Positions 1 through 64,000 of a DNA stretch of 64,000 nt are shown here, one piece after another. A program made the translations under genes and the position numbers. The stretch comes from Halomarina pelagica (GTDB lineage: Archaea; Halobacteriota; Halobacteria; Halobacteriales; Haloarculaceae). The DNA is taken from positions 1 to 64,000 of the forward strand of contig NZ_CP100459.1 in the NCBI RefSeq assembly GCF_024228315.1, in the 5' to 3' direction. The notes below the pieces were generated by a model. It was not told the DNA's origin, searched no databases, and worked only from the letters and a program-made list of their open reading frames with translations. Position 1 is the first letter of the stretch. Every line of letters starts with the position of its first letter.

Positions 1-115
1 GTCCGTCCGACCCACGTCTGACGTACCATTAAGATCGGCGCTCCGAACAGGTAACTATGACCGTGAGAGGAGAGCGAACGGGGTCGCGGACGGCCGGGCG
101 GCCGGGAGGTCGGTG

Positions 116-925
116 ATGCCAGCGCGACTGGCCGTGTCGAACCAGAAGGGCGGCGTGGGGAAGACGACCGTCGCGATCAACGTCGCCGGGGCGCTCAACG
201 CCCGCGGCCGCGACGTGCTGTTCGTCGACCTCGACCCGCAGGGGAACGCGAGCGAGGGGCTCGGCTTCCGGGACGCGTACGACGCCGAGCCGCCGAGCCT
301 GTTCGACGTGCTGACCGACTCGGAAGCGCGCGAGGACATTCGCGACCTCGTCCGCGAACACCCCGCGATGGACGTCATCCCGAGCAACATCGACATGACC
401 GCCGCCGAGCCGGAGTTGACGCTCTCGCGACGCGGCGGGGAGCAGCTCGCGCTCGCGCTGGAGCACGTCGAGGACGACTACGACTACGTGATCGTCGACT
501 GCCCGCCCCACCTCGGCTACCTCACCGACAACGCGCTCCATGCGACGCGGAACGTGCTGATCCCGGCACTGGCGGAGTCGACGAGCAAGCGCGCCCTCGA
601 ACTGCTGTTCGATCACATAGAGGCGCTCGAACTGGACTACGACATCACCGTCCACGAGCGCGGCGTCGTCGCGAACCGCGTCGAGACGACCAACGAGGCG
701 CGATCGATGCTCGAGTGGTTCGACGACGCGTTCCCCGACATCCCGGTCTGGGAGATCAGAAAACGCGTCGCGCTCCAGCGGGCGTTCAGCGCCGGGGTCT
801 CGCTGTTCGAGTACGAGCAGGAGGTGGACATGGCGGCGGAGTTCCTCGCGATCGCGGCGGACCTCGACGAGCAGTTCGACGTGTCGACGCGGGACGGGGG
901 AGACGGCGTAGAGGTGGCGCGATGA
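116..925 (+). CDS. parA: ParA/Soj-family partition ATPase
   Basis: This is a 269-aa P-loop ATPase of the ParA/MinD class, expected to drive segregation of the replicon by binding DNA non-specifically in its ATP form. The deviant Walker A (KGGVGKTT) lies at residues 11-18, the A' motif (DLDPQGN) at 38-44 and Walker B (YDYVIVDCPP) at 122-131. A purine-rich ribosome site (gggaggt, 104-110) precedes both a GTG at 113 and the ATG at 116; the ATG has the better spacing. The stop overlaps the next gene by the ATGA arrangement, so the two are co-translated. Its position beside an Orc1-linked origin supports a plasmid or secondary-chromosome partition role. The ATPase family is clear; the replicon type is inferred. 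Confidence 0.93.
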   Translation: MPARLAVSNQKGGVGKTTVAINVAGALNARGRDVLFVDLDPQGNASEGLGFRDAYDAEPPSLFDVLTDSEAREDIRDLVREHPAMDVIPSNIDMTAAEPELTLSRRGGEQLALALEHVEDDYDYVIVDCPPHLGYLTDNALHATRNVLIPALAESTSKRALELLFDHIEALELDYDITVHERGVVANRVETTNEARSMLEWFDDAFPDIPVWEIRKRVALQRAFSAGVSLFEYEQEVDMAAEFLAIAADLDEQFDVSTRDGGDGVEVAR

Positions 926-1548
926 GCGACGGGGAGAGCCGCGCCGATCGACTCCGTAACCGGCGAGGACGAGCGCGGCGACGGGTCGAACGCGCGGAGG
1001 AAGCGTCCGAGTCCGATCGAGCGAACGAGGGGACCGAGCGAGCGGACGAGAGGACCGAGCGAGCGGACGACCGGGTCGGAGGGAACGATCCGGACGAGGA
1101 CCGAGGGAGCGACGGGAGCGACGACGAGGGGGAGAGCGAACCCGGAGAGGCGAGTGAACGCGAAGAGCAGGACGGAGGTGAAGGGGAAAACGAAGGCGGA
1201 GAGCAGGACGGAGGCGAAGGGGAAAACGAAGCTGAGTCGACCGAGGCGGATCCCGACGACCGGGGGATGGGAGGCTCCAGTGGAGTAGAGAAAGAGGGAC
1301 GCGGCGGTGAGAGCGACGAGCGATCGAGCGTCAAGGCCGAGCGGGTCGGCACCTACATGTACCTTCCGGAGGCACAGAAGCGCGAACTCGATCGCGTCTA
1401 CGGGACGCTCAAAGTGGCGTACGAATACGAGTTCGACGAGGAGTTCGAGAAGAACCGACACTTCTTCCCGCTCGTCGTGAAACACGGCTTCGAGACGCTC
1501 GACGCGGCGGATCCGCAGACGGTCGACTCGCTCCTGGACGAACTGTGA
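922..1548 (+). CDS. acidic ParA partner protein, putative partition adaptor
   Basis: This 208-aa protein overlaps the end of parA by four bases. Residues 1 to about 135 are a low-complexity tract rich in Glu, Asp, Arg and Gly with repeated units such as EQDGGEGENE and ERADERTERADD, likely disordered. The compact C-terminal 70 residues (from about KAERVGTYMYLPE) look folded and carry the conserved-looking part, with aromatic and charged helices. No ParB HTH or nuclease motif is visible. From the gene order it is the likely partner of ParA, either a DNA-binding centromere protein or an adaptor; this is inference. The codon use in the acidic tract is repetitive, so it may evolve quickly. Confidence 0.8.
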   Translation: MSDGESRADRLRNRRGRARRRVERAEEASESDRANEGTERADERTERADDRVGGNDPDEDRGSDGSDDEGESEPGEASEREEQDGGEGENEGGEQDGGEGENEAESTEADPDDRGMGGSSGVEKEGRGGESDERSSVKAERVGTYMYLPEAQKRELDRVYGTLKVAYEYEFDEEFEKNRHFFPLVVKHGFETLDAADPQTVDSLLDEL

Positions 1549-1588
1549 CCGGGCGACGGAGCGACGGGGCGAGATCCTGGCGGCCGGC

Positions 1589-1608
1589 ACACCGCGTTTC
1601 CGGTGGAA
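1589..1608 (-). repeat. ORB-like repeat copy 1
   Basis: Left-arm copy with one base change at its 3' end (GGTGGAAA in place of GGTGAAA). It lies 40 bp after the ParA partner gene. Confidence 0.8.
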
Positions 1609-1793
1609 ATCGGATCGCGTCCTCAATCGCGGCATCGGCGTCCTCAGTCGCGGCATCGACCGCACCGACCGTTCTGATCGCGCTCGATCGTACGGATCAG
1701 TCGGCGGGCTCGTCGAGGACGCTCGTCGACGAGTCCGCCGATGAGGAGAGGGCATCGTCACCTACTGTACGACCGATCACCCCGTGTGCGGGG

Positions 1794-1813
1794 ACACCGT
1801 GTTTCCGGTGAAT
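1794..1813 (-). repeat. ORB-like repeat copy 2
   Basis: Left-arm copy reading ACACCGTGTTTCCGGTGAAT; two positions differ from the consensus. Confidence 0.8.
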
Positions 1814-1928
1814 TGAGACGAGTTGCTGAACAGGGGTGGGTCGACCGATGGACGGACAGACCCGACGGATGGGGGACGGAGCACAGATCGACGGACAGAC
1901 GGACGGACGGACGGACCGACAGGTGGCG

Positions 1929-1948
1929 ACACCGCGTTTCCGGTGAAA
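1929..1948 (-). repeat. ORB-like repeat copy 3
   Basis: Exact left-arm copy of the 20-bp consensus. A run of GACG repeats (about 1850-1920) lies just before it. Confidence 0.85.
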
Positions 1949-1987
1949 CAGGACGGAGGGACGATACCGGGAACGACGAGGCGAGAC

Positions 1988-2007
1988 ACACCACGTTTCC
2001 GGTGAAA
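1988..2007 (-). repeat. ORB-like repeat copy 4
   Basis: Left-arm copy with one change (ACACCACG in place of ACACCGCG), 59 bp from copy 3. Confidence 0.85.
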
Positions 2008-2092
2008 TGACCGAGCACGTTGAAACGACGAGCGGCGGACACGAAGAGCCGGGAGGCTCGCGCGGACTCGGTGGTCGAGACGAACACCCGCA

Positions 2093-2184
2093 GGAGAAGG
2101 AGAAGGAGAAGGAGAAGGAGAAGGAGCGAGGGCGAAAGGAGGAGGAGGAGGAGGAAAAAGAGGGGGAGGAAAAAGAGGAGGGGA
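2093..2184 (+). repeat. polypurine GGAGAA tract, left arm of origin
   Basis: Five perfect GGAGAA hexamers (2093-2122) run into a longer GGA/GGAAA-rich purine tract. It lies between ORB copies 4 and 5. The right arm has a matching pyrimidine tract, so the two are mirror-placed about the AT-rich core. Encoded Glu/Lys-rich reading frames here look like by-products of the repeat. Confidence 0.8.
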
Positions 2185-2198
2185 AAACGGACAGGGAC

Positions 2199-2218
2199 AC
2201 ACCGCGTTTCCGGTGAAA
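2199..2218 (-). repeat. ORB-like repeat copy 5
   Basis: Exact left-arm copy of the consensus. Confidence 0.85.
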
Positions 2219-2304
2219 CAGTCGGCGGAACGAGTGGATGAACTGGGTTGCACCCGAAGCACTGGAAACGGACCTTTGTGGATGCCAGATCGCTCGAGAC
2301 ACAC

Positions 2305-2324
2305 ACACCGCGTTTCCGGTGAAA
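2305..2324 (-). repeat. ORB-like repeat copy 6
   Basis: Exact left-arm copy, the one nearest to the AT-rich core on the left. Confidence 0.87.
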
Positions 2325-2384
2325 CGGGGTGAGAGAGGGGGGTAGCGGGGAAGGATCCGGCGTATATTGCCGAAGGTGGTACCG

Positions 2385-2560
2385 CCGATTTTTAATTCAT
2401 AACTCGGTTAGGATAGCGTAACGATATATCTAGAGATGGTAAAACTCTACATACGACGTACACGTCTAGTACTCCACTCTAATTAGAATTATTTATATGG
2501 TATAGCTGAGAATAGTCCATTAACTTACTCGCTGAGATGGCAGAAAGAGCGAGATATCGC
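2385..2560. other. AT-rich duplex unwinding element
   Basis: In a genome this GC-rich, about 175 bp with many TA steps stand out (TTTTTAATTCAT, GATATATCTAGA, AATTAGAATTATTTATATGG). It lies between the two inverted ORB arms, where a DUE is expected. A second AT-rich patch (2935-3020) lies between ORB copies 7 and 8 and may serve the orc1 promoter as well. Confidence 0.75.
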
Positions 2561-2624
2561 TCTTGAAAGCGTTCGTTCGAGGTGAACTGGACGTTGCTTC
2601 GACCGCGTTTGCTTTAATTGTGTT

Positions 2625-2682
2625 TGGTGGAGTGTGGCGTGGTGTGGCGTGGTGTGGTGTGGTCTTGGTCTAGTGGGGTCGG
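2625..2682 (+). repeat. GT-rich simple repeat (GTGTGGCGTGGT)
   Basis: The tract repeats GTGTGGCGTG and GTGTGGTG several times with almost no C or A on this strand. It sits between the AT-rich core and the pyrimidine tract of the origin's right arm. Confidence 0.7.
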
Positions 2683-2719
2683 TCTGTTCCGATCTAGTCT
2701 GGTATTGTCACGCTTCACG

Positions 2720-2800
2720 TCCTCTCTCTCTCTGCCTCTCCCTCTCCCTCTCCCTCTCCCTCTCCCTCTCCCTCTCCCTCTCCCTCTCCCTCTTTCTCCC
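2720..2800 (+). repeat. polypyrimidine CCTCTC tract, right arm of origin
   Basis: Nine perfect tandem CCTCTC hexamers (2735-2788) lie inside a longer CT-only run. It is the strand-complement type of the GGAGAA tract on the left arm. Such mirror purine/pyrimidine tracts can form triplex or resist nucleosome-like packing; any role here is a guess. Confidence 0.85.
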
Positions 2801-2900
2801 CTGCGTTCGGTCGGATGCGTCCTCCGACCGCGTCGAGATCGAGTCTCGCTCCCGAACCCAACCCCCGCTTCAACTCCACCCCACCCCCCTTCGCACCCCG

Positions 2901-2920
2901 TTTCACCGGAAACGCGGTGT
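2901..2920 (+). repeat. ORB-like repeat copy 7
   Basis: Exact right-arm copy of TTTCACCGGAAACGCGGTGT, inverted relative to copies 1-6. Confidence 0.87.
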
Positions 2921-3049
2921 GTGTGTCTCGACTGTTGATCTACGTAACTTACTCATCTAAATCTGGCTGTTTGCCGCCAATCTACTCCCTTCCCAACGAA
3001 TATCTAATATTATTACTTTCACCGGGCTGTATGGGAAACAGTCAAGCGG

Positions 3050-3069
3050 TTTCACCGGAAACGTGGTGT
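3050..3069 (+). repeat. ORB-like repeat copy 8, in orc1 leader
   Basis: Right-arm copy with one change (AACGTGG). It ends 8 bp before the orc1 start codon, so Orc1 bound here would cover the transcription or translation start. A half copy (TTTCACCGGG) lies at 3017-3026. Confidence 0.85.
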
Positions 3070-3076
3070 CCAACGA

Positions 3077-4276
3077 ATGACCGACGCGGACGACCTCTTC
3101 ATTCGCGAGGATCCTATCTTCGTGAACAAGGAACTTCTCGAGATCAACCACCTGCCCGACGAGGGTCGCATCGTCGGTCGGGACGAGGAAATCGGCCAGC
3201 TCGCGAACGCGGTGAACCCCGCCATCTTCGGCCAGAGTCCGAGTAACGTGCTCATCTACGGCAAGACGGGGACCGGCAAGTCCCTCTGCGCGAAGTACGT
3301 CTCCGGTCGCCTCATCCAGACCGCCGAGGAGGAGGGGATCACGACGGCGTACGCCTACGTCGACTGCGCGCAGGACTCGACGGAGACCCAGGCGGTCCAG
3401 ACCATCGCGAGCGCGCTGAACGATCCCGATTTGACAGACATCAACATCCCGGACAAGGGGATCAGTACGGCGACCTACTACAAGCGCCTCTGGAAGATCC
3501 TCGACATGCGCTACGACGTCGTGCTCGTCATCCTCGACGAGATCGACAAGCTCGACAGCGACGACATCCTGATGCAACTCTCGCGTGCGGGCGAGGCGGG
3601 GAAACTCACCGAGTGCAAGGTAGGCGTCATCGGCATCAGTAACAAGATCAAGTACAAGGACCGGATGGACGAGCGCGTCAAGTCGAGCCTCTGCGAACGC
3701 GAGTTCGTCTTCCCCCCGTACGACGCCCAGCAGCTGGGCGACATCATGCAGGCGCGCAGCGACGCCTTCCGCGAGGGCGTGCTCGACGACTCCGTCATAC
3801 CGCGGGCGGCCGCCCTCGCCGCCCGGGAACACGGGGACGCCCGCAAGGCGATCGACATCCTGCGTTACGCCGGCGAGATCGCCCAGTCTATCGGCGCGAA
3901 CACCGTCCGGGAGGAGTTCGTCGTCCAGGCCCGCCAGCGCGCGGAGACCGATCGGTTTCGCGAACTGATACGCGGATCGACGCCGCACTCGCGGTACGTC
4001 CTCCAGGCGCTCACGGTGCTCTCGCTGAACGAGCAGGAGGACGAAGCCTTTCGCACGACCCGCATCTACGAACTCTACCAGCAGGTGTGTCGGCAGGAGG
4101 GTTCCGAGTCCCTCTCGCTCCGCCGCGTGCGCGACCTCCTGAAAGAACACGCGTTCCTGGACGTTATCGAACAGTCGCGGTACAGCGGCGGGAGCGCCGA
4201 GGGGAGCTACACCGAGCACCGCCTGCTCGAGGACCCGGAGGTCGTGCGGAGCGTCCTCGCCGACACGATCGACTGA
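3077..4276 (+). CDS. orc1/cdc6: Orc1/Cdc6 replication initiator
   Basis: The 399-aa protein is an archaeal Orc1/Cdc6, which binds origin recognition boxes, opens the origin and loads MCM. Walker A (GKTGTGKS) is at residues 62-69, Walker B with the Orc-type ILDEIDKL at 149-159, sensor 1 (GVIGISNK) at 183-190 and the sensor 2 region (GDARKAID) at 253-260. The winged-helix DNA-binding domain fills the last 100 residues. Length and order fit the family. An ORB copy sits directly before the ATG, suggesting autoregulation, and the AT-rich patch around 3000-3016 is the likely promoter. Haloarchaea carry several orc paralogues, so the specific number is not assigned. Confidence 0.95.
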   Translation: MTDADDLFIREDPIFVNKELLEINHLPDEGRIVGRDEEIGQLANAVNPAIFGQSPSNVLIYGKTGTGKSLCAKYVSGRLIQTAEEEGITTAYAYVDCAQDSTETQAVQTIASALNDPDLTDINIPDKGISTATYYKRLWKILDMRYDVVLVILDEIDKLDSDDILMQLSRAGEAGKLTECKVGVIGISNKIKYKDRMDERVKSSLCEREFVFPPYDAQQLGDIMQARSDAFREGVLDDSVIPRAAALAAREHGDARKAIDILRYAGEIAQSIGANTVREEFVVQARQRAETDRFRELIRGSTPHSRYVLQALTVLSLNEQEDEAFRTTRIYELYQQVCRQEGSESLSLRRVRDLLKEHAFLDVIEQSRYSGGSAEGSYTEHRLLEDPEVVRSVLADTID

Positions 4277-4344
4277 GTCGCACTCGAGCGTGTGCGTCGC
4301 GTCCCTCCACTCCCCGTCCCCGGTCCCTCAACCCCCCGTCCCGG

Positions 4345-4364
4345 TTTCACCGGAAGCGCGGTGT
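4345..4364 (+). repeat. ORB-like repeat copy 9
   Basis: Right-arm copy downstream of orc1 with one change (GGAAGCG). Confidence 0.82.
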
Positions 4365-4516
4365 GCCCGAACCCCTCGATGACGCACCTCCCGACGGTGA
4401 CTCCCGTGGTGGGGATGACCCTGACGGCTAGCCAGCCGGGTCGGCGGGACCGTTCCGGCGTTCCGGCGTTCCTGCCGACTCCTCGGCCCCCGTCGCCGGT
4501 CGACTCCGGGGAACCG

Positions 4517-4536
4517 ATTCACCGGAAACGCGGTGT
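4517..4536 (+). repeat. ORB-like repeat copy 10
   Basis: Right-arm copy with one change at its first base, 172 bp beyond copy 9. It marks the outer edge of the origin. Confidence 0.83.
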
Positions 4537-4663
4537 CCGGTCCCCCGGCCGACCGCCGCCCCATCCCCGGTCGACCGCCGCCCATCCCCGGCCGACGATC
4601 GTCGACCGCCGCGGTACCTCCTTTAGCCCGGCATGTGTTACTAGGTGCCATACTGGTCGAAGT

Positions 4664-4691
4664 TTTTGACTTATAGATGTCCGAGTCAAAA
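4664..4691 (+). promoter_or_regulatory. 28-bp dyad operator candidate
   Basis: TTTTGACT (4664-4671) and AGTCAAAA (4684-4691) form a perfect 8-bp inverted repeat with a 12-bp spacer. It lies 15-20 bp upstream of a TATA-like TCTTTTAA (4707-4714), which is itself about 26 nt before the ATG at 4740. The spacing suits a repressor or activator binding just upstream of TFB/TBP. Confidence 0.5.
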
Positions 4692-4739
4692 CATTTGGCC
4701 GTGTAGTCTTTTAACCCCGACCTCCATTAGGCGGACGAT

Positions 4740-5111
4740 ATGGCGCAGCACGTAGCCGAGACCACTCGTCGACTCATCGACGCCGGAGGGACGATGGGGG
4801 GGTCTACCGACCCTGCCTCCGGATTCGCGTCGATGGACGACCCGTCAGGCGTCCCCGCAGGCGGGTGTCGACAGCGGGCTCCGGCACACTTACTGGCACG
4901 CGACGGCGTCGCGTGCGACCGTCCCCGTCGAACGAGCGAGGGGGACGCCGCGGTACGCGACGCCGGGCGGATGGCACGTACACTCAGCCGCGTTCACTCC
5001 CCGAAGCTCGACGGCGTGGGATCCGTCGAGCCCGACGCGGGGAGGGCCGGGACCGGACACAGCGGCGGAGGACACCGCGCCGGTCGCCCCCCAGCGTGGA
5101 TCGAGCGATGA
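4740..5111 (+). CDS. hypothetical protein (uncertain)
   Basis: A 123-aa reading frame begins with MAQHVAETTRRLID directly after a good leaderless promoter (TATA-like element at 4707-4714) and a dyad operator. The codon pattern is GC-rich at the third position, but the protein has no motif I recognise and is unusually rich in Gly, Arg and Pro after residue 30. It could be a genuine short gene or the intact start of a decayed one. The 316 bp after it, up to 5427, hold no convincing gene. Confidence 0.4.
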   Translation: MAQHVAETTRRLIDAGGTMGGSTDPASGFASMDDPSGVPAGGCRQRAPAHLLARDGVACDRPRRTSEGDAAVRDAGRMARTLSRVHSPKLDGVGSVEPDAGRAGTGHSGGGHRAGRPPAWIER

Positions 5112-5427
5112 ACCGGCGATACCTCGTGGGTGCGGGAGGCGGTAGTGCCCACTCGACGTCGGCGCAGATCGCGTCGTCGACACGGAGCGTGACGTCGGCG
5201 CGGACTGTGAGATCGACGCGGTGGATCGACGCCCCGTCGTCGATCGACGCTCTTCCGACGGTACGAGCGCCTTCGATGGCGCGCCTCCCTACGGTACGAG
5301 GTACCGATCGGGGTGTGGGCGGACGGCGACCGCGCACGTCGAGCGGCGAATCGGACCCGATTCTTCGGGCGGCAGGTTCATTAGCACTGCGAGTTTCAAA
5401 CGCGATGAAGGTCAAGGTGACCTAGAC
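5112..5427. other. intergenic, nothing convincing
   Basis: Several overlapping frames stay open here only because of the base composition. The only clear signal is the ribosome site AAGGTGA (5414-5420) for the next gene. Confidence 0.5.
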
Positions 5428-5994
5428 ATGGATGCAACGGCAGTCACGACTGGTGACGATATGGCGGTGGTCGAGAACAGCGCGGAGAGCGAAGTCGGTC
5501 CCCTACCGAAGGACGACCTCTTCCATCTCCTGCAGAACCAGCGGCGTCGGCGGGTCCTCCGCTACCTCCGAAACGAGGAGGAGAAGGTCGACATGCGGGA
5601 CATCGCGGAACACATCGCGGCGCTCGAGAACGACGTCGAGGTGTCTGCGCTCTCCTCGGCGCAGCGCAAGCGCGTCTACGTCGGGCTCTATCAGTGCCAC
5701 CTCCCGAAACTCGACGAGGTCGGCGTCATCAAGTACGATCAGAGTCGGGGGTTCGTCGAACGTACCGGACTCACCGAACAGCTCTTTCCCTATCTCGAAG
5801 TCGACGGAGGAGAGGAGGCCGCCGGCGAGGACATCACCGCGCTCGTCCTCCGCTACCACGGGGTCGCGACGGTCCTCGGCGTGGTGCTGACGCTCGCGGC
5901 GTGGGCGAGCGTCATCCCGGTCGCCGGTCTCTGGCTGGCGACGTTCGTGACGGCGCTCTTCGCTACGGCGACGCTCGCGGTCGTCTACCGCTAG
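5428..5994 (+). CDS. DUF7344 winged-helix membrane protein
   Basis: The 188-aa protein has an N-terminal winged-helix domain (about residues 22-130, LFHLLQNQRRRRVLRYL through VGLYQCHLPKLDEVGVI) and two hydrophobic C-terminal segments (about 138-157 and 162-185). This is the haloarchaeal DUF7344 arrangement, a predicted membrane-tethered DNA-binding regulator. The start at 5428 keeps the ribosome site AAGGTGA at 5414-5420. Two close relatives lie at 8584-9132 and 43601-44221. Their placement around the glycan locus suggests a surface-related regulatory role; this is inference. Confidence 0.85.
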   Translation: MDATAVTTGDDMAVVENSAESEVGPLPKDDLFHLLQNQRRRRVLRYLRNEEEKVDMRDIAEHIAALENDVEVSALSSAQRKRVYVGLYQCHLPKLDEVGVIKYDQSRGFVERTGLTEQLFPYLEVDGGEEAAGEDITALVLRYHGVATVLGVVLTLAAWASVIPVAGLWLATFVTALFATATLAVVYR

Positions 5995-6060
5995 CGCGTC
6001 ACCTTCTCTCGACCGTACGCCCGTCTGGTCGGTAGCGGGGCCACTGCCGGCCAAACTACC

Positions 6061-6105
6061 GACGGAGGGATCACCGACGGAGGGATCACCGACGGAGGGA
6101 CCACC
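6061..6105 (+). repeat. three tandem 15-bp repeats
   Basis: GACGGAGGGATCACC is present three times head to tail, the last with one change, after the DUF7344 stop. No gene is evident over it. Confidence 0.8.
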
Positions 6106-6371
6106 GACGGACGAGGTCGCGCGCCGGACCGTCCGGCGCGCCGAACGGGATCGACGTATCGCAGATCCGGTTCGCCCGTCGTGAGGCCGAAGTCTCGGCC
6201 GGGCGAGCCGGCGGTAGGGTCCGTCGCTCCGTCTATCCTCGAGAAATGCACGAATTCCTCGACGGTGGGTGCGTGTGAAAATCCCCCGCCGGGGGATAAG
6301 AGCCACATAACGGCGATTATGAGGGGGATAGCAAAGCACACTCCTTCGTATTGACCAATCGGTGTCGAGCA

Positions 6372-6563
6372 ATGGACTGGGTCAATAGTGCACATTCGGC
6401 CGACTCACAGCGCCGGTGTAGTGCGTGCGGAGCGTTCGTCACACAGCAGTTCGTTCGGGTCTTCGGCGACAACCACGACGAAGTCCACGGCTGCTTGAGC
6501 TGCCTCACCGCGAGGGACCTCCGCGACGGCAAGCACATTCAGGACCCACGATCGGCACCGTAG
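6372..6563 (+). CDS. small zinc-finger protein (DUF7563-like)
   Basis: The 63-aa protein carries CSACGAFVTQQFVRVFG then HGCLSC, giving two CxxC knuckles about 20 residues apart. The pattern matches small haloarchaeal DUF7563-type zinc ribbons, which have a conserved FVT-x3-RVFG core. A TTG at 6351 is an alternative start, but the ATG at 6372 gives the usual short N-terminus. A stable hairpin follows the stop by 6 bp. Its function is unknown; a nucleic-acid or protein-binding adaptor role is possible. Confidence 0.75.
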   Translation: MDWVNSAHSADSQRRCSACGAFVTQQFVRVFGDNHDEVHGCLSCLTARDLRDGKHIQDPRSAP

Positions 6564-6568
6564 CGGGC

Positions 6569-6588
6569 TCTCCCGCGTTCGCGGGAGA
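6569..6588 (+). terminator. hairpin after zinc-finger gene
   Basis: TCTCCCGCG and CGCGGGAGA pair perfectly over 9 bp, with a UUCG-type closing loop. It starts 6 bp after a stop codon. No T-run follows directly, so it may stabilise the mRNA end rather than terminate. Confidence 0.55.
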
Positions 6589-6773
6589 CCTCACGCGTGT
6601 ACCTGTCACCCCTTGTGTCCGGTGGCCGGCCGTCACACCCCGGCCGCCGGACGATACCCTCGATCGACGCGGAGCGCCGTCTCGGTTCGCGCCCGTCGGG
6701 GGGTTCTCCGGCCGCCTCCCCTGATCTCACGGTCGCGACCGAGAGTTAACCGCGTCTATCCCCTGTGACCGAT

Positions 6774-7037
6774 ATGGATCGCGTAGACGACCACTCCGAC
6801 GATCCCGGCGACGTCGACGAACTCGTACGGACGGTGGTTCGGACGGTCGCCTCGGACACGACCGAGCCACGACCGGGCGTGATGGAGCCGCGCGACGTGC
6901 GCTCGGTCCTGTGCGACGACGGCGATCAGGACGTCGATGCGGTGAACCGAGCGATCGAACGCACGATCGACCGCGGCCTCCTGGTGACGGCGACGGGGGG
7001 CGGCCTCGCCCCGGCGGACGCCGCCGAACGCCCCTGA
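6774..7037 (+). CDS. hypothetical small acidic protein
   Basis: The 87-aa protein is acidic in its first third (MDRVDDHSDDPGDVDELVRT) and then has a helical pattern ending in AIERTIDRGLLVTATGGGL, which resembles the end of a winged-helix or MarR-like fold (DRGLLVTATGGG as a wing). The ATG at 6774 follows a TATA-like GAGTTAAC about 25 nt upstream, which fits a leaderless transcript. No family is recognised. Confidence 0.6.
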   Translation: MDRVDDHSDDPGDVDELVRTVVRTVASDTTEPRPGVMEPRDVRSVLCDDGDQDVDAVNRAIERTIDRGLLVTATGGGLAPADAAERP

Positions 7038-7559
7038 AGCCCGGGCCCCCTCTCCTCTCGATCTGGCTCCCTTCGCTGCGTCGCGCGCGCACGCGAGAAG
7101 CACAAACATTCGTCCGACGGACCGAAGGATTTCGCACGCGACCGTCAATCATGTCTCCGTGAAATAATTTTGTGCCGACGGTAGGCACTGCTAACGCGCC
7201 TGTAATCCCGACGTTATCCACCCTCCGAGTGTTTAGAAGGCTGATAACTAAGGTCACGTGACTACCATTTAGACCTGCGCCCCCTCCCATCGGGGGGTGT
7301 CGAGCCGCATGGGCCGAGTCGGGGGTCCCACGTGCCATCGTCACTGCCAGCCATATCCCACCCCCGTCCGCTCCCACGCGCGTTCCTTTATAAAAAAACC
7401 GGACGCTACTTTCTTCTACTTCGAAGAGCGTTCGAAACGAACGAGCAGAGCGAGGGAGAGCCACGATCGACGTACGGTCGGCAGTACGCGCCGTCGAGAT
7501 CCGTTTCGGTACGCAATAATACCTGGATACCCTGAACTGTGACCCATGGAGGGATTTGC
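7038..7559. other. intergenic region with AT-rich patches
   Basis: Two AT-rich patches are visible (7160-7172 and 7390-7400, with a TTTATAAAAAAAC core), plus a small hairpin GTGCC-N7-GGCAC at 7174-7190. The TTTATAAA patch is a strong TATA candidate, but no convincing gene begins within 40 nt of it. It could drive an unrecognised RNA or short peptide. Confidence 0.4.
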
Positions 7560-7706
7560 GTGAGTGTACTCGGTGCCCTCGTCCGTCGGTTCGGAGATAC
7601 CCCCGTGCGAATCTACGAGTGCCGCCGGTGCAGCACCACGCTCGATGCGGACGACGACGCCTGCCCGCACTGTGAGAGCACGTCGATCGTCTGCTACGAA
7701 CTTTGA
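7560..7706 (+). CDS. micro zinc-ribbon protein (rubrerythrin-like/DUF7129 type)
   Basis: A 48-aa protein starts at GTG 7560, preceded by the ribosome site GGAGGG (7548-7553) at 6 nt. It contains YECRRC and ACPHCES, two CxxC knuckles 10 residues apart, and ends in IVCYEL. Haloarchaea have many such short zinc ribbons, often labelled rubrerythrin-like. It is too short for ordinary gene callers. The role is unknown. Confidence 0.75.
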   Translation: MSVLGALVRRFGDTPVRIYECRRCSTTLDADDDACPHCESTSIVCYEL

Positions 7707-7826
7707 GCGCCGACCCTCCGAGACGGCGCTCTCTCGCGAAACGGCCGATCGGCGATCGAACGGGACCGTATCGGTCGATCGCCGATCGGTACACGTCGAA
7801 GAGCGCTACATCTAACAGTCACGCTT

Positions 7827-8144
7827 ATGCCTTCCCTGTTCGACGGTGCTACAGTGATGGTTACGAGTGACGGGGGAACGCACGAGACCTCACTCAGCAC
7901 CGTGATCGTCGAGGCGATCGCCTCGGAGTTGCGGACCGACCCGGTCCGGCTCGACCCGCCGTTACACGACGTCGTCGACCCGGACGCGCTCGACGCACTC
8001 TTCTCCGGGCCGATCTCCGCGTCGGGATTCGTCGCCTTCGAGTACGAGGGCTACTGGATCGAAGCCTACAGCGACGGCCGCGTCACGGTCTCTCCGACCA
8101 GCGAGTCGGCGGAGGCGACGACGGCGGTCTCGTCCGAAAACTGA
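7827..8144 (+). CDS. HalOD1 output-domain protein
   Basis: The 105-aa protein is a stand-alone HalOD1 domain, a haloarchaeal output module of signalling proteins. It shows the typical TDPVRLDPPLHDVVDPDALDAL string at about residues 37-58 and a beta-rich end (FVAFEYEGYWIEAYSDGRVTV). A paralogue with the same string lies at 52621-52905. The ATG at 7827 follows a short AT-containing leader. Ligand and partner are unknown. Confidence 0.85.
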   Translation: MPSLFDGATVMVTSDGGTHETSLSTVIVEAIASELRTDPVRLDPPLHDVVDPDALDALFSGPISASGFVAFEYEGYWIEAYSDGRVTVSPTSESAEATTAVSSEN

Positions 8145-8290
8145 CTGGTTTCTCGCCGTTCCGTCCGTTTCACTGCCGTCTCCCCCATTCTCCATACGTG
8201 AGAGCGACGAAATCTGGTCGAGCAGTGTATTAATCGATTTGTAACTATACATCCGTCAGGCGATCCTCGATACACCCTTCGGGGCTGACC

Positions 8291-8512
8291 ATGAGCAAGA
8301 ACGTCGATACGCCGCGGACGTACGAACCCGAGCAGACCCAAGGCTCGCTGTTCGCGTGGCCGCAGTTCGATATCGAGTACACCGTCGAACCGTACGAGGA
8401 CACCCCCGACCTCTACACGTTTTACCCGTGCGGAGCGACGGACGAGGAGATCATCACGAGCTGGGTGTCCGCGACCGAGAACGCCGTCGTGGACGTGACG
8501 TCCATCCGATAG
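8291..8512 (+). CDS. DUF7511 family small protein
   Basis: The 73-aa haloarchaeal protein has the family-like FYPCGATDEEIITSWVSA segment at about residues 44-61, preceded by EYTVEPYEDTPDLYTF. Such proteins are compact and soluble with unknown function. The promoter region upstream (8225-8250) is AT-rich, including TATTAATCGATTTGTAAC. It is a single-gene unit; the DUF7344 gene downstream is convergent. Confidence 0.75.
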   Translation: MSKNVDTPRTYEPEQTQGSLFAWPQFDIEYTVEPYEDTPDLYTFYPCGATDEEIITSWVSATENAVVDVTSIR

Positions 8513-8583
8513 CACGACGGACTTCCTTCGATACCGCGACGCGCGGTTTTCTCCGCCGGACGGCGGCGCGGCCGACGTGTCGT

Positions 8584-9132
8584 TCACTCGAGGTCTTCGA
8601 GTTTCATGAGGTCACCCTCCTCGGCCTGGCGGGTGACCGCGTACTGGTAGACGACGAGCGCGACGAGCGCGACGGCGAAGACGAGGGCGATGATCGTGCC
8701 CGAGACGGCGTCGAACGGGGGGAGGCTGAAGGCGGTGGCGAGGAGCGCGACGATCGCCGCGGCGCTCAACGCGACGTAATACCAGCTGAACTGCGGCGTC
8801 TCGCGCTCCTCGACGGGGAGGTAGCGGACGATCTCCTCGGCCTTCTCCGTCAGCTCGACGGTCCCCTCGTCGCGATCGTAGACGGCGATGCCGAAGTCGT
8901 CGAGTTTCGGGAGGTGCGTCTGATAGAGCGAGACGTAGACGCGGCGACGGGCGGTATCGTCGAGTTCGTCGACGGGAATGTCGTTCTCCCAGGCGGCGAT
9001 CTGGCTCGCCAACTCCTCGATGGTCGCCGGTTCGTCCTGCATGTACAGGTAGTAGAGGATGTACCGGCGACGTGAGTTACTGAGGATGTTGAACGCGTCG
9101 TCGAGCGCCAACTCTGACGATTCCTTAGACAT
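8584..9132 (-). CDS. DUF7344 winged-helix membrane protein
   Basis: This 182-aa relative of the protein at 5428-5994 has the winged-helix part (AFNILSNSRRRYILYYL; VSLYQTHLPKLDDFGI) and two C-terminal membrane segments (about 117-137 and 143-163). I chose the ATG at 9132 (MSKESS) over the one at 9150, because a clear TATA box (AATATAAAT) overlaps 9150 and would place the transcript start near 9132. A membrane-tethered regulator is inferred. It is divergent from the PadR gene, with about 345 bp between them. Confidence 0.85.
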   Translation of the reverse strand: MSKESSELALDDAFNILSNSRRRYILYYLYMQDEPATIEELASQIAAWENDIPVDELDDTARRRVYVSLYQTHLPKLDDFGIAVYDRDEGTVELTEKAEEIVRYLPVEERETPQFSWYYVALSAAAIVALLATAFSLPPFDAVSGTIIALVFAVALVALVVYQYAVTRQAEEGDLMKLEDLE

Positions 9133-9476
9133 TAACTGGTCCTGTTGCATTTATATTGGGTCGAACATCGAGATGCCAGCGGCTCTGCGGAGGGTTCACG
9201 CCCGAATCACCGCAAACTCCGAGCACCCGTGACGATACCAACATCAACATGAACATTACTCCATCACACGCTATCTTTGTTACCGTGTGGCTATCACGTC
9301 TCAACAGTGCTGATGAATGGTAGCCGGCGTCCCCGCGCTTCCGGCAGAGCGCCCCGATACGTGTCAAACGCGCGTGCGCTTTACGGTGTTCTCGCCCCGA
9401 ATCGTCCCCGAACCTCAGATTACTGACCGGTTACACGGCAACTAACAAAATCGATTATCCGATGAGTTCACGTGTC
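9133..9476. other. divergent regulatory region
   Basis: The region separates the DUF7344 and PadR genes. It holds the TATA box of the former (about 9148-9156) and the bipartite glycan-locus promoter of the latter (9432-9449). Nothing else convincing was seen. Confidence 0.6.
9432..9449 (+). promoter_or_regulatory. bipartite element site 1 (PadR gene)
   Basis: TAC-N7-CTAACAAA ends 28 nt before the ATG at 9477. It matches twelve other sites in this locus and supports the 9477 start over 9462. Confidence 0.6.
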
Positions 9477-9758
9477 ATGCAGATATTCGACCTGACGGGG
9501 TTCCAACGCGATCTCCTGTACGTCATCGCAGGACTGGATCGCGCGTCGGGGCAATCGGTGAAAGAGGAGCTTGAAGCACATACCGGTCGAGAAATCACGC
9601 ATGGCCGGCTCTATCCGAACCTCGACGTCCTCGTGAATCGCGGTCTCGTCGAGAAGGGACAGATCGACCGCCGAACGAACTACTACGTCGTCGCCGACGA
9701 GGGAATCGAGGCGCTCCGGCAGCGTCGGGAGTGGGAAGACCAGTACGTCCCGTTCTGA
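9477..9758 (+). CDS. PadR-family transcriptional regulator
   Basis: The 93-aa winged-helix protein follows the haloarchaeal PadR pattern: LTGFQRDLLYVIAGL, then VKEELEAH and HGRLYPNLDVLVNRGLVEKG, ending in the wing strand TNYYVVADEG. The signature RLYPNL (the PadR recognition region) is present. An ATG at 9462 is also in frame, but the promoter element places the start at 9477. It lies at the left edge of the glycan locus and carries the same promoter element as the glycan genes, which makes it a candidate autoregulated regulator of them; this is inference. Confidence 0.88.
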   Translation: MQIFDLTGFQRDLLYVIAGLDRASGQSVKEELEAHTGREITHGRLYPNLDVLVNRGLVEKGQIDRRTNYYVVADEGIEALRQRREWEDQYVPF

Positions 9759-9792
9759 TCGACGGATTCTGCCCTGTTAGGGGCTTCCACGG

Positions 9793-9810
9793 TAATAGCC
9801 GTATAACAAT
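9793..9810 (+). promoter_or_regulatory. bipartite element site 2 (DUF1616 gene)
   Basis: TAA-N7-ATAACAAT ends 32 nt before the leader ORF start at 9842. Confidence 0.6.
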
Positions 9811-9841
9811 GCCCGCACGTCGCTTCCCCCGACCCAGTAGC

Positions 9842-9901
9842 ATGCAGACTACCGTCGCGTCGAGCCGCGCCCTCCGTTCTGACCAGGAGGGCCGGTCATG
9901 A
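9842..9901 (+). CDS. 19-aa leader ORF coupled to DUF1616 gene
   Basis: ATG 9842 opens a 19-codon frame (MQTTVASSRALRSDQEGRS). Its TGA overlaps the ATG of the DUF1616 gene (ATGA at 9898-9901), and the ribosome site GGAGGG for that gene lies inside it. The ATG is 32 nt after the octamer, so the leader would be read from a near-leaderless transcript and then couple translation. Confidence 0.5.
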   Translation: MQTTVASSRALRSDQEGRS

Positions 9902-11019
9902 GCAGTCCTCGCGGGCGTTCGGCGGGACCCGTTCCGCTCGATCTCGTGGTGGCGCTCGTCTACCTCGGTGTCGTCGACTTCCTCCTCGTCACCGGAGCGA
10001 TCGTCGGGTCGGGGAACCCCAACCCGTTACGCATCCTCCTCACCCTCCCGGTCATGCTGTTCCTGCCGGGATACGCGCTGGCCGCCGCGGCGTTCCCGCG
10101 TCGTATCCTGCGAAAGCGGGATCGGCGCTCGCGCGCCCGCGGATCGCTCCTGGGGCGGATCTCGGGGCGCTCACAGGCGGGGATCGACAACGTCGAGCGG
10201 CTCGGGCTCGCCTTCGGACTCAGCGTCGCGTTGATGCCGATGCTGGGTCTCGTCGTCGCCGCCGACCCCGGCCCGATGACGGCGACGACCGCCGCCGTCG
10301 TCATCACCGTGCTGGTCGCCGTGCTGTCCCTCGTGGCCGCGCTCCGCCGACTGCGCGTCGCGCCCGAGGAGCGATACGGCCTCCCGATCGGCGCGTGGGC
10401 CGCCGCCGTCGACGACGCGACCGCCGGGTCGGGGCTGGACACGGCCCTCTCGGTCGCGCTCGCGCTGTCCGTCCTGCTCGCCGCGGGCGCGTTCGCCGTC
10501 GGCCTCGCCGCGCCGAAGGACGGGACGCACTACACCGACTTCACCGTCGGAGCCGAGACCGAAGACGGTACCCTCGTCCACGCCGGATACCCGACCGACA
10601 TGGCCCCCGGCGACTCCGCGGAACTCTCGTTCCTCGTCGACAACAACGAGAACCGCACGGTCGAGTACACCGTGGTCGTAGAGCAGCAGGCGATCGACGC
10701 GAACGGCGAGGTGACGCGATCGGTCGAACTCGACCGCTTCAGCGAGACCGTCGGACCTGAGGAGTCGTGGCAGCAGCGTCACGTGCTCACCTCGCAGTTC
10801 GGCGGCGAGCGCGTCCAGATCGCCTACCTCCTCTACAGGGGCGACGTCCCGGGCAACCCGACGCGGGCGAACGCGGACGAGGTCGTCTACGTCGAGGTGC
10901 AGAGCCCGCCGCCGCAGACGGGCAGCGGCGGTAGCGGTTCTAACGGTTCCGGCGGTGGGTCCGGCGGTGGACCGTCGGGCAACGGTTCTGCGGCGCTCCT
11001 CGCGCCGGGGATCCCCTGA
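9898..11019 (+). CDS. DUF1616 membrane protein
   Basis: The 373-aa protein has membrane helices at about residues 14-34 and 45-62, two more between 98 and 150, and one near 178-203. A beta-rich outer domain (about 205-335) follows, then a Gly/Ser/Asn tail (QTGSGGSGSNGSGGGSGG) with N-glycosylation sequons such as NGS. This order fits DUF1616, a family common in archaeal surface-polysaccharide loci. The gene is 2 bp from the next one and forms an operon with it. The low-complexity tail probably spans the cell-wall zone. Function is unknown. Confidence 0.85.
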   Translation: MSSPRGRSAGPVPLDLVVALVYLGVVDFLLVTGAIVGSGNPNPLRILLTLPVMLFLPGYALAAAAFPRRILRKRDRRSRARGSLLGRISGRSQAGIDNVERLGLAFGLSVALMPMLGLVVAADPGPMTATTAAVVITVLVAVLSLVAALRRLRVAPEERYGLPIGAWAAAVDDATAGSGLDTALSVALALSVLLAAGAFAVGLAAPKDGTHYTDFTVGAETEDGTLVHAGYPTDMAPGDSAELSFLVDNNENRTVEYTVVVEQQAIDANGEVTRSVELDRFSETVGPEESWQQRHVLTSQFGGERVQIAYLLYRGDVPGNPTRANADEVVYVEVQSPPPQTGSGGSGSNGSGGGSGGGPSGNGSAALLAPGIP

Positions 11020-11020
11020 G

Positions 11021-11599
11021 ATGTGGCCCTGGGAACACCTCGCCGTCGGCTACATCGCCGCGTCGTTGGTCGTCCACCTCGTCTGGCGGCGGTCGCCGGA
11101 CGCCGCCACGGCGGTCGCCATCGCCATCGGGTCGCAGTTTCCCGACCTGATCGACAAGCCCCTGGCGTGGGAGTTCGGCGTCCTGTCGAGCGGGATCTCG
11201 CTCGCGCACTCGGTGTTCACCGTCGCCGTCCTGTGCGTCGCCGTCGCGTCGCTCGCGTGGTGGCGCGGCTACCCCAGGGTTGGCGTCGGTTTCGCCGTCG
11301 CCTACGCGCTGCACCCGCCGATGGACGCCGTCTATCCGATCGTCTACGGCGAGTCGCCGAGCTTCGAGGTGCTGCTCTGGCCGCTCGTCACGCACGTGAA
11401 CGACTCCGGGACGGGGTTCTTCGAGAACTTCACGTACTTCCTCTCCCGGACGGTCGAACTCGCGTCGAGTCCGCAGGGGCAGGCCTACGTGGCCTTCGAG
11501 GTCCTCCTCCTCGGTGTCGCGTTCGCCCTGTGGCTCTACGACGGCGCTCCGGGACTCCCGCGACCGCATCGACGGACGTACCTCCTCGACGACCCATGA
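11021..11599 (+). CDS. membrane-bound metal-dependent hydrolase (YdjM/DUF457-like)
   Basis: The 192-aa polytopic protein begins MWPWEHLAVGYIAAS and has His/Asp motifs typical of the LexA-regulated, membrane-bound hydrolase group (HLAVGYIAASLVVHL, GSQFPDLIDKPLAW, LAHSVF, ALHPPMDAVYPIVYG). The D in FPDLIDKP and the histidines are the likely metal ligands. It starts one base after the DUF1616 stop. The substrate is unknown. In this setting it may act on a lipid-linked glycan or phosphate; this is inference. Confidence 0.8.
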   Translation: MWPWEHLAVGYIAASLVVHLVWRRSPDAATAVAIAIGSQFPDLIDKPLAWEFGVLSSGISLAHSVFTVAVLCVAVASLAWWRGYPRVGVGFAVAYALHPPMDAVYPIVYGESPSFEVLLWPLVTHVNDSGTGFFENFTYFLSRTVELASSPQGQAYVAFEVLLLGVAFALWLYDGAPGLPRPHRRTYLLDDP

Positions 11600-12016
11600 A
11601 CGGAGTCGGTGAACGGTTTTAGATCGTTCATATCCTCTCTCGGGTTCGCTCTGCGGCGTTCCGGCGGCCCTCGCGGCGAGGACGGATCCGGCGGTAATTA
11701 TACATTTCCAGTCACTTTCTTGATTGTCCTGAGGTGGCCACCGACCGTTTGGCACTGCCTGAATTCTTCCCGCTAAAGCGTTCTCGAACCGAAGGTACAG
11801 CATAACAAAGCACGACTGACTACATTTCTTTCATAATTGAGTGCACCTGGCAGCCGCCGGGGCATCGACCGTCAACCAATGTACGTACCGATACCATCGA
11901 CGAACGTGAGAACGAGTCGCCACTGCGTAGGCCGGTACAACCGCCTTCGGGTCGGAGGGACCCGATGACGCGGCTGTCCGGACAGCGACCCCCCCGAACG
12001 GACGGGGTGCGGTGAG
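11600..12016. other. leader region of GT2 gene
   Basis: The region contains bipartite element site 3 and two possible short leader frames: GTG 11841-11909 (22 aa, 32 nt after the octamer) and ATG 11965-12015 (16 aa, ending 1 bp before the GT2 start). No longer gene is evident. Confidence 0.45.
11792..11809 (+). promoter_or_regulatory. bipartite element site 3 (GT2 gene)
   Basis: The octamer ATAACAAA is exact but the upstream triplet is AAG rather than TAG. It ends 32 nt before GTG 11841. Confidence 0.5.
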
Positions 12017-13018
12017 ATGTACCGGAACCACTCCGTCGGCGTCGTCGTTCCCGCGTACAACGAACAGGGTCTCATCGGTCGCGTCATCGACACCGTACCG
12101 GGGTTCGTCGATCACGTCTACGTCATCGACGACGGATCGACCGACGGTACCTGGGAGGAGATCCAGGCGCACGCGACCGCCGTGAATCGTCAGCGTGAGG
12201 TCGAGCAGGTGCTCGCCGACGGTGGTCACCAGGCGATCGTCCTCCCGTTCCGAAACGAGGAGAACCTCGGCCGCGGCGGGAGCGTCAAGTTCGGCTACCG
12301 CGAGGCGCTCGAGGACGGGATGGACATCGTCGCGGTGATGGACGGCGACGGGCAGATGGACCCGTCGATCCTGGACCGGATGCTCGATCCGATCGTCGAG
12401 GGCCGCGCGGACTACGTGAAGGGAAACCGCCTGTCGAGTCGCAAGTCCTGGCAGGGGATGTCCCGCTTTCGCCTGTTCGGGAACGTCATGCTGACGTTCC
12501 TGACCAAGATCTCGACCGGGTACTGGGGGGTGTCGGACTCGCAGAACGGGTACACCGCCATCTCGCGGCAGGCGCTCGAACGCATCCCCATCGACGAACT
12601 CTACGACGACTACGGCTTCCTCAACGACATCCTCTCTAAGTGTAACCTCAAGGACCTGCGCGTCGCCGACGTTCCTCATTCCGCGATCTACGGCGAAGAG
12701 CAGAGCACGATCCGCTACGGGTCGTTCATCCCGCGGGTGTCGCTCCTGCTCCTGCGTAACTTCCGGGATCGAATCAAGTTCAAGTACCTCCTACTCGACT
12801 TCCATCCGGTCGTCTTCTGTTACGTACTGGCGCTCGTCGCCATGCTCGTCGGTCTGTTCGGCGGTGCCTACACCGTCGCCACGTGGACGCAGGGTGCGTT
12901 CGTCCGCGGCATGCTCTCGACGCTCGTGTTCCTCGTCGGCGCGCTCTTTCTCGTCCTCGCGCTGGCGTACGACGTCGAACTCAACGCCCACCTGATGGCG
13001 GACGCGGAGCGCAACTGA
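12017..13018 (+). CDS. GT2 glycosyltransferase with C-terminal membrane helices
   Basis: The 333-aa protein is a DPM/AglJ-like GT2: VVVPAYNEQ (9-17), VIDDGSTDGT (36-45), the nucleotide-metal motif VMDGDGQMD (107-115), and two C-terminal helices (about 262-286 and 297-320). It would transfer a sugar from a nucleotide or lipid carrier at the cytoplasmic membrane face, probably to dolichyl phosphate. The ATG at 12017 is preceded by a short frame ending at 12015. Substrate is not predictable. Confidence 0.9.
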   Translation: MYRNHSVGVVVPAYNEQGLIGRVIDTVPGFVDHVYVIDDGSTDGTWEEIQAHATAVNRQREVEQVLADGGHQAIVLPFRNEENLGRGGSVKFGYREALEDGMDIVAVMDGDGQMDPSILDRMLDPIVEGRADYVKGNRLSSRKSWQGMSRFRLFGNVMLTFLTKISTGYWGVSDSQNGYTAISRQALERIPIDELYDDYGFLNDILSKCNLKDLRVADVPHSAIYGEEQSTIRYGSFIPRVSLLLLRNFRDRIKFKYLLLDFHPVVFCYVLALVAMLVGLFGGAYTVATWTQGAFVRGMLSTLVFLVGALFLVLALAYDVELNAHLMADAERN

Positions 13019-13054
13019 TACCCGCAACGGACGGGAACGACCGGCGACGGACAG

Positions 13055-13072
13055 TAATACCACCGTAACAAA
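13055..13072 (+). promoter_or_regulatory. bipartite element site 4 (793-aa membrane gene)
   Basis: TAA-N7-GTAACAAA ends 32 nt before the leader start at 13104. Confidence 0.6.
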
Positions 13073-13103
13073 GGCCCACTGAACTCGTATGGATCGATGA
13101 CTG

Positions 13104-13160
13104 ATGTCAGAGGCTGTAACGGGGCAGAACGCACCCGGTTCGAGGGGCAATGTTAGTTGA
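13104..13160 (+). CDS. 18-aa leader ORF overlapping membrane-gene start
   Basis: ATG 13104 opens MSEAVTGQNAPGSRGNVS, and its stop lies 8 bp inside the next gene (start 13150). An ATG at 13097 in another frame also overlaps that start. The 32-nt distance to the octamer favours 13104. Confidence 0.4.
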   Translation: MSEAVTGQNAPGSRGNVS

Positions 13161-15531
13161 CGACGACCGCGGTCAGCGCGCCGTCAAGGCGGCGCTGACC
13201 GTCGGCTTCCTCGCGCTCGCCTACGCGATCCTCCGCGCTCGCGCGGCCCCCGCGAGTAACTACGAACTCTCGATCTACGGGGCGACGCCGGCCACCGTCT
13301 GGGTCGGTATCGGCGTCGCGTTCCTCGTCGCGGTCGGCGTGGTGACCTGGGGCGGCTCCAGGCAACGCGGGTGGCTGGTCCCGGCGGCGCTCTCGCTCGT
13401 CACCGGCGGGATCGTCGTCATCGTCGCGCTGCCGCTCATCCGCAGCTATCGCGCCTACGGCGTCGCCGACGCGCTGACCCACCTCGGGTGGGCGCGCGGC
13501 ATCGCCAACGGCACGCAGAGCGTCCTCCTGCTCGTCTACCCGGGGACCCACGCCTTCGCCGGCACGATCAGCGCCCTGACCGGGATGACCGTCTCGCGGT
13601 CGATGCTCCTCATCATCCTGCTCTGCGTGACTATCTTCCTCGTGTTCATCCCGCTGTGCGTCCGGACGCTCGTCGGCGACCGGATGGCGACGGTCATCGC
13701 CACCTTCTCGGCGGCGTTTCTCCTGCCGATCACCAACATCTCGACGTTCATCGACTTTCACCCCTACACGCTGACGACGTTCTTCTTCCCGCTCGTGCTG
13801 TTCCTGCTGTTCAAGTACCTCGCCGACGCGCGGCGCGGATCGGGCCTCCGGAACGCCACCTCCGCGACCGGCCTGATTCTCATCGTCGCCATCATGACCT
13901 CCATCCTGTTTCACCCGCAGGTGGCGCTCAACGTGCTCATCTTCTTCTCCACCATCGTGGTCGTCCAGCGGACGTACCGCTGGCTGCCGAGCGGGAGCGT
14001 CATCAGCGAGGCGCGCTCCGCGCTCGCGCCGACGCTCGCCGGGTTTGCCTTCTTCGCGATCTGGATCCTCCGGCAGCCGAAGGTGTACGTGTTCCTCGGG
14101 AACCTCGCCACGTCGGTCGCCGGGTTCGTGGGTATCGGTCCGGCGGCCACCGGGAGCGGTGCCGCACAGGCCGTCACCAGCCAGACCGGCTCTATCAGCG
14201 GGATCGGCGCGAGCCTCCCGGAACTGTTCGCCAAGTTGTTCCTCGTGCACGCGGTGTTCGCGGCGCTGGCCGCGGTGCTCGTCCTCGTGGCGCTCTCGGG
14301 CCGCCTGGGCGAGCGCAATCCCGACCGCAACGCGGCGGTCACGTACTTCGCCTACAGCGGCCTGACGCTGACGCCGTTCTTCCTCATCCAGTTCGTCGGG
14401 AGCATCTCGTCGTACTTCTTCCGCCACTTCGGCTTCGGGATGGTCATCGTGACGATCCTCGGAGCCATCACGCTCCACGCGATCTACACCGCGACCCGGG
14501 GCGGTCGGAGTTCGGGCGTCCTGAAGACGCTCGCGGTGGCGGGCGTGCTCGTCGCGCTGCTGCTCTCGACGCTCGTCATCTTCCCGTCGCCGTACATCTA
14601 CAAACCGACCCAGCACGTCTCCGACCAGATGATGAGCGGCCACGAGATGGCGTTCGAGCACCGGGCCGCGGACGTCCCGTTCGCGGGTATTCGCAAGGGA
14701 CCGAACCGATTCGCCGACGCAGAGCAGGTGTCGGTCCCGACCCTCGCGTCCCCGAAGAACGGCTGGTTGATGAACGAGAGCCTCAGGACGTATCACAACC
14801 AGTCGTACTACCTGATAGTGACCGAGTACAACAAAAAACTCGAGATGGGTGCGTACAACGGGTTACGCTACAACGAGTCCGGCTTCGAGGGCATCAAGAC
14901 CGCGCCGGGCGTCAGCCTCGTCCAGGCGAGCAACGGCATGAACGTCTACTACGTCGAGGGCGTCGGCGACAGGGTGGCACCCGGCGGGGCCGTCACCGAG
15001 CCGGACGACGGCACCTTCGTCGGCGGTCCGCCGACCCCGAACGCGAGCGACAACGCCACCGGCAGCGCCCCGACGAGCGGTAACTTCGGTGGCGGCGGTG
15101 GCGGCGGTGCGCCCGCCAACGGGAGCGGCGACGCCCCGTCGAGCGGTAACTTCGGCGGTGGCGGCGGTGCCGGTACCGGGGACGGGGGTGTCGGTACCGG
15201 TGGCGGCGGTGCGGCCACCAACGGAACCGGTGACAACGCGACCGGCGGCGCTCCCTCCGGCAGTGACTTCGGTGGCGGTGGCGGTGCCGGCGACGGTGCC
15301 GGTACCGGCGGCGGTAACGGTACCGGGGGCACCGGGGGCGCTGGTACGGCCGACAACACCACCGCGGGCGGTGGCGGCGGTGGAACTACCGGCGGTACCG
15401 GGGGCACCGGTGGCGACAACACCACCGGCGGTGGCGGTGGTGACAACGACACGCTCTTCGGCGGCGGCGGTGGCGGCGGAAACGAGACCGGCGGCGGGAA
15501 CTCGTCGGACGACGACGGGTTCTTCTTCTAA
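13150..15531 (+). CDS. large polytopic membrane protein with Gly/Asn-rich tail
   Basis: The 793-aa protein has about a dozen membrane segments in residues 10-480, a soluble outer part (about 490-615) and a Gly-rich tail (about 620-785). The loop AYGVADALTHLGWARGIANG after the third segment resembles that of polymerase or glycosyltransferase-C type proteins, but no catalytic motif is certain. The tail repeats units like APTSGNFGGGGG, APSSGNFGGGGG and APSGSDFGGGGG, separated by sequons (NATG, NGSG, NGTG, NTTG). It ends DDDGFFF. A surface-exposed, N-glycosylated spacer is likely. Function is unknown; a role in glycan polymerisation or transfer is suggested only by location. Confidence 0.82.
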   Translation: MLVDDDRGQRAVKAALTVGFLALAYAILRARAAPASNYELSIYGATPATVWVGIGVAFLVAVGVVTWGGSRQRGWLVPAALSLVTGGIVVIVALPLIRSYRAYGVADALTHLGWARGIANGTQSVLLLVYPGTHAFAGTISALTGMTVSRSMLLIILLCVTIFLVFIPLCVRTLVGDRMATVIATFSAAFLLPITNISTFIDFHPYTLTTFFFPLVLFLLFKYLADARRGSGLRNATSATGLILIVAIMTSILFHPQVALNVLIFFSTIVVVQRTYRWLPSGSVISEARSALAPTLAGFAFFAIWILRQPKVYVFLGNLATSVAGFVGIGPAATGSGAAQAVTSQTGSISGIGASLPELFAKLFLVHAVFAALAAVLVLVALSGRLGERNPDRNAAVTYFAYSGLTLTPFFLIQFVGSISSYFFRHFGFGMVIVTILGAITLHAIYTATRGGRSSGVLKTLAVAGVLVALLLSTLVIFPSPYIYKPTQHVSDQMMSGHEMAFEHRAADVPFAGIRKGPNRFADAEQVSVPTLASPKNGWLMNESLRTYHNQSYYLIVTEYNKKLEMGAYNGLRYNESGFEGIKTAPGVSLVQASNGMNVYYVEGVGDRVAPGGAVTEPDDGTFVGGPPTPNASDNATGSAPTSGNFGGGGGGGAPANGSGDAPSSGNFGGGGGAGTGDGGVGTGGGGAATNGTGDNATGGAPSGSDFGGGGGAGDGAGTGGGNGTGGTGGAGTADNTTAGGGGGGTTGGTGGTGGDNTTGGGGGDNDTLFGGGGGGGNETGGGNSSDDDGFFF

Positions 15532-15752
15532 CCGCCCTCGACGCTCTCCGTCCTTCTCTCTGTACCCGCCCCGAATCCGTCCGCCGGTCGCCAGGCGCTC
15601 CTGACGCTCCCTCAGGCCGTTACCGCCGAGCCGACGGCGATCGCCGTGACCGGGTCGAACCGTCGCGTCCGTCGAGCGCCTCGCACGCGCATCAAAAAGA
15701 GTGTCCGTCCGCGCTCGCCGTCCGAAGTTGCGCCCGCCCGCGCCGCCCCCGA

Positions 15753-16658
15753 TTACTTGTAGCCGAGTTGTTCGAGTCGCTCGGCGACGACGCCGTAGTC
15801 GATGTCGTCGTCGGTCTCCCGCGGCGCTTCGCTCGTGATGGTGCGTCGCTCGCCGCTGTCGTAGACCAGCCACGGCACGCGCACCAGCTCGTCCATGTAG
15901 ATGCCGATGGGGTGGCCGTACTCCCGGACGGGGATCGGATAGCAGCGCTCGCCGATGACCTGTCCGTGGTCGGACGTGACGACCGTCCGCCCCCGTAGCA
16001 CGTCCATCAGTTCCTCGACGTGCGGGAGGGCTACGTCGAGGTTCTCGCGGAACGCACGCCAGAGGATCTCGTCGGGGATCTCGAGGTCGCCCTCCTTGAT
16101 GTCGTTCCACAGCGCGAGCGTGTCGAGCGAGAAGTGCTCCTCACCGGTCGGGCCGAGGAACGGATAGTGCGGCTGGAGGTAGTGGACGAGGAGTCGTTTG
16201 TTCGGGTACTGCTCCGCGGCCCGCTTGGCGTACTCGGTCGTCGTCTCCGGCAGGACGGTGCGGTACCGCTCGTCCCACCCTTCCTCCCGCCAGACGTTCA
16301 CCACGGCGTGCAGCCGGGTGTTGAGCGCGTCGGCGTTCCGGTGTAGCATCGGACTCGCCGTCACGTAGACCGTGTCCTCGAGGGCGCGGTTCGCGAAGTT
16401 CGCCTGCAGGAACTCCCAGGTGGCAGAGCCACGAGAGATGCGCGACTCGAGCCGCCCCGGCAGGTAGTGCTGCTCTGCGAACATGTCGTAGCGGCAGGCG
16501 TCGAGGATGACCAGGTTGTCCCAGTCCTCGGCGAAGATGTCCGTTCCTCGTTCGTTGTACGACCACCGCTTGAACCGCCGGTGAGCGACCCGATTCGCCT
16601 CCTCGGCGAAGAGCGTCGGCGTCTCGAGGGCGCGTTTCAATTGCGCGAGCGTGTACAT
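15753..16658 (-). CDS. AlkP-superfamily (sulfatase-like) protein
   Basis: The 301-aa protein has the AlkP-superfamily core: DNLVILDACRYDMF (about 46-59), HYLQPHYPF, and the metal site TVVTSDHGQVIGER (about 231-244) followed by GHPIGIY. The classical nucleophile position reads DACRYD, with Cys where sulfatases have Cys or Ser. No signal peptide is present, so it should act in the cytoplasm or at the inner membrane face. A paralogue sits at 25456-26430. It probably handles a phosphate or sulfate ester on a glycan precursor; the reaction is unknown. Site 5 of the promoter element precedes it by 27 nt. Confidence 0.82.
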   Translation of the reverse strand: MYTLAQLKRALETPTLFAEEANRVAHRRFKRWSYNERGTDIFAEDWDNLVILDACRYDMFAEQHYLPGRLESRISRGSATWEFLQANFANRALEDTVYVTASPMLHRNADALNTRLHAVVNVWREEGWDERYRTVLPETTTEYAKRAAEQYPNKRLLVHYLQPHYPFLGPTGEEHFSLDTLALWNDIKEGDLEIPDEILWRAFRENLDVALPHVEELMDVLRGRTVVTSDHGQVIGERCYPIPVREYGHPIGIYMDELVRVPWLVYDSGERRTITSEAPRETDDDIDYGVVAERLEQLGYK

Positions 16659-17196
16659 GGTAGATTACACCGGCCGACATCCGTATTGTTACGAATCACG
16701 TATCTAGGTACTGTCGTCCCGACAGTTATTCTCCCCTTTCGAGCAAATAGTTAGCGGCCCCAGTCACCGTTCGACTGCCGTCACCGTCACGCTATCGTGC
16801 CGCTTTATCGCTACCCTCTCCTCCGTGCCGCTTCGACGATAGACACCGTTTCGAGACCGTCCGTGAGAGGCGTCGCTCTCCGTCCTGCCCCTCCTCCACG
16901 ACTCACTGTTCGTGATGACTCTCACTATGTAAGAAATCATAAATTAACGGCACGATTCGTGGTCGGTTTTTTGCACGTACGCGGTTCCGAGTACGTTAGG
17001 GAACCGTGAGGGATCGAACGGTATCGCCGGTATATGGTCTCTGGAGCCCGAAAAGACGGTTTAATGTGATCGTTATCGGACCAGTGCGGTTCCCTGACGT
17101 TCAACCGCACTCTGGTAATGGACTCAGACAGTCATGTATCTGTACTTATGTAAGACACACAACACTTATTAGCTCGAGACGGAAGCTACGAGATGC
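16659..17196. other. divergent promoter region
   Basis: It carries site 5 of the glycan promoter for the gene on the left and TTATTAG (17166-17172) 25 nt before the ATG of the beta-helix gene on the right. No small gene is visible. Confidence 0.6.
16685..16702 (-). promoter_or_regulatory. bipartite element site 5 (AlkP-like gene)
   Basis: On the minus strand TAC-N7-GTAACAAT ends 27 nt before the ATG at 16658. Confidence 0.6.
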
Positions 17197-19602
17197 ATGG
17201 CACACGATTCGGCACGCGACCCGGATAGTCATCCGGAAGCGTTGACGGACTCGACAGCGAACGACGAACGTAAATCCCTGCTTAACCGGCGGCAGTACCT
17301 GAAGCTCGGTGCCGCCACCGCGGCGACCGTCGCCGTCGGGAGCGCGACGGCGGGCGCGGCGACCGAGCGCCACGGCATCTCGTTCGACCGCGTGCTGAAC
17401 GCGGTCGACGACCTCGGCATGGATCCGAACGGCGGACGACCGATCGACGACGCGTTCTACGGGGCGATGGAGAATGGCACGCTCATCGAGTTCCCCGAGG
17501 GCACGTACGCGTTCGACGGCGACAAGCCGCAGAACGGCCTGCGGCGCTTCGGCGTCCGCGGTCTCGGCGACAGCAAGGGCGACGTGGTGTTCCGCACGTC
17601 CAACGGGCAGTCGGCGTTCTTCCTGTCGATGCGCGGCGGGAGCGACATCCTCCTCGAGAACGTCACGTTCGACCAGGGCACCGACTGGAACGGCGGCGAC
17701 ATCGGGAACCTTTTCGTCATCGAGGGCGGCCTCCAGGTCCACGACATCGAGGTCACGGGTTACAACTCCCGGAACGACGACCGTCCCTCGATCATGCCGA
17801 AGATGACCGACCCGAACGGCGAGGCGGTCATCGATGGCTTCGTCCAGACCGGCCCCTCGGTGTTCATCGGCCACGGCGCGAACGACGGCGCGGGCGGCGT
17901 CTACAGCGGCCACAAGGGGACGAACACGTTCAGGAATTGCCACATCGAGAACGCGGCGGGCGACGGCGGTCTCTACACGGGGAAGCACGAGGGTTCGACG
18001 AACTTCGAGAACTGCTTCTTCAAGAACAACGACATGGCGATCATCCGCATGGGCGCGGGGTCCTACATCCGGGACTCGACGATCGTCGCCGACTTCGATA
18101 ACGCCCACCCGAAGAACCGCGGCGAACCCGGCGGCACGATCGGGATCTACTTCTCCAGCGCCCAGCACGGCAAGTCCGGCGGCGGCGTCTACAACTGCGA
18201 CGTCATCGTCAAGTCCATGTCCGGGGGGAGCCAGGGTGCGATCTCCATCAACTCCTCCGACGGCGACGTGACGATCAAGGACACGCGCATCCGCTGTGAC
18301 GTGGACATGCCCGCGATCCGGGCCTGGGAACCGGGGAGCCGCTTCCCGAACCAGCACGAGACGCCGGAGCGAGTGAACGTCACCATCGAGAACGTCTCGA
18401 TCACCGGGTCGGGGAGCCCCCGCCAGGGGGCCATCTGGCTCGACTCGCGGCCGGGTTCGGTCATCAAGAACTCGTGCGTCCACATGACCGGCGACACGGA
18501 CGGTATCGTCCTCGACGACTCCTCGAACAGCGAGATCGTCAACACCAACGTCAGCGTGCCCGGTCGGGCGACCGTCTTCAACGGGTCGCGGGTCGCGACG
18601 AGCGGCATCACGAGCAAGGCTTCCTGTCCCGCCCCGAACGCGACGTGGAACAAGAGCGGCGGCGGCAAACAGGGATCAACGGAGCCGTCAACGGGCGATC
18701 GGACGGCGACGGACGACGCGTCCGCCGACGGCAGCGCCGCGGCCTCGTCCGACGAGGCGGCGAACGAGACGGACTCGGCGGGCGAGGAGACGGAGACGGA
18801 GACGGAGGACGAGTCGCGACCGAAGCCGAAGGCGGAGGGGGGACACGTCCTCACCGTCCGCGGTACCGGTCAGCGCGCGGACTACGAGTTCAGCGTCTCG
18901 GGCTCGATCGAGGCTAACGACGCGGACGGAACGATCGACGAGGAGGAGAGCCTCACGAAGACCACGGCCACGGGCGCCGTCGCCGCGGACGGCTCCGACA
19001 GCTACCGATTCACCGGCGGCATCACGGACTTCGCGCTCGACGGCGACGCCGACGTCCTCCTCGACGGCGAGACGGTCGCCCCCGAGGAACTGCTCCCGAC
19101 GGACGTCATCGAGGTCGTCGGGAGCGACGACGCCACGGTCGCCTCCTACAGCTTCACCGTCGACGGGGCCATCGCCCCCGATCCGGACGGGACGGTCGAC
19201 AGCGAGGACAACATCTCCGGCGGGAGCGCCGAGGGTGCCGTCTCCGGCGGCGTCGACCGGTACCGCTTCTCGGGGACCGTGACGAGCCTCGACATCGAGG
19301 GCGACGCGACGGTCCGCGTCAACGGGACCGAGGTCACCCCCGACCAGTTCGGCGACGACCCCCTGCCCAACCTCGTGGTCGTCACGGGCGACGGCGAGAA
19401 GAGTACCTACCGCTTCGAGACCGACGGGACGGTCCAGAAGTACGCCGACGTGGGAACGGTCGACCCCGACGACAGCGTCGAGGGCGGCGCGGTCTCCGGG
19501 ACCGTCTCCGACGGGTCCGACGCCTACCGCTTCTCGGGCGACCTGACGAGTTTCTACGTCGACGGCACGGCGAACGTCACCTTCGGCGAGCGCGCCGACT
19601 GA
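17197..19602 (+). CDS. Tat-exported right-handed beta-helix protein with three C-terminal repeats
   Basis: The 801-aa protein starts with a Tat signal (LNRRQYLKLGAATAATVAVG, about residues 29-48). A right-handed beta-helix follows (about 60-485), with repeated N/D-rich rungs such as NVTIENVSITGSG and SVIKNSC. An acidic Ser/Thr/Glu linker (about 490-545) leads to three tandem domains of about 85 residues, each ending in a YRFSG-x-(T/I)TSF/LxxxG motif. No membrane anchor is seen, so it is probably secreted or bound through the repeats. The beta-helix is of the pectate-lyase-like or tailspike type and may cut or bind polysaccharide. A leaderless promoter (TTATTAG, 17166) precedes it. Confidence 0.87.
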   Translation: MAHDSARDPDSHPEALTDSTANDERKSLLNRRQYLKLGAATAATVAVGSATAGAATERHGISFDRVLNAVDDLGMDPNGGRPIDDAFYGAMENGTLIEFPEGTYAFDGDKPQNGLRRFGVRGLGDSKGDVVFRTSNGQSAFFLSMRGGSDILLENVTFDQGTDWNGGDIGNLFVIEGGLQVHDIEVTGYNSRNDDRPSIMPKMTDPNGEAVIDGFVQTGPSVFIGHGANDGAGGVYSGHKGTNTFRNCHIENAAGDGGLYTGKHEGSTNFENCFFKNNDMAIIRMGAGSYIRDSTIVADFDNAHPKNRGEPGGTIGIYFSSAQHGKSGGGVYNCDVIVKSMSGGSQGAISINSSDGDVTIKDTRIRCDVDMPAIRAWEPGSRFPNQHETPERVNVTIENVSITGSGSPRQGAIWLDSRPGSVIKNSCVHMTGDTDGIVLDDSSNSEIVNTNVSVPGRATVFNGSRVATSGITSKASCPAPNATWNKSGGGKQGSTEPSTGDRTATDDASADGSAAASSDEAANETDSAGEETETETEDESRPKPKAEGGHVLTVRGTGQRADYEFSVSGSIEANDADGTIDEEESLTKTTATGAVAADGSDSYRFTGGITDFALDGDADVLLDGETVAPEELLPTDVIEVVGSDDATVASYSFTVDGAIAPDPDGTVDSEDNISGGSAEGAVSGGVDRYRFSGTVTSLDIEGDATVRVNGTEVTPDQFGDDPLPNLVVVTGDGEKSTYRFETDGTVQKYADVGTVDPDDSVEGGAVSGTVSDGSDAYRFSGDLTSFYVDGTANVTFGERAD

Positions 19603-20165
19603 CCCCCTCGAACCGTACTCCGACCGCACCCGATCCGATTTTTTGCGGCGTTTCACCCGAACGACGCGCGATACTGTCGACACCGTCGGTACCGTCCTTG
19701 AGTAATGTCCTGATTTCGTCGTCCGCCGACGCTGTCGGCCGACACCGCGGTCCCGCGCTCCGACTCGCGGAACGTGTCTCTGACGTTGCCTCCGGGGCTC
19801 TCTCGAACCGAATTCTCGTCGCTTCGTCCCCGCTACCGCCGGTTACGATCCGCATAACGCGCGTCGGGTCTCGGGTAGCGACCCCTGCGGACGCTCCCCC
19901 CTGCGCGCACGTCTCCGGCTACGTTTCGAACCGTTTCGATGACATAGATCGGTGGATATACGGCTTCTACCTCGAGAATACGGCGAATTCGCTGGCCGAC
20001 AGGCGACTCATAACAAAGGGCCTGGCTGTCCGTTTTCCGATAGCGACTCAGTATGATGGCATCAGGAGGCTGTATCGCGCAGCGTGGTTTCGCTGGCGTG
20101 ACTCGATCTGCAGGAGGGGTAGTACCGGCCGCGGCTGAGCGATCCGCGGCGGAGGGACAGCGTTG
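19603..20165. other. intergenic with leader ORF for nucleotide-sugar dehydrogenase
   Basis: The first 390 bp hold no clear gene. Site 6 (20000-20017) and a leader ORF (20053-20166) occupy the right end. Confidence 0.55.
20000..20017 (+). promoter_or_regulatory. bipartite element site 6 (nucleotide-sugar dehydrogenase)
   Basis: CAG-N7-ATAACAAA ends 36 nt before the leader ATG at 20053. Confidence 0.55.
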
Positions 20166-20166
20166 A
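20053..20166 (+). CDS. 37-aa leader ORF coupled to nucleotide-sugar dehydrogenase
   Basis: The frame starts MMASGGCIAQRG, and its TGA shares a base with the ATG of the dehydrogenase (TGATG, 20164-20168). A ribosome site GGAGGG lies about 10 nt before that ATG. The frame may be a real small protein or only a coupling device. Confidence 0.42.
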   Translation: MMASGGCIAQRGFAGVTRSAGGVVPAAAERSAAEGQR

Positions 20167-21464
20167 TGGCGACGGTCTGCGTCCACGGTCTCGGGTACGT
20201 CGGACTCCCGACCGCGGCGCTGCTGGCCCACAACGGCCACGAGGTCACCGGCTACGACGTCGACGAGGCGGTCATCGACCGGTTGACCCGCGGCGAGGTC
20301 CGGACCGGCGAGGCGGAACTCCGCGAGTACATCGCGGCCGTCATCGACGACGGCGCGCTCGTGCCCTCGAACGAGATCGAGCCGGCGTCGTATCACCTCA
20401 TCTGCGTCCCGACGCCGCTCGACGCCGAGGCCGAGCGGGCGGAACTCGCCTACGTGTCGAGCGCCGCCGAGGGCATCGCGGGCGTCCTCCGGGAGGGCGA
20501 CACAGTGATCCTCGAATCGACCGTCCCCCCGGGAACGACGGAGGGACCGCTCCGCGAGACGCTGGAGGAGGAGTCGGGCCTGCGCGCCGGCGAGGACTTC
20601 CACCTCGCGCACAGCCCCGAGACCGTCCTCCCCGGGAACATCCTCTACGAACTCCGCGCCAACGACCGCTTCGTCGGCGGCGTCGATCGCGACTCGACCG
20701 AGATCGCGGCCAGCCTCTACGAGCCGTGCATCGACGGGACGGTCCACCGCGCCCCCGACGCGAGCACCGCGGAGTTCGTGAAGCTCGTCCAGAACGCCTA
20801 CCGCGACACGAACATCGGCTTCGCGAACGAACTCGCCAGGGTCGCCCGCGACTACGGCATCGACACCCGCGAGGCGATCGAACTGGCGAACCGCCACGCC
20901 CGCGTCGACATCCTCCAGCCGGGACCGGGTGTCGGCGGCCACTGCCTGCCGGTCGATCCGCTGTTTCTCGCTCACGGCTCCGACGCCGTCGATCTCATCC
21001 GACACGCCCGCCGGGTGAACGACAGCATGGCGGGCTACGTCGTCGATCTCGTCTCCCACTACTTCGGCGGTCTGGACGGCAAGCGCCTCGCCGTCCTCGG
21101 CGTCGCCTACAAGGGCAACGTCGACGACACGCGCAACAGCCCCGGCCTCCGCGTCGCGCAGATGCTCCGGGCGGCCGAGCAGGAGCGCCCCGCCGTCGCC
21201 GACGGCGGCGAGCACCAGGGCGTCGAGACGCGCCTGCACGACCCGCACGTCTCCGACGACGACGGGTCGCTGGGACTCGTCTCGCTCGAGACGGCGCTCG
21301 ACGGCGCGGACGCGATCGTCGTCACGACCGACCACGACGAGTTCCGATCTCTCTCCCCGGCGAAGGCGGCCGAGCGGATGCGGGGTCGCCTGCTGGTCGA
21401 CACGAAGGGGCTACTCGACGAGAACGCGTGGCGCGACGCCGGCTTCGACGTACTCACGCTATGA
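20166..21464 (+). CDS. wecC: nucleotide-sugar dehydrogenase (UDP-ManNAc dehydrogenase type)
   Basis: The 432-aa enzyme oxidises a UDP-sugar C6 to a uronic acid with NAD in two steps. It has the Rossmann motif GLGYVG (8-13), LESTVPPGTTE (about 119-129) and the catalytic loop GPGVGGHCLPVDP with Cys260. GVGGHCxPVDP is the form seen in UDP-N-acetylmannosaminuronate dehydrogenases rather than UDP-glucose dehydrogenases (GFGGxCxPKD). It overlaps the DUF354 gene by ATGA. The sugar is likely a HexNAc, but the substrate is inferred from one motif. Confidence 0.9.
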   Translation: MATVCVHGLGYVGLPTAALLAHNGHEVTGYDVDEAVIDRLTRGEVRTGEAELREYIAAVIDDGALVPSNEIEPASYHLICVPTPLDAEAERAELAYVSSAAEGIAGVLREGDTVILESTVPPGTTEGPLRETLEEESGLRAGEDFHLAHSPETVLPGNILYELRANDRFVGGVDRDSTEIAASLYEPCIDGTVHRAPDASTAEFVKLVQNAYRDTNIGFANELARVARDYGIDTREAIELANRHARVDILQPGPGVGGHCLPVDPLFLAHGSDAVDLIRHARRVNDSMAGYVVDLVSHYFGGLDGKRLAVLGVAYKGNVDDTRNSPGLRVAQMLRAAEQERPAVADGGEHQGVETRLHDPHVSDDDGSLGLVSLETALDGADAIVVTTDHDEFRSLSPAKAAERMRGRLLVDTKGLLDENAWRDAGFDVLTL

Positions 21465-22525
21465 AAGCCCCCATGCGAAGCACTCTCGCCCAGCCGACGG
21501 TCTGGATCGACCTCGCCAGCCCGTCGCACCCGTTCTTCTTCAAGGCCATCGCGGACGGCCTCGACCTGCCGACGGTCGTGACGGCCCGCGAGAAGACCGA
21601 GACGGTACCGCTCGCTCGCGAGGCGGGGTTCGACTGCTCGGTCGTCGGCAAGGACTTCGACAACCAGCTCGCCCGCACGTTCGGCGTCCCGCTCCGGACC
21701 GTCCAGCTGTCGCTCAAGGCCCCGAAGGCGGACGTCTCGCTGTCGGCGCGCAACGCCATGTGCGTGCTCGCCTCGAAGGTCCACGGCATCCCCTCGATCC
21801 ACTACACCGACAACGACATCACCTACTATCAGGACGCGCCGCTCGTCGAGGAGGCGTTCAACTACTTCCGGGCGATGGCGACCCACCACGTCGTCCCGGC
21901 GGCCTTCCAGACGGCCGAACTCACCGACTACGGCGCGGCCCCCGAGACCGTCCACACGTACGACGGCTACAAGGAGGACGTCGCGATCGCCTACTTCGAG
22001 CCCGACGACGACTTCACCGACAGGCTCCCGTTCGAGGACTTCATCGTCGTCCGTCCGGAGGCGATGGGCGCGGCCTACATCGACATCGAGGAGTCGCTCG
22101 TCCCGGGCCTGCTCGAACGGGCGGTCGACGCCGGGTTCAACGTCGTCTACCTGCCCCGCCGCCCGCGCGACCGCCGGTACGCCGCCGAGTACCCCGACGA
22201 TCGGGTGTACGCTCCCGAGCGACCCCTCCAGGGCCTCCAGCTGGCGTGGCACGCCCAGTGCGTGCTCACCGGCTCGGGCACCATGGCCCGCGAGGCGGCC
22301 TCGATGGGCAAACCCGCGGTGTCGTTCTTCCCGCACACGATGCTCTCGGTCGACCAGCAACTGGTGAAGGAGGGGCGCGTGTTCCACTCGCGCGACGTCG
22401 GCGAGATCGTCGACTACCTCACCGGTCTCGACGGCGGCGACGTCGAACCGGACCTCGCCAGGGCGCGCGAGGTGCACGCCGAGGTCGTCGAGATCACCGA
22501 CTCGATCATCGAGGGGTGCACGTGA
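21461..22525 (+). CDS. DUF354 protein, GT-B-like
   Basis: The 354-aa protein opens with WIDLASPSHPFFFKAI, the DUF354 hallmark (WIDxxxPxHxxFFKxI), and has a later GSGTMAREAASMGKPAVSFFP segment that resembles the UDP-GlcNAc 2-epimerase/MurG donor site (about 268-288). It is a cytosolic GT-B-fold protein, perhaps a glycosyltransferase or epimerase. The ATGA overlap with the dehydrogenase makes a two-gene operon, so it may use or supply the same uronic-acid pathway. Confidence 0.85.
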   Translation: MKAPMRSTLAQPTVWIDLASPSHPFFFKAIADGLDLPTVVTAREKTETVPLAREAGFDCSVVGKDFDNQLARTFGVPLRTVQLSLKAPKADVSLSARNAMCVLASKVHGIPSIHYTDNDITYYQDAPLVEEAFNYFRAMATHHVVPAAFQTAELTDYGAAPETVHTYDGYKEDVAIAYFEPDDDFTDRLPFEDFIVVRPEAMGAAYIDIEESLVPGLLERAVDAGFNVVYLPRRPRDRRYAAEYPDDRVYAPERPLQGLQLAWHAQCVLTGSGTMAREAASMGKPAVSFFPHTMLSVDQQLVKEGRVFHSRDVGEIVDYLTGLDGGDVEPDLARAREVHAEVVEITDSIIEGCT

Positions 22526-22866
22526 CGGTGACACCGACCGGCGCGCGTCGGCCGCCGGCGGCCGCGATCGATCCCGGCCCCCCCCGGTAGAAGCCGAGCG
22601 CCGTCGCCACCGCCGCGAGTCGCGCGCGTGCTCGATCGGTCACACGATGCTGGAACGACCAGTCTGGGACACGGACGGTGTTTTATATATGTCAGTGTGG
22701 GATTAACGTATCGTCCCCGGTCGTCCATCGGCGACTCGGGACGGTACGTAGGATCTAGCTACGACGTCCGGTACCTCACTCTTCGACGACACTACCCCGT
22801 CGACGACAGTGGGAGGCCGCGGAAGCTACCTACTACTGAAGTGTTCGCGACCGCTCACGGAGGACG
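22526..22866. other. intergenic promoter region
   Basis: TTTTATATATG (22681-22691) is a strong TATA candidate but lies about 180 nt before the next gene. The start at 22867 has its own ribosome site GGAGGA (22859-22864). Confidence 0.5.
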
Positions 22867-24066
22867 ATGCAAACGCAGCGGCTCCAGCGGACCCCCTCTC
22901 ACGACATCGACCGCGAGCGGGTCCGCGACCGCCTCGACGACGCGCTCCGGTACGCCCGCGAGCGCGACTACGCGGGGTGGGATCCGTACGACGGCCTGAA
23001 CAGTCCCGTGCTCGAACCGGTCGCGCGCAACTGGTTCCTGCGCCTCGTCTGCATGCACGGCGTCCACAAGGCCCCGGTGAACCTCCGGCCGCTCCTTCGA
23101 ATTCCGAAGGAGCGCAACGCCAAGGGGATCGCGCTGTTCGCCACGGCGTCCCTCGACGCCTACGAGCGGACGGGCGACCGCGAGTACCTCGCGGAGGCGG
23201 AGGACCTCCTGACGTGGCTCCGGGAGAACCAGTCTGCCGAGTCCGCCCGGGCGGCGTGGGGGTACAACTTCGACTGGCAGAACTCGAACAAGTTCTTCCT
23301 CCCGGCGGAGTACCCCTCGATCGTCGCGAGCGTCTTCTGCGCGCAGGCGTTCGTCCGACACTACGAGGTCACGGGCGAGGAGTCCTCGCTGGCGGTCGCC
23401 GAGGACACCTGCCGGTTCATCAGGGAGGAGATCAACACCGTCGAGTGCGGCGAGCACGACGCCCTCGCCTACACCCCCTACGACGAGTACGTGGTCGTGA
23501 ACGCGAACGCCCTCGGCGCGAGCCTGCTGGCCGTCGTCGGCGACGCGACCGACGACGAGGCGTCCCTCGAGCGGGCCGACGAGATCGTCGACCTCGTGCT
23601 CGACGTGCAGGACGAGAAGGGCGCGTGGTACTACTCGGTGCCGTCGAACGGCTCGCACCTCTCGCACGACAACTTCCACACGGGGTTCGTCCTCGAGTCG
23701 CTCCACGACTACCTGGCGGTGCGTCCCGACGAGCGCGTCCGCGAGGCGTACGAGAAGGGCCTCGACTTCTACCGCCGCCGCCTCTTCGAGGACGACGGCG
23801 CGCCGAAGTTCGAACACGACTCCTCGTATCCCCGGGACGTCCACGCCTCCGCGCAGGCCATCCGCACGTTCGTGAAGGACGGCTCGGCGGCCAGCCTGGA
23901 CCGCGCGGCGCAGGTCCTCGAGTGGACGACCGACAACCTCTACGACGACGACGGGTACTTCTACCGGCGGCGGGGCCGGGTGCTGAGCGACACCACGCCG
24001 TACATGCGCTGGAACCAGGCGTGGATGTGCTACGCCCTCGGTTCGGTCCTCCGACACGTTCCCTAG
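22867..24066 (+). CDS. alpha/alpha-toroid protein (glycosidase or epimerase-like)
   Basis: The 399-aa soluble protein is built of repeated helical hairpins, as in six-hairpin glycosidases and N-acyl-glucosamine epimerases. Conserved segments shared with the paralogue at 24228 are RYARERDY-GWD-DG (about 21-36), RPLL..-KERNAKG (about 75-88), SHLSHDNFHTGF (about 263-274) and MRWNQAWMCYAL (about 380-391). Aromatic and acidic residues in these loops would line a central cavity. Homologues in databases sometimes carry unrelated labels such as ABC permease, but no membrane helix is present here. Substrate is unknown; a surface glycan unit is likely from context. Confidence 0.78.
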   Translation: MQTQRLQRTPSHDIDRERVRDRLDDALRYARERDYAGWDPYDGLNSPVLEPVARNWFLRLVCMHGVHKAPVNLRPLLRIPKERNAKGIALFATASLDAYERTGDREYLAEAEDLLTWLRENQSAESARAAWGYNFDWQNSNKFFLPAEYPSIVASVFCAQAFVRHYEVTGEESSLAVAEDTCRFIREEINTVECGEHDALAYTPYDEYVVVNANALGASLLAVVGDATDDEASLERADEIVDLVLDVQDEKGAWYYSVPSNGSHLSHDNFHTGFVLESLHDYLAVRPDERVREAYEKGLDFYRRRLFEDDGAPKFEHDSSYPRDVHASAQAIRTFVKDGSAASLDRAAQVLEWTTDNLYDDDGYFYRRRGRVLSDTTPYMRWNQAWMCYALGSVLRHVP

Positions 24067-24197
24067 TTCCGTAGTCGGATCGTCGGCACCGCTCCGCACC
24101 GCCCTCCGTGCCGTCTCGTCTTCGTGCCGCCCTCCGTGCCCCCGCTCCACGGCTCTCGTTTCGGCGTTCGACGGCGTAGTAGTAACCTAACTTAGTG

Positions 24198-24221
24198 CTC
24201 GGGTGTCGAATCGACACCGAG
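24198..24221 (+). promoter_or_regulatory. hairpin in leader of toroid gene 2
   Basis: CTCGGGTGTCGA and TCGACACCGAG pair over 11 bp with a single bulge, 6 bp before the ATG at 24228. It may act as an mRNA hairpin or an operator. Confidence 0.45.
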
Positions 24222-24227
24222 ACTGCG

Positions 24228-25454
24228 ATGACCAAAGGTAGACTTGACTCGACTGGGAACGATACCGGTCGCGTTTCGAGTACGAGACCGGCCGGGCGGG
24301 ATTTCCTGACGGGCCTACTCGAGGACACGCTCCGGTACGCTCGCGAACGCGACTACACTGGCTGGGATTACTTCGACGGGATGAGCAGCCGACTGCTCCG
24401 CGCCGCGCCCGTGGACAACAAGTGGCTCAACATCGCCGTACAGGAGGGCATCAAGCGCGCGCCGATCAACCTGCGCCCGCTGTTCCTCGTCGAGAAGCGC
24501 CGGAACTTCAAGGGGACGGCGCTGTTCTCGATGGCGAACGACACCGCCTACGACCTCACGGGCGACGACCTGTACCGCGCTGAGGCGCGTCAGCTCGCCG
24601 ACTGGCTCATCGAGAACGCGCCCGAAGGCTACAGCGGGTTCTGCGGGGGGCACACCCACGAGATGCAACTGCTCGACGAGCGCCGCGGGGCCTACGTCCC
24701 GAACGCCATCCCGACCTCCTACGCGGTGAAGGCGCTGCTCCGCGCCGCCGAATCGACCGGCGAGGAGCGCTACGCCGACGTCGCCCGCACGGCGACGAAC
24801 TTCGTCTACGACGAACTGGAGTACCGGGAACTCGAGGGCGGCGCGCGGATCAAGTACCAGCCCGAGTACACCGGCGAGTTCTACACGCTCAACTGCGGCG
24901 CGATCGCCGCCCGGATGCTCGTCGACCTCTACGAGTACTTCGGGGACGAGGAGCTACTCGAGCGCTCGACCAAACTGCTCGACTACCTCGCGACGAAACA
25001 ACAACCGATCGGTGGGTGGACCTACCGCGACCCGCCCTCCGCCTCGCACCTCTCGATGGACAACCACCACAACGGGTTCATCATCGAGGGGTTCCTGCGC
25101 TACCGCGAGGTGACGGGCGACGATCGCCACGAGGAGACCATCGAGCGCGCGCTCGAATTCTACCGGGACACGCTGTTCGAGCCGAACGGCGCGCCCAACT
25201 GGGACGAAGAGTCGCGGTTCCCGAAGGACATCCACGCCGCGACCCAGGGCATCATCGTCTTCTCGATGGCCGGCGACGGCGAGTTCGCCCGGCGCATCGT
25301 GGACTGGGTGCTCGGTACCCTCTACGCGGGCGACGGGCGGTTCTACTACCAGAAGCGCCGCTTCTACACCAAGCGGTTCACCCTGATGCGCTGGTGCGAG
25401 GCGTGGATGGCCTACGCGCTGGCGGAACACCTGCGCTACGCGGAGGGCGAGTGA
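24228..25454 (+). CDS. alpha/alpha-toroid protein, paralogue 2
   Basis: This 408-aa paralogue of 22867-24066 has the same signatures (LRYARERDYTGWDYFDG, INLRPLFLVEKRRNFKG, SHLSMDNHHNGF, MRWCEAWMAYAL). The start at ATG 24228 (MTKGRLDS) follows a leader hairpin. It is one base from the AlkP-like gene at 25456, so the two are co-transcribed. The first 20 residues are variable. A glycosidase or epimerase-type reaction is possible. Conservation of the HLSxDNxHxGF loop in both copies marks the likely active site. Confidence 0.78.
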   Translation: MTKGRLDSTGNDTGRVSSTRPAGRDFLTGLLEDTLRYARERDYTGWDYFDGMSSRLLRAAPVDNKWLNIAVQEGIKRAPINLRPLFLVEKRRNFKGTALFSMANDTAYDLTGDDLYRAEARQLADWLIENAPEGYSGFCGGHTHEMQLLDERRGAYVPNAIPTSYAVKALLRAAESTGEERYADVARTATNFVYDELEYRELEGGARIKYQPEYTGEFYTLNCGAIAARMLVDLYEYFGDEELLERSTKLLDYLATKQQPIGGWTYRDPPSASHLSMDNHHNGFIIEGFLRYREVTGDDRHEETIERALEFYRDTLFEPNGAPNWDEESRFPKDIHAATQGIIVFSMAGDGEFARRIVDWVLGTLYAGDGRFYYQKRRFYTKRFTLMRWCEAWMAYALAEHLRYAEGE

Positions 25455-25455
25455 C

Positions 25456-26430
25456 GTGGACCTGGAGGTGTACCTCAACAGCGTCCGAAAGAACTGGACC
25501 GACGCCAACTGGTGGCGTCGCGTCGTCGGGCAGTTCGTGGTCGAGAAGACGCTCGTGAAGCCGTACTTCGAGTACGTCGCCGGCGACGACGGGATCGACG
25601 TCATGGCCGAGGACTGGGACAACCTGGTCATCCTCGACGCCTGCCGCTACGACATGTTCGCCGACCTCAACACGATCCAGGGGCGGCTCGAGTCGCGCCG
25701 GTCGCGCGGGTCGAACACCCCGGAGTTCCTCCGCGAGAACTTCGCCGGACGGCGACTGGAGGACACGGTCTACGTCACGGCCAACCCCCAGGTCGACGTT
25801 CGGCTCCCCGCCGATACGTTCCACGCGGTCGTCTCCGTCTGGCAGGACCACTGGGACGACGACCTCAACACGGTCCACCCCGAGGCGATGGCCGAGGAGA
25901 CGGTGAAGGCGGCCGAGCGCTACCCGGAGAAACGCCTCATCGCGCACTTCGTCCAGCCACACTACCCGTTCATCGGGCCGACCGGCCGCGACCTCATCGG
26001 GAAGCAGGCCGGCATGGAACTCTCGAAGCGACTGGCCGACGGCGCGGACGCCGAACAGGACTACGAACACGTCTGGGACATGCTCAAGCGCGGCGCGATC
26101 GATCGGGAGACCGTCTGGCGGGCCTACCGCGAGAACCTCGAGATCGCGCTCCCGCACGTCGAGACGCTGCTCGATCACCTCCCGGGCACCACCGTCGTCA
26201 CGTCGGACCACGGCAACCTGCTCGGCGAGCGCCCCACCCCCTGTCCCGTCCCGATGCGGATGTACGGCCACCCCGAGGGCATCCATACCGAGCACCTCGT
26301 GAAGGTGCCCTGGCTCGTGGTCGAGGGGGAGACACGGAAGACGATCGTCGCCGAGGCCGGCGTCGAGTCCGACCGGGCGGCGACCGCCGAGGAGACCCAG
26401 AAGCGACTCGAGGATCTGGGCTACCTGTAG
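25456..26430 (+). CDS. AlkP-superfamily (sulfatase-like) protein, paralogue 2
   Basis: The 324-aa protein starts at GTG 25456, one base after the toroid gene. It shares with 15753-16658 the core DNLVILDACRYDMF (about 55-68), HFVQPHYPFIGPTGR, TVVTSDHGNLLGER (about 246-259) and GHPEGIH. The metal-binding Asp/His pair is intact. No signal peptide is present. Pairing with a toroid gene suggests a two-step handling of a phosphorylated or sulfated glycan precursor; this is inference. Confidence 0.82.
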   Translation: MDLEVYLNSVRKNWTDANWWRRVVGQFVVEKTLVKPYFEYVAGDDGIDVMAEDWDNLVILDACRYDMFADLNTIQGRLESRRSRGSNTPEFLRENFAGRRLEDTVYVTANPQVDVRLPADTFHAVVSVWQDHWDDDLNTVHPEAMAEETVKAAERYPEKRLIAHFVQPHYPFIGPTGRDLIGKQAGMELSKRLADGADAEQDYEHVWDMLKRGAIDRETVWRAYRENLEIALPHVETLLDHLPGTTVVTSDHGNLLGERPTPCPVPMRMYGHPEGIHTEHLVKVPWLVVEGETRKTIVAEAGVESDRAATAEETQKRLEDLGYL

Positions 26431-26542
26431 CGTCGGGTCCCGCGGGGGAGGTAAACGCTCACGTCCACTATGTACGGGTGTTTGCCTTACACCCTAACGT
26501 TTATCCTCGTCTCCGCTCTATCGGCGTACGGGTGCGAGTACG

Positions 26543-26815
26543 TTGGCGACGTTGCTCTACCGGGCGGACAACGAGTTTCCCGACGGGAGTCGGTACGAAA
26601 TGCGCGCGTGGAACGTTCCGGAAAGCGACGACTACCCCGAGGGGATCAAGTACCGCTTTCAGTACACCGCCGCCGACGGGGCGACGATCCTGCGCTACGA
26701 CAACTCGCACTATCGAGAGGGAGTAGGAATGCACCACCGACACACACCCGAGGGCGTCGAAGGGATCGAGTTCGAGGATTGGCGTCGCACGTTCGGGCGT
26801 TCAAACGCGAGGTGA
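26543..26815 (+). CDS. tumE-like: TumE-like toxin (DUF6516)
   Basis: The 90-aa protein shows the DUF6516 pattern ALLYRADN..-YEMRAWNVP-YPEGIKYRFQY-ILRYDNSH-HHRHTPEG, typical of TumE family toxins paired with HTH antitoxins. The start is probably TTG 26543, as no ATG or GTG is in frame downstream of the stop at 26495. A TATA-like TTTATCC lies about 40 nt upstream. It is followed by the antitoxin after 7 bp. The order toxin-then-antitoxin fits the family. Confidence 0.78.
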   Translation: MATLLYRADNEFPDGSRYEMRAWNVPESDDYPEGIKYRFQYTAADGATILRYDNSHYREGVGMHHRHTPEGVEGIEFEDWRRTFGRSNAR

Positions 26816-26822
26816 ACGAACG

Positions 26823-27263
26823 ATGATCGATCCGGAAGATACGGCTGCTCCGGGACCAGAGAGCGCGGAGTACCCCTCGAAACTGCTGATCACGGCGGAC
26901 TCGCAGGAAGCGGCGACCGAACGAGAGATCGCGCTCGCCGCGCGCTTCGAGGCTGGAGAGCAGGTGCCACACCTCCTCAACTTCGGTAACCCCGAGGATC
27001 TGCGTAAGCTACTCACGCAGCGACGCGTCGAGTTACTGCGGAGCGTCAAGAACGATCCACCGGAGAGTATCCGGAAGCTCGCCGACCGTCTCGGCCGGAA
27101 CCCGAGCGACGTCACGGCCGACGTGAACCTGCTCGCCGACTACGGAATCGTCTACTTCCGCGAGGAGGGACGGGCGAAAGCCCCGTTCGTCCCCTACGAC
27201 GAGGTGACGATCGAGGTGGACATGCTCTCGGGAGCCGGAAGCCGGTCGTCCGCGAGCGCGTAG
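26823..27263 (+). CDS. TumA-like antitoxin with winged helix
   Basis: The 146-aa protein has a winged-helix DNA-binding segment (about 65-115, VELLRSVKNDPPESIRKLADRLGRNPSDVTADVN) typical of the HVO_A0114-like putative DNA-binding proteins next to DUF6516 toxins. The N-terminal part (1-60) is acidic and would contact the toxin. The neighbouring TumE-like gene makes this a type II-like module. Autoregulation is likely. Confidence 0.82.
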   Translation: MIDPEDTAAPGPESAEYPSKLLITADSQEAATEREIALAARFEAGEQVPHLLNFGNPEDLRKLLTQRRVELLRSVKNDPPESIRKLADRLGRNPSDVTADVNLLADYGIVYFREEGRAKAPFVPYDEVTIEVDMLSGAGSRSSASA

Positions 27264-27637
27264 ATCGCCGCTGGCTCCCCGAGAAGCCCCGACCTCCGGA
27301 GATCCCTGAGCCCTCAGAGCGGTGAGCCACCGCGTCGTCGAGACGTGGCCGTCACGGCAGCGGTAATCTTAGCGGGTACGTTTGAAATCCGGTTTCGGTC
27401 GTAGCCGGTCAGGAGCGTGGCCGAACCGGCAACCCAGCCGACGGTTTCCACGATCTCGACTGTCTCACCGATCTGGTTTCAGCAGAAACGCGGTGTCCGA
27501 AGACCGCAAACGTGTCTCTAAACGTGACTTATCAGCGCCCCCCACCCCCCACATTTCACGAGAGTTGGCCCAAACGATCTCCCTCACCGACTGGATGGCT
27601 ACCGCGTGCCTCCTCTAACCGGCTAGTTTGGGCCCGC
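27264..27637. other. intergenic with distal ORB copy
   Basis: The convergent space between the antitoxin and a glycosyltransferase holds one ORB-like repeat (27477-27496). Nothing else convincing was seen. Confidence 0.6.
27477..27496 (+). repeat. distal ORB-like repeat copy 11
   Basis: TTTCAGCAGAAACGCGGTGT matches the origin element at 18 of 20 positions and has the orientation of the right-arm copies, about 23 kb from the origin. It may titrate Orc1 or be a remnant of a moved origin fragment. Confidence 0.65.
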
Positions 27638-28768
27638 TCATCTGACGCCCAGCGTCTCCAGGATCCGCACCCAGTCCTCGGCGGCGGCCTCGTACGAGTA
27701 GCGGTCGGCCACGCCCGCCGCGTTCTCCCCGAGGCGGGCGCACAGGTCGTCGTCGGCCAGCAGTCGGTCGAGCGCGTCCGCGAGCGTCCCCGCGGTCATC
27801 TCCTCGAGCACGAGCGCCGTCTCGCCGTCGCGCGCCACGTCGGGGACGTTCCCGACGGCCGGGACGACGCAGCCCAGGCCGGTCGCCATCGCCTCCACGA
27901 GCGTCAGGGGGAGCGCGTCGCGCTCGGAGGTGAGCACGAACGCCCGCGAGCGCCAGTAGTACTCGACGGGGTCGTCGACCCACCCGGGGAGGTCGAGGGT
28001 CCCCCCGAGGCCGCGCTCGCGCGCGCGTCGCTCCGCGGCGTCCTGGAGCGGCCCGTCGCCGAGCATCACCGCGTCGACCGCCCGCCCGCGCTCGCGGAGT
28101 TCCCCGAGCGCGTCGACGAACAGGAGCGGGTCCTTCTCCGCGTCGAACCGACCGACCCAGATGAGGTCGTAGTCGACCTCGGCGTCGGGGTTCGGGCGGT
28201 AGGTCCCCACGTCGATGGGGTTGGCGAGGACCTCGACCCGCTCGCGCGGGACGCCCATTGCGACGAGCTGGTCGCGGAAGGCCGTTCCGGGCACCGAGAT
28301 CGCGTCGAAGCGGCGGATGAGCCAGCGCACGGCGGGCCCGTAGCGCGAGCGCGCGTGGACGTCGAGGTCGATGCCGATGATGCCGAGGTGAGCCGGGATC
28401 CCGAAGGCGGTCCCGACGGCCAGCGCGATGCAGCCGTGGGGGAGCAGCGAGAAGGAGGCGACGGCGTCGTAGTCGTCGCGCCACGCCTCGTAGAGGGCGG
28501 CGACGAGCATCAGCGCGAGGCCGAGCGGCCGCACGCCGAGGGAGGGGACGGTCCGGTAGTCGATGCCGTCGAGTCCGTCGTCGCCGGTGATGCAGACCAT
28601 CGTCACGTCCGCGGTCTCGGCCAGCGGCCCGACGTGGCGCTCGATCTTCGAGAGGTTCCGCGTGAAGTCGGTGACGACGAGCACCGACGACGCGTGCTCG
28701 CGGTCGTCGCTCGCGGATCGAGCGCGTCCGGCGGCGCGTGAGTCGAGACTGGCGGCGCGTTGCGACAC
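27638..28768 (-). CDS. GT4-type glycosyltransferase
   Basis: The 376-aa GT-B enzyme has an N-terminal domain with VTDFTRNLSKIERHV, then a C-terminal nucleotide-sugar domain: VGRFDAEKDPLLFVDAL (about 206-222), LGDGPLQDAAERRA, and the donor motif FVLTSERDALPLTLVEAMATGLGCVVP written here in parts (SERDALPLTLVEAM, about 288-301). A retaining transfer from a nucleotide sugar is expected. The ATG at 28768 is 30 nt after the bipartite element site 7. It ends the minus-strand cluster 27638-30647. Confidence 0.9.
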   Translation of the reverse strand: MSQRAASLDSRAAGRARSASDDREHASSVLVVTDFTRNLSKIERHVGPLAETADVTMVCITGDDGLDGIDYRTVPSLGVRPLGLALMLVAALYEAWRDDYDAVASFSLLPHGCIALAVGTAFGIPAHLGIIGIDLDVHARSRYGPAVRWLIRRFDAISVPGTAFRDQLVAMGVPRERVEVLANPIDVGTYRPNPDAEVDYDLIWVGRFDAEKDPLLFVDALGELRERGRAVDAVMLGDGPLQDAAERRARERGLGGTLDLPGWVDDPVEYYWRSRAFVLTSERDALPLTLVEAMATGLGCVVPAVGNVPDVARDGETALVLEEMTAGTLADALDRLLADDDLCARLGENAAGVADRYSYEAAAEDWVRILETLGVR

Positions 28769-28797
28769 GGCTACCCGACGTATTCCCCGGACGGGCT

Positions 28798-28815
28798 ATT
28801 GTTAGCCGCGCGCTA
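28798..28815 (-). promoter_or_regulatory. bipartite element site 7 (GT4)
   Basis: TAG-N7-CTAACAAT ends 30 nt before the ATG at 28768. Confidence 0.65.
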
Positions 28816-28886
28816 CTCCGGCCACGCCGGTTCACGAGGTAGCGGACCGGAAGACGGCGTCCGGTCGCGGGCCGGGCCGTCCGGGT

Positions 28887-29639
28887 TCAGTCGCCCGCGG
28901 ACTCGGCGACTTCCTCCTCGGCACCGCGGGCGGCCCGCAGTCGGCGCTCGGCCTCGTCGCGGTCCTCGGGGTAGCCCACGTCGATCCGCCAGCCGTCGAG
29001 CGGGATCGCGTCGATGGTGCGCCCGCTCCGGATGAGGAGGTCGACCGCGTCGCTGAGTTCGTACTCGCCGCGGTTCGACGGCTGGACGAGGTGACACGCG
29101 TGGAAGATAGCCGGGGAGAACGTGTAGAACCCGGTCATCACGAGGTTGGACGGCGGGTCCTCGGGCTTCTCGACGACCTCCGTTATCTCGCCGTAGTCGT
29201 TCGTGTTACAGACGCCGAAGCGGGAAGCCTCCTCGTAGGGCACCTCCTCGACGAGGAAGGCGGCGTCCGCGCGGTCCTCGGACTGGCGGCGCACCACGTC
29301 CGCGAGGTTCGCCTCGAAGATGTTGTCCCCGAGGATGAGCATGAAGTCGTCGTCGATGTACTCCTCTGCGGTCAGCAGCGCGTGGGCCAGCCCCTTGGTC
29401 TCGCGCTGATGACAGTAGGTGATCGGGACGCCGTCGAAGCTGTCCCCGTAGTGGTCGATGATGTCCTCCTTGCGGTATCCGACCACGACGACGAACTCGT
29501 CCGCGCCGAGGTCGACGAGCCGCTCGAAGCAGTGGGTGAGGATCGGCTCCCCGTCGACCTCGACCAGGCCCTTCGGTCTGTCGTCGGTGAGCGGGCGGAG
29601 GCGGGTCCCCTTCCCCGCGGCGAGTACGACTGCCTGCAT
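28887..29639 (-). CDS. sugar nucleotidyltransferase (RmlA/AglF-like)
   Basis: The 250-aa enzyme has the nucleotidyltransferase signature LAAGKGTRLRPLTDDRPKGL (6-25) and later LILGDNIF (about 99-106) and FGVCNTNDYGEITEVVEKPE in pieces (ITEVVEKPE, about 152-160). It makes a UDP- or dTDP-sugar from a sugar-1-phosphate and NTP. It lacks the extra C-terminal beta-helix of GlmU. The substrate may be glucose-1-phosphate, as for haloarchaeal AglF; this is not proven. Site 8 precedes it by 27 nt. Confidence 0.88.
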   Translation of the reverse strand: MQAVVLAAGKGTRLRPLTDDRPKGLVEVDGEPILTHCFERLVDLGADEFVVVVGYRKEDIIDHYGDSFDGVPITYCHQRETKGLAHALLTAEEYIDDDFMLILGDNIFEANLADVVRRQSEDRADAAFLVEEVPYEEASRFGVCNTNDYGEITEVVEKPEDPPSNLVMTGFYTFSPAIFHACHLVQPSNRGEYELSDAVDLLIRSGRTIDAIPLDGWRIDVGYPEDRDEAERRLRAARGAEEEVAESAGD

Positions 29640-29665
29640 TGGCCCTCACGAATCACCGTGCGGGT

Positions 29666-29683
29666 ATTGTTATGCGGCGGCTA
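29666..29683 (-). promoter_or_regulatory. bipartite element site 8 (nucleotidyltransferase)
   Basis: TAG-N7-ATAACAAT, an exact consensus copy, ends 27 nt before the ATG at 29639. Confidence 0.7.
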
Positions 29684-29693
29684 TCTCACCGAT

Positions 29694-30647
29694 TCACCGA
29701 AAGTGCCTGACGACGGACCGTTTGGTCCGCTGGACGGTGCTGAACGCGCGGGGGCCGCCGAGCGACAGCGCGAGGAGGAGATACGGCGCGAGCGAGAGCG
29801 GCCACGCCCGTATCGCGCGGAGGGCGAACCGCCGCGCGTCCCCGTAGTGACCCGTCTTGAGCGCGGTCGAGGCGACGACAGCGGCGCGAGAGGCGATCAT
29901 CTCTCGGACCGTCGTCGGGCCGTACTCGGCCGCGAGGGGGCGGAAGGTCTCCACGAACAGGGGGTAGGCGACGTCGCGTTTTACCTCCAGGTTGTCGCTG
30001 ATCTGCTCGTGATCCGCCATGCGGTGGTCGACGAGCGGCTCGTCGACCGCCTCGACGCGGCAGGCGGTCGAGAGGCGGATCGGCCACTCCCGGTCCTGCC
30101 AGCAGGGGAACCGCTCGTCGAGCAGGCCGACGCGGTCGATCACCGACGCGCGAACCATCAGCGTGGAGAACGTGCCGAACGGCGCACCGCGGAGCAGTTC
30201 CTCGGTGACGTCGCCGCGGACCGTCGGTCGGAGGACGTGGTTCACCTCGTCGCCGGTGACGTAGCGCTGTCCGGTGTAGACGAGACCGACCGCCGGGTCG
30301 TCGAACCGTTCGAGCTGGCGTTCGAGCTTCGTCTCGTGCCAGTGATCGTCGTCGTCGATGAACGCGACGAACTCGCCGCTGGCGGTGCGGATCCCCGTGT
30401 TCCGGGCGGCGTTCGCGCCCCGGTTGCGCTCGTGGCGGACGCACGTCACCGACGCCTCCGGGCCGACGTCGAGGTCGGCGAGCACCGGGCCGACCGGCTC
30501 CGGCGAGTGGTCGTCGACGATGACGAGTTCCACGCGCTCGTGGGTCTGGTCGAGGACGCTCTGGGCCGCCTCCGGGAGGAACGTCGGACGACCGTACGTC
30601 GGGACGACGACGCTCACCAGCGGTTCGTGATCGCCGGCCGATTCCAT
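29694..30647 (-). CDS. GT2 glycosyltransferase
   Basis: The 317-aa inverting GT-A enzyme has VSVVVPTYGRP (about 12-22), VIVDDHSPE (about 42-50), RGANAARNTGI (about 75-85) and the DxD-like FIDDDDHW (about 95-102). No membrane helix is certain, although a hydrophobic segment near 280-300 may attach it to the membrane. It probably adds one sugar to the lipid-linked glycan. It stands alone between the nucleotidyltransferase and the divergent flippase. Confidence 0.9.
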   Translation of the reverse strand: MESAGDHEPLVSVVVPTYGRPTFLPEAAQSVLDQTHERVELVIVDDHSPEPVGPVLADLDVGPEASVTCVRHERNRGANAARNTGIRTASGEFVAFIDDDDHWHETKLERQLERFDDPAVGLVYTGQRYVTGDEVNHVLRPTVRGDVTEELLRGAPFGTFSTLMVRASVIDRVGLLDERFPCWQDREWPIRLSTACRVEAVDEPLVDHRMADHEQISDNLEVKRDVAYPLFVETFRPLAAEYGPTTVREMIASRAAVVASTALKTGHYGDARRFALRAIRAWPLSLAPYLLLALSLGGPRAFSTVQRTKRSVVRHFR

Positions 30648-30744
30648 TTCCCACTCGTTTCCGTCCCTAACGCTTGGTTAAGCACATCCTTTCGCCCCGG
30701 TCGTTCACGCTCATCGATACGTTTTCACACGCTCGTTGCGGGCT

Positions 30745-30762
30745 TAGTCGAGTCATAACAAT
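30745..30762 (+). promoter_or_regulatory. bipartite element site 9 (flippase)
   Basis: TAG-N7-ATAACAAT, an exact consensus copy, ends 28 nt before the leader ATG at 30790. Confidence 0.7.
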
Positions 30763-30789
30763 GCCCGTCTCTCCCCGAGGGTGTCCAGA

Positions 30790-30870
30790 ATGACTAGAGT
30801 GCGCGGGTCGGCCCTCCAGCCGGGAGCGGCGGCCGCGGCGGTGCGCCGGGCGGGCGCGTGGTTGCGATGA
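30790..30870 (+). CDS. 26-aa leader ORF coupled to flippase
   Basis: The frame MTRVRGSALQPG...GAWLR ends with TGA overlapping the ATG of the flippase (ATGA, 30867-30870). The flippase start itself has only a weak ribosome site, so translation would rely on the leader. Confidence 0.52.
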   Translation: MTRVRGSALQPGAAAAAVRRAGAWLR

Positions 30871-32423
30871 GCGGTCGCGGGTTGCTCTCACGTCTCAAGC
30901 GACTGGTGACGCCGAGCGGCGACGGCGTCGGCGAGCGGATGGTCAAGGGCGGCATGTGGGTCGGCGCGCTCAACGTCACCGACCGGCTGCTGCAGATCAT
31001 CCTGCTCATCGTGATGGGTCGGTTGCTCGGGCCGCGGGCGCTGGGGTTGATGGGGATCGCCCTCCTCGCGGTCAGCGCGCTGCGGCAGTTCTCGAACCTC
31101 GGGCTGAGTTCGTCGCTCATCTACAACAAGGACGAGAACGTCGACGACATGCTCAACACGGCGTGGACGCTCCAGATCGCGCGCGGGGTCCTCCTCGCCG
31201 GCATCCTCTACTTCGCCGCACCGTACATCGGCATGCTGTTCGACACGGAGGCGGCGGTCCCGCTACTCCGGGTGATCGGCCTCTCGCAGGTGTTCGTCGG
31301 GCTTCGCAACCCGGCGACCGTCTACTTCCAGAAGGACCTCGAGTTCGACAAGCAGTTCGTCTACACCCTCAGCGGCTCGGTCATCCAGTTCGTCTTCGCC
31401 ATCTGGTACGCCTACACCTACCAGACGGTGTGGGCGCTCGTGCTCGGGTACGTGATCTCCGACTTCGTTCGCATGGCCGTCTCGTATCTCATGCACGGCT
31501 ACCGCCCGCGACCCGAGTTCGACCTCGGCCACGCCAAGGAGATCACGAACTACGGCAAGTGGATCACGGCGACGTCGATCCTCTACTTCCTCTACAACGA
31601 GGGCGACGACGTGGTCGTCGGGGCGCTCGTCTCCACGACCGCGCTCGGCTTCTACCGCTACGCCTACCAGCTCTCGAACGCGCCCGCGACGGAGGTCACC
31701 CACGTCATCTCGAACGTGACGTTCCCCGCGTACTCGAAACTCCAGGACGACGCTCGCCTGCTGCGCGACGCCTACTTCCGCACCCTGCAGGTGACGACCG
31801 TCCTCTCCTTTCCCATGTCGCTCGGCATCATCGCCGTGACGCCCGCGTTCATCGCCGCCTTCCTCGGGGAGGACTGGCTTCCGATGGTCCGCACGATGCA
31901 GATCCTCGCCATCTACGGGCTGATGCGCTCGATGATGGCGACAATGGGACCCGTCTTCAAGGCCCAGGGCCGCCCCGACATCATCGCGAAGTTCTCGTTC
32001 CTCCGCGTCGTGCTGCTCGCGGTGCTCGTGCCCGGATCGATCCTCTACGGCCCGGAACTCGCGATGGCCGTGTTCGGCGTCGAACTCCGCGGTATCGAAC
32101 TCGTCTCGCTCGCCATCGTCGCCGTGCAGTTCTTCCCGATGATGCCCCTCGACATCTACTACCTCATCGGCATCATCGACACGTCGTACGGGCGCATCGC
32201 CCGGGAGGTCGTCTTCCCCCTCGTGGCGAGCCTCGCCATGTTCGTGGTCGTGGTCGCGGCCGGCGTGGCCGCGGACGCCGTCCTCCCGGCGCTCGGCGTC
32301 TTCGCCGTCCAGATCATCGCCGGGGCCGTCTCGTACGCCCTCGCGGTGCTGGTGCTCGACCGGGGCTTCGGCTGGGGGCTGGAGCGGAACTTCCGGAGCG
32401 TCGTCTCCGCCGTCAGCGGGTGA
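30867..32423 (+). CDS. oligosaccharide flippase (Wzx/MATE-like)
   Basis: The 518-aa polytopic protein (about 13-14 helices) has the polysaccharide-transporter N-terminus: MVKGGMWVGALNVTDRLLQ (about 22-40) and GPRALGLMGIALL (about 51-63), with the later YNEGDDVVVGALV loop typical of WzxC-type proteins. It would flip a lipid-linked glycan across the membrane for assembly on the S-layer or as exopolysaccharide. It starts at ATG 30867, overlapping the leader stop. Confidence 0.9.
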   Translation: MSGRGLLSRLKRLVTPSGDGVGERMVKGGMWVGALNVTDRLLQIILLIVMGRLLGPRALGLMGIALLAVSALRQFSNLGLSSSLIYNKDENVDDMLNTAWTLQIARGVLLAGILYFAAPYIGMLFDTEAAVPLLRVIGLSQVFVGLRNPATVYFQKDLEFDKQFVYTLSGSVIQFVFAIWYAYTYQTVWALVLGYVISDFVRMAVSYLMHGYRPRPEFDLGHAKEITNYGKWITATSILYFLYNEGDDVVVGALVSTTALGFYRYAYQLSNAPATEVTHVISNVTFPAYSKLQDDARLLRDAYFRTLQVTTVLSFPMSLGIIAVTPAFIAAFLGEDWLPMVRTMQILAIYGLMRSMMATMGPVFKAQGRPDIIAKFSFLRVVLLAVLVPGSILYGPELAMAVFGVELRGIELVSLAIVAVQFFPMMPLDIYYLIGIIDTSYGRIAREVVFPLVASLAMFVVVVAAGVAADAVLPALGVFAVQIIAGAVSYALAVLVLDRGFGWGLERNFRSVVSAVSG

Positions 32424-32474
32424 CCCGCGGCTTCGGCTCCGCTCGCGCCGTCGAACCCGTCCGGCCCGTCGATC

Positions 32475-32720
32475 TCACTCCTCGCCGACGACCGCGGCGG
32501 CGTCGGTCCGCTCGACCGTCCAGGTCGTCGCGAGGTACGACGACGTCAGACCGAGCGCACCCGCCAGGACCGCGCTCGAGGCGTCGCTCGGCGAAAGTGC
32601 CAGCAGGGGTGCCACGACCACGCAGAGCAGGAGCAGCACCGTCACCAGCCCCCACCTCCCGTCCGCCGACTCGTCCGTTCGCGCCCCGGACCTTCGCGGT
32701 ATCACGACGGGTGTGAGCAC
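32475..32720 (-). CDS. small two-helix membrane protein
   Basis: An 81-aa protein begins at GTG 32720 (VLTPVVIPRR) and has two hydrophobic stretches, LVTVLLLLCVVVAPLLAL (about 26-43) and SAVLAGALGLTSSYLATTW (about 49-67). The frame stays open further upstream, but those residues look like noise. Its function is unknown. Confidence 0.5.
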   Translation of the reverse strand: MLTPVVIPRRSGARTDESADGRWGLVTVLLLLCVVVAPLLALSPSDASSAVLAGALGLTSSYLATTWTVERTDAAAVVGEE

Positions 32721-32900
32721 GTATCTCGGTAAGTACTTGCTGGTCTCTCCCGCTCCGAGGTAGTCGCTGACTGCGGTCCGCGGCCCGGGCGCTTCGAGTC
32801 GTCCCCCCTCTCGCGGTACGACCGCCGTCGGGCGACGATATGTAACAGTTAATCTACATTCGTGCCGACGGCCCGACGCGAGATCCCCGACTCCCGGCCG

Positions 32901-32918
32901 TAGGTGCGTTATTACAAT
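32901..32918 (+). promoter_or_regulatory. bipartite element site 10 (sugar isomerase)
   Basis: TAG-N7-ATTACAAT ends 27 nt before the leader ATG at 32945. Confidence 0.62.
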
Positions 32919-32944
32919 ACCGTCGAACGTGGTGACCTGTGGAC

Positions 32945-33001
32945 ATGGAACCGTCGTTCGCCGTCCGTTGCGTACACCGGGCACGAGGGTGGTCGCCGTG
33001 A
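32945..33001 (+). CDS. 18-aa leader ORF coupled to sugar isomerase
   Basis: ATG 32945 opens MEPSFAVRCVHRARGWSP. Its TGA overlaps the GTG start of the isomerase gene (GTGA, 32998-33001), and the GAGGGTGG ribosome site lies within it. Confidence 0.5.
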   Translation: MEPSFAVRCVHRARGWSP

Positions 33002-33915
33002 CGCGTCCCGCGATCCAGCTGTACACCGTGCGGGACATCGACGAATCGCTGCCGGAACTGATCCGCCGGGTCGCGGCGGTCGGCTTCGAGGGCGTCGAGT
33101 TCGCCACGCGCGTCGCCGAGGCCGACCCCGAAGCGGTTCGGGACGCGCTCGCCGAGACGGGCGTCGAACCCGTGGGCGCGCACGTCGACCTCCGCGCGAT
33201 CGAGGCCGACTTCGACGGGGTCGCGGAGCGGTACCGGACGCTCGGCGTCTCCCGCCTCGCGATCCCGCACCTGCCCCCGACGCACTACCGGACGCCGGGA
33301 CGCGTCGACGAGCTGGCCGCCCGGCTGAACGCCGTCGGGTCGGCGCTCGCGAACCGGGGGCTCTCGCTCGTCTACCACAACCAGGTCCACGACTTCCTGC
33401 CGGTCGAGCGGCCGTCTTTCCTCGACCGACTCTTCACCGCCGTCCACCCCCACTCGCCCGGCGCGAGCAAGGTCCAGACCGGCCTCGGACTGCTCGGCGA
33501 CCGTGCGCTGCGCGCGACGGCCTCCCCGCCCACCCCGGCCGCGTCCGTCGAATCGACCGCCTACGGCAGGCTCGTCCGGCGGACCAGCCCGGAGGCCGTC
33601 TCCTTCGAGGTCGACGTCGGCGGCGTCACCGCCGCGGGGTACGATCCGGCCGACGTCATCGACTTCGTCGGCGATCGCGCCTCGCTCGTCCACATGAAGG
33701 ACGTCGTCGTCGACGACGACCCCGGGCCGCTGGCGTCCGCCCGCTCGACGAACCCCGGCCGGGGACTCGTCGACTTCCCCGGCGCGGCGCGGGCCGCGGA
33801 GCGCAACGGGATCGACTGGCTCGTCTTCGAACACGACCACCCCGAGGACCCGGTCGCCACGCTCCGGGCCGGGATCGACTCGCTGACTGAGGCGACGGAC
33901 ACCGTTCACCTCTGA
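32998..33915 (+). CDS. sugar phosphate isomerase/epimerase (AP endonuclease 2 family)
   Basis: The 305-aa TIM-barrel protein starts at GTG 32998 and has the family pattern PAIQLYTVRD (4-13), VAAVGFEGVEFA (about 26-37), LVYHNQVHDF (about 123-132), SFEVDVGGVTAAGYDP (about 202-217) and LVHMKDVVVDD (about 229-239). The acidic and His residues of these segments would bind a divalent metal at the sugar. It would interconvert ketose and aldose or epimerise a hexose. Specificity is unknown. The coupling with a leader ORF is described separately. Confidence 0.87.
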   Translation: MTRPAIQLYTVRDIDESLPELIRRVAAVGFEGVEFATRVAEADPEAVRDALAETGVEPVGAHVDLRAIEADFDGVAERYRTLGVSRLAIPHLPPTHYRTPGRVDELAARLNAVGSALANRGLSLVYHNQVHDFLPVERPSFLDRLFTAVHPHSPGASKVQTGLGLLGDRALRATASPPTPAASVESTAYGRLVRRTSPEAVSFEVDVGGVTAAGYDPADVIDFVGDRASLVHMKDVVVDDDPGPLASARSTNPGRGLVDFPGAARAAERNGIDWLVFEHDHPEDPVATLRAGIDSLTEATDTVHL

Positions 33916-34044
33916 CGTGACGGTTCGTCGCGGCGGCGTACGAATACACGCTGCCGACACTGTCTTTATTTCAGTTCTATACGCCAAGAGAGTGACCCCG
34001 CGTCGGCCAGTATGATTATCTGCGGGTCCTGATTAGCTCCACCA

Positions 34045-35565
34045 ATGTCAGAGCGGGTCGTTCGCGCGAGCAGGACGCAGGTGGCGCTCGCGCTCGTCGT
34101 CCTCGTCGGCGCGGCTGTGCGGTTGTACGGTCTCGGGATCGAGAGCCTCTGGACGGACGAACTCATCACGCTCGAGTACATCAGGCGCTACGGCGCGCTC
34201 GAACTGTTCGTGGTCATCCCGCTCAACCAGCCGCACCTGCCGCTCTACTACGTCCTGCTCGACCTGTGGGCGTCGGTCTTCGGGCTGTCCGCGGTCGCCC
34301 TGCGCTCGTTCTCCGCGCTGTTCGGCATCGCGACGATCCCCCTGTTCTACCTCGTCGGTCGCGAGCTGTTCGACGACGTGGCGGGCCTCGTCGCCGCGCT
34401 CGTCTACGCGCTGGCACAGGTGCAGGTCTACCACGCCCAGGAGGTCCGGATGTACACGCTGCTGGCGTTCCTCGCGCTCTCCTCGCTCTACCTCTTCGTC
34501 CGCTACCTCCGGACCGAGTCGCGGGCCACGGCGGCCGCCTACGCGCTCGTTACGATCCTGCTCGTCTACACCCATCCCTTCGCCCTGTTCGTCGTCGCCG
34601 GCGAGAGCGCGTTCCTCGGCTTCGAGTTCCTGCGGGGGCGAATCGGCGACCTCCGCCGGGCGGTCGGCACGCAGGCCGCGCTCGGGCTCGCGGTACTCCC
34701 GCTCGTCGCCGGGTTCGTCCTGCGCTTCGGCGGCGGGGTGACCCTCGACTACATCCCGCTTCCGACGCCCCTGCTCGTCTTCACGGTCCTGACGGGCTAC
34801 TTCGCGCGGACGGGGATCCTCCCGGCGCTGGCGTACGTCTCGGCGCTGATCGGCGGGCTGCTCGTCCTCGCGGTCACCGACGGGTGCTTCTCGGCCGCGA
34901 TCGACGTCCGTCGCCCGGCGCGGACCGTCCGGGACCTCGGCGAGCGTATCGAGTTCACCGACGCGTGGGGCGTCCACCTCCTGCTGTTCTGGATCGCCGG
35001 GACGTTCCTCCTCCCGCTCGTCGTCTCGTACGTGGTCACGCCCGTCTTCTGGCCGCGCTACACCCTCGCCGCCTCCTTCGCGCTCTATCTCCTCGTGGGC
35101 CACGGCCTCTCGCGGGCGAAGCGCTCGCACGTCCGGATCGCGCTCGTCGCGCTCCTCGTCGTCGCGCTCCTCCCGCCGACCGTCTTCGACCTCACCACCG
35201 ACACGCGCGAGCAGTGGGACGAGGCGGTCGCCGACATCGAGCAACGCGCCGATCAGGGCGCGCTGGTCGTCGTCGCCGATCAGGTCACCGAGCGCGCAGT
35301 CGAGTACTACGGGACCCGCGGGGACCTCGTCGTCACGCCCGTCAACGCGGACAACGCGCCCAACGGGACCGAGCGAACCAGCAACGCGGAGATCAGACGG
35401 AAGATGGCCGGTCACGAGGAGGTGTGGCTGGTTCTCTCTCACACGGGCGACGAGGACGACGCGCGCCTCAAGGCGATCGCGAGCGACGGTCGCCAGCGGA
35501 CGTGGCACGAGGAGTACGTCGGCATCGAGGTGTACCGCTACGAGGCGTCCCCCGACGGAGGGTGA
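34045..35565 (+). CDS. GT39-type (PMT/ArnT-like) glycosyltransferase
   Basis: The 506-aa polytopic enzyme has the extracytoplasmic acidic motif GIESLWTDELITL with D38 and E39 after the first helix, then YHAQEVRMYTLL and a pattern of about 11 helices. It uses a lipid-phosphate sugar (dolichyl-phosphate hexose) to glycosylate a substrate on the outer face. A likely promoter, GATTATC (34014-34020), sits 25 nt before the ATG. The end (430-506) is a soluble outer domain. It does not carry the bipartite element. Confidence 0.88.
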   Translation: MSERVVRASRTQVALALVVLVGAAVRLYGLGIESLWTDELITLEYIRRYGALELFVVIPLNQPHLPLYYVLLDLWASVFGLSAVALRSFSALFGIATIPLFYLVGRELFDDVAGLVAALVYALAQVQVYHAQEVRMYTLLAFLALSSLYLFVRYLRTESRATAAAYALVTILLVYTHPFALFVVAGESAFLGFEFLRGRIGDLRRAVGTQAALGLAVLPLVAGFVLRFGGGVTLDYIPLPTPLLVFTVLTGYFARTGILPALAYVSALIGGLLVLAVTDGCFSAAIDVRRPARTVRDLGERIEFTDAWGVHLLLFWIAGTFLLPLVVSYVVTPVFWPRYTLAASFALYLLVGHGLSRAKRSHVRIALVALLVVALLPPTVFDLTTDTREQWDEAVADIEQRADQGALVVVADQVTERAVEYYGTRGDLVVTPVNADNAPNGTERTSNAEIRRKMAGHEEVWLVLSHTGDEDDARLKAIASDGRQRTWHEEYVGIEVYRYEASPDGG

Positions 35566-35820
35566 ACGTGGGGGAACGTGACGCCGCGCGTATTTATTAC
35601 GCACCACTTATCGTCGGCACAATCAGGTGCAACGGTCCGCGACCGCCGGGAGAATCAGATACAACTAAAAGTACGATCGATGTATTGCCGTCGAGTGCGA
35701 GCGGGTACGTTCTCCCGCTCGGCCCGACGGGCCGCGGCCGATCGCACCGGACACGGCGGTCGGTCGCCGGTCGCTCGGGACGACCGGTCGCTCGCGACCG
35801 GCGTCAGAGGTTCGCACATC

Positions 35821-36774
35821 ATGACGGAGCAATCTACTACCGCAGCGGGGACGACGGCCGTGGCCGCTAGGGCGACCGTGCCGTTCGTGTCCGTCATCGT
35901 TCCGGTCTACAACGACCCCGAGGGGCTTCGCGCGACCCTCGATACGCTCATCGATCAGACGTATCCCGAGGACCACTACGAGATCCTGGTCGTCGACAAC
36001 CGGTCCAACGACGGCACGCGGGCGGTCGCACAGGAGTACGCGGAGCGGTTCGACCACCTGACGGCGCTCGACGAACGTCGCCGGCAGAGTTCGTACGCGG
36101 CGCGTACGCGTGCGCTTCACTGCGCGTCGGGCGACGTCGTGGCGTTCATCGACGCGGACATGACCGTCGACCCCGACTGGCTCGAGCGCGTCGTCGAGAC
36201 GATGGAGGAGGACGAGATCGACTACCTCGCGTGCAACGTCAGACTGTACTCCGTCGGCGAGGAGTCGCTCGCGGCGAAGTTCAACCGGCTGAGTGGCTTC
36301 CCCATCGAGGACTACGTCTCCGAGTTTCACTACGCGCCGACGTGTTGTCTCGTCGTTCGCCGCGAGGTCGTCGATGACGTGGGGCCGTTCGACGTGCGGT
36401 TCACGTCGAGCGGCGATCGCGAGTTCGGCCACCGCGTCTATCAGGCGGGGTGGACCCTCGGGTACGCCCCCGACATCGACATGTACCACCCGACGCGGAC
36501 GACGCTGAAGGCGCTCGTGAAGAAGTCGATCCGCATCGGCCGCGGCAAGAACCAGCTCCGGCGCATCTACCCCGAGCGCTACGGGAGTTCGGCGCAGCTC
36601 ATCTTCAACCCCGCCATCTACCTCCCGGCGACCCCGGGGCAGGTGCGGAACGCGCTCCGCGGCTGGGACGACCTCTCGCTCTCGGAGAAACTCCTGTTTT
36701 ACGCCCTCACCTACCTGCTCAAACTGACCAACGCGTACGGTGCGATCCGCGACGCGGTGGAGTCCCGACGATGA
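35821..36774 (+). CDS. GT2 glycosyltransferase
   Basis: The 317-aa GT-A enzyme has VSVIVPVYNDP (about 23-33), LVVDNRSNDGT (about 56-66), AFIDADMTVDPDW (about 108-120) and TCCLVVRREVV (about 176-186). The start at 35821 follows a GAGGT ribosome site. An in-frame ATG at 35680 would add 47 low-complexity residues and is less likely. It follows the GT39 gene by about 255 bp. A hairpin similar to IS200/IS605 ends begins at the stop codon. Confidence 0.88.
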   Translation: MTEQSTTAAGTTAVAARATVPFVSVIVPVYNDPEGLRATLDTLIDQTYPEDHYEILVVDNRSNDGTRAVAQEYAERFDHLTALDERRRQSSYAARTRALHCASGDVVAFIDADMTVDPDWLERVVETMEEDEIDYLACNVRLYSVGEESLAAKFNRLSGFPIEDYVSEFHYAPTCCLVVRREVVDDVGPFDVRFTSSGDREFGHRVYQAGWTLGYAPDIDMYHPTRTTLKALVKKSIRIGRGKNQLRRIYPERYGSSAQLIFNPAIYLPATPGQVRNALRGWDDLSLSEKLLFYALTYLLKLTNAYGAIRDAVESRR

Positions 36775-36807
36775 CATCCTCCCCGGCGTGAACGCCGGGA
36801 CTCTCTC
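36772..36807 (+). repeat. IS200/IS605-like solo end, copy 1
   Basis: TGACATCCTCC then a hairpin CCCGGCG-TGAA-CGCCGGG (36782-36799) begins at the GT2 stop codon. A 30-bp match with 4 changes lies at 63168. The form resembles the hairpin ends of haloarchaeal IS200/IS605 elements, but no transposase is near. Confidence 0.5.
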
Positions 36808-36818
36808 CTCGAATCAGG

Positions 36819-36836
36819 TAGCCGGTGTATAACAAG
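36819..36836 (+). promoter_or_regulatory. bipartite element site 11 (Gfo/Idh operon)
   Basis: TAG-N7-ATAACAAG ends 28 nt before the leader ATG at 36864. Confidence 0.65.
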
Positions 36837-36863
36837 ATGGCGCAGTGTGGTGGTGTTTCGGTA

Positions 36864-36932
36864 ATGACGATCACGACGCCGCCGAGTAGCATCGGTAGAC
36901 GGTCGGCCGGGGGGGACGCCGATGCCGCGTGA
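36864..36932 (+). CDS. 22-aa leader ORF overlapping Gfo/Idh start
   Basis: ATG 36864 opens MTITTPPSSIGRRSAGGDADAA, overlapping the start of the dehydrogenase (36922) by 11 nt. An in-frame ATG at 36837 would make it 31 aa. A G-rich run before 36922 can serve as the ribosome site. Confidence 0.42.
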   Translation: MTITTPPSSIGRRSAGGDADAA

Positions 36933-37980
36933 ACTGGCCGTCGGTCTCCTCGGCGTCGGCCACATTGGGACGGTGCACCTCCAGACCGCGAGCACGCTCG
37001 AGGGGGTCGACGTCGTCGCGGCCGCCGACGCGATCGAGGGGAACCGCGCCCGCGCCGAGCGCCTCGGCGTCCGCCGCACCTACGACGACTACGCCGACCT
37101 CCTCGCGTCCGAATCGCTCGACGCGGTCGTGGTCGCGCTCCCGCCGTTCCTCCACGCCGACGCCACGGTCGCCGCCGCCGAGGCGGGCTGTGACGTCTTC
37201 GTCGAGAAGCCATTCGCCCGAACCCCGGAGGAGGGTCGCCGGATGCTCGACGCGGCCGAGGCGGCGGGCGTCTCGATCGGCGTCGACCACACGATCCGCT
37301 ACCAGCCGGAGATGCGACGCCTGAAGGAACTGTTCGACGAGGGGCGACTCGGCCACGTCCCCGTCGCGTCGATCTCGCGGATCAACAACGGCCCGTTCGA
37401 CGCGCCGCCCGCCCGATCGACGGTGCCGACCTGGCAGCTCGACCCCGGGGCGACCGGCGGCGGGGCGCTGATGGACCTCGGCATCCACCTGCTCGACGTG
37501 CTCGAGTGGTTCTTCGGCGACCTCACCGTCGAGCACGCAGTCACCGACCGACAGCTGAACCTCCCCTACGAGGACGCCGCCACGGTCGTCGTCAGGGGCG
37601 AGCGCGGAACGACGGCGACGCTCTCCTGTGGGTTCTTCCAGTGGGAGACGCCGCCGGACGTGACGAGCTACCTCCGCCTCGACGGCATCGCGGACTCCGT
37701 GGTCAGCACCGACTACGTCCCCGAGCGGTTCACCTCCTACGCGGCCCGGTCCGCGCTCGAGAACCTCGGCCGCCGCCTGCGCGGCGACGAACCGGAGTAC
37801 TTCAAGCCGACGTACTACTACCAGGCCCACTACTGGGCGCTGCGTGACTTCCTCGCCGCCGCGCGCGACGGCGAGGAGCCGCCCGTCGGCGGCGAGACGG
37901 GCCTGCGGATGGTCGAACACGTCAGAGAGGCCTACCGCATCGCGGACGCCGACGCGGCGCTCGTGGAGGTGACCGAGTGA
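36922..37980 (+). CDS. Gfo/Idh/MocA-family oxidoreductase
   Basis: The 352-aa NAD(P)-dependent enzyme has the Rossmann motif GLLGVGHIGTVH (8-19), FVEKPFARTPEEG (about 93-105, with the key EKP) and ALMDLGIHLLDVLEWFFG (about 176-193, with the GxHxxD active site). It oxidises or reduces a sugar nucleotide at C3 or C1. It overlaps the DUF362 gene by GTGA and lies in a three-gene operon with an SDR epimerase. The sugar is unknown. Confidence 0.9.
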   Translation: MPRELAVGLLGVGHIGTVHLQTASTLEGVDVVAAADAIEGNRARAERLGVRRTYDDYADLLASESLDAVVVALPPFLHADATVAAAEAGCDVFVEKPFARTPEEGRRMLDAAEAAGVSIGVDHTIRYQPEMRRLKELFDEGRLGHVPVASISRINNGPFDAPPARSTVPTWQLDPGATGGGALMDLGIHLLDVLEWFFGDLTVEHAVTDRQLNLPYEDAATVVVRGERGTTATLSCGFFQWETPPDVTSYLRLDGIADSVVSTDYVPERFTSYAARSALENLGRRLRGDEPEYFKPTYYYQAHYWALRDFLAAARDGEEPPVGGETGLRMVEHVREAYRIADADAALVEVTE

Positions 37981-38855
37981 GCGCTCGCGTCGCGGGCCGG
38001 GCGCTCGACGGGACGCCGGCGTCGCTCGCGGACGCCGTGATGGACCTCCTCGACGGCGCGGCGTCGGACGACCGCGTCCTCGTCCTGCCCGATATGCACT
38101 ACCCCTACCACCCGAGCACGGGACTCGTCACTAACCCTGACGTGATCGAGGTCCTGATCGAGTTCCTGCAGGGACGCGGGACGGAGGCGCTCCTCTGTCT
38201 CCCCGACTCGCCCTGGATCGAGGGCGACCGCTGCGCCCGGTTCCTCGGCTACGACGAGGTGGTAGACCGCCTCGACGTGGACGTGGTCGACCTCGGCGCG
38301 GCCGGATCGGTCGACCGGACCGTCACGATCGGCGAGCGCCGCCGGCGGGTGACGGTGCCGGAGCCGCTCGACTCGGAGACGCTCGTGACCGTCCCGACGC
38401 TGCGGACGGACCCCGACTTCGGGTTCGTCGCGGGGATGGCGGCGACCGCCTTCGGCGCGCTCGGCCGCGAAGCCGCCGACGCGACGGCGGCCGACGTCGT
38501 CGCCGCGGCCGCGGTGTGCGACCCCGAGGCCGTCCTGCTCGACGGCACGTACACGTACACCGGCGCGCCCCACCGATCGGGGTTCCTGCTCGCGAGTTCG
38601 GACGCGCCGACGCTCGACGCGGCCGCCGCTCGGCTCGTGAACGAGGACCCCGAGGACGTGCCCTACCTCGCGCCCCACGGCGTCCGGACGCCCCCCGTCA
38701 GCGACCTCGATCTCGACGAGATCGCGGACCGCCTCCCGAACGAGCGCGGCGAGACCGGAGAGACCTCCCCGGTCATGCAGACGGGTTATCGGCTGTACAC
38801 CCGCGTCACCGGCGACCTGCTACCGCCGCAGTTCATGGGTGATTCCGATGCCTGA
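37977..38855 (+). CDS. DUF362 domain protein
   Basis: The 292-aa protein starts at GTG 37977, overlapping the previous stop. It has VLVLPDMHYPYHP (about 33-45), GRGTEALLCLPDSPW (about 65-79) and LVTVPTLRTDPDFGF (about 137-151), which fit DUF362. The ferredoxin-like Cys motifs of longer DUF362 proteins are absent. Its place between a Gfo/Idh dehydrogenase and an SDR epimerase suggests a part in making a modified sugar. The reaction is unknown. Confidence 0.72.
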   Translation: MSARVAGRALDGTPASLADAVMDLLDGAASDDRVLVLPDMHYPYHPSTGLVTNPDVIEVLIEFLQGRGTEALLCLPDSPWIEGDRCARFLGYDEVVDRLDVDVVDLGAAGSVDRTVTIGERRRRVTVPEPLDSETLVTVPTLRTDPDFGFVAGMAATAFGALGREAADATAADVVAAAAVCDPEAVLLDGTYTYTGAPHRSGFLLASSDAPTLDAAAARLVNEDPEDVPYLAPHGVRTPPVSDLDLDEIADRLPNERGETGETSPVMQTGYRLYTRVTGDLLPPQFMGDSDA

Positions 38856-39813
38856 TCGGGCGCTCGTCACCGGCGCGACGGGCTTCCTCGGCTCGCACCT
38901 CTGTGCGGCGCTCGCCGAGGGAGACTGGGAGGTCACCGGGACGCGCCGGCCGACCTCGGACGTCTCCGCGCTCGACGACGTCGACGTGTCGTGGGCCACG
39001 ATGGACGTGCTCGACCCCGACGCCGTCAGCGCGGCCGTCGAGGGCCACGACTACGTCTTCCACCTCGCCGGCATCGGCCTGCAGGCCGGCGACGCGGAGA
39101 CGGTCGAGCGGGTGAACCGCGACGGGACCGACCACGTGCTCGACGCCGCGCGGGAACACGGCGTCGAGCGCGTCCTGTTCACCAGCACCGCGGGCACCCG
39201 TCGCGCCCGGGGGACCGCGACCGAGGACGACGTCGCCGAACCCGTCGGCGCGTACCAGCGCGGGAAGGCGGCCGCCGAGGCGCTGTGCGACGAGTACGGC
39301 GAGGCGGGCCTCGACGTGGTCACCGTCCACCCGACCTCGATCTTCGGTCCGCGCGACGAGAACTTCACGGGACGGATGTTCGCGCTCGTGGACAACCCGC
39401 TCGCCGTCGTCCACCCGCCCGGCGGCGCGAGTTTCGTCGGCGTCGACGACGTGGTCGACGGGATCGTCGCCGCCACGGAGCGGGGAGCGGCGGGCGAACA
39501 CTACGTCCTTGGCGGCGAGAACCTCACCTACTCGGAGGCGCTCACCGTCATCGCCACGCTCGTCGGCGGGCAGAAACCGGCGGTCGAACTCCCGCCAGTG
39601 CTCATCCACGCCGCCGGACCGATCGTCGGTCGGGTGAACGAACGTCTCGGAACGCGGATGTTCCCCTTCGACGGGGAGATGGCGCGGCTCTCGACGAAGC
39701 GACTCTTCTACAGCAGTCGGAAGGCGCGGGAGGAACTCGGCTACACGTACCGGCCGCTCAGGGATCTGGTTCCCGACGCGTGGGCGTGGTATCGGAACGC
39801 CGAGGGACGATAA
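38848..39813 (+). CDS. NAD-dependent sugar epimerase/dehydratase (extended SDR)
   Basis: The 321-aa protein has GATGFLG (9-15), FTSTAG (111-116, catalytic Ser/Thr) and YQRGK (136-140, catalytic Tyr and Lys). The ATG at 38848 overlaps the preceding stop by 8 bp. The family acts on sugar nucleotides by 4,6-dehydration or epimerisation. It closes the 36922-39813 operon, which would convert a nucleotide sugar into a less common one. Confidence 0.9.
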   Translation: MPDRALVTGATGFLGSHLCAALAEGDWEVTGTRRPTSDVSALDDVDVSWATMDVLDPDAVSAAVEGHDYVFHLAGIGLQAGDAETVERVNRDGTDHVLDAAREHGVERVLFTSTAGTRRARGTATEDDVAEPVGAYQRGKAAAEALCDEYGEAGLDVVTVHPTSIFGPRDENFTGRMFALVDNPLAVVHPPGGASFVGVDDVVDGIVAATERGAAGEHYVLGGENLTYSEALTVIATLVGGQKPAVELPPVLIHAAGPIVGRVNERLGTRMFPFDGEMARLSTKRLFYSSRKAREELGYTYRPLRDLVPDAWAWYRNAEGR

Positions 39814-39818
39814 CCGGC

Positions 39819-39909
39819 TGGCACACGATTCGCCGGCTCGTGTCGGGCGTCGAGTAGCTTCCCTGGCCCGCAGCACGATTGTTGGCACACGAACTGGCAC
39901 GCGAACCGG
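39819..39909 (+). other. short segments matching the 5' end of the beta-helix gene
   Basis: TGGCACACGATTCG at 39819-39832 is identical to 17198-17211, and 39883-39909 matches 17198-17224 at 23 of 27 positions, in the same reading frame (LAHELAREPG against MAHDSARDPD). The frame then runs to a stop at about 40020. This may be a vestige of a duplicated or transposed segment; chance is not excluded. Confidence 0.4.
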
Positions 39910-40046
39910 GGAAGCCACCTGAAAATCCAGCACCAGCTATAATAAACCTTCGGCAACTCCGAGACGGCGACAGACGCGGCCTCGGCCGGTCCTCCCGGCG
40001 CTGTTCGAACTCACATCGCTGAAAATCTTCCTATTCTGACCTATTT

Positions 40047-40364
40047 CTAGGCGGGGTCGTCGTTCTCGTCGTGACTGTCGACTTCGTCCGTCCGATCGTC
40101 CGTCGCCCCCTCTTCGTCCTCGTGGTCCCTCCCGTTCCCCTCGTCCGCGAACGCCTCGGGACCGGGGAGCGCCTCAACGCCCTCGTGGATCCCGAGGTAC
40201 CGCGCGTCGGCGACGGCGCGCTCGAACGCCTCCGGGCTGTCGTACTCGCGGAGGGTGAGCACGCGCCCCTCCGCGACGGCGTAGACGACCTCCACGCAGT
40301 CCGGGTGCTGGTAGTGGTCGGCTGTACGCGGCTCGTCGGACGGGGGTGCGTCGTCGAAATTCAT
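40047..40364 (-). CDS. hypothetical haloarchaeal protein
   Basis: The 105-aa protein has a folded N-terminal 70 residues (HPDCVEVVYAVAEGRVLTLREYDSPEAF as the core, strand-helix pattern) and a very acidic tail (EDEEGATDDRTDEVDSHDEN). It has the look of a conserved small haloarchaeal protein, but I do not recognise a named family. It is 37 bp downstream of the ArsR-like regulator, in the same direction, so it may share its transcript. Confidence 0.65.
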   Translation of the reverse strand: MNFDDAPPSDEPRTADHYQHPDCVEVVYAVAEGRVLTLREYDSPEAFERAVADARYLGIHEGVEALPGPEAFADEGNGRDHEDEEGATDDRTDEVDSHDENDDPA

Positions 40365-40401
40365 CGTCGGCGGGACTTCCGTTCGCTAGTCGGCGACGAT
40401 A

Positions 40402-40956
40402 CTACTGTCCATCGGCCGGGCCGTCCCGGTTTGGGTCGTCCTCGTTCGGATCGCCCTCGCGTAGGTCGCCCTCGCTCCGAGCGCCTTCGGCGTTCGCCTC
40501 TGCGCGCTTGTTCAACTCCGCCCAGACGGTGAGGAACTCGCTGAAGAGGTGTTCGGGGAGCTTCAGCTGGATGTCGACGACTCGCGTCCCGTCGTCCGCA
40601 CGCTCGTCCGGGTCGAACACCGTGAAGGTGGGCAGCGGCTCCTCCCCTCCGTCGAGACCGTCCGTCCGGACGGTGATCCCCTCCTCGCCGAGCAGGATCT
40701 CGAGGTGGTGCACCGCCGTCCGGTACTCCTTGCCGCCCGAGACGGAACTCGACCCGATCCGCGTCCGCTCTTCCAGCAGTCCGGCATCGATGAGACGGTT
40801 CAACCGCCGGTAGATCGTCGCCTCGGAGACCTCACACATCGTGGCGAGTTCGCCGACGCTCCGCGTCTCGCTCGCGCAGGCCGCGAGGACCGACCGCGAC
40901 ACGCCGTCGCCGAGGTGATCGAGCAGTTCCGCCAACTGCGGATCCGGATCGGACAC
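40402..40956 (-). CDS. ArsR-like winged-helix regulator
   Basis: The 184-aa protein has an N-terminal winged helix (about 8-63, with SVGELATMCEVSEATIYRRLNRLIDAGLLEE as the recognition region, shown here in part: SEATIYRRLNRL), then a beta-rich part that may bind a ligand or dimerise, and an acidic repetitive tail (GDLREGDPNEDDPNRDG). It is probably a repressor or activator of nearby genes. The promoter lies in 40957-41100, where ATTAGTGTAG gives an AT-rich patch. Confidence 0.85.
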   Translation of the reverse strand: MSDPDPQLAELLDHLGDGVSRSVLAACASETRSVGELATMCEVSEATIYRRLNRLIDAGLLEERTRIGSSSVSGGKEYRTAVHHLEILLGEEGITVRTDGLDGGEEPLPTFTVFDPDERADDGTRVVDIQLKLPEHLFSEFLTVWAELNKRAEANAEGARSEGDLREGDPNEDDPNRDGPADGQ

Positions 40957-41426
40957 GTCAGCGCACCCCCTGACGGCCCCGCTTTCCCCGCGGAGACCCG
41001 TCGCCCGTCTCGTCGTTTCTCCACGATGAACGCCTGCTCATGCCCGTGTCAGCTATCATTTCCCCGATCTATTAGTGTAGCGCCTCGTCCAACTCACACG
41101 ATCGATCACGGAGGAACGCCTTAAGCGCAGTGGACCGCCGGGCCACGATTCATCGCCGCGTCCGGGTCGAGATCGGCGGCCCCGACCGCGGCCGACCGTG
41201 GGAGGAACCGAGTGTCAGCGGGCAGACTCGTGGTCCTCCCCGCCTCCGATGTGCACCGTCACGAGCGACGGCGCGTGTCGGCGGGGAGATCCGTAGCCCT
41301 CCCCGCCTCCGGTGATCCCTCGCGCCGAGACGCTCGGGAGCGTCGGCGGGGAGATCCGTGGCCCTCCCCGCCTCCGGCGTACGTCCGCCACGGGAGGCGG
41401 ACGGTGGTCGGCGGGGAGATCCGCGC
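40957..41426. other. intergenic with hairpin repeat array
   Basis: The right half holds four tandem units of a GC-rich hairpin repeat downstream of glmS. The left half holds the promoter of the ArsR-like gene. No credible gene. Confidence 0.6.
41214..41423 (-). repeat. tandem hairpin repeats after glmS
   Basis: Units begin at 41214, 41277, 41342 and 41407 (period 63-65 bp). The middle two contain GGCGGGGAG and CTCCCCGCC as perfect 9-bp arms with a 10-nt loop; the first is diverged and the last is cut short by the glmS stop. Repeated hairpins after a stop suggest a terminator or mRNA-end element. Confidence 0.75.
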
Positions 41427-43244
41427 TCACTCCACGGTGACGCTCTTCGCCAGGTTGCGCGGCTTGTCGATCGGTCGCCCGAGGAGGTCTGCGGCGTGGT
41501 AGGCGACGAGCTGGAGCTGGACGTTCGCGAGGATGCCGGCGGCCTCCGGCTCCGTCTCCGGGATCTCGAGGACGTAGTCGGCGAACGAGGCCGCGGCCGC
41601 GTGGCGCGGCGTGGCGACGACGATGACGGGCGCGCCGCGCGCCTGGACCTCCTTCAGGTTGTTCAGCGTCTTCGTCTCGTCGTCGTCGGTCAGGATCCCG
41701 AAGATCGGCGTCTCGGGCGTGACGAGCGCGAGCGGCCCGTGTTTCAGCTCCGACGCGGCGAAGCCCTCCGCGTGCTCGTAGCTGATCTCCTTCATCTTCA
41801 GGGCCCCCTCAAGCGCCACGGCGTAGGCGGGTCCGCGGCCGATGAAGAAGTACCCGTCACAGCCGTAGAGCGCCTCCGCGACCTCGCGGGCGGCCGTGTC
41901 GTCGAGCAGGTGCTGAACGTTACCCGGGAGTTCCGAGAGCGCGGACAGCACGTCGCGCGCACCGGCGCTCGCCACGCCCGTCATGTCGCTCGCGATGCGT
42001 TCGCTCAACAGCGTCAGCGCGGCGACCTGCGAACTGAACGTCTTGGTGGCGGCGACGCCGATCTCCGGCCCCGCGCGGATGAACAGTTCGTCGTCGCACT
42101 CGCGGGTGACGCTCGACCCGACGACGTTCGTGACCGCGAGCGTCCGCGCCCCCGCGTCGCGGGCGCGACGGAGCGCGTTGAGCGTGTCTGCGGTCTCACC
42201 GCTCTGGGTGACCGCGACCACCAGCGTGCGCTCGTCGGCGGGCGGCGGACAGTCCGCGTACTCCCCCGCCATGTACGCGTTCGCCGGGACGCCGTGAGCG
42301 GTGAGCACCGACGCGGCGTACATCCCGGCGTGGTGGGAGGTCCCCATGGCGATGAACTGCACCTGCCGGACGTCGTCGAACGTCCCGGGCGGGAACTCGG
42401 GGAGGTCGACCTTCCCCGCGAGCGCGTCGATGCGACCGTGGAGGGTCTGACGGAGCGATTCGGGCTGTTCGTTGATCTCCTTCAGCATGTAGTGTGGGTA
42501 CCCCGACTTCCCCGCCGCCTCGGGCTCCCAGTCGACGGTCTCGACCGACCGGTTCACCGGCACCCCGTTCGGGTCGGTGATCTCGTACCCCTCGGGACGG
42601 ACGACGACGACGTCCGTATCCTCAAGGTAGACGACCTCGTCCGTGTACTCTCGGAACGCGGGGACGTCGCTCGCCAGGAAGTAGCGACCGTCGGCCCGCC
42701 CGAGCACGAGCGGCGAACCGTTGCGCGTCGCGTAGACGACGTCCTCGCCGTCGATCAAACAGGCGACGGCGTAGCTCCCGTCTAAGCGGTCGATGGCCGC
42801 CCGGAAGGCGTCGATCGGCGACCGGCCGCCCTCGAGTTCCGACTCGATGAGATGCGGGACGACCTCCGTGTCGGTGTCGCTCTCGAACTCGTGGCCCTCG
42901 GCCGCGAGTTCCGCGCGGAGCCGGTCGTAGTTGTCGATGATGCCGTTGTGGACGACCGCGATGCGCCCCGAACAGTCCGTGTGGGGGTGGGCGTTCTCGT
43001 CGGTCGGCGGGCCGTGGGTCGACCAGCGGGTGTGCCCGATCCCGATAGTCCCGGTCGGCCGCTCGCTCCCGACCGCCTCGCGCAGTTGCGCGAGTTCGCC
43101 CTCGCGCTTGATGACCTCCAGACCGCGCCCGTTCTTGATCGCGATACCCGCGGAATCGTATCCCCGATATTCGAGGTTCGACAACCCAGTCAGGAGACCG
43201 CCGACGGCGTCGTCGGTCCCGACGTACGCGGTGATCCCGCACAT
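41427..43244 (-). CDS. glmS: glutamine-fructose-6-phosphate aminotransferase (isomerising)
   Basis: The 605-aa enzyme makes glucosamine-6-phosphate from fructose-6-phosphate and glutamine, the first step to UDP-GlcNAc. It begins Met-Cys-Gly-Ile, so Cys2 becomes the N-terminal nucleophile after Met removal. The glutaminase domain fills about residues 1-225 (HTRWSTHG, HNGIIDNYDRLR) and two SIS domains the rest (GTSHHAGMYAASVL, VTQSGETADTL, FIGRGPAYAVALEGALK in parts). The start at 43244 (MCGIT) is fixed by Cys2. It sits at the right side of the glycan locus and would feed amino sugars into it. A ribosome site GAGGTGAA is 6-13 nt upstream. Confidence 0.96.
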   Translation of the reverse strand: MCGITAYVGTDDAVGGLLTGLSNLEYRGYDSAGIAIKNGRGLEVIKREGELAQLREAVGSERPTGTIGIGHTRWSTHGPPTDENAHPHTDCSGRIAVVHNGIIDNYDRLRAELAAEGHEFESDTDTEVVPHLIESELEGGRSPIDAFRAAIDRLDGSYAVACLIDGEDVVYATRNGSPLVLGRADGRYFLASDVPAFREYTDEVVYLEDTDVVVVRPEGYEITDPNGVPVNRSVETVDWEPEAAGKSGYPHYMLKEINEQPESLRQTLHGRIDALAGKVDLPEFPPGTFDDVRQVQFIAMGTSHHAGMYAASVLTAHGVPANAYMAGEYADCPPPADERTLVVAVTQSGETADTLNALRRARDAGARTLAVTNVVGSSVTRECDDELFIRAGPEIGVAATKTFSSQVAALTLLSERIASDMTGVASAGARDVLSALSELPGNVQHLLDDTAAREVAEALYGCDGYFFIGRGPAYAVALEGALKMKEISYEHAEGFAASELKHGPLALVTPETPIFGILTDDDETKTLNNLKEVQARGAPVIVVATPRHAAAASFADYVLEIPETEPEAAGILANVQLQLVAYHAADLLGRPIDKPRNLAKSVTVE

Positions 43245-43600
43245 CAGCAGTTCACCTCTCGGAGGTCTACGACGGACTTCACCACGCACCGATGGTCGAT
43301 AGCACGAGTGCTCACGCTTGATTCTTGCATATGTCTGTTTATTATTTTTGTTGTTTACTATTTTGTATTAAAAATCGGCGAAACGACGTTCGTGGCCGCG
43401 ACCTCCCGTGATCGTCGACGTTCTCCACCGCCTGACAGCCATATGTCCACGGCACATTGTCTGGTTGTAGCAGACGGGCGACTGCCTTTGTTAAAAACAG
43501 GTTGTCGACGAACCGACGGGTACGCGGATCGAGTTAGGTACGTACTACGTCAGGTGTTCGAGGGTCGTTGACGGAGAGAAGACGTTGGTGCGAGGCCGAT
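43245..43600. other. intergenic, glmS promoter region
   Basis: A very AT-rich patch (43320-43375, including TTTATTATTTTTGTTG) is the likely glmS promoter. Convergent spacing to the DUF7344 gene is not relevant, as both genes read leftward. No small gene is evident. Confidence 0.55.
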
Positions 43601-44221
43601 TCAGGAGGCCGACGGGTCGGCGTCGAGTCGTTCGAGGGCCGAAGCCAGCCGCGAATCGTCGTCCCCTTCGACGTTCGCCCGGAACTGGTTCGCCGTAACG
43701 AGGAGGAGCGCCGCCGTGCTCACGAAGGTCCACACGAGCGGCTCGACGCCGCCGAGTACGGGGGCACCGAGGGTGGCCCCCGAGACGAGCACGCCGATCG
43801 CCAGTCCGAGGTAGAGATTGCCCTTCGGTGCCGAGGCCGGGGAGGTCGTCCGCTCCGTGAGGTATGGCGTCAACTCGTCTGCCACCTCGCGGAGTTCGAT
43901 GGTTCCCCGGTGCTTGTCGAAGTCGACGATCTCCGCGTCGTCCATCTTCGGGAGGTGACACTGGTAGAGTCCGATGTACACGCGCTTGCGCTGCGCCGAG
44001 GAGAGGGCGTTCACCTCGATTCCGTTCTCCATCGCCGCGATGTGCTCCGCGAGTTCGCCGATGTTGGCGGAGCCGTCGTGGTCCCAGAGGTACTTGAGGA
44101 TGTCACGTCGGCGTCTGTTTTTGAGGATCTCGAAGACTGTATCGAGCGAGAGCTGTTCCACCTCGGCGTCGTCCGTCGCCGTCGACGGCGCGTCCGGCGT
44201 CTGCAGTTGAGTTTGGCTCAT
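43601..44221 (-). CDS. DUF7344 winged-helix membrane protein
   Basis: The 206-aa third member of the family in the window has TVFEILKNRRRRDILKYL and VYIGLYQCHLPKMDDAEI in the winged-helix part, then two C-terminal membrane segments (about 137-156 and 161-181). The ATG at 44221 (MSQTQLQ) fits relatives. It lies on the right side of the glycan locus, while the other two flank the left side. A shared regulatory role is possible but unproven. Confidence 0.86.
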   Translation of the reverse strand: MSQTQLQTPDAPSTATDDAEVEQLSLDTVFEILKNRRRRDILKYLWDHDGSANIGELAEHIAAMENGIEVNALSSAQRKRVYIGLYQCHLPKMDDAEIVDFDKHRGTIELREVADELTPYLTERTTSPASAPKGNLYLGLAIGVLVSGATLGAPVLGGVEPLVWTFVSTAALLLVTANQFRANVEGDDDSRLASALERLDADPSAS

Positions 44222-44786
44222 TGGATACCACCTGTGGCTGGTCGCAGCGCTGGCTGCACCTACCGGTCGTGTCGCGTGCCGAAACGGCAGCGACGAGATC
44301 GGAGAGATGTCCGCCGTATCCGAGCGTCCCGGATCCCTGTGGTCGGCGGACACGCGTGCATCCCCACGATGCTGCGTCAGCGCTTCCAGTGTAATCTGTG
44401 AATGGCTTAATAAGTAACTGATTTATGCAGCCACTGCAAAACCGAGCGGATGCTTTGCAAAACGTGCGAAAACCGATACGGGGGTCTAGAGGTTTGGCTC
44501 GGCCGATCACGGATTGTTTTCCAGGCCGTATCGCCGAATTATAGGCGTGTCAGCGGTCCTCAGGCGTCATGCGTTCGTCAGACGTTATATACCCTCGACC
44601 AGGCGAGTGCCGGAGGTAGGCCGTTCTTCACGACGTGAGGGGGGGCGTTAGCGTGCAATTTTTGCGACTCGCTGTACGCCACCGTTTTCGGGACCCTCCC
44701 CGGGAAAAATCGCGCCACTGGCGAGCGATCGTTAATCGGCTGCTTCTTCCCCGACGAAGACGCCGGGACGTTCTCCGGCTCCATCA
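44222..44786. other. intergenic with direct TGCAAAAC repeats
   Basis: TGCAAAAC occurs at 44435-44442 and 44456-44463 (21 bp apart, two helical turns), with a related GCGAAAAC at 44466. AT-rich DNA near 44400-44425 is the likely DUF7344 promoter. No gene seen. Confidence 0.5.
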
Positions 44787-45728
44787 TCAGGGCCGGAACC
44801 CGTCCGCGTCGCCGTCGATGAGCGCCGCGAGTCCGTCCTGAAGCCCGACCGACGGCTCGTAGCCGAGTTCCCGTCGCGCCTTCGAGATGTCGGCCCTGCT
44901 CGCTTCGATGTCCCCCGGCCGGGGATCGACGTGAGTGACGTCGCTCTCCCCGTCGGTGAGGTCGGCGACGAGTCGGGCGAGGTCCAGGATGCTCACGCTA
45001 CGCCCCGTCCCGACGTTGTACGCCTCGCCCACGCGATCGGTCGTCGCGGCCAGCACGTTCGCGCGCACGACGTCGCTGACGTGAACGAAGTCCCGGATCT
45101 GTGAGCCGTCGCCCTCGACGGTGATCGGCTGTCCGCTACAGGCCTGTTCGAGGAACACGGTGATGACGCTGCTGTAGTCCGCGCAGGCCTGTCGGGGTCC
45201 GTAGACGTTGAAGTACCGCAGCGCGACGGTGTCCAGCCCGTAGAGGTCGTGGTACAGCCGCGCGTAGTGGTCGACGGCGAGTTTCTCGACGCCGTAGGGC
45301 GACGTCGGCGTCGTCGGCTCCTCCTCGGTGACGGGGATCGTCGTCGGGTTCCCGTAGATGGCGGTGCTCGAGGCGACGACCACCCGCGCGTCGGCTCGAC
45401 GCGCCCGTTCGAGCAGGGTGAGCGCCCCCGTCGCGTTCACCCGGTGGCTCGCAACGGGGTCGTCCACCGAGCGCGTGACGCTCGCGTTCGCCGCCTCGTG
45501 AAAGACGAGGTCGACGTCGGCCATCGCCTCCGCGACGGTCGCCGGATCGCGGATGTCACCCTCTATCACCGTCGCGTCGGGGTGGACGTGAGCGCGCCGA
45601 CCCGTCGAGAAGTCGTCGAGGACGCGCACCTCGTTGTCCTCGACGAGCGCGTCGACGAGGTGACTGCCGATGAACCCCGCTCCCCCCGTGACCAGCACGC
45701 GCCGACCGTCGACCGTCGCGGATGCCAT
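44787..45728 (-). CDS. galE-like: UDP-sugar 4-epimerase-like (extended SDR)
   Basis: The 313-aa protein has VTGGAGFIGSH (13-23), SSTAIYGNP (120-128), and YGVEK (145-149) as catalytic Tyr/Lys. ALRYFNVYGPRQ (about 167-178) is the GalE-like segment. It would interconvert UDP-glucose/galactose or their HexNAc forms. The ATG at 45728 (MASATV) is 27 nt after site 12; an upstream ATG at 45752 would overlap the octamer. It ends the minus-strand part of the glycan locus. Confidence 0.9.
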   Translation of the reverse strand: MASATVDGRRVLVTGGAGFIGSHLVDALVEDNEVRVLDDFSTGRRAHVHPDATVIEGDIRDPATVAEAMADVDLVFHEAANASVTRSVDDPVASHRVNATGALTLLERARRADARVVVASSTAIYGNPTTIPVTEEEPTTPTSPYGVEKLAVDHYARLYHDLYGLDTVALRYFNVYGPRQACADYSSVITVFLEQACSGQPITVEGDGSQIRDFVHVSDVVRANVLAATTDRVGEAYNVGTGRSVSILDLARLVADLTDGESDVTHVDPRPGDIEASRADISKARRELGYEPSVGLQDGLAALIDGDADGFRP

Positions 45729-45754
45729 ACCACCGCTTTGGGTTCCGACCACGT

Positions 45755-45772
45755 ATGGTTATTCGTGTACTA
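45755..45772 (-). promoter_or_regulatory. bipartite element site 12 (epimerase)
   Basis: TAG-N7-ATAACCAT, one octamer change, ends 27 nt before the ATG at 45728. Confidence 0.6.
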
Positions 45773-45998
45773 TCGTGACATACCCCGCGCTCGGCGGCGT
45801 GACCGTCACGCGCGACGGCCGGTGTTCGAACCGGGTACACTCCGCTCGAACGCGCCGACGGCGACGGCTCGGCGGTCGTTACGGGACTCCTACCGACGGC
45901 GTCAGTCGCGTTCGTCGACCTCCCGACGACGCTGACCGATCGCGCCGTCCCGCGGACCGCCGCGCGACCGGTCGGCCGAACGGACGGTCACGTGCCGG

Positions 45999-46016
45999 TA
46001 GGCGAGTCATTACAAC
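45999..46016 (+). promoter_or_regulatory. bipartite element site 13 (FG-GAP gene)
   Basis: TAG-N7-ATTACAAC ends 25 nt before the ATG at 46041. Confidence 0.58.
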
Positions 46017-46040
46017 GGACGAGGGAGTCGATCGACGGGT

Positions 46041-47186
46041 ATGCACTTCCGGCACGAGCGAATCGACTCGCGCCCTCCCTGTGGCCGGTTGAGTACCTGC
46101 TTCACCACCGATCTGACCGGAAACGGCCGGCCCGACGTCATCGTCAGCGGGATGGGCCGCTACCCGACGGTCTCGCTCAACGGCACCGAGATCAAACTCC
46201 GGCTCCTGCCGGGGATCGGCTCGCTCCTCCCCCGCTTCGAGACGGACGTCTTCTGGTACGAGAACCCCGGCTGGGAGCGCCACACCCTCGCCGCGGAGAA
46301 GGACCTCCACCTCGACGTCGGCGGTACCCTCCACGACGTGGACGGCGACGGCCGCGTCGACCTGATCGTCGGCCAGGGGTACGGCCACGGCGACGTCTAC
46401 TGGTACCGCCAGCCGGAGGACCCCCGCGATCCGTGGGAGCAGCACCTGCTCACCGACCGCTTCCAGAAGTACCACGACTTCGCGGTCGGCGACGTGGACG
46501 ACGACGGCGAGCCCGAGATCGTCGGCCTCTCCCAGGAGGCCGCCACCGTCTTCTACTTCGACGTCCCCGCGGACCCGACCGTCGAGCCGTGGCCCGACCG
46601 GTACTGCCACGTCGTCGACCGCGACCGCTCGGTCGAGGGCGTCCACGTCGGCGACGTGGACGGCGACGGCCGCACCGAGATCGTCGCCGGAACGGGCATC
46701 TACCACCGCGGCGACGACGGCTCGTGGGACCGCGAGTCCGTCGTCGAGGGATGGGACGACGTGCGCGTGGCGGTGGCCGACCTCGACGGCGACGGCGAGG
46801 ACGAGATCGTCCTCGCGGAGGGCGACTCGCCCATCTACGGCACCCACCCCGCCCAGATCGCGTGGTTCGACGGGCCGGACTGGACGCCGCACGTCCTCCG
46901 CGACGACATGTACTGCCCGCACAGCCTCCAGGTCGGCGACCTGACGGGCGACGGACGACCGGACATCTACGTCGGGGAGATGGGTCTGGGCGAGAACGGC
47001 GATCCCGAACACGTCGTGTTCAGGAACCGCGGCGACGGCGCGTTCGAGGAGGTCGTCGTCGAGCGCGGCGTGCCGACCCACGAGGCGAAACTCGCCGATA
47101 TGAACGGCGACGGCCGACTCGACGTCGTCGGGAAGTCCTACGGACCGACCCACCACGTCGACGTCTGGTACAACGAAATCGAGTGA
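46041..47186 (+). CDS. FG-GAP/VCBS repeat protein
   Basis: The 381-aa protein is a predicted beta-propeller with seven calcium-binding loops of the form DxDGDGxxD: DLTGNGRPD, DVDGDGRVD, DVDDDGEPE, DVDGDGRTE, DLDGDGEDE, DLTGDGRPD and DMNGDGRLD, spaced about 40-70 residues. No signal peptide is visible, so it may be cytosolic or exported by an unknown route. It may bind carbohydrate or protein. The promoter element ties it to the glycan locus. Confidence 0.84.
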   Translation: MHFRHERIDSRPPCGRLSTCFTTDLTGNGRPDVIVSGMGRYPTVSLNGTEIKLRLLPGIGSLLPRFETDVFWYENPGWERHTLAAEKDLHLDVGGTLHDVDGDGRVDLIVGQGYGHGDVYWYRQPEDPRDPWEQHLLTDRFQKYHDFAVGDVDDDGEPEIVGLSQEAATVFYFDVPADPTVEPWPDRYCHVVDRDRSVEGVHVGDVDGDGRTEIVAGTGIYHRGDDGSWDRESVVEGWDDVRVAVADLDGDGEDEIVLAEGDSPIYGTHPAQIAWFDGPDWTPHVLRDDMYCPHSLQVGDLTGDGRPDIYVGEMGLGENGDPEHVVFRNRGDGAFEEVVVERGVPTHEAKLADMNGDGRLDVVGKSYGPTHHVDVWYNEIE

Positions 47187-47395
47187 CGGCACGCGGGCGA
47201 ACGCCGATCGGACGAATCTGGCATCAAAACTGTACGAACCAGCCAAAACGTACTACTTGTCAAAACCATCTGAACTATACAGGCCATCAGAAACATACGA
47301 ACTCCCACCGTCACGTCGCTCTCTCCCCGTCGACGGGGTCGGCTGCGTGTCGAGACGAAGGCCTGACGCGTCTTGGAAGGCTGACGCTGAGGTCC

Positions 47396-47704
47396 TCACA
47401 CGAGAACGCTCGCCGCTTTTCGGAGGAAGACGGCGAATAGAACCGCTGCGAGGTAAAACAGTACCGCCGCAGCGACGTACAGCGCTGGATGTGTCGCGGG
47501 GAGCTGTAGCGTATAGTGATTAACGAGGTTGACAGCCACGAGTAGTAGATATCCGGGGATTGCGAGGGTCTGAATGACGCTCAGGAGGATGGACTCACGC
47601 GGGATATCGAACGCAATGACGACCCAAACGGGGCTCAGGAGAGCGAGCGCCACCCACACTGTCCGGTGAGTGAACGTCCGCCTTACGCGGGCAGTAGTCG
47701 TCAT
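47396..47704 (-). CDS. three-helix membrane protein
   Basis: The 102-aa protein starts at ATG 47704 (MTTTARVRR) and has three helices: VWVALALLSPVWVVIAF, SVIQTLAIPGYLLLVAVNLV and YVAAAVLFYLAAVLFAVFL. An in-frame ATG at 47728 is an alternative; the CATTATCG patch about 30 nt upstream favours 47704. No known family. It is separate from the surrounding operons. Confidence 0.65.
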   Translation of the reverse strand: MTTTARVRRTFTHRTVWVALALLSPVWVVIAFDIPRESILLSVIQTLAIPGYLLLVAVNLVNHYTLQLPATHPALYVAAAVLFYLAAVLFAVFLRKAASVLV

Positions 47705-47957
47705 GCCTGTTCGGACAACTATTCTCATCCAACGATAATGAGTTTTGTGTAAACAGAGTCCTATCGGATAGAATACGCCACGACGACCGTACTGCGATAA
47801 CTGATCGACGCTCGTAGCGGTAGGCCATCGGCGGCGGTGACGGAGACGCCACGCTCGATCTCCCCTAACCGTCGCGCGCGGAACCTTCGATTCGGCGATC
47901 CCCCACCCCGCGCCCGCGCGCCGCACGCCTTTGCGGCCGCGGGACCAAGGTCGGGCG

Positions 47958-48893
47958 ATGACCGAGTACGTCTTCTACGGCGGGAAGGGCGGCGTGGGAA
48001 AGACCTCGTGCGCCGCCGCGACGGGGCTCGACCTCGCCGGCGGCGGGGCGCGCACGCTGGTCGTCTCGACGGACCCCGCCCACTCCCTCGGGGACAGCCT
48101 GGAGACCGAGTTGAGCGGCGAGCCGACGCGCGTGGCGGAGAACCTCTGGGCCGTCGAGGCCGACCCCGAGGCGGGCCAGGAGACCTACCGCGGGATCGTC
48201 TCGGTACTCGCGGCGGAGTTCCGGGAGGCGGGCGTCAGGCTCGACGACGAGGACGTCGAGCGGCTGTTCGCGGCCGGGTTCGTGCCGGGGAGCGACGAGA
48301 TCGCCGCCCTCGAGTTCATCGGGGAGTACGCGGACGCCGAGGGGTGGGACTACGTGGTGTTCGACACCGCGCCGACGGGCCACACCCTCCGGTTGCTGGC
48401 CCTGCCCGACGTGCTGCGCGAGTCGCTCTCGACCGTCGGGAAGGTGCGGGGACAGCTCCGACGGCTGGTCGCCTCGGCGCGGAGCGTGGTGTTCGGTCCG
48501 GCGGCGCTCCTCCGTCCCGACCGCGAGCCGGACGAGGTCGACGCGCTGCGCGAGCGGATGGAGCGCGTCGCCGCGCTCCTCCGCGACCCGGAGCGGACTG
48601 ACTTCCGGGTCGTGTTGCTCCCCGAGACGCTCGCCATCGAGGAGACCCGACGGCTCGTAGAGCGCCTCCGCGAGTTCGACGTCCCGGTCGACACGCTCCT
48701 CGTGAACCGCGTGCTGGAGGACGTAGACGAGGACTGCGACCGGTGCGCGGCGCGGAGGGCGCGCCACGAGCGACGGCTCGAACGCGTCCGGGAGACCTTC
48801 CCCGACTGCTCCGTCCAGGTGGTACCCGAACTCGACGGCGAGGCCTACGGCCGGGACGCGCTCTCCCGCCTCGCGGGGCGGATCGACGCCTGA
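47958..48893 (+). CDS. ArsA/Get3-family ATPase
   Basis: The 311-aa ATPase has the deviant Walker A GGKGGVGKTSCAAA (8-21), the A' segment VSTDPAHSLGDSL (about 36-48) and DTAPTGHTLRLL (about 134-145). The LLVNRVL segment (about 249-255) precedes a Cys pair, CDRC (about 263-266), like the Zn-binding CxxC of Get3. It could target tail-anchored proteins or support arsenite efflux, but no ArsB is near. It stands alone before the MFS gene. Confidence 0.9.
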   Translation: MTEYVFYGGKGGVGKTSCAAATGLDLAGGGARTLVVSTDPAHSLGDSLETELSGEPTRVAENLWAVEADPEAGQETYRGIVSVLAAEFREAGVRLDDEDVERLFAAGFVPGSDEIAALEFIGEYADAEGWDYVVFDTAPTGHTLRLLALPDVLRESLSTVGKVRGQLRRLVASARSVVFGPAALLRPDREPDEVDALRERMERVAALLRDPERTDFRVVLLPETLAIEETRRLVERLREFDVPVDTLLVNRVLEDVDEDCDRCAARRARHERRLERVRETFPDCSVQVVPELDGEAYGRDALSRLAGRIDA

Positions 48894-48957
48894 TTGCCCG
48901 ATCGTCCGCGACCGCCGATTGCACAACCGTTAGGTCGTTCTCGCCGCTCTAGATGGT

Positions 48958-50310
48958 ATGAGCGCGCCGCGCGCGGCGACGGCCACGGGTGCGATCCGAT
49001 CCCCCCGCCGCGCCGTCGCGACCGTCGTCGCCATCGTCTTCGTCGACCTGCTCGGGTTCGGCGTCGTCATCCCCATCCTCCCGTTCTACGTCCGGAGCTT
49101 CGGCGTGAGCGACGTCTTCATCGGCCTGCTCGCGGCCTCCTACTCGCTCATGCAGTTCGGTTTCGCGCCCGTCCTCGGTCGCGTCTCCGACGAGCGCGGG
49201 CGGCGGCCGGTGATTCTGCTCTCGCTCGCGGGGAGCGCCGTCGCGTGGACGGTCTTCGGCCTCGCGGGCGAGGCGGAGGCGGTCCTCGGCGTCGCCGGGG
49301 CCGTCGCCACGCTGTTCTGCTCGCGCATGCTCGCCGGGGCGATGGGCGGGAACATCGCCGCCGCGCAGGCGTACGTCGCCGACGTCACCCCCCGCGAGCG
49401 GCGGGCGGGGGCGCTGGGACTGATCGGCGCGTCGTTCGCCCTCGGGTTCATCTTCGGTCCCGCGATCGGCGGCGCGTTCGCCAGCGACCCCGTCGTCGCG
49501 GCCGCGGACCGCCTCCTCCCGGCGTTCGTCCCCACGACGCGCTTCTCGCTGCCGAGCTTCGCCGCCGCCGGTCTGAGCCTCACCAGCCTCGTCCTCGCGG
49601 TCCTCTTCCTCGAGGAAACGGAACGCACGCGGACGGCGACCCGCGGCGGGACGTTCGTCGCGCAGTTCCGCGAGGCGCTCTCGACGTCCGGTCTCCGGGA
49701 CCTCGTGGTCGCGTTCTTCCTCGTCTCCCTCGCCTTCTCGGGCGTCCAGGTGATGTTCATCCCCTTCGTCGCGGACGTCTACGGCTACGACGCCTCGCAG
49801 GCGGCCGCGCTGCTGACGTACGTCGGCGTCCTCGGCGTCGTCAACCAGGGCGTGCTCGTGGGTCGGCTCTCGCGGCGCTACGACGACCGGTCGCTCGCGC
49901 TCGTCGGCGCGGGCGTCCTCGCGCTCGCGCTGGCGGGCATCCCGAGCGCGCCCGCCCTCGGTCGCGCGCTCTTCGGCGGACTCACACCGGAGGGACTGGT
50001 GTCGCTGACGCCCGAACTGGTGGCGCTCCTGGTCGTCCTCGCCTGCCTCTCGTTCGGTAACGGCCTGCTCAACGTCTCGCTCGCCACGCTCGTCTCGACG
50101 AGTACGGGAGAGGAGTCACAGGGCAGCGCCTTCGGCGTGACCCAGGGCGCGGCGAGCCTCGGCCGGACGGTCGGACCGCCCGCGATGGCGCTGCTGTACG
50201 CCGCCGTCGCCGTCTGGTCGCCGTTCGTCGTCGGGGCCGCGCTGGTCGTTCCGACCGTGGCCCTCCTGGTACGAGTAGCGAGAGGACCGACGACGACCAC
50301 CACGGGCTGA
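48958..50310 (+). CDS. MFS transporter
   Basis: The 450-aa protein has 12 predicted helices. The family loop between helices 2 and 3 is present: GRVSDERGRRPVILLS (about 71-86). It resembles drug/proton antiporters (tetracycline or multidrug type), with FGVVIPILPFYV in helix 1. Substrate is unknown. Its promoter is in 48910-48957. The wHTH gene downstream is a possible partner, but 334 bp separate them. Confidence 0.9.
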   Translation: MSAPRAATATGAIRSPRRAVATVVAIVFVDLLGFGVVIPILPFYVRSFGVSDVFIGLLAASYSLMQFGFAPVLGRVSDERGRRPVILLSLAGSAVAWTVFGLAGEAEAVLGVAGAVATLFCSRMLAGAMGGNIAAAQAYVADVTPRERRAGALGLIGASFALGFIFGPAIGGAFASDPVVAAADRLLPAFVPTTRFSLPSFAAAGLSLTSLVLAVLFLEETERTRTATRGGTFVAQFREALSTSGLRDLVVAFFLVSLAFSGVQVMFIPFVADVYGYDASQAAALLTYVGVLGVVNQGVLVGRLSRRYDDRSLALVGAGVLALALAGIPSAPALGRALFGGLTPEGLVSLTPELVALLVVLACLSFGNGLLNVSLATLVSTSTGEESQGSAFGVTQGAASLGRTVGPPAMALLYAAVAVWSPFVVGAALVVPTVALLVRVARGPTTTTTG

Positions 50311-50644
50311 TCGGAGGAGGGCCGAAGCGGGGCGAATCCCCCCGGTGCGAACGATGGGACGCGCCGGGGTCGGACTCGTCGTCAGCGGTGGGCGACGGTC
50401 GGGTCGGTAGGGCCGTCTCGGTCGACCACCGACGCCTGCTATAACTGTCGTTATCCTCCTACTAACAGTTTTCCGTCGGCGCTCGTCGACGGAAACGGTG
50501 CGTTATCCGTCACGATCGGCGTTCGGCGGCCGCTCGTCGATCCACGGGAACCGGAACGACCGCGGTGAGGGACGTCGGCGGCGGTCCGAGGGGACCGGCG
50601 GAGAGACAGGTCTATACGTCTCCTTCGAGGACTGTCGACCGGAG
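50311..50644. other. intergenic, small dyad
   Basis: It holds an inverted repeat ATAAC-TGTC-GTTAT (50441-50454) and an AT patch upstream of the wHTH gene. A CTAACAGT at 50462 is a weak partial match to the glycan octamer. Confidence 0.5.
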
Positions 50645-51013
50645 ATGGTGCGGCCACAGGACGACGGCCCGGAGATGCAGGCGGTCCTCGACGCCCTCGA
50701 CGACCCGACCTGCCAGCGCATCATCGCGAAGCTGGACCAACCCATGACGGCAAGCGAACTCTCGGAGACGTGCGACGTCCCACTCTCGACGACCTACCGG
50801 AAGCTGGACGACCTGAGCACGGCCTCGCTGGTGGCCGAGGAGACGGAGATCCGACAGGACGGCCACCACACCACGCGCTACCGGCGCGACTTCGAGGAGG
50901 TCGTCATCCGGCTGAGCGACGAGCAGTTGCTGGCCGTGACGATCGAACGGCCCGCGACGCCCGACGAGCGCCTGGAGCGGTTGTGGGGCGAGGTCCGGAG
51001 GGGGGTGCGATGA
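50645..51013 (+). CDS. winged-helix transcriptional regulator
   Basis: The 122-aa protein has a MarR/ArsR-like winged helix: AVLDALDDPTCQRIIAKL (about 13-30), MTASELSETCDVPLSTTYRKLDDL in parts (SELSETCDVPLSTTYRKL, about 37-54), then a wing (EIRQDGHHTTRY). ATG 50645 was preferred to a GTG at 50498, whose extra residues look like noise. It overlaps the membrane gene by ATGA and probably controls it or forms a sensor pair with it. Confidence 0.88.
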   Translation: MVRPQDDGPEMQAVLDALDDPTCQRIIAKLDQPMTASELSETCDVPLSTTYRKLDDLSTASLVAEETEIRQDGHHTTRYRRDFEEVVIRLSDEQLLAVTIERPATPDERLERLWGEVRRGVR

Positions 51014-51288
51014 CCGCCGAGTTCACCACGCTCGTGGTCGTGTTCAAGACGCTGACGCTGGTGCTCGGCGGCGTCATCACCTACTTCGCGTTCAAGGCCT
51101 ACCGCCGCACCCGCGCGCGGGCGCTGGCGGCGCTCTCGGTCGGCTTCGCGATCGTCACCTTCGGGTCGCTCCTCGCCGGGGCCGCCCACCAGGGGTTCGG
51201 ACTCGACTCCGACACCGTCCTGCTCATCGAGAGCGTCCTCACGGCCGTCGGATTCGGCGTCATCACCTACTCGCTGTACGCGGATTGA
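51010..51288 (+). CDS. DUF7521-type three-helix membrane protein
   Basis: The 92-aa protein has three helices (about 8-28, 37-57 and 68-88), including VLGGVITYFAFKAYRRT and ALSVGFAIVTFGSLLAG, a pattern seen in small haloarchaeal membrane proteins that often follow a winged-helix gene. The ATGA overlap makes a two-gene operon. It could sense membrane state for the regulator. Confidence 0.75.
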   Translation: MTAEFTTLVVVFKTLTLVLGGVITYFAFKAYRRTRARALAALSVGFAIVTFGSLLAGAAHQGFGLDSDTVLLIESVLTAVGFGVITYSLYAD

Positions 51289-51303
51289 TCCGCCGAACGC
51301 GCG

Positions 51304-51714
51304 TCACGGCCGCCGGACCGTCAGTACGGGGACCGCCGCGAACCGGACCACCCGCGCCGCGACGCTCCCCATGAACAGCCGATCCAGCCCCGTTCTGCCG
51401 CGGGTCCCCATCACGATGAGGTCGATCCGCGCGTCGTCGGCGTAGTCGAGGATCTCCGCCGACGGCCGGCCCTCGACGACCGCCCGCGTCACCGACAGCC
51501 CCGCCGCGCTGACCTGCGAGGCGGCCTCCTTCGTGATCCGCTCTCCCTCCTGTCTGAGGAGGTCCAGCATCGGCCCGCCCCGGGCGACGGTCACGTCCGC
51601 GACGTAGACGACGTGGACCACGGCGTCGGCGTGCGAGGCGAGGTCGATCGCGTGGACGAGCGCGGCCTCCGCCGTCGGGCTACCGTCCGTCGGGACGAGG
51701 ACGTTGGTGAACAT
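51304..51714 (-). CDS. universal stress protein (UspA)
   Basis: The 136-aa UspA-fold protein has VLVPTDGSPTAEAAL (5-19) and the ATP-binding signature MGTRGRTGLDRLFMGSVA (about 102-119, G2xG9xGS). It is a stress-related nucleotide-binding protein, likely dimeric. A paralogue lies at 52142-52582. Confidence 0.93.
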   Translation of the reverse strand: MFTNVLVPTDGSPTAEAALVHAIDLASHADAVVHVVYVADVTVARGGPMLDLLRQEGERITKEAASQVSAAGLSVTRAVVEGRPSAEILDYADDARIDLIVMGTRGRTGLDRLFMGSVAARVVRFAAVPVLTVRRP

Positions 51715-51761
51715 GGCTCACCCGGGAGTTCGTCGCCCGAGGTAATCAAGGCGCGCCGGGC

Positions 51762-51956
51762 TTATCCGGACCACTCGCCGCCGATGTCGTCGGTCACGCG
51801 CTCGCGCCACTCGTCGAACCGCGCTCGACACGGGGGACTGTCACCGATGTGATCGATGAACCCCGGACCGCCGTCGACCAACCGCGCGCCGCAGAACGCA
51901 CAGCGCTCGGGATCCCCCCACCGCGGATACGCCGCGACCACGTCGCTCGATGCCAT
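51762..51956 (-). CDS. DUF7501-type small zinc protein
   Basis: The 64-aa protein has CAFCGARLVDGGPGFIDHIGD (split CAFC...H...) and CRARFDEWRERV, giving a CxxC-x14-H-x7-C pattern that fits the haloarchaeal DUF7501 family. The role is unknown, possibly DNA or RNA binding. It is monocistronic. Confidence 0.75.
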   Translation of the reverse strand: MASSDVVAAYPRWGDPERCAFCGARLVDGGPGFIDHIGDSPPCRARFDEWRERVTDDIGGEWSG

Positions 51957-52141
51957 GGCTCTGATCGATCGGACACGTACTAATCTGTTTCGGGAGTTAT
52001 GGTTCGTTTCGAACCCTATAACCCAGTTTAGTGTACGATTACACCGTATATCAGCGTATAACGTGACGGTCTCGATCCTTCGTGACGCTCTCTGCCGACT
52101 GCGGCCGACAGTATATCCCTCGCGGGGACGATGTGGTCGGT

Positions 52142-52582
52142 ATGTACGAGCGCATCCTCGTGCCGACCGACGACAGCGCCGGGGCGATGGCCGCCGCGGA
52201 ACTCGCCGTCGACCTCGCCAGTCAGTACGACGCGACGATACACGTGCTGTTCGTCGTCGATACGACCTCGCTCCCAGCGGACGTGACGGCGACGTACGTG
52301 GACGAGGCGCTGGAGGAGGTCGGCGAGCGCGCGACGAGGGGCGTCGTCGAACTGGCCGACGAGGCGGGCGTCGAGACCGCTCCCGTCGAGATCGCCTCCG
52401 GCGCGCCCCACCGCGAGATCCTGGCGTACGCCGACGAACACGACGTCGACCTCATCGTCATGGGAACCCACGGACGACGGGGGCTGGACCGCCTCCTGGT
52501 CGGGAGCGTCACCGAGAAGGTCGTTCGACTGTCCGACGTCCCCGTGCTGACGACGCGCGCGCCGAAGGAAGAGACGGAGTAG
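52142..52582 (+). CDS. universal stress protein (UspA)
   Basis: The 146-aa Usp has ILVPTDDSAGAMAAAEL (5-21) and MGTHGRRGLDRLLVGSVTEK (about 108-127), the intact ATP motif. A TATA box CAGTATATCCC (52108-52118) lies 25-30 nt before the ATG. Upstream, GTATA repeats (GTATATCAGCGTATA) might bind a regulator. Confidence 0.93.
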   Translation: MYERILVPTDDSAGAMAAAELAVDLASQYDATIHVLFVVDTTSLPADVTATYVDEALEEVGERATRGVVELADEAGVETAPVEIASGAPHREILAYADEHDVDLIVMGTHGRRGLDRLLVGSVTEKVVRLSDVPVLTTRAPKEETE

Positions 52583-52620
52583 CGCGTAGTTCCGACGCTG
52601 TCGGTCCCGAAACCGAGCGT

Positions 52621-52905
52621 TCAGGCGGAGGGTGCCGGTGCGTCGTCGGGCGGGGTACTCGAGGCGGCGTCGCTGACGGTCACCGTCCGATCCGCCCCGA
52701 CGGAGACGGTCAGGTCCCGGTACGTCAGTTCGACCCGCGTCGTTCCCGAGGGGTCCGCCCCCACGAGTTCGTCGAGCGCGTCCGGATCGACGACGTCGTG
52801 CAGCGGCGGGTCGAGTCGGACCGGGTCGACGCCCTCGAACTCGCCGACGAGTTCGGCCACGACGGCCACGAGGGGAGCGTCGACCGCTCGGCGGGTCAGT
52901 CGCAT
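52621..52905 (-). CDS. HalOD1 output-domain protein
   Basis: The 94-aa paralogue of 7827-8144 shares VDPVRLDPPLHDVVDPDALDEL (in parts VRLDPPLHDVVDPDALDEL). The start is probably ATG 52905 (MRLTRRAVDAP). A C-terminal acidic/Pro tail follows. It is a signalling output module of unknown partner. Confidence 0.83.
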   Translation of the reverse strand: MRLTRRAVDAPLVAVVAELVGEFEGVDPVRLDPPLHDVVDPDALDELVGADPSGTTRVELTYRDLTVSVGADRTVTVSDAASSTPPDDAPAPSA

Positions 52906-53059
52906 ACGACGGGGTAGTCGATCCCGGTTAGTAAGCGTGGTGAAACGCCGCACAACCCGTTTCCAGGGCGATCATTCGGACGATCTCTCCCATCGGTGGG
53001 ACGTCGTTCGAGGCGGCGACGACGGGAGCGTCGGGGAGCGTCGCGACCGCGTGCGGCCG

Positions 53060-53389
53060 TCAGAGCAGGTATCCCTGCGTGACCGCGAGCGCGACGACCA
53101 GCAGGACGAATCCGCCGTAGAGGAGCAGGTTCACCCGGATCAGACCGAGGGCGGCGGTCACCGTCCCGTCGTTCGTGACGGCGCTCGGGTTCTCGGCGGC
53201 GATGCGGCGGTGGAGCGTGACGTGGCCGACGACGTACCCGACGAGGGCGACCACGAACAGCCCGAGCGTCGCCAGCACCAGCGCCGGCTCGCCGAGCGCG
53301 ACGCCGGCGACCACGGCGAGGATCGCCACGAGCAGTGCGACGTTCATCCCGAGGGTGAGTCGTCGGGCGGTCGCGATGTCCGAATCCAT
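53060..53389 (-). CDS. three- or four-helix membrane protein
   Basis: The 109-aa protein has helices at about 14-32, 36-55 and 83-105. A histidine-rich HVTLHRR loop (about 56-62) follows the second. No family is recognised. A TATA box, TTATAATCG on the minus strand (53410-53418), is 20-25 nt upstream. Confidence 0.7.
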   Translation of the reverse strand: MDSDIATARRLTLGMNVALLVAILAVVAGVALGEPALVLATLGLFVVALVGYVVGHVTLHRRIAAENPSAVTNDGTVTAALGLIRVNLLLYGGFVLLVVALAVTQGYLL

Positions 53390-53455
53390 CGTTCTTGAAT
53401 GGCAGAACGCCGATTATAACGGTTTACATTCGCGCACCGCTCGGGCGCGGTACGC

Positions 53456-53869
53456 TCATGCACGCCAGGGGTCGATACAGGACGATGAACCACAGAGCAT
53501 GAGACGCGACCGAACCGCCCGCGGCGACGGGTAGAGCGTGTCCGTCGAGACGATCGGCTCGCCGAGCGCCCGCGCGGTGCCCAGGTGAATCGCGTCGAAG
53601 AGGTTGAGTCGATCGTGCGACCGCCGGAGTTCGCCCCCGGCCGCGACGTGCTCGGTCCGGAGCGGAACGAGTTCGATCCCCTCGTCTGCGATCGCCTCGT
53701 GCGTCGTCGTCAGGCGCTCTCGCTCCCAGCGGTCCTGCATCGCGTACTGGACTTCGATGCACGTCGCGGCGGACGTCTTCGGCGCGTCGAGGGCGCGAAC
53801 GTCGACGCTCGATTTGAGCCAGTCGTCGCGCTTGAGCGCGGCGAGGACCACGTCCGTATCAAGATACAC
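53456..53869 (-). CDS. vapC: VapC-like PIN toxin
   Basis: The 137-aa PIN ribonuclease has the four acidic positions: D4 (MYLDTDVVL), E39 (CIEVQYA), D92 (NLFDAIHL) and D109 (STDTLYP). It should cut RNA, commonly tRNA, when free of antitoxin. It overlaps the RHH antitoxin by 11 bp. A C-terminal extension (GSSSCIDPWRA) is unusual. Confidence 0.82.
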   Translation of the reverse strand: MYLDTDVVLAALKRDDWLKSSVDVRALDAPKTSAATCIEVQYAMQDRWERERLTTTHEAIADEGIELVPLRTEHVAAGGELRRSHDRLNLFDAIHLGTARALGEPIVSTDTLYPSPRAVRSRLMLCGSSSCIDPWRA

Positions 53870-54083
53870 GTTTTCGCTCCAGGCGCTCCTCGATGTCCCG
53901 CTCCGCCCCGGCCGCGGTCAGTTCGTGAAGCCGCTTCAGGTGCGCCTCGCGGGTGACGAGGCGCGCGCCGTACCGGAGGGCCTCGGACCGGGAGCCGAAC
54001 GCCCCCTCCTCGACGAGTTCGTCGAGTTCGCGGACGAGATCCTCCGGGAGCGAGACCGGAATCGATCGTCGATCGGCGCTCAT
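53859..54083 (-). CDS. vapB: ribbon-helix-helix antitoxin
   Basis: The 74-aa protein has the RHH pattern SIPVSLPEDLVRELDELVEE (8-27), FGSRSEALRYGARL. A textbook TATA box (TTTATACC, 54104-54111) lies about 21-28 nt before the ATG at 54083, so it is leaderless. It partners the PIN toxin downstream. Confidence 0.88.
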   Translation of the reverse strand: MSADRRSIPVSLPEDLVRELDELVEEGAFGSRSEALRYGARLVTREAHLKRLHELTAAGAERDIEERLERKRVS

Positions 54084-54162
54084 ATCCGGATTACGTATAG
54101 GATAGGTATAAACCCTCGTCCCGCGGAGGCAGCGCTTTGCCGCCTCGACGCCTACGGACGCC

Positions 54163-54279
54163 GTGAACCTCGGGAAGCTCTTCGAGCGTAACTGGCGTTG
54201 CAACCGCTGTCGGAAGCGCTACTGGCGCGCCCCGCGGCGCTGCCGGCGCTGTGGCAACACCGTCTACTCCCCGATCTGA
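54163..54279 (+). CDS. micro zinc-ribbon protein
   Basis: A 38-aa protein from GTG 54163 reads MNLGKLFERNWRCNRCRK then RRCRRCGNTVYSPI. It has two CxxC knuckles 10 residues apart and is very basic. It is similar in style to ribosomal-like haloarchaeal zinc ribbons. It lies on the opposite strand from its neighbours. Confidence 0.68.
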   Translation: MNLGKLFERNWRCNRCRKRYWRAPRRCRRCGNTVYSPI

Positions 54280-54348
54280 GGGCGGTTCGTCGGGGACGAC
54301 GGAGCCTACGAACCGCGGTGACGCCCGCTTCCGTCCCCTCTCATCCAC

Positions 54349-55485
54349 TCACCGCGACGGGCGCGCGCCGACCGTCACCTCGACCGTCCGCTCCTCGCCG
54401 CCGCGGAGGACCGCGAGCGACGCCCGCTCCCCCGGACTGGTCTCCAGCGCGAGGTACGACCGCAACGTCGCGACCGACGAGACGGGCCGACCGTCGACGC
54501 CGACGATCACGTCCCCGCCGACGGGGACGGGGACCCCGCGGACGGTCACCCGGCGGTCGCTCTCGCGAAGCCGACCGGCCGCCGGACTCCCGCGGAACGT
54601 GGCGATCACGAGGACGCCCCGCGGTTCGGCGAGGTCGTTCGCCCGGGCGGTCGGCGGGCCGACCTCCGCCAGCCGCACGCCGAGGTACGGGTTCCGATAG
54701 CGACCGTCCTCGATCAGCGCGGGGACGACCCGCCGGACCAGCGGCGCGGAGATGCCGAAGGCGATGTTCTCGCCGCCGCCGGCGTAGACGACGGCGACGA
54801 CGCGCCCGTCGAGCGCGACGAGCGGACCGCCGCTGTTTCCCGGATTGATCGGCGCGTCGGTCTGGATGGCCGCCGGCACCGACACCCCCGTCCGCGCCGG
54901 CAGGTAGCGGTTCGTCCCGCTGACGATGCCCGCGGAGATCGCCCCCTCCAGGCCGTACGGGTTGCCGAGCGCGACCACCTCCAGGCCGATGGGGGGCATC
55001 GAGTCGGCCATCGGGAGCGGCTTCGCGTACGCCGGCGAGTCCTCGACGGCGACGACCGCGAGGTCGGTGAAGCGGTCGCGGCCGAGGACCCGCCCGGCGC
55101 GCCAGTCGTCGCGGCTGAACTGCACGTTCACCGCCGAGGCGCGCCCGACGACGTGGGCGTTCGTGACGACGTGACCCGCCCCGTCGTAGACGAAGCCGCT
55201 CCCCTGTCCCCCGCCCCGCTGGACGAGCACGACGCCCTCGACGCTCCCGCGGTAGACGCGGGCGTAGGGGTTATCGACGGATCGGCCCGTCGCGTTCACG
55301 TCGGCCGACCCGTTCGTTCGATTCGTCGCGTTCGTTCCATTCGTCCCGTTCGTGTCGCTCGGGCCGTCCTGCCCGCCGGACGGCCCGGGGAGGACGCTCG
55401 AACAACCGGCGAGACCGACGCTCGACGCGGTTCCCAGCGCGGCGAGGAACCGTCGTCGCGTCGACGGGCGCGGGGGGTCGGCCAT
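54349..55485 (-). CDS. HtrA-like S1C serine protease, Tat lipoprotein
   Basis: The 378-aa protease has a Tat motif (TRRRFLAALG, 9-18) and lipobox LAGC with Cys28. The triad is His111 (TNAHVVG), Asp141 (DRFTDLAVV) and Ser218 (NPGNSGGPL). A PDZ domain fills about 255-370 (YLGVRLAEV, VIVGVDGRPVSS). The linker (43-66) holds repeats of NGT/NAT/NRT, so it would be heavily N-glycosylated after export. It probably controls quality of surface proteins. Confidence 0.93.
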   Translation of the reverse strand: MADPPRPSTRRRFLAALGTASSVGLAGCSSVLPGPSGGQDGPSDTNGTNGTNATNRTNGSADVNATGRSVDNPYARVYRGSVEGVVLVQRGGGQGSGFVYDGAGHVVTNAHVVGRASAVNVQFSRDDWRAGRVLGRDRFTDLAVVAVEDSPAYAKPLPMADSMPPIGLEVVALGNPYGLEGAISAGIVSGTNRYLPARTGVSVPAAIQTDAPINPGNSGGPLVALDGRVVAVVYAGGGENIAFGISAPLVRRVVPALIEDGRYRNPYLGVRLAEVGPPTARANDLAEPRGVLVIATFRGSPAAGRLRESDRRVTVRGVPVPVGGDVIVGVDGRPVSSVATLRSYLALETSPGERASLAVLRGGEERTVEVTVGARPSR

Positions 55486-55622
55486 GGTCGCCGTGACGCG
55501 CCCCGGTCGAATAGACGTTGGGCCGTCGAGCCGGCTCGTGGGGGCCCGTTCGCCGCGGGCGCTCGTTCGGGGTGCGGAGGAGCGCGAGCGCGCACGCGTG
55601 AAGGGGTTTCTCCGTTCTCCGC

Positions 55623-56423
55623 CTACCGCCCGACGAACTCGGGTTCGTACCCGTCCTCGCGGAAGGCGCGCGCGCCCTCGGCGTGGTCCTCGGTGGCGAG
55701 CAGGCGGGGGAAGCGCGCCCGGTCGTACCGCCGGCCCTCCGCCAGCCCGACCTGCGTCGAGAGGAGCGCGGACTCCTTGATCGCCCGCAGCGAGAGCGGC
55801 GGCTTCGAGGCGAGTGTTTCGACGACCGCCTCCACCGCCGCCTCGAAGTCGTCGTCCGCGAAGGCGTCGTTCACCAGCCCCAGATCGGCGGCCTCGGCCG
55901 CGGGGACGTGTTCGCCCGTCATGGCGAGTTCGCGGGCGACCGCCGGTCCCGCGAGGCGGGCGACGTACTGGACGCCGCCCGCGCCGGGGATGATGCCGAG
56001 GTCGACCTCCGGGAGGCCGAGGCGGCTCGACTCGCTCGCGTAGCGCAGGTCGCAGGCCAGCGCGAGTTCGAACCCGCCGCCGAGACAGTAGCCGTCGATC
56101 TTCGCCACGACCGGGGCCGGGAAGTCCTCGACGATCTCCTGGACCGGTCGGGAGGCGTTCGTCGCCGGGCCGTCCCCCGAGAACTCGTTCACGTCAGCGC
56201 CCGCGCAGAACGCCCGGTCGCCCGCCCCCTCGATCACGACGACGCGCACCGCCGCGCCGTCGGCCTCGTCGTCCACCTCCCGGAAGCGTTCGAACGCCGT
56301 CTCGACGTCGGCGCGCAACTGCCCGTTGAGCGCGTTCAGCGCGTCCGGTCGGTTCAGCGTGATCCGGGCGACGCCGGTCTCCCCGTCGAACGCGGCGATG
56401 GCCGCGTCGAGTTCCTCGCGCAT
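55623..56423 (-). CDS. enoyl-CoA hydratase/isomerase
   Basis: The 266-aa crotonase has ITLNRPDALNALNG (about 21-34), GAGDRAFCAGADVNEF (oxyanion hole, about 66-81), GYCLGGGFELALACDL (about 110-125) and the catalytic Glu pair region GLPEVDLGIIPGAGG. It hydrates trans-2-enoyl-CoA in beta-oxidation. ATG 56423 fits. It neighbours other acyl-CoA genes. Confidence 0.93.
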   Translation of the reverse strand: MREELDAAIAAFDGETGVARITLNRPDALNALNGQLRADVETAFERFREVDDEADGAAVRVVVIEGAGDRAFCAGADVNEFSGDGPATNASRPVQEIVEDFPAPVVAKIDGYCLGGGFELALACDLRYASESSRLGLPEVDLGIIPGAGGVQYVARLAGPAVARELAMTGEHVPAAEAADLGLVNDAFADDDFEAAVEAVVETLASKPPLSLRAIKESALLSTQVGLAEGRRYDRARFPRLLATEDHAEGARAFREDGYEPEFVGR

Positions 56424-56571
56424 ACCCGTCGAACCGGCGCGGGAGGTAAATAGCTCACCGTCGAACCTGCGACGGCGAACGACGCCACCGTTCGCCGACG
56501 GCGCTACCGACGAGCGAACGGAACGTGGCAGAGTGGTAAGAATTATTTCGTAGTACCAAGTAGGTATTACC

Positions 56572-56793
56572 ATGAGTCGGGTCACGAGCAAGGGACAGGT
56601 CACGATCCCGAAGGAGATCCGCGAGCGGCTCGGGATCCGGGCGGGCGACGAGGTCGCCTTCGAGGAGACCGACGAGGGGTACGTCATCCGCAAGGAGGTG
56701 GACGAGAGCCGCTTCGAGCGGTGGCGGGGTGCGGCCGACACCGAAGCGACGGTGGAGGAGCGTATGCGCGAACTCCGCGGAGAACGTCCGTGA
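56572..56793 (+). CDS. AbrB/MazE-type antitoxin
   Basis: The 73-aa swapped-hairpin AbrB protein has VTSKGQVTIPKEIRERLGI (4-22), GDEVAFEETDEGYVIRK. It pairs with the PIN toxin that overlaps it by GTGA. The promoter upstream has GGTAAGAATTATTTCGTAGTACC, which includes an inverted GGTA/TACC arrangement. Confidence 0.92.
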   Translation: MSRVTSKGQVTIPKEIRERLGIRAGDEVAFEETDEGYVIRKEVDESRFERWRGAADTEATVEERMRELRGERP

Positions 56794-57275
56794 CGCGGAC
56801 CGTCGTGGACACCAGCGCGCTGATCGCCCTCCTCTCGCCCGACGACGAGCACAACCGATCAGCGGCGACGCTCCTGCGGGAAGCTGCCGAGGAGGGGGCA
56901 CTCCTGATAAACCCCGTCGTCTACGCGGAACTGGCCGCCGATCCGTTCTTCGGATCGCGATCGGACCTCGACGACTTCCTCGACGACACGGGCATCGCCG
57001 TCGAAGGACTCCCGCGAGCCGCCCAGTTCGAGGCCGGGGAGGCGTTCCGGCGCTACCTCAACCGCCGAGGGGAGGAACTCCAGTGCAGCGAGTGCGGGCA
57101 CGAGACCACGTTTCCGTGTCCCGACTGCGACGCATCGATCACCGCTCGTCAGCACGTCGCCGCGGACTTCCTCATCGGCGCGCACGCCGCGACGGTCGAC
57201 GCGCTCCTCACCTTCGACCGGGGGTTCTACCGCGACTACTTCGACGTGACGTGCCGGGCGGTACGGGGGCGGTGA
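56790..57275 (+). CDS. vapC: VapC-type PIN toxin with zinc-finger insertion
   Basis: The 161-aa protein has acidic PIN residues in VVDTSALIAL (D7), VYAELAADPF (Glu), AADFLIGAHA (Asp) and TFDRGFY (Asp). Between the second and third lies CSECGHETTFPCPDCD, a CxxC-x8-CxxC zinc ribbon. GTG 56790 overlaps the antitoxin stop. The insertion makes it longer than common VapCs and may help in RNA binding or stability. Confidence 0.88.
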   Translation: MTRTVVDTSALIALLSPDDEHNRSAATLLREAAEEGALLINPVVYAELAADPFFGSRSDLDDFLDDTGIAVEGLPRAAQFEAGEAFRRYLNRRGEELQCSECGHETTFPCPDCDASITARQHVAADFLIGAHAATVDALLTFDRGFYRDYFDVTCRAVRGR

Positions 57276-57281
57276 TCCGGG

Positions 57282-58922
57282 TCAGACCTCGCCCGACCCA
57301 CCCGCAGCGGCGTCGTCGCGCCCCTCCAGCTTGAACTTCTGGACCTTCCCGCTCGCCGTCCGGGGGAGGTCGTCGAGGAAGATCACCCGGCGTGGGTGCT
57401 TGTACGCCGCGATGGCGTCGAGGCAGTACCGCTTCAGGTCCTCGGCGGTCACGTCCGCGCCCGGTTCGACGCCGGGGCGGGGGACGACGTAGGCGATCGG
57501 CACCTCGTTGCGTCGCTCGTCGGGGACGCCCACGACGGCGGCGTCCGCCACCGCGTCGTGCTCGTGGAGGAGTTCCTCGACCTCGCTCGGGTAGACGTTG
57601 TACCCGGCGGAGACGATCACGTGCGTCTTCCGGTCGACGATCTCGTAGTAGTTCTCCGGGTCGCGCCGGGCGACGTCGCCGGTGCGGAAGTAGCCCGTCT
57701 CGGTGAACGCGGCGTCGGTCGCCTCGGGCATACCGTGGTAGCCGCGCATCACCTGCGGGCCGCGCACGAGCAGTTCGCCCGCCTCGCCGACCGCCACCTC
57801 CTCGCCGTCGTCGTCCACCAGCTTGCAGTCGGTCATCCGAAGCGGCTGGCCGACGGTGCCGTGTCTGAGGCCGTAGGTCGACCCCTGCTGGGAGTGAGTC
57901 GCGCCGGTCGTCTCGGTGAGGCCGTATCCCTCCGCCATCTCGACGCCCGCCATCGCCTCGAACTCTCGCTGGACCGAGACGGACATCTTCGCGCCGCCCT
58001 CGGCCGCGAGCACCAGGCTGCCCAGGTCGTGCTCGCCGAAGGAGTCCGCGTTCACCATGTCCACGTACATCGCGGTGACGCCGACGAAGTGCGTGACGCC
58101 CGCCGCCTCGATCAGCACCATCGCCGCGTCCGGATCCCAGCTCGCCGGGCTGCGGAGGTAGAGCGCCCCGCCGCGGATCAGCGGCTGCCAGGCGGTGTGG
58201 GTGAATCCCGTGATGTGATAGAGCGGGAGCCAGACGAGGCTCCGCACCTCCTCGCCCGCGAGGTCGTCGGCTCCCCCCGCCAGCTGGGCGACCGTCTGCG
58301 CGCGGAGGTTCCGGTGGGTGAGTTCGACGCCCTTCGGCCGGCCGGTCGTCCCGCTCGTGTACGGCAGGAGGGCCACGTCGTCGTCGTCGCGCTCGACCAG
58401 CGTCGGCTCGCCCGCCACCTCGTCGAACCGAACGTCCCCCTCGAACGCATCCCCCTCGGGCACGTCCTCATCGTCGCCGGCGGCGGTCCCCGTCCCCCCG
58501 GCGACGGTGATCACGACCGGCTCCCGGCCCGTCTCCGACAGCGCCTCCGTCACCGTCTCGCCGAGCGCGGGGTGGGTCACGACGGCCCGCGCGTCGGCGT
58601 CCTCGAGCTGGTAGCTCAGTTCGCGGACCCTGTACTGCGGGTTGACCGGCGAGACGACCACCCCGGCGCGGAACGCCCCGAGCGAGGCCAGCAGGTACTG
58701 GGGACAGTTCGGGAGGTAGAGCAGGAGCGCGTCCCCCGGCTCCAGCCCGAGGTCGCGGAGGCCGCCGGCGAACCGCGCCGCGGCGGTCCCCACCGCCGCG
58801 TGCGTCAGCGTCCGCCCGTGCATCTCGACCGCGAGCGCGTCGCCGTGGCGGGCGACCGTCTCGTCGTGCAGTCGCGCGACGTTCCCGTGCCGAGCGTCGT
58901 CGCCGACGTCCTCGAGTCGCAT
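57282..58922 (-). CDS. AMP-binding acyl-CoA synthetase
   Basis: The 546-aa ANL-superfamily ligase has the ATP signature LLPYTSGTTGRPKGVELTH (about 185-203), YGLTETTGATHS (about 334-345), and GYFRTGDVARRD (about 417-428). A C-terminal Lys of TASGKVQKF (about 525-533) completes catalysis. It activates fatty acids to acyl-CoA. ATG 58922 is chosen, as residues upstream look random. It overlaps functionally with the crotonase, MaoC and R2lox genes. Confidence 0.93.
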   Translation of the reverse strand: MRLEDVGDDARHGNVARLHDETVARHGDALAVEMHGRTLTHAAVGTAAARFAGGLRDLGLEPGDALLLYLPNCPQYLLASLGAFRAGVVVSPVNPQYRVRELSYQLEDADARAVVTHPALGETVTEALSETGREPVVITVAGGTGTAAGDDEDVPEGDAFEGDVRFDEVAGEPTLVERDDDDVALLPYTSGTTGRPKGVELTHRNLRAQTVAQLAGGADDLAGEEVRSLVWLPLYHITGFTHTAWQPLIRGGALYLRSPASWDPDAAMVLIEAAGVTHFVGVTAMYVDMVNADSFGEHDLGSLVLAAEGGAKMSVSVQREFEAMAGVEMAEGYGLTETTGATHSQQGSTYGLRHGTVGQPLRMTDCKLVDDDGEEVAVGEAGELLVRGPQVMRGYHGMPEATDAAFTETGYFRTGDVARRDPENYYEIVDRKTHVIVSAGYNVYPSEVEELLHEHDAVADAAVVGVPDERRNEVPIAYVVPRPGVEPGADVTAEDLKRYCLDAIAAYKHPRRVIFLDDLPRTASGKVQKFKLEGRDDAAAGGSGEV

Positions 58923-59096
58923 GGAACCTGTTACCGAAACGCAGAGATTAAGTGTTGCCCCGGAGCGCGGCGGCGTCGGTCGTTCGGAACCGAGACCGGA
59001 GATCGAGACGCGGATACGGCTACCGGACCACTCGATGAAAGTTGTCAGTAGTTGCGATAGAGCTATCCATTCGGTAGGCAAAAACTAACACGAACT

Positions 59097-60044
59097 ATGA
59101 CGCAGATTCGGGACGCCAGCCGAGAGATGCGCCTCGATCCGGACTCGTTCGCGGGCGGCTACTTCCGCAACGCGGTCTACCGTCACTGGGACCCCTACGA
59201 GGACGTTCCGCAGGCGCTGCTCGAGCAGGACCGAGAGCGGCTGATCGCCCGCGAGCAGACCGAGGGGCAGTTCGACGGGTTGCGCCGGACGCTCGCGCTG
59301 TTCGGCGCGGGCGAGGAGGCCGTCACCGAGGACCTCGCGCCGCTTCTCATTGTGACGACGGACGTCGACAAGCAGATGTTCCTCACCTCGCAGCTCTACG
59401 AGGAGGCCAAGCACACCCAGTTCTTCGACCGCTACTGGCGCGAGGTGATCGACCCCGTCGCCGAGGCGTGCGGCTTCGAGGTGACGCACCCGACCGACCA
59501 GCGCTACTTCAACGAGGACTACGTCGCGCTATTCGACAAGACGGCAGAGGCGATGGAGCGCCTGCTCACCGACGACACGCCCGAGAACCGCGTGCGGGCG
59601 TACTGTCACTACCACCTCGTCGTCGAGAGCGTCCTCGCCCAGACCGGCTACTACGGCATCCAGTCCTCCTGGTCGCCGACCGGCGCGGATCTCGACGTCG
59701 CGGGCGAACCCGTCCACCTGGAGGGCCTCATCGAGGGCGTCACCCGCGTCCGCAGCGACGAGGGGCGACACGTCGGCTTCGGCATGCGCGAGGTGCGCCG
59801 ACTCGTCCAGGAGGAGGGCGTCGACCCCGACGTCGTCCAGACCACCCTTCGGGACCTCATGGGCCACGTCGCCGGGACGGTCCAGTACGAGGAGAGCGAG
59901 GTCGACTCGACGCCGCTCGTCGAGTACGCGGCGGAGAAGCTGACCCGCCGCATCGAGATCATCACCGACGCCGAGACGGAACTCCCGCCGGTCGAGGAAC
60001 TGGTCCACGTCGAGGGCGGGCGGGACATCTCGGCGGCGGACTGA
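59097..60044 (+). CDS. R2-like ligand-binding oxidase (ribonucleotide-reductase beta-like)
   Basis: The 315-aa ferritin-like protein has the di-metal ligands E103-x2-H106 (YEEAKH), E177 (VVESVL) and E222-x2-H225 (DEGRHVG), with the first Glu near 73-79. Length and the EEAKHTQFF form are closer to the R2lox Mn/Fe oxidases than to true RNR subunits, and no large RNR subunit is near. Haloarchaea use a B12-dependent RNR. Nearby acyl-CoA genes suggest a fatty-acid oxidation; this is inference. Confidence 0.88.
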   Translation: MTQIRDASREMRLDPDSFAGGYFRNAVYRHWDPYEDVPQALLEQDRERLIAREQTEGQFDGLRRTLALFGAGEEAVTEDLAPLLIVTTDVDKQMFLTSQLYEEAKHTQFFDRYWREVIDPVAEACGFEVTHPTDQRYFNEDYVALFDKTAEAMERLLTDDTPENRVRAYCHYHLVVESVLAQTGYYGIQSSWSPTGADLDVAGEPVHLEGLIEGVTRVRSDEGRHVGFGMREVRRLVQEEGVDPDVVQTTLRDLMGHVAGTVQYEESEVDSTPLVEYAAEKLTRRIEIITDAETELPPVEELVHVEGGRDISAAD

Positions 60045-60130
60045 CCGTCGACACTCTCCCGTCCGGTTCGAGCGAGACGCGTTCGGCGAGCGCCTCGTGG
60101 GAAATCAGCACTTTTCGACGACTCAGCGCC

Positions 60131-60580
60131 TCAATCGTCGGCTTCGCGTCGCGCCACGAGTCCCAGCCCGACCCACGAGATGACCTCCTCGCCGTCCTGG
60201 TTGTAGCCCGTCACCCGGCTCTTGACGTGGCCCCGCGAGGGGTCGCTCTCGGAGGGGCGCTTCTCCAGCACCTCCGTCTCGATCGAGAGCGTGTCGCCGG
60301 GGCGGACGGGGCGGTACCACCGGAGTTCGTCCACCCCGAGCGCGCCCATGCCCGCCTGCTCGCCGAGCACGCCGTCGACGAGCATCCGCATGCACAGCGA
60401 CGCGGTGTGCCACCCGCTCGCGATGAGTCCGCCGTAGGGCGACTCGGCGGCCGCCTCCTCGTCCACGTGGAACGACTGGGGGTCGTACTGCGTGGCGAAC
60501 TCGATGATCTCCGCCTTCGTCACCGTCCGGCTCCCGTGCTCGGTCACGTCGCCGACCTCGATGTCCTCGTAGTACTCCAT
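60131..60580 (-). CDS. MaoC-type hot-dog hydratase
   Basis: The 149-aa protein is an (R)-specific enoyl-CoA hydratase-like MaoC domain: EIIEFATQYDPQSFHVDEEAA (in part, YDPQSFHVD, about 32-40), FGGLIASGWHTASL-type motif (YGGLIASGWHTAS, about 49-61). The Asp and His of these are the catalytic pair. It may hydrate acyl-CoA or feed polyhydroxyalkanoate synthesis. Confidence 0.9.
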   Translation of the reverse strand: MEYYEDIEVGDVTEHGSRTVTKAEIIEFATQYDPQSFHVDEEAAAESPYGGLIASGWHTASLCMRMLVDGVLGEQAGMGALGVDELRWYRPVRPGDTLSIETEVLEKRPSESDPSRGHVKSRVTGYNQDGEEVISWVGLGLVARREADD

Positions 60581-60692
60581 CGACGCGGTAGGTCGGCGGA
60601 GGAGGACAAGTGGGCTTCGGTCCGCGGTAGCGTCTCGCGCGGCCGGATGCGGTGCGTGATCGCGTCCGTCCGCGCGACCGGGACGGCCCCTC

Positions 60693-62081
60693 CTACGGCG
60701 AGAGCAGTCGGTCGAGTTCGTCGAGTCCGAAGAGGTGCCAGTTATCGTCGAGTTCGTCGGCCAGTCCGTCGACGAACCCACTCTTCGAGAAGAGCGCGAA
60801 GCGTTCCGTGCGCGTCTCGGGTCCCCACCGAACGCGCTCCGCTTTCTCCCGGAGATCCTCGACGAGCGAGTAGCCCACCGGTTCGCTCGTCCACTTGCAC
60901 TCGGCGAGGAGGATGCGATCGTCCTTCGCCGCGAGTCCGACGATGTCGATCTCGTCACCGCCGAACCACCACCGACCGACCGTAGAGTAGCGGTCGAGCA
61001 CGCCACTACGAACCCCTGCCCACACCGCCTCCGTACAGATCTCCTCGAAGGACATCCCGATGTGGGTCGGGAGATCCGGCTCGATGGTGTCCTCGTAGAC
61101 GAGTTCGGGTGCCTCTTCGATGCTAGAGCGATGCGGTTCGACGTATCGGAACCAGAACCGGAGGAACTCGTCGGCGACGCGGTAGAGCGACCGCTTCGAC
61201 TTCTTGCTCGACGCGGTGACCGGCACCTCGCGGTCGACGAGTCGGAGTCGCCTGAGCGTCTGTAGGTACTTCGACAGCGGTCCTGGGTCGATGTTCGTCG
61301 CGCCCGATATCTCGTTCGGCGTCGTGTGGCCGGTCGCGATCGCCTCGAGGATGCTCATGTATCGAGCGGGGCTCCGTAACTCGGTCCGCAGGAGGAACTC
61401 CGGTTCGTTGTACAGGACGGCCGTCGGTGAGAGAACCCGCGTGCGGATGTTGTCGGCGAGCGACTCGTCGTAGTCGAAGAGCAGGAGGTACATCGGCGTT
61501 CCCCCGGTAACCGCGTACGACCGAATCGCGGTCTCGAAGCCGTAGTCGATCACCTCGCGTGCTTGCGCGAACGAGAACGGCTGGAGGTCGATCTGCCCGG
61601 TTCGCCGGCCGTACAGCGGACTCTTGTGAGCGAGCACCTCGGACTCCATGACGCTCACGCTCGACCCGCACAACACGAGCATCGAATTCGTCGCCTGGAG
61701 TCGCTCGTCGACGAAGGCCTGGACGTACGACGGAAGCGAATCGTTCTCTTCCACGAGATAGGGGAACTCGTCGACGACGACGATCGCGTCCTCGGCGGCG
61801 AGTTTCTCGCCGAGGTAATCGAACGCGTCGGGCCAGTCCTCGATGCGCGGTAAGCGGTCGTCGAACCGGTCGGCGATCCGCTCGACGAATTTCTCGCGCT
61901 GTCGCGTTTCGGCCTCCTGGGCCACGAGGTAGTAGACGTGTGGGCGATCGGTGCAGAACTCCTTGAGTAACGCCGTTTTCCCCACGCGGCGACGTCCGTA
62001 GACGACGAAGAAGTCGTGCCCCGGCGCTTCGAACGCCGTCCTGAGTGCGTCGAGTTCCTCGGTCCGGTCGTAAAAGGTCAT
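60693..62081 (-). CDS. archaeal ATPase with C-terminal nuclease-like DUF234 domain
   Basis: The 462-aa protein has Walker A GRRRVGKTAL (29-38), Walker B IVVVDEFPYL (100-109), a winged helix (about 255-300, TTPNEISGATNIDPGPLSKYL in part NEISGATNIDPG) and a restriction-endonuclease-like end with GDEIDIVGL and LLAECKW, the D...ExK motif. This is the archaeal ATPase/DUF234 type, of unknown function and often mobile. Its start codon lies within a 33-bp palindrome, which implies autoregulation. Confidence 0.9.
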   Translation of the reverse strand: MTFYDRTEELDALRTAFEAPGHDFFVVYGRRRVGKTALLKEFCTDRPHVYYLVAQEAETRQREKFVERIADRFDDRLPRIEDWPDAFDYLGEKLAAEDAIVVVDEFPYLVEENDSLPSYVQAFVDERLQATNSMLVLCGSSVSVMESEVLAHKSPLYGRRTGQIDLQPFSFAQAREVIDYGFETAIRSYAVTGGTPMYLLLFDYDESLADNIRTRVLSPTAVLYNEPEFLLRTELRSPARYMSILEAIATGHTTPNEISGATNIDPGPLSKYLQTLRRLRLVDREVPVTASSKKSKRSLYRVADEFLRFWFRYVEPHRSSIEEAPELVYEDTIEPDLPTHIGMSFEEICTEAVWAGVRSGVLDRYSTVGRWWFGGDEIDIVGLAAKDDRILLAECKWTSEPVGYSLVEDLREKAERVRWGPETRTERFALFSKSGFVDGLADELDDNWHLFGLDELDRLLSP

Positions 62082-62110
62082 TATCGAGGTAATGATTACT
62101 GCGATAATGA
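62078..62110 (+). promoter_or_regulatory. 33-bp palindrome over ATPase start
   Basis: Arms of 16 bp match at 14 positions around a central G (62094): TCATTATCG at 62078 and CGATAATGA at 62102, with inner GTAAT/ATTAC. It covers the start codon (ATG 62081, minus strand), with the TATA-like GTATAAG just beyond. Confidence 0.75.
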
Positions 62111-62191
62111 CTTATACGCTACGGGCATCTCCGACTCCGAGGAGCGAGTTGCTCTCGCGGCCGCCATCGCGTTCACCTGCAGGGGACGGCG

Positions 62192-62320
62192 CTATCGCCC
62201 CTCGAACTCCGGCTCTCGGCCCTCGCCGAACGAGCGCAGGCCCTCGGGGAAGTCCGCCGTCCGGGCGGTGCGGGCGATCGTGTCCGTCTCCGCCGTCAGC
62301 TGCGCCTCGACCCCGGTCGA
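62192..62320 (-). pseudogene. remnant of an enoyl-CoA hydratase C-terminus
   Basis: On the minus strand the last about 40 codons read GVEAQLTAETDTIAR...ADFPEGLRSFGEGREPEFEGR and stop at 62192. The end, REPEFEGR, is the standard crotonase C-terminus and resembles the intact gene at 55623 (YEPEFVGR). Upstream no frame continues it, so it is a truncated and decayed copy. Confidence 0.7.
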
Positions 62321-62427
62321 GGACGTTCGTCTCGACGGTCAGGGCCTCACCTCGCCGAGGGGTGGCATAGCCGGCCGGCCGACGACGAACTTATGCACGG
62401 TACGAACGTACGTCTACGTGTACACCT

Positions 62428-62790
62428 ATGGCGACCAAATCGCTGACCATTCGCGAAGACGCGTACGAACGCCTGCGGGCGCTGAAGCGCGACGACGAGA
62501 GTTTCAGCGATCTCGTCGATCGACTGACCGCCGAGAAGAACGCCGACTGGCGGACCCACATCGGGTTCGCCGAGCAGGAGGGATTCGCCGAGGAGTACGA
62601 CGCCGTCGTGCGCCGCCGCCGCGAGGAGATGGAGACGACCGACTCGTTGTTCGAGGACGTGCTCGAACCGCTGGGACGCGAAGGGGCCGACGACGAGCGA
62701 GTGACCGACGACGAACGGGAAGGTGACGACGAACGGGAGGGCGACGACGAATCGGGGATCGACGACGAATCGGGGATCGACGACGCATGA
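62428..62790 (+). CDS. vapB: VapB-type antitoxin with acidic repeat tail
   Basis: The 120-aa protein has an RHH-like N-terminus (MATKSLTIREDAYERLRALK, 1-20) and SFSDLVDRLT, typical of haloarchaeal VapB. The last 30 residues are acidic tandem repeats (DDEREG twice, DDESGI twice). The ATGA overlap with the toxin makes an operon. Confidence 0.85.
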   Translation: MATKSLTIREDAYERLRALKRDDESFSDLVDRLTAEKNADWRTHIGFAEQEGFAEEYDAVVRRRREEMETTDSLFEDVLEPLGREGADDERVTDDEREGDDEREGDDESGIDDESGIDDA

Positions 62791-63170
62791 GATGCGTCGA
62801 CACGTCGTTTCTGATCGACTTCGCGAAGGGCCACCCCGCCGCCCGCGCGTTCTTCGAGGACGACGGGGCGGACGTCTACTACGCGCCGACGCCCGCGCTG
62901 GCGGAGGCCTACACGGGACTGTTCTATCTCGGGGATTACACCACCGAGGAGGCCGTCGCCCGGTTCGGTTGGACGACCCCGCAGCCGATCACCCACGGGA
63001 TATCGATCGAGGTCGCTCGACTCCAGGCCGACCTCATGCGCGCAGGGACGTCGGTCAAGACCGCCGACGCGTACATCGCTGCGACCGCACGTTCCCTCGA
63101 CGTCCCGTTGATCGCCCACGACGACCACTTCGAACGGATCGACGGACTGGACGTACTGGCGTATCGGTGA
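62787..63170 (+). CDS. vapC: VapC-type PIN toxin
   Basis: The 127-aa PIN protein has acidic residues in CVDTSFLIDF (D5), ALAEAYTGL (Glu), TADAYIAATA (Asp) and AHDDHFERI (Asp). It starts in the ATGA overlap with VapB. It likely cleaves tRNA or mRNA. Confidence 0.9.
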   Translation: MRCVDTSFLIDFAKGHPAARAFFEDDGADVYYAPTPALAEAYTGLFYLGDYTTEEAVARFGWTTPQPITHGISIEVARLQADLMRAGTSVKTADAYIAATARSLDVPLIAHDDHFERIDGLDVLAYR

Positions 63171-63202
63171 CGTCCTCCGCGGCGCGAACACCGGGACCTC
63201 TC
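63168..63202 (+). repeat. IS200/IS605-like solo end, copy 2
   Basis: TGACGTCCTCC followed by a GC hairpin-like CGGCGCGAACACCGGGA begins at the VapC stop. It matches the segment at 36772 with 4 changes in 30 bp. Confidence 0.48.
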
Positions 63203-63296
63203 ACGCGGGAGGTACCCGACCCGGCGGACTCCAAACCGGGCCGAGACGGCGTCGGCCCGGAGTGAACTGCCATCACCAGAAGCTATTACTGACCCG

Positions 63297-63311
63297 CTGG
63301 TAAGCTACCAG
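63297..63311 (+). promoter_or_regulatory. small palindrome before HMG-CoA-synthase-like gene
   Basis: CTGGTA-AGC-TACCAG is a perfect 6-bp dyad, 43 nt before the GTG at 63354. A regulator site is possible. Confidence 0.4.
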
Positions 63312-63353
63312 TGGTATGTCATCACGACGCAAGATAGTGGACGGAGGTGGAAC

Positions 63354-64000
63354 GTGGTCGTAATCGCCGGGTGCGGCGGCTACGTCCCCCTCTACCGCAT
63401 CGAGCGCGAGACGATCGCGGCCCAGCACGGCGGGTCCGGCCGCGGCGAGAGCGCCGTCCCCGCGCGCGACGAGAACCACGTCACGATGGCCTGCGAGGCC
63501 GCCGGGACGGCGCTCGCGCGGGCAGGTATCGAAGGGGGAGACCTCGGCGCGGTCTTCGCCGCGAGCGTCACCGACCCGCTCGCGGAGCACGGGATCGCCG
63601 CGCACGTCGCCTACCGCTTCGACGCGACCGGCGACGTGCGCACGGGCGACTTCCGGGCGACCCCGCGGGCGGCCGCGGACGCGTTGTTCGCCGCCCGCGC
63701 GTTCGTCGAGGCGACCGGCGAGCGCGCGATCGTCGTCGCGAGCGACGTCCTCCCGGCGGAATCGGGGGATGGCGGCGAGGCGTACGCCGGGGCGGGCGCG
63801 GGGGCAGTCGTCGTCGCGCCCGACGCCGGTCGCGGAAACGTCGCCGGCGAGAGTGCGAACGTCGACGCGACGGACGCCGACGCGACGGACGCCGACGCAA
63901 CGGACGCCGGGGACGCGCCCGCCGCGACGCTCACCGGGTGGGGCCAGGAGACCACGGGGTTCGTCGAGCGCCACCGCGAGCACGGCGAGCCCGCGATCGG
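63354..64000 (+). CDS. HMG-CoA synthase/thiolase-fold protein (partial)
   Basis: The gene starts at GTG 63354 after a good ribosome site (GGAGGT, 63343-63348) and is cut by the window edge (at least 215 codons). The start VVIAGCGGYVPLYRIERETI and the later DENHVTMACEAAGTAL and FAASVTDPLAEH fit the archaeal thiolase-fold proteins related to HMG-CoA synthase. A tandem DATDADATDADATDA stretch is present. A role in the mevalonate pathway or acyl-CoA chemistry is likely. Confidence 0.82.
   Translation, partial: MVVIAGCGGYVPLYRIERETIAAQHGGSGRGESAVPARDENHVTMACEAAGTALARAGIEGGDLGAVFAASVTDPLAEHGIAAHVAYRFDATGDVRTGDFRATPRAAADALFAARAFVEATGERAIVVASDVLPAESGDGGEAYAGAGAGAVVVAPDAGRGNVAGESANVDATDADATDADATDAGDAPAATLTGWGQETTGFVERHREHGEPAI

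Follow-up and report, generated by a model that had tools for sequence, protein, structure and literature searches.

A probable oriCb-family, orc1/cdc6-linked replication origin on a ~96-kb haloarchaeal plasmid

The window analysed here covers the first 64 kb of a contig of 95,860 bp, which belongs to a genome of seven contigs (4.6 Mb, 99.7% complete). The contig is a haloarchaeal plasmid of ~96 kb, and no terminal overlap was found at its ends in a circularity check. A pattern scan of the window detected ten copies of TTTCACCGGAAACGCGGTGT with 0–2 mismatches at 1589–4536 (four exact, the remaining six with 1–2 mismatches); the number of copies expected by chance, from 100 shuffles, was 0. The repeats, referred to here as ORBs, form six minus-strand copies followed by an AT-rich core and four plus-strand copies, and an orc1/cdc6 gene lies among the latter, with two ORBs before it and two after it (Table 1). 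The description given in the sequence-only reading, ten 20-bp copies in inverted arms around an AT-rich core beside orc1/cdc6, was thus accurate in every element. The innermost ORB pair is part of a 48-nt inverted repeat (2294–2341/2884–2931, 94% complementary), and the AT-richest 150 bp (66% AT) begins at 2389, between the two members of that pair. Simple repeats of purine-rich GGAGAA type and pyrimidine-rich CTCTCC type flank the core at 2090–2190 and 2724–2795 and add to the local skew. The gene at 922–1548, which follows parA, yielded a product for which no family match was found. Elsewhere in the 4.6-Mb genome the 20-mer was not found at up to 2 mismatches, apart from an isolated, weaker ORB-like site far from the origin (27477–27496, 2 mismatches), and viral contigs contained no exact match to it.

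Table 1. Features of the origin region and the adjoining partition genes, with positions in the window.
Feature	Position	Strand	Remarks
ParA-type partition ATPase	113..925	+	next to origin; same arrangement on Halomarina sp. BCD28 plasmid unnamed4
Putative ParB-like partner, overlapping gene	922..1548	+	role suggested by position
ORB copy 1	1589..1608	-	1 mismatch; 41 nt past end of putative parB-like gene
ORB copy 2	1794..1813	-	2 mismatches
ORB copy 3	1929..1948	-	exact
ORB copy 4	1988..2007	-	1 mismatch
ORB copy 5	2199..2218	-	exact
ORB copy 6	2305..2324	-	exact; left of innermost inverted pair; GTGTGTCTCG tail
AT-rich core, putative DNA unwinding element	2370..2545		61% AT over 176 bp
ORB copy 7	2901..2920	+	exact; right of innermost inverted pair
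Putative orc core promoter	3034..3046	+	GGAAACAGTCAAG
ORB copy 8	3050..3069	+	1 mismatch; 27 to 8 nt ahead of orc start codon; position conserved in family
orc1/cdc6 initiator gene	3077..4276	+	399 aa, AAA+ plus winged helix
ORB copy 9	4345..4364	+	1 mismatch; downstream of orc
ORB copy 10	4517..4536	+	1 mismatch; downstream of orc

The product of the orc gene matched TIGR02928 (E 2.5e-129) and the Cdc6_C winged helix; both the AAA+ and the winged-helix domain are present in an Orc whose gene adjoins the ORBs. Its closest relatives are in Halomarina. One scan detected 52 other loci with Orcs 73–98% identical to the window Orc, and the window repeat was present at almost all of them. The proposal that this ORB is tied to one type of Orc was borne out, and the ORB is specific to one Orc family: the nearest Orcs outside the family show 56–61% identity and are accompanied by TTACAGCGGCAC..GGGGTGTG-like ORBs, and the Orc–ORB pairing of the window is distinct from those at the genome's other origins. 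Members of the family occur in about 190 of the 391 haloarchaeal genomes sampled, a count made by hand from the search table with a best E below 1e-190.

The 412 ORB sites collected from the family gave the consensus nTTCACYGGAAACnnGGTGT. A GTGTGT tail was concentrated in the ORB pair that brackets the core and was missing from the promoter-proximal and downstream copies. The layout recurs across the family as minus-strand ORBs, an AT-rich gap and at least one plus-strand ORB. In nearly all loci the promoter-side ORB is located about 22–43 nt ahead of the orc start, and ORBs downstream of orc were present at 45 of 53 loci (hand count). Immediately before the promoter-proximal ORB the family conserves the motif GAAACAnTnAAG, which resembles a core promoter for orc, so that an Orc bound to this ORB would sit on its own promoter.

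The position of the array was compared with the strand composition of the plasmid. Over the full 95.9 kb of the contig, cumulative GC skew reaches its maximum at 2708, between the innermost ORBs. Among the plasmids of relatives, 11 of the 12 tested carry exactly one winged-helix Orc, and it is of the window family. The skew maximum lay less than 500 bp from the core on Halomarina halobia pl2, Halomarina BCD28 pl4 and Natrononativus pl2; on several other relatives' plasmids the skew peak was far from the array or there was no signal. In Halorientalis litorea plasmid unnamed1 (NZ_CP095483.1) the array (19936–20770) and orc (3757–4956) are ~15 kb apart, with transposase, sugar and other genes between them; an insertion has split the repeats from orc. 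The skew maximum of this plasmid, 20267, is inside the array and away from orc, and the poor fit obtained from the orc position is explained by the array sitting elsewhere, although the reassignment of the skew from orc to array was partly post hoc. A combined rank test over 14 plasmids gave a Fisher value of 3e-7 unmasked and 6e-4 with 3 kb masked on each side, the value being weaker after masking because the array is itself strand-asymmetric and contributes part of the local skew peak. When one was kept of the three same-genus plasmids among the 14, the masked value was 6e-3. GC skew is support for an origin, not proof. The parA gene precedes the origin, an order shared with the Halomarina BCD28 plasmid, which is complete at 94.5 kb. 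The ten-ORB array together with orc is almost certainly a replication origin; this central proposal of the sequence-only reading is supported by the array, the domains of the Orc and the skew peak at 2708.

The contig contains further orc genes, at 75947 and 84722 and as a fragment at 68641, and another origin could therefore fire. The second orc (75947–77119) is accompanied by its own G-string ORBs, an inverted set different from that of the window (AACGTCGGAAACGAGGGGGGAGGGGG), and may mark a second or dormant origin. The shortened orc at 68641–69162 gives a match of ~170 aa within an open frame of 190 aa; a repeat, TTTCACTGAAAACGAGGGGT, is found near it at 69721 and also on other haloarchaeal plasmids. 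The window origin could thus be genuine but dormant, with the plasmid firing from the orc at 75947, around which the distinct ORB set lies, and pHM500 offers a documented precedent for dormant origins next to active ones. We consider this improbable, since the skew maximum of the contig is at 2708 and not at 75947, and since the 94.5-kb BCD28 plasmid, which has the same parA–orc start, carries only the window-type Orc and shows the same skew pattern.

We next consider to which class this origin belongs. pNMAG01 and pHALXA01 each encode a single Orc, to which the window Orc is 84% identical in both cases; its identity to the closest Orc of pHTUR04 is 81%. The single Orcs of pNMAG01 and pHALXA01 are of the window family, and both plasmids are listed as 1/1 origin-associated in Table 1 of the 2012 catalogue (PMC3528665). 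From the plasmid, the single-Orc status and the text of that paper, these three Orcs appear to be the oriCb members it names. Within oriCb the catalogue (Wu et al. 2012, PMC3528665) distinguishes a chromosomal, rRNA-linked branch (Hvo_orc5, Hbo_14700, Hla_1524) from one that is mostly extrachromosomal (Htu_5222, Hje_08365, Nma_3611, Hxa_0635). Loci that fit both descriptions are represented in our data, and the window ORB consensus is common to pNMAG01, pHTUR04 and rRNA-linked chromosomal loci. The chromosomal members are ~79–82% identical to the window Orc and have the same ORB; in one large genome family, f4, which we read from its content as Haloferacaceae, they lie 3–4.4 kb from 16S-tRNA(Ala)-23S-5S operons. 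Of the 13 f4 loci (L264–L276), 11 showed 16S motifs and tRNA(Ala) near orc, the other two (L268, L273) being cut by a contig end, and full 16S-tRNA(Ala)-23S-5S operons were confirmed at L264, L269 and L274. The window copy is of the plasmid type.

Because the plasmid members, the shared ORB and the rRNA-linked chromosomal branch are all concordant, we infer that the window origin belongs to the widespread and already published oriCb family (PMC3528665). The same concordance suggests a link between the window Orc and Hvo Orc5 (HVO_1725), which drives the active oriC2 of Haloferax volcanii (PMC7776575). For the orc5 homologue of Haloferax mediterranei, autonomous replication (ARS) and a marker-frequency peak are on record (PMC4595724). 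The suggestion of an origin class of its own is not supported: the Orc/ORB pair is widespread, is present in the catalogue and matches oriCb, so that the ORB would equal a known class. The type of origin is not new, as the same initiator and repeat are found in about half of the sampled haloarchaeal genomes, on plasmids and beside chromosomal rRNA genes. Searching the running text of the literature for the 20-mer and for its core returned no origin paper; figures and supplements were unsearchable, so this search is silent on novelty.

The sequence-only reading had also pointed to a CACCG-N6-CGGTG dyad within the ORB. The window sequence does contain this dyad, but the dyad is not conserved: its 5-bp arms are intact in 45% of the 412 family sites. 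In 48 sites position 7 is T while position 16 is still G, so that the pair 7–16 is broken as T–G, and no compensating T–A pair was found. With pairs 7–16 and 8–15 both broken without compensation, the dyad was rejected as a trait conserved in the class. Its symmetry is a side effect of the ORB core together with the GGTG end and not a constraint. A new class defined by this dyad, with an Orc dimer reading it as a palindrome, is very hard to sustain; the dyad of the window consensus speaks for it, but the uncompensated breaks, the polar ORBs arranged by orientation and a class that is widespread and already published all speak against it. It is just as doubtful that the repeats serve primarily the neighbouring ParA system, as regulatory or parS-like centromere sites, for although parA and its putative partner are directly upstream of the array, the ORB flanks orc in N. 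magadii and H. turkmenica where no parA is annotated nearby, is also carried by chromosomal loci, occurs in Haloarcula JP-L23 and H. litorea with parA located elsewhere, tracks the Orc family and contains the core typical of archaeal ORBs.

We conclude that the locus is very probably an oriCb-family, orc1/cdc6-dependent replication origin of the ~96-kb plasmid. In such an origin the cognate Orc would bind each 20-bp ORB in a fixed polarity, with TTTCACCGGAAAC contacted by its winged helix and the G/T-rich end, GGTGT(GTGTGT), by its AAA+ domain. The AT-rich core lies between the inverted ORBs at 2305 and 2901, and opening of the DNA there would be followed by MCM loading and the start of bidirectional replication. 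Binding of Orc to the promoter-proximal ORB, directly after the core promoter, probably results in autorepression of orc, and the downstream ORBs probably titrate Orc. For this strain the binding contacts, melting, autorepression, titration and firing are what the arrangement of sites predicts.

The analysis provides an ORB definition that holds across the class for one of the most common origin families of haloarchaea, in which one initiator–ORB pair serves both plasmids and chromosomes. Halorientalis litorea represents a natural experiment, in which the replication-linked skew follows the ORB core and not the initiator gene. Two features lend themselves to direct testing: the end of the ORB, and the ORBs downstream of orc, which rRNA-linked copies lack.

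The origin can be compared with three described systems. With haloarchaeal oriC1 (Orc1/Cdc6A) it shares an AAA+/winged-helix Orc and polar ORBs with a GGAAAC core round an AT-rich region. The oriC1 of the same genome differs in having CTCCAGTGGAAACGAAGGGGTGGGGG, with a true G-string, and an Orc about 40% identical to the window Orc. In the 412-site consensus a poly-G at the ORB end is absent, the end being GGTGT(GTGTGT), so the window ORB was not filed as oriC1-type. The poly-G string was reported to be essential at oriC1 of Haloarcula hispanica (PMC3936714). A second haloarchaeal family on pHTUR04 has an ORB that also seems to end in GAGGTGTG, so the broken G-string may not be unique to the window family.

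At oriC2-cdc6E of H. hispanica, a downstream ORB cluster restrains firing, likely by titration (PMC3936714). That origin also has ORBs on both sides of the initiator gene; it was the restraint of firing that was shown there, and the two origins are not known to share an Orc family. By analogy, the downstream ORBs of the window may titrate Orc. None of the 13 f4 copies (L264–L276), most of which adjoin an rRNA operon, had downstream ORBs within 4 kb of orc, L268 and L273 ending ~2 kb past it, against 45 of 53 among the other loci, and 14 solitary ORBs of the class were found far from the origin in 14 plasmids, compared with 0.15 expected. Features that may extend the described type are the lack of poly-G at the ORB end, the ORB placed at the orc promoter, the ORBs downstream of orc that rRNA-linked chromosomal copies do not have, and the remote ORBs that stand alone. 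Tentatively, and with the odds somewhat against it, oriCb Orcs might read a GT-repeat end in place of poly-G, and the downstream and solitary remote ORBs of the mobile plasmid branch, absent from the rRNA-linked branch, might serve copy-number titration.

The third system is oriCb itself (Haloferax volcanii Orc5/oriC2; Nma_3611, Htu_5222, Hxa_0635). The window Orc is 79–84% identical to those of the catalogue plasmids and the rRNA-linked loci, the ORB is the same, and inverted ORBs surround an AT-rich core upstream of orc. The window copy differs in that it is plasmid-borne, adjoins parA and has two ORBs downstream of orc.
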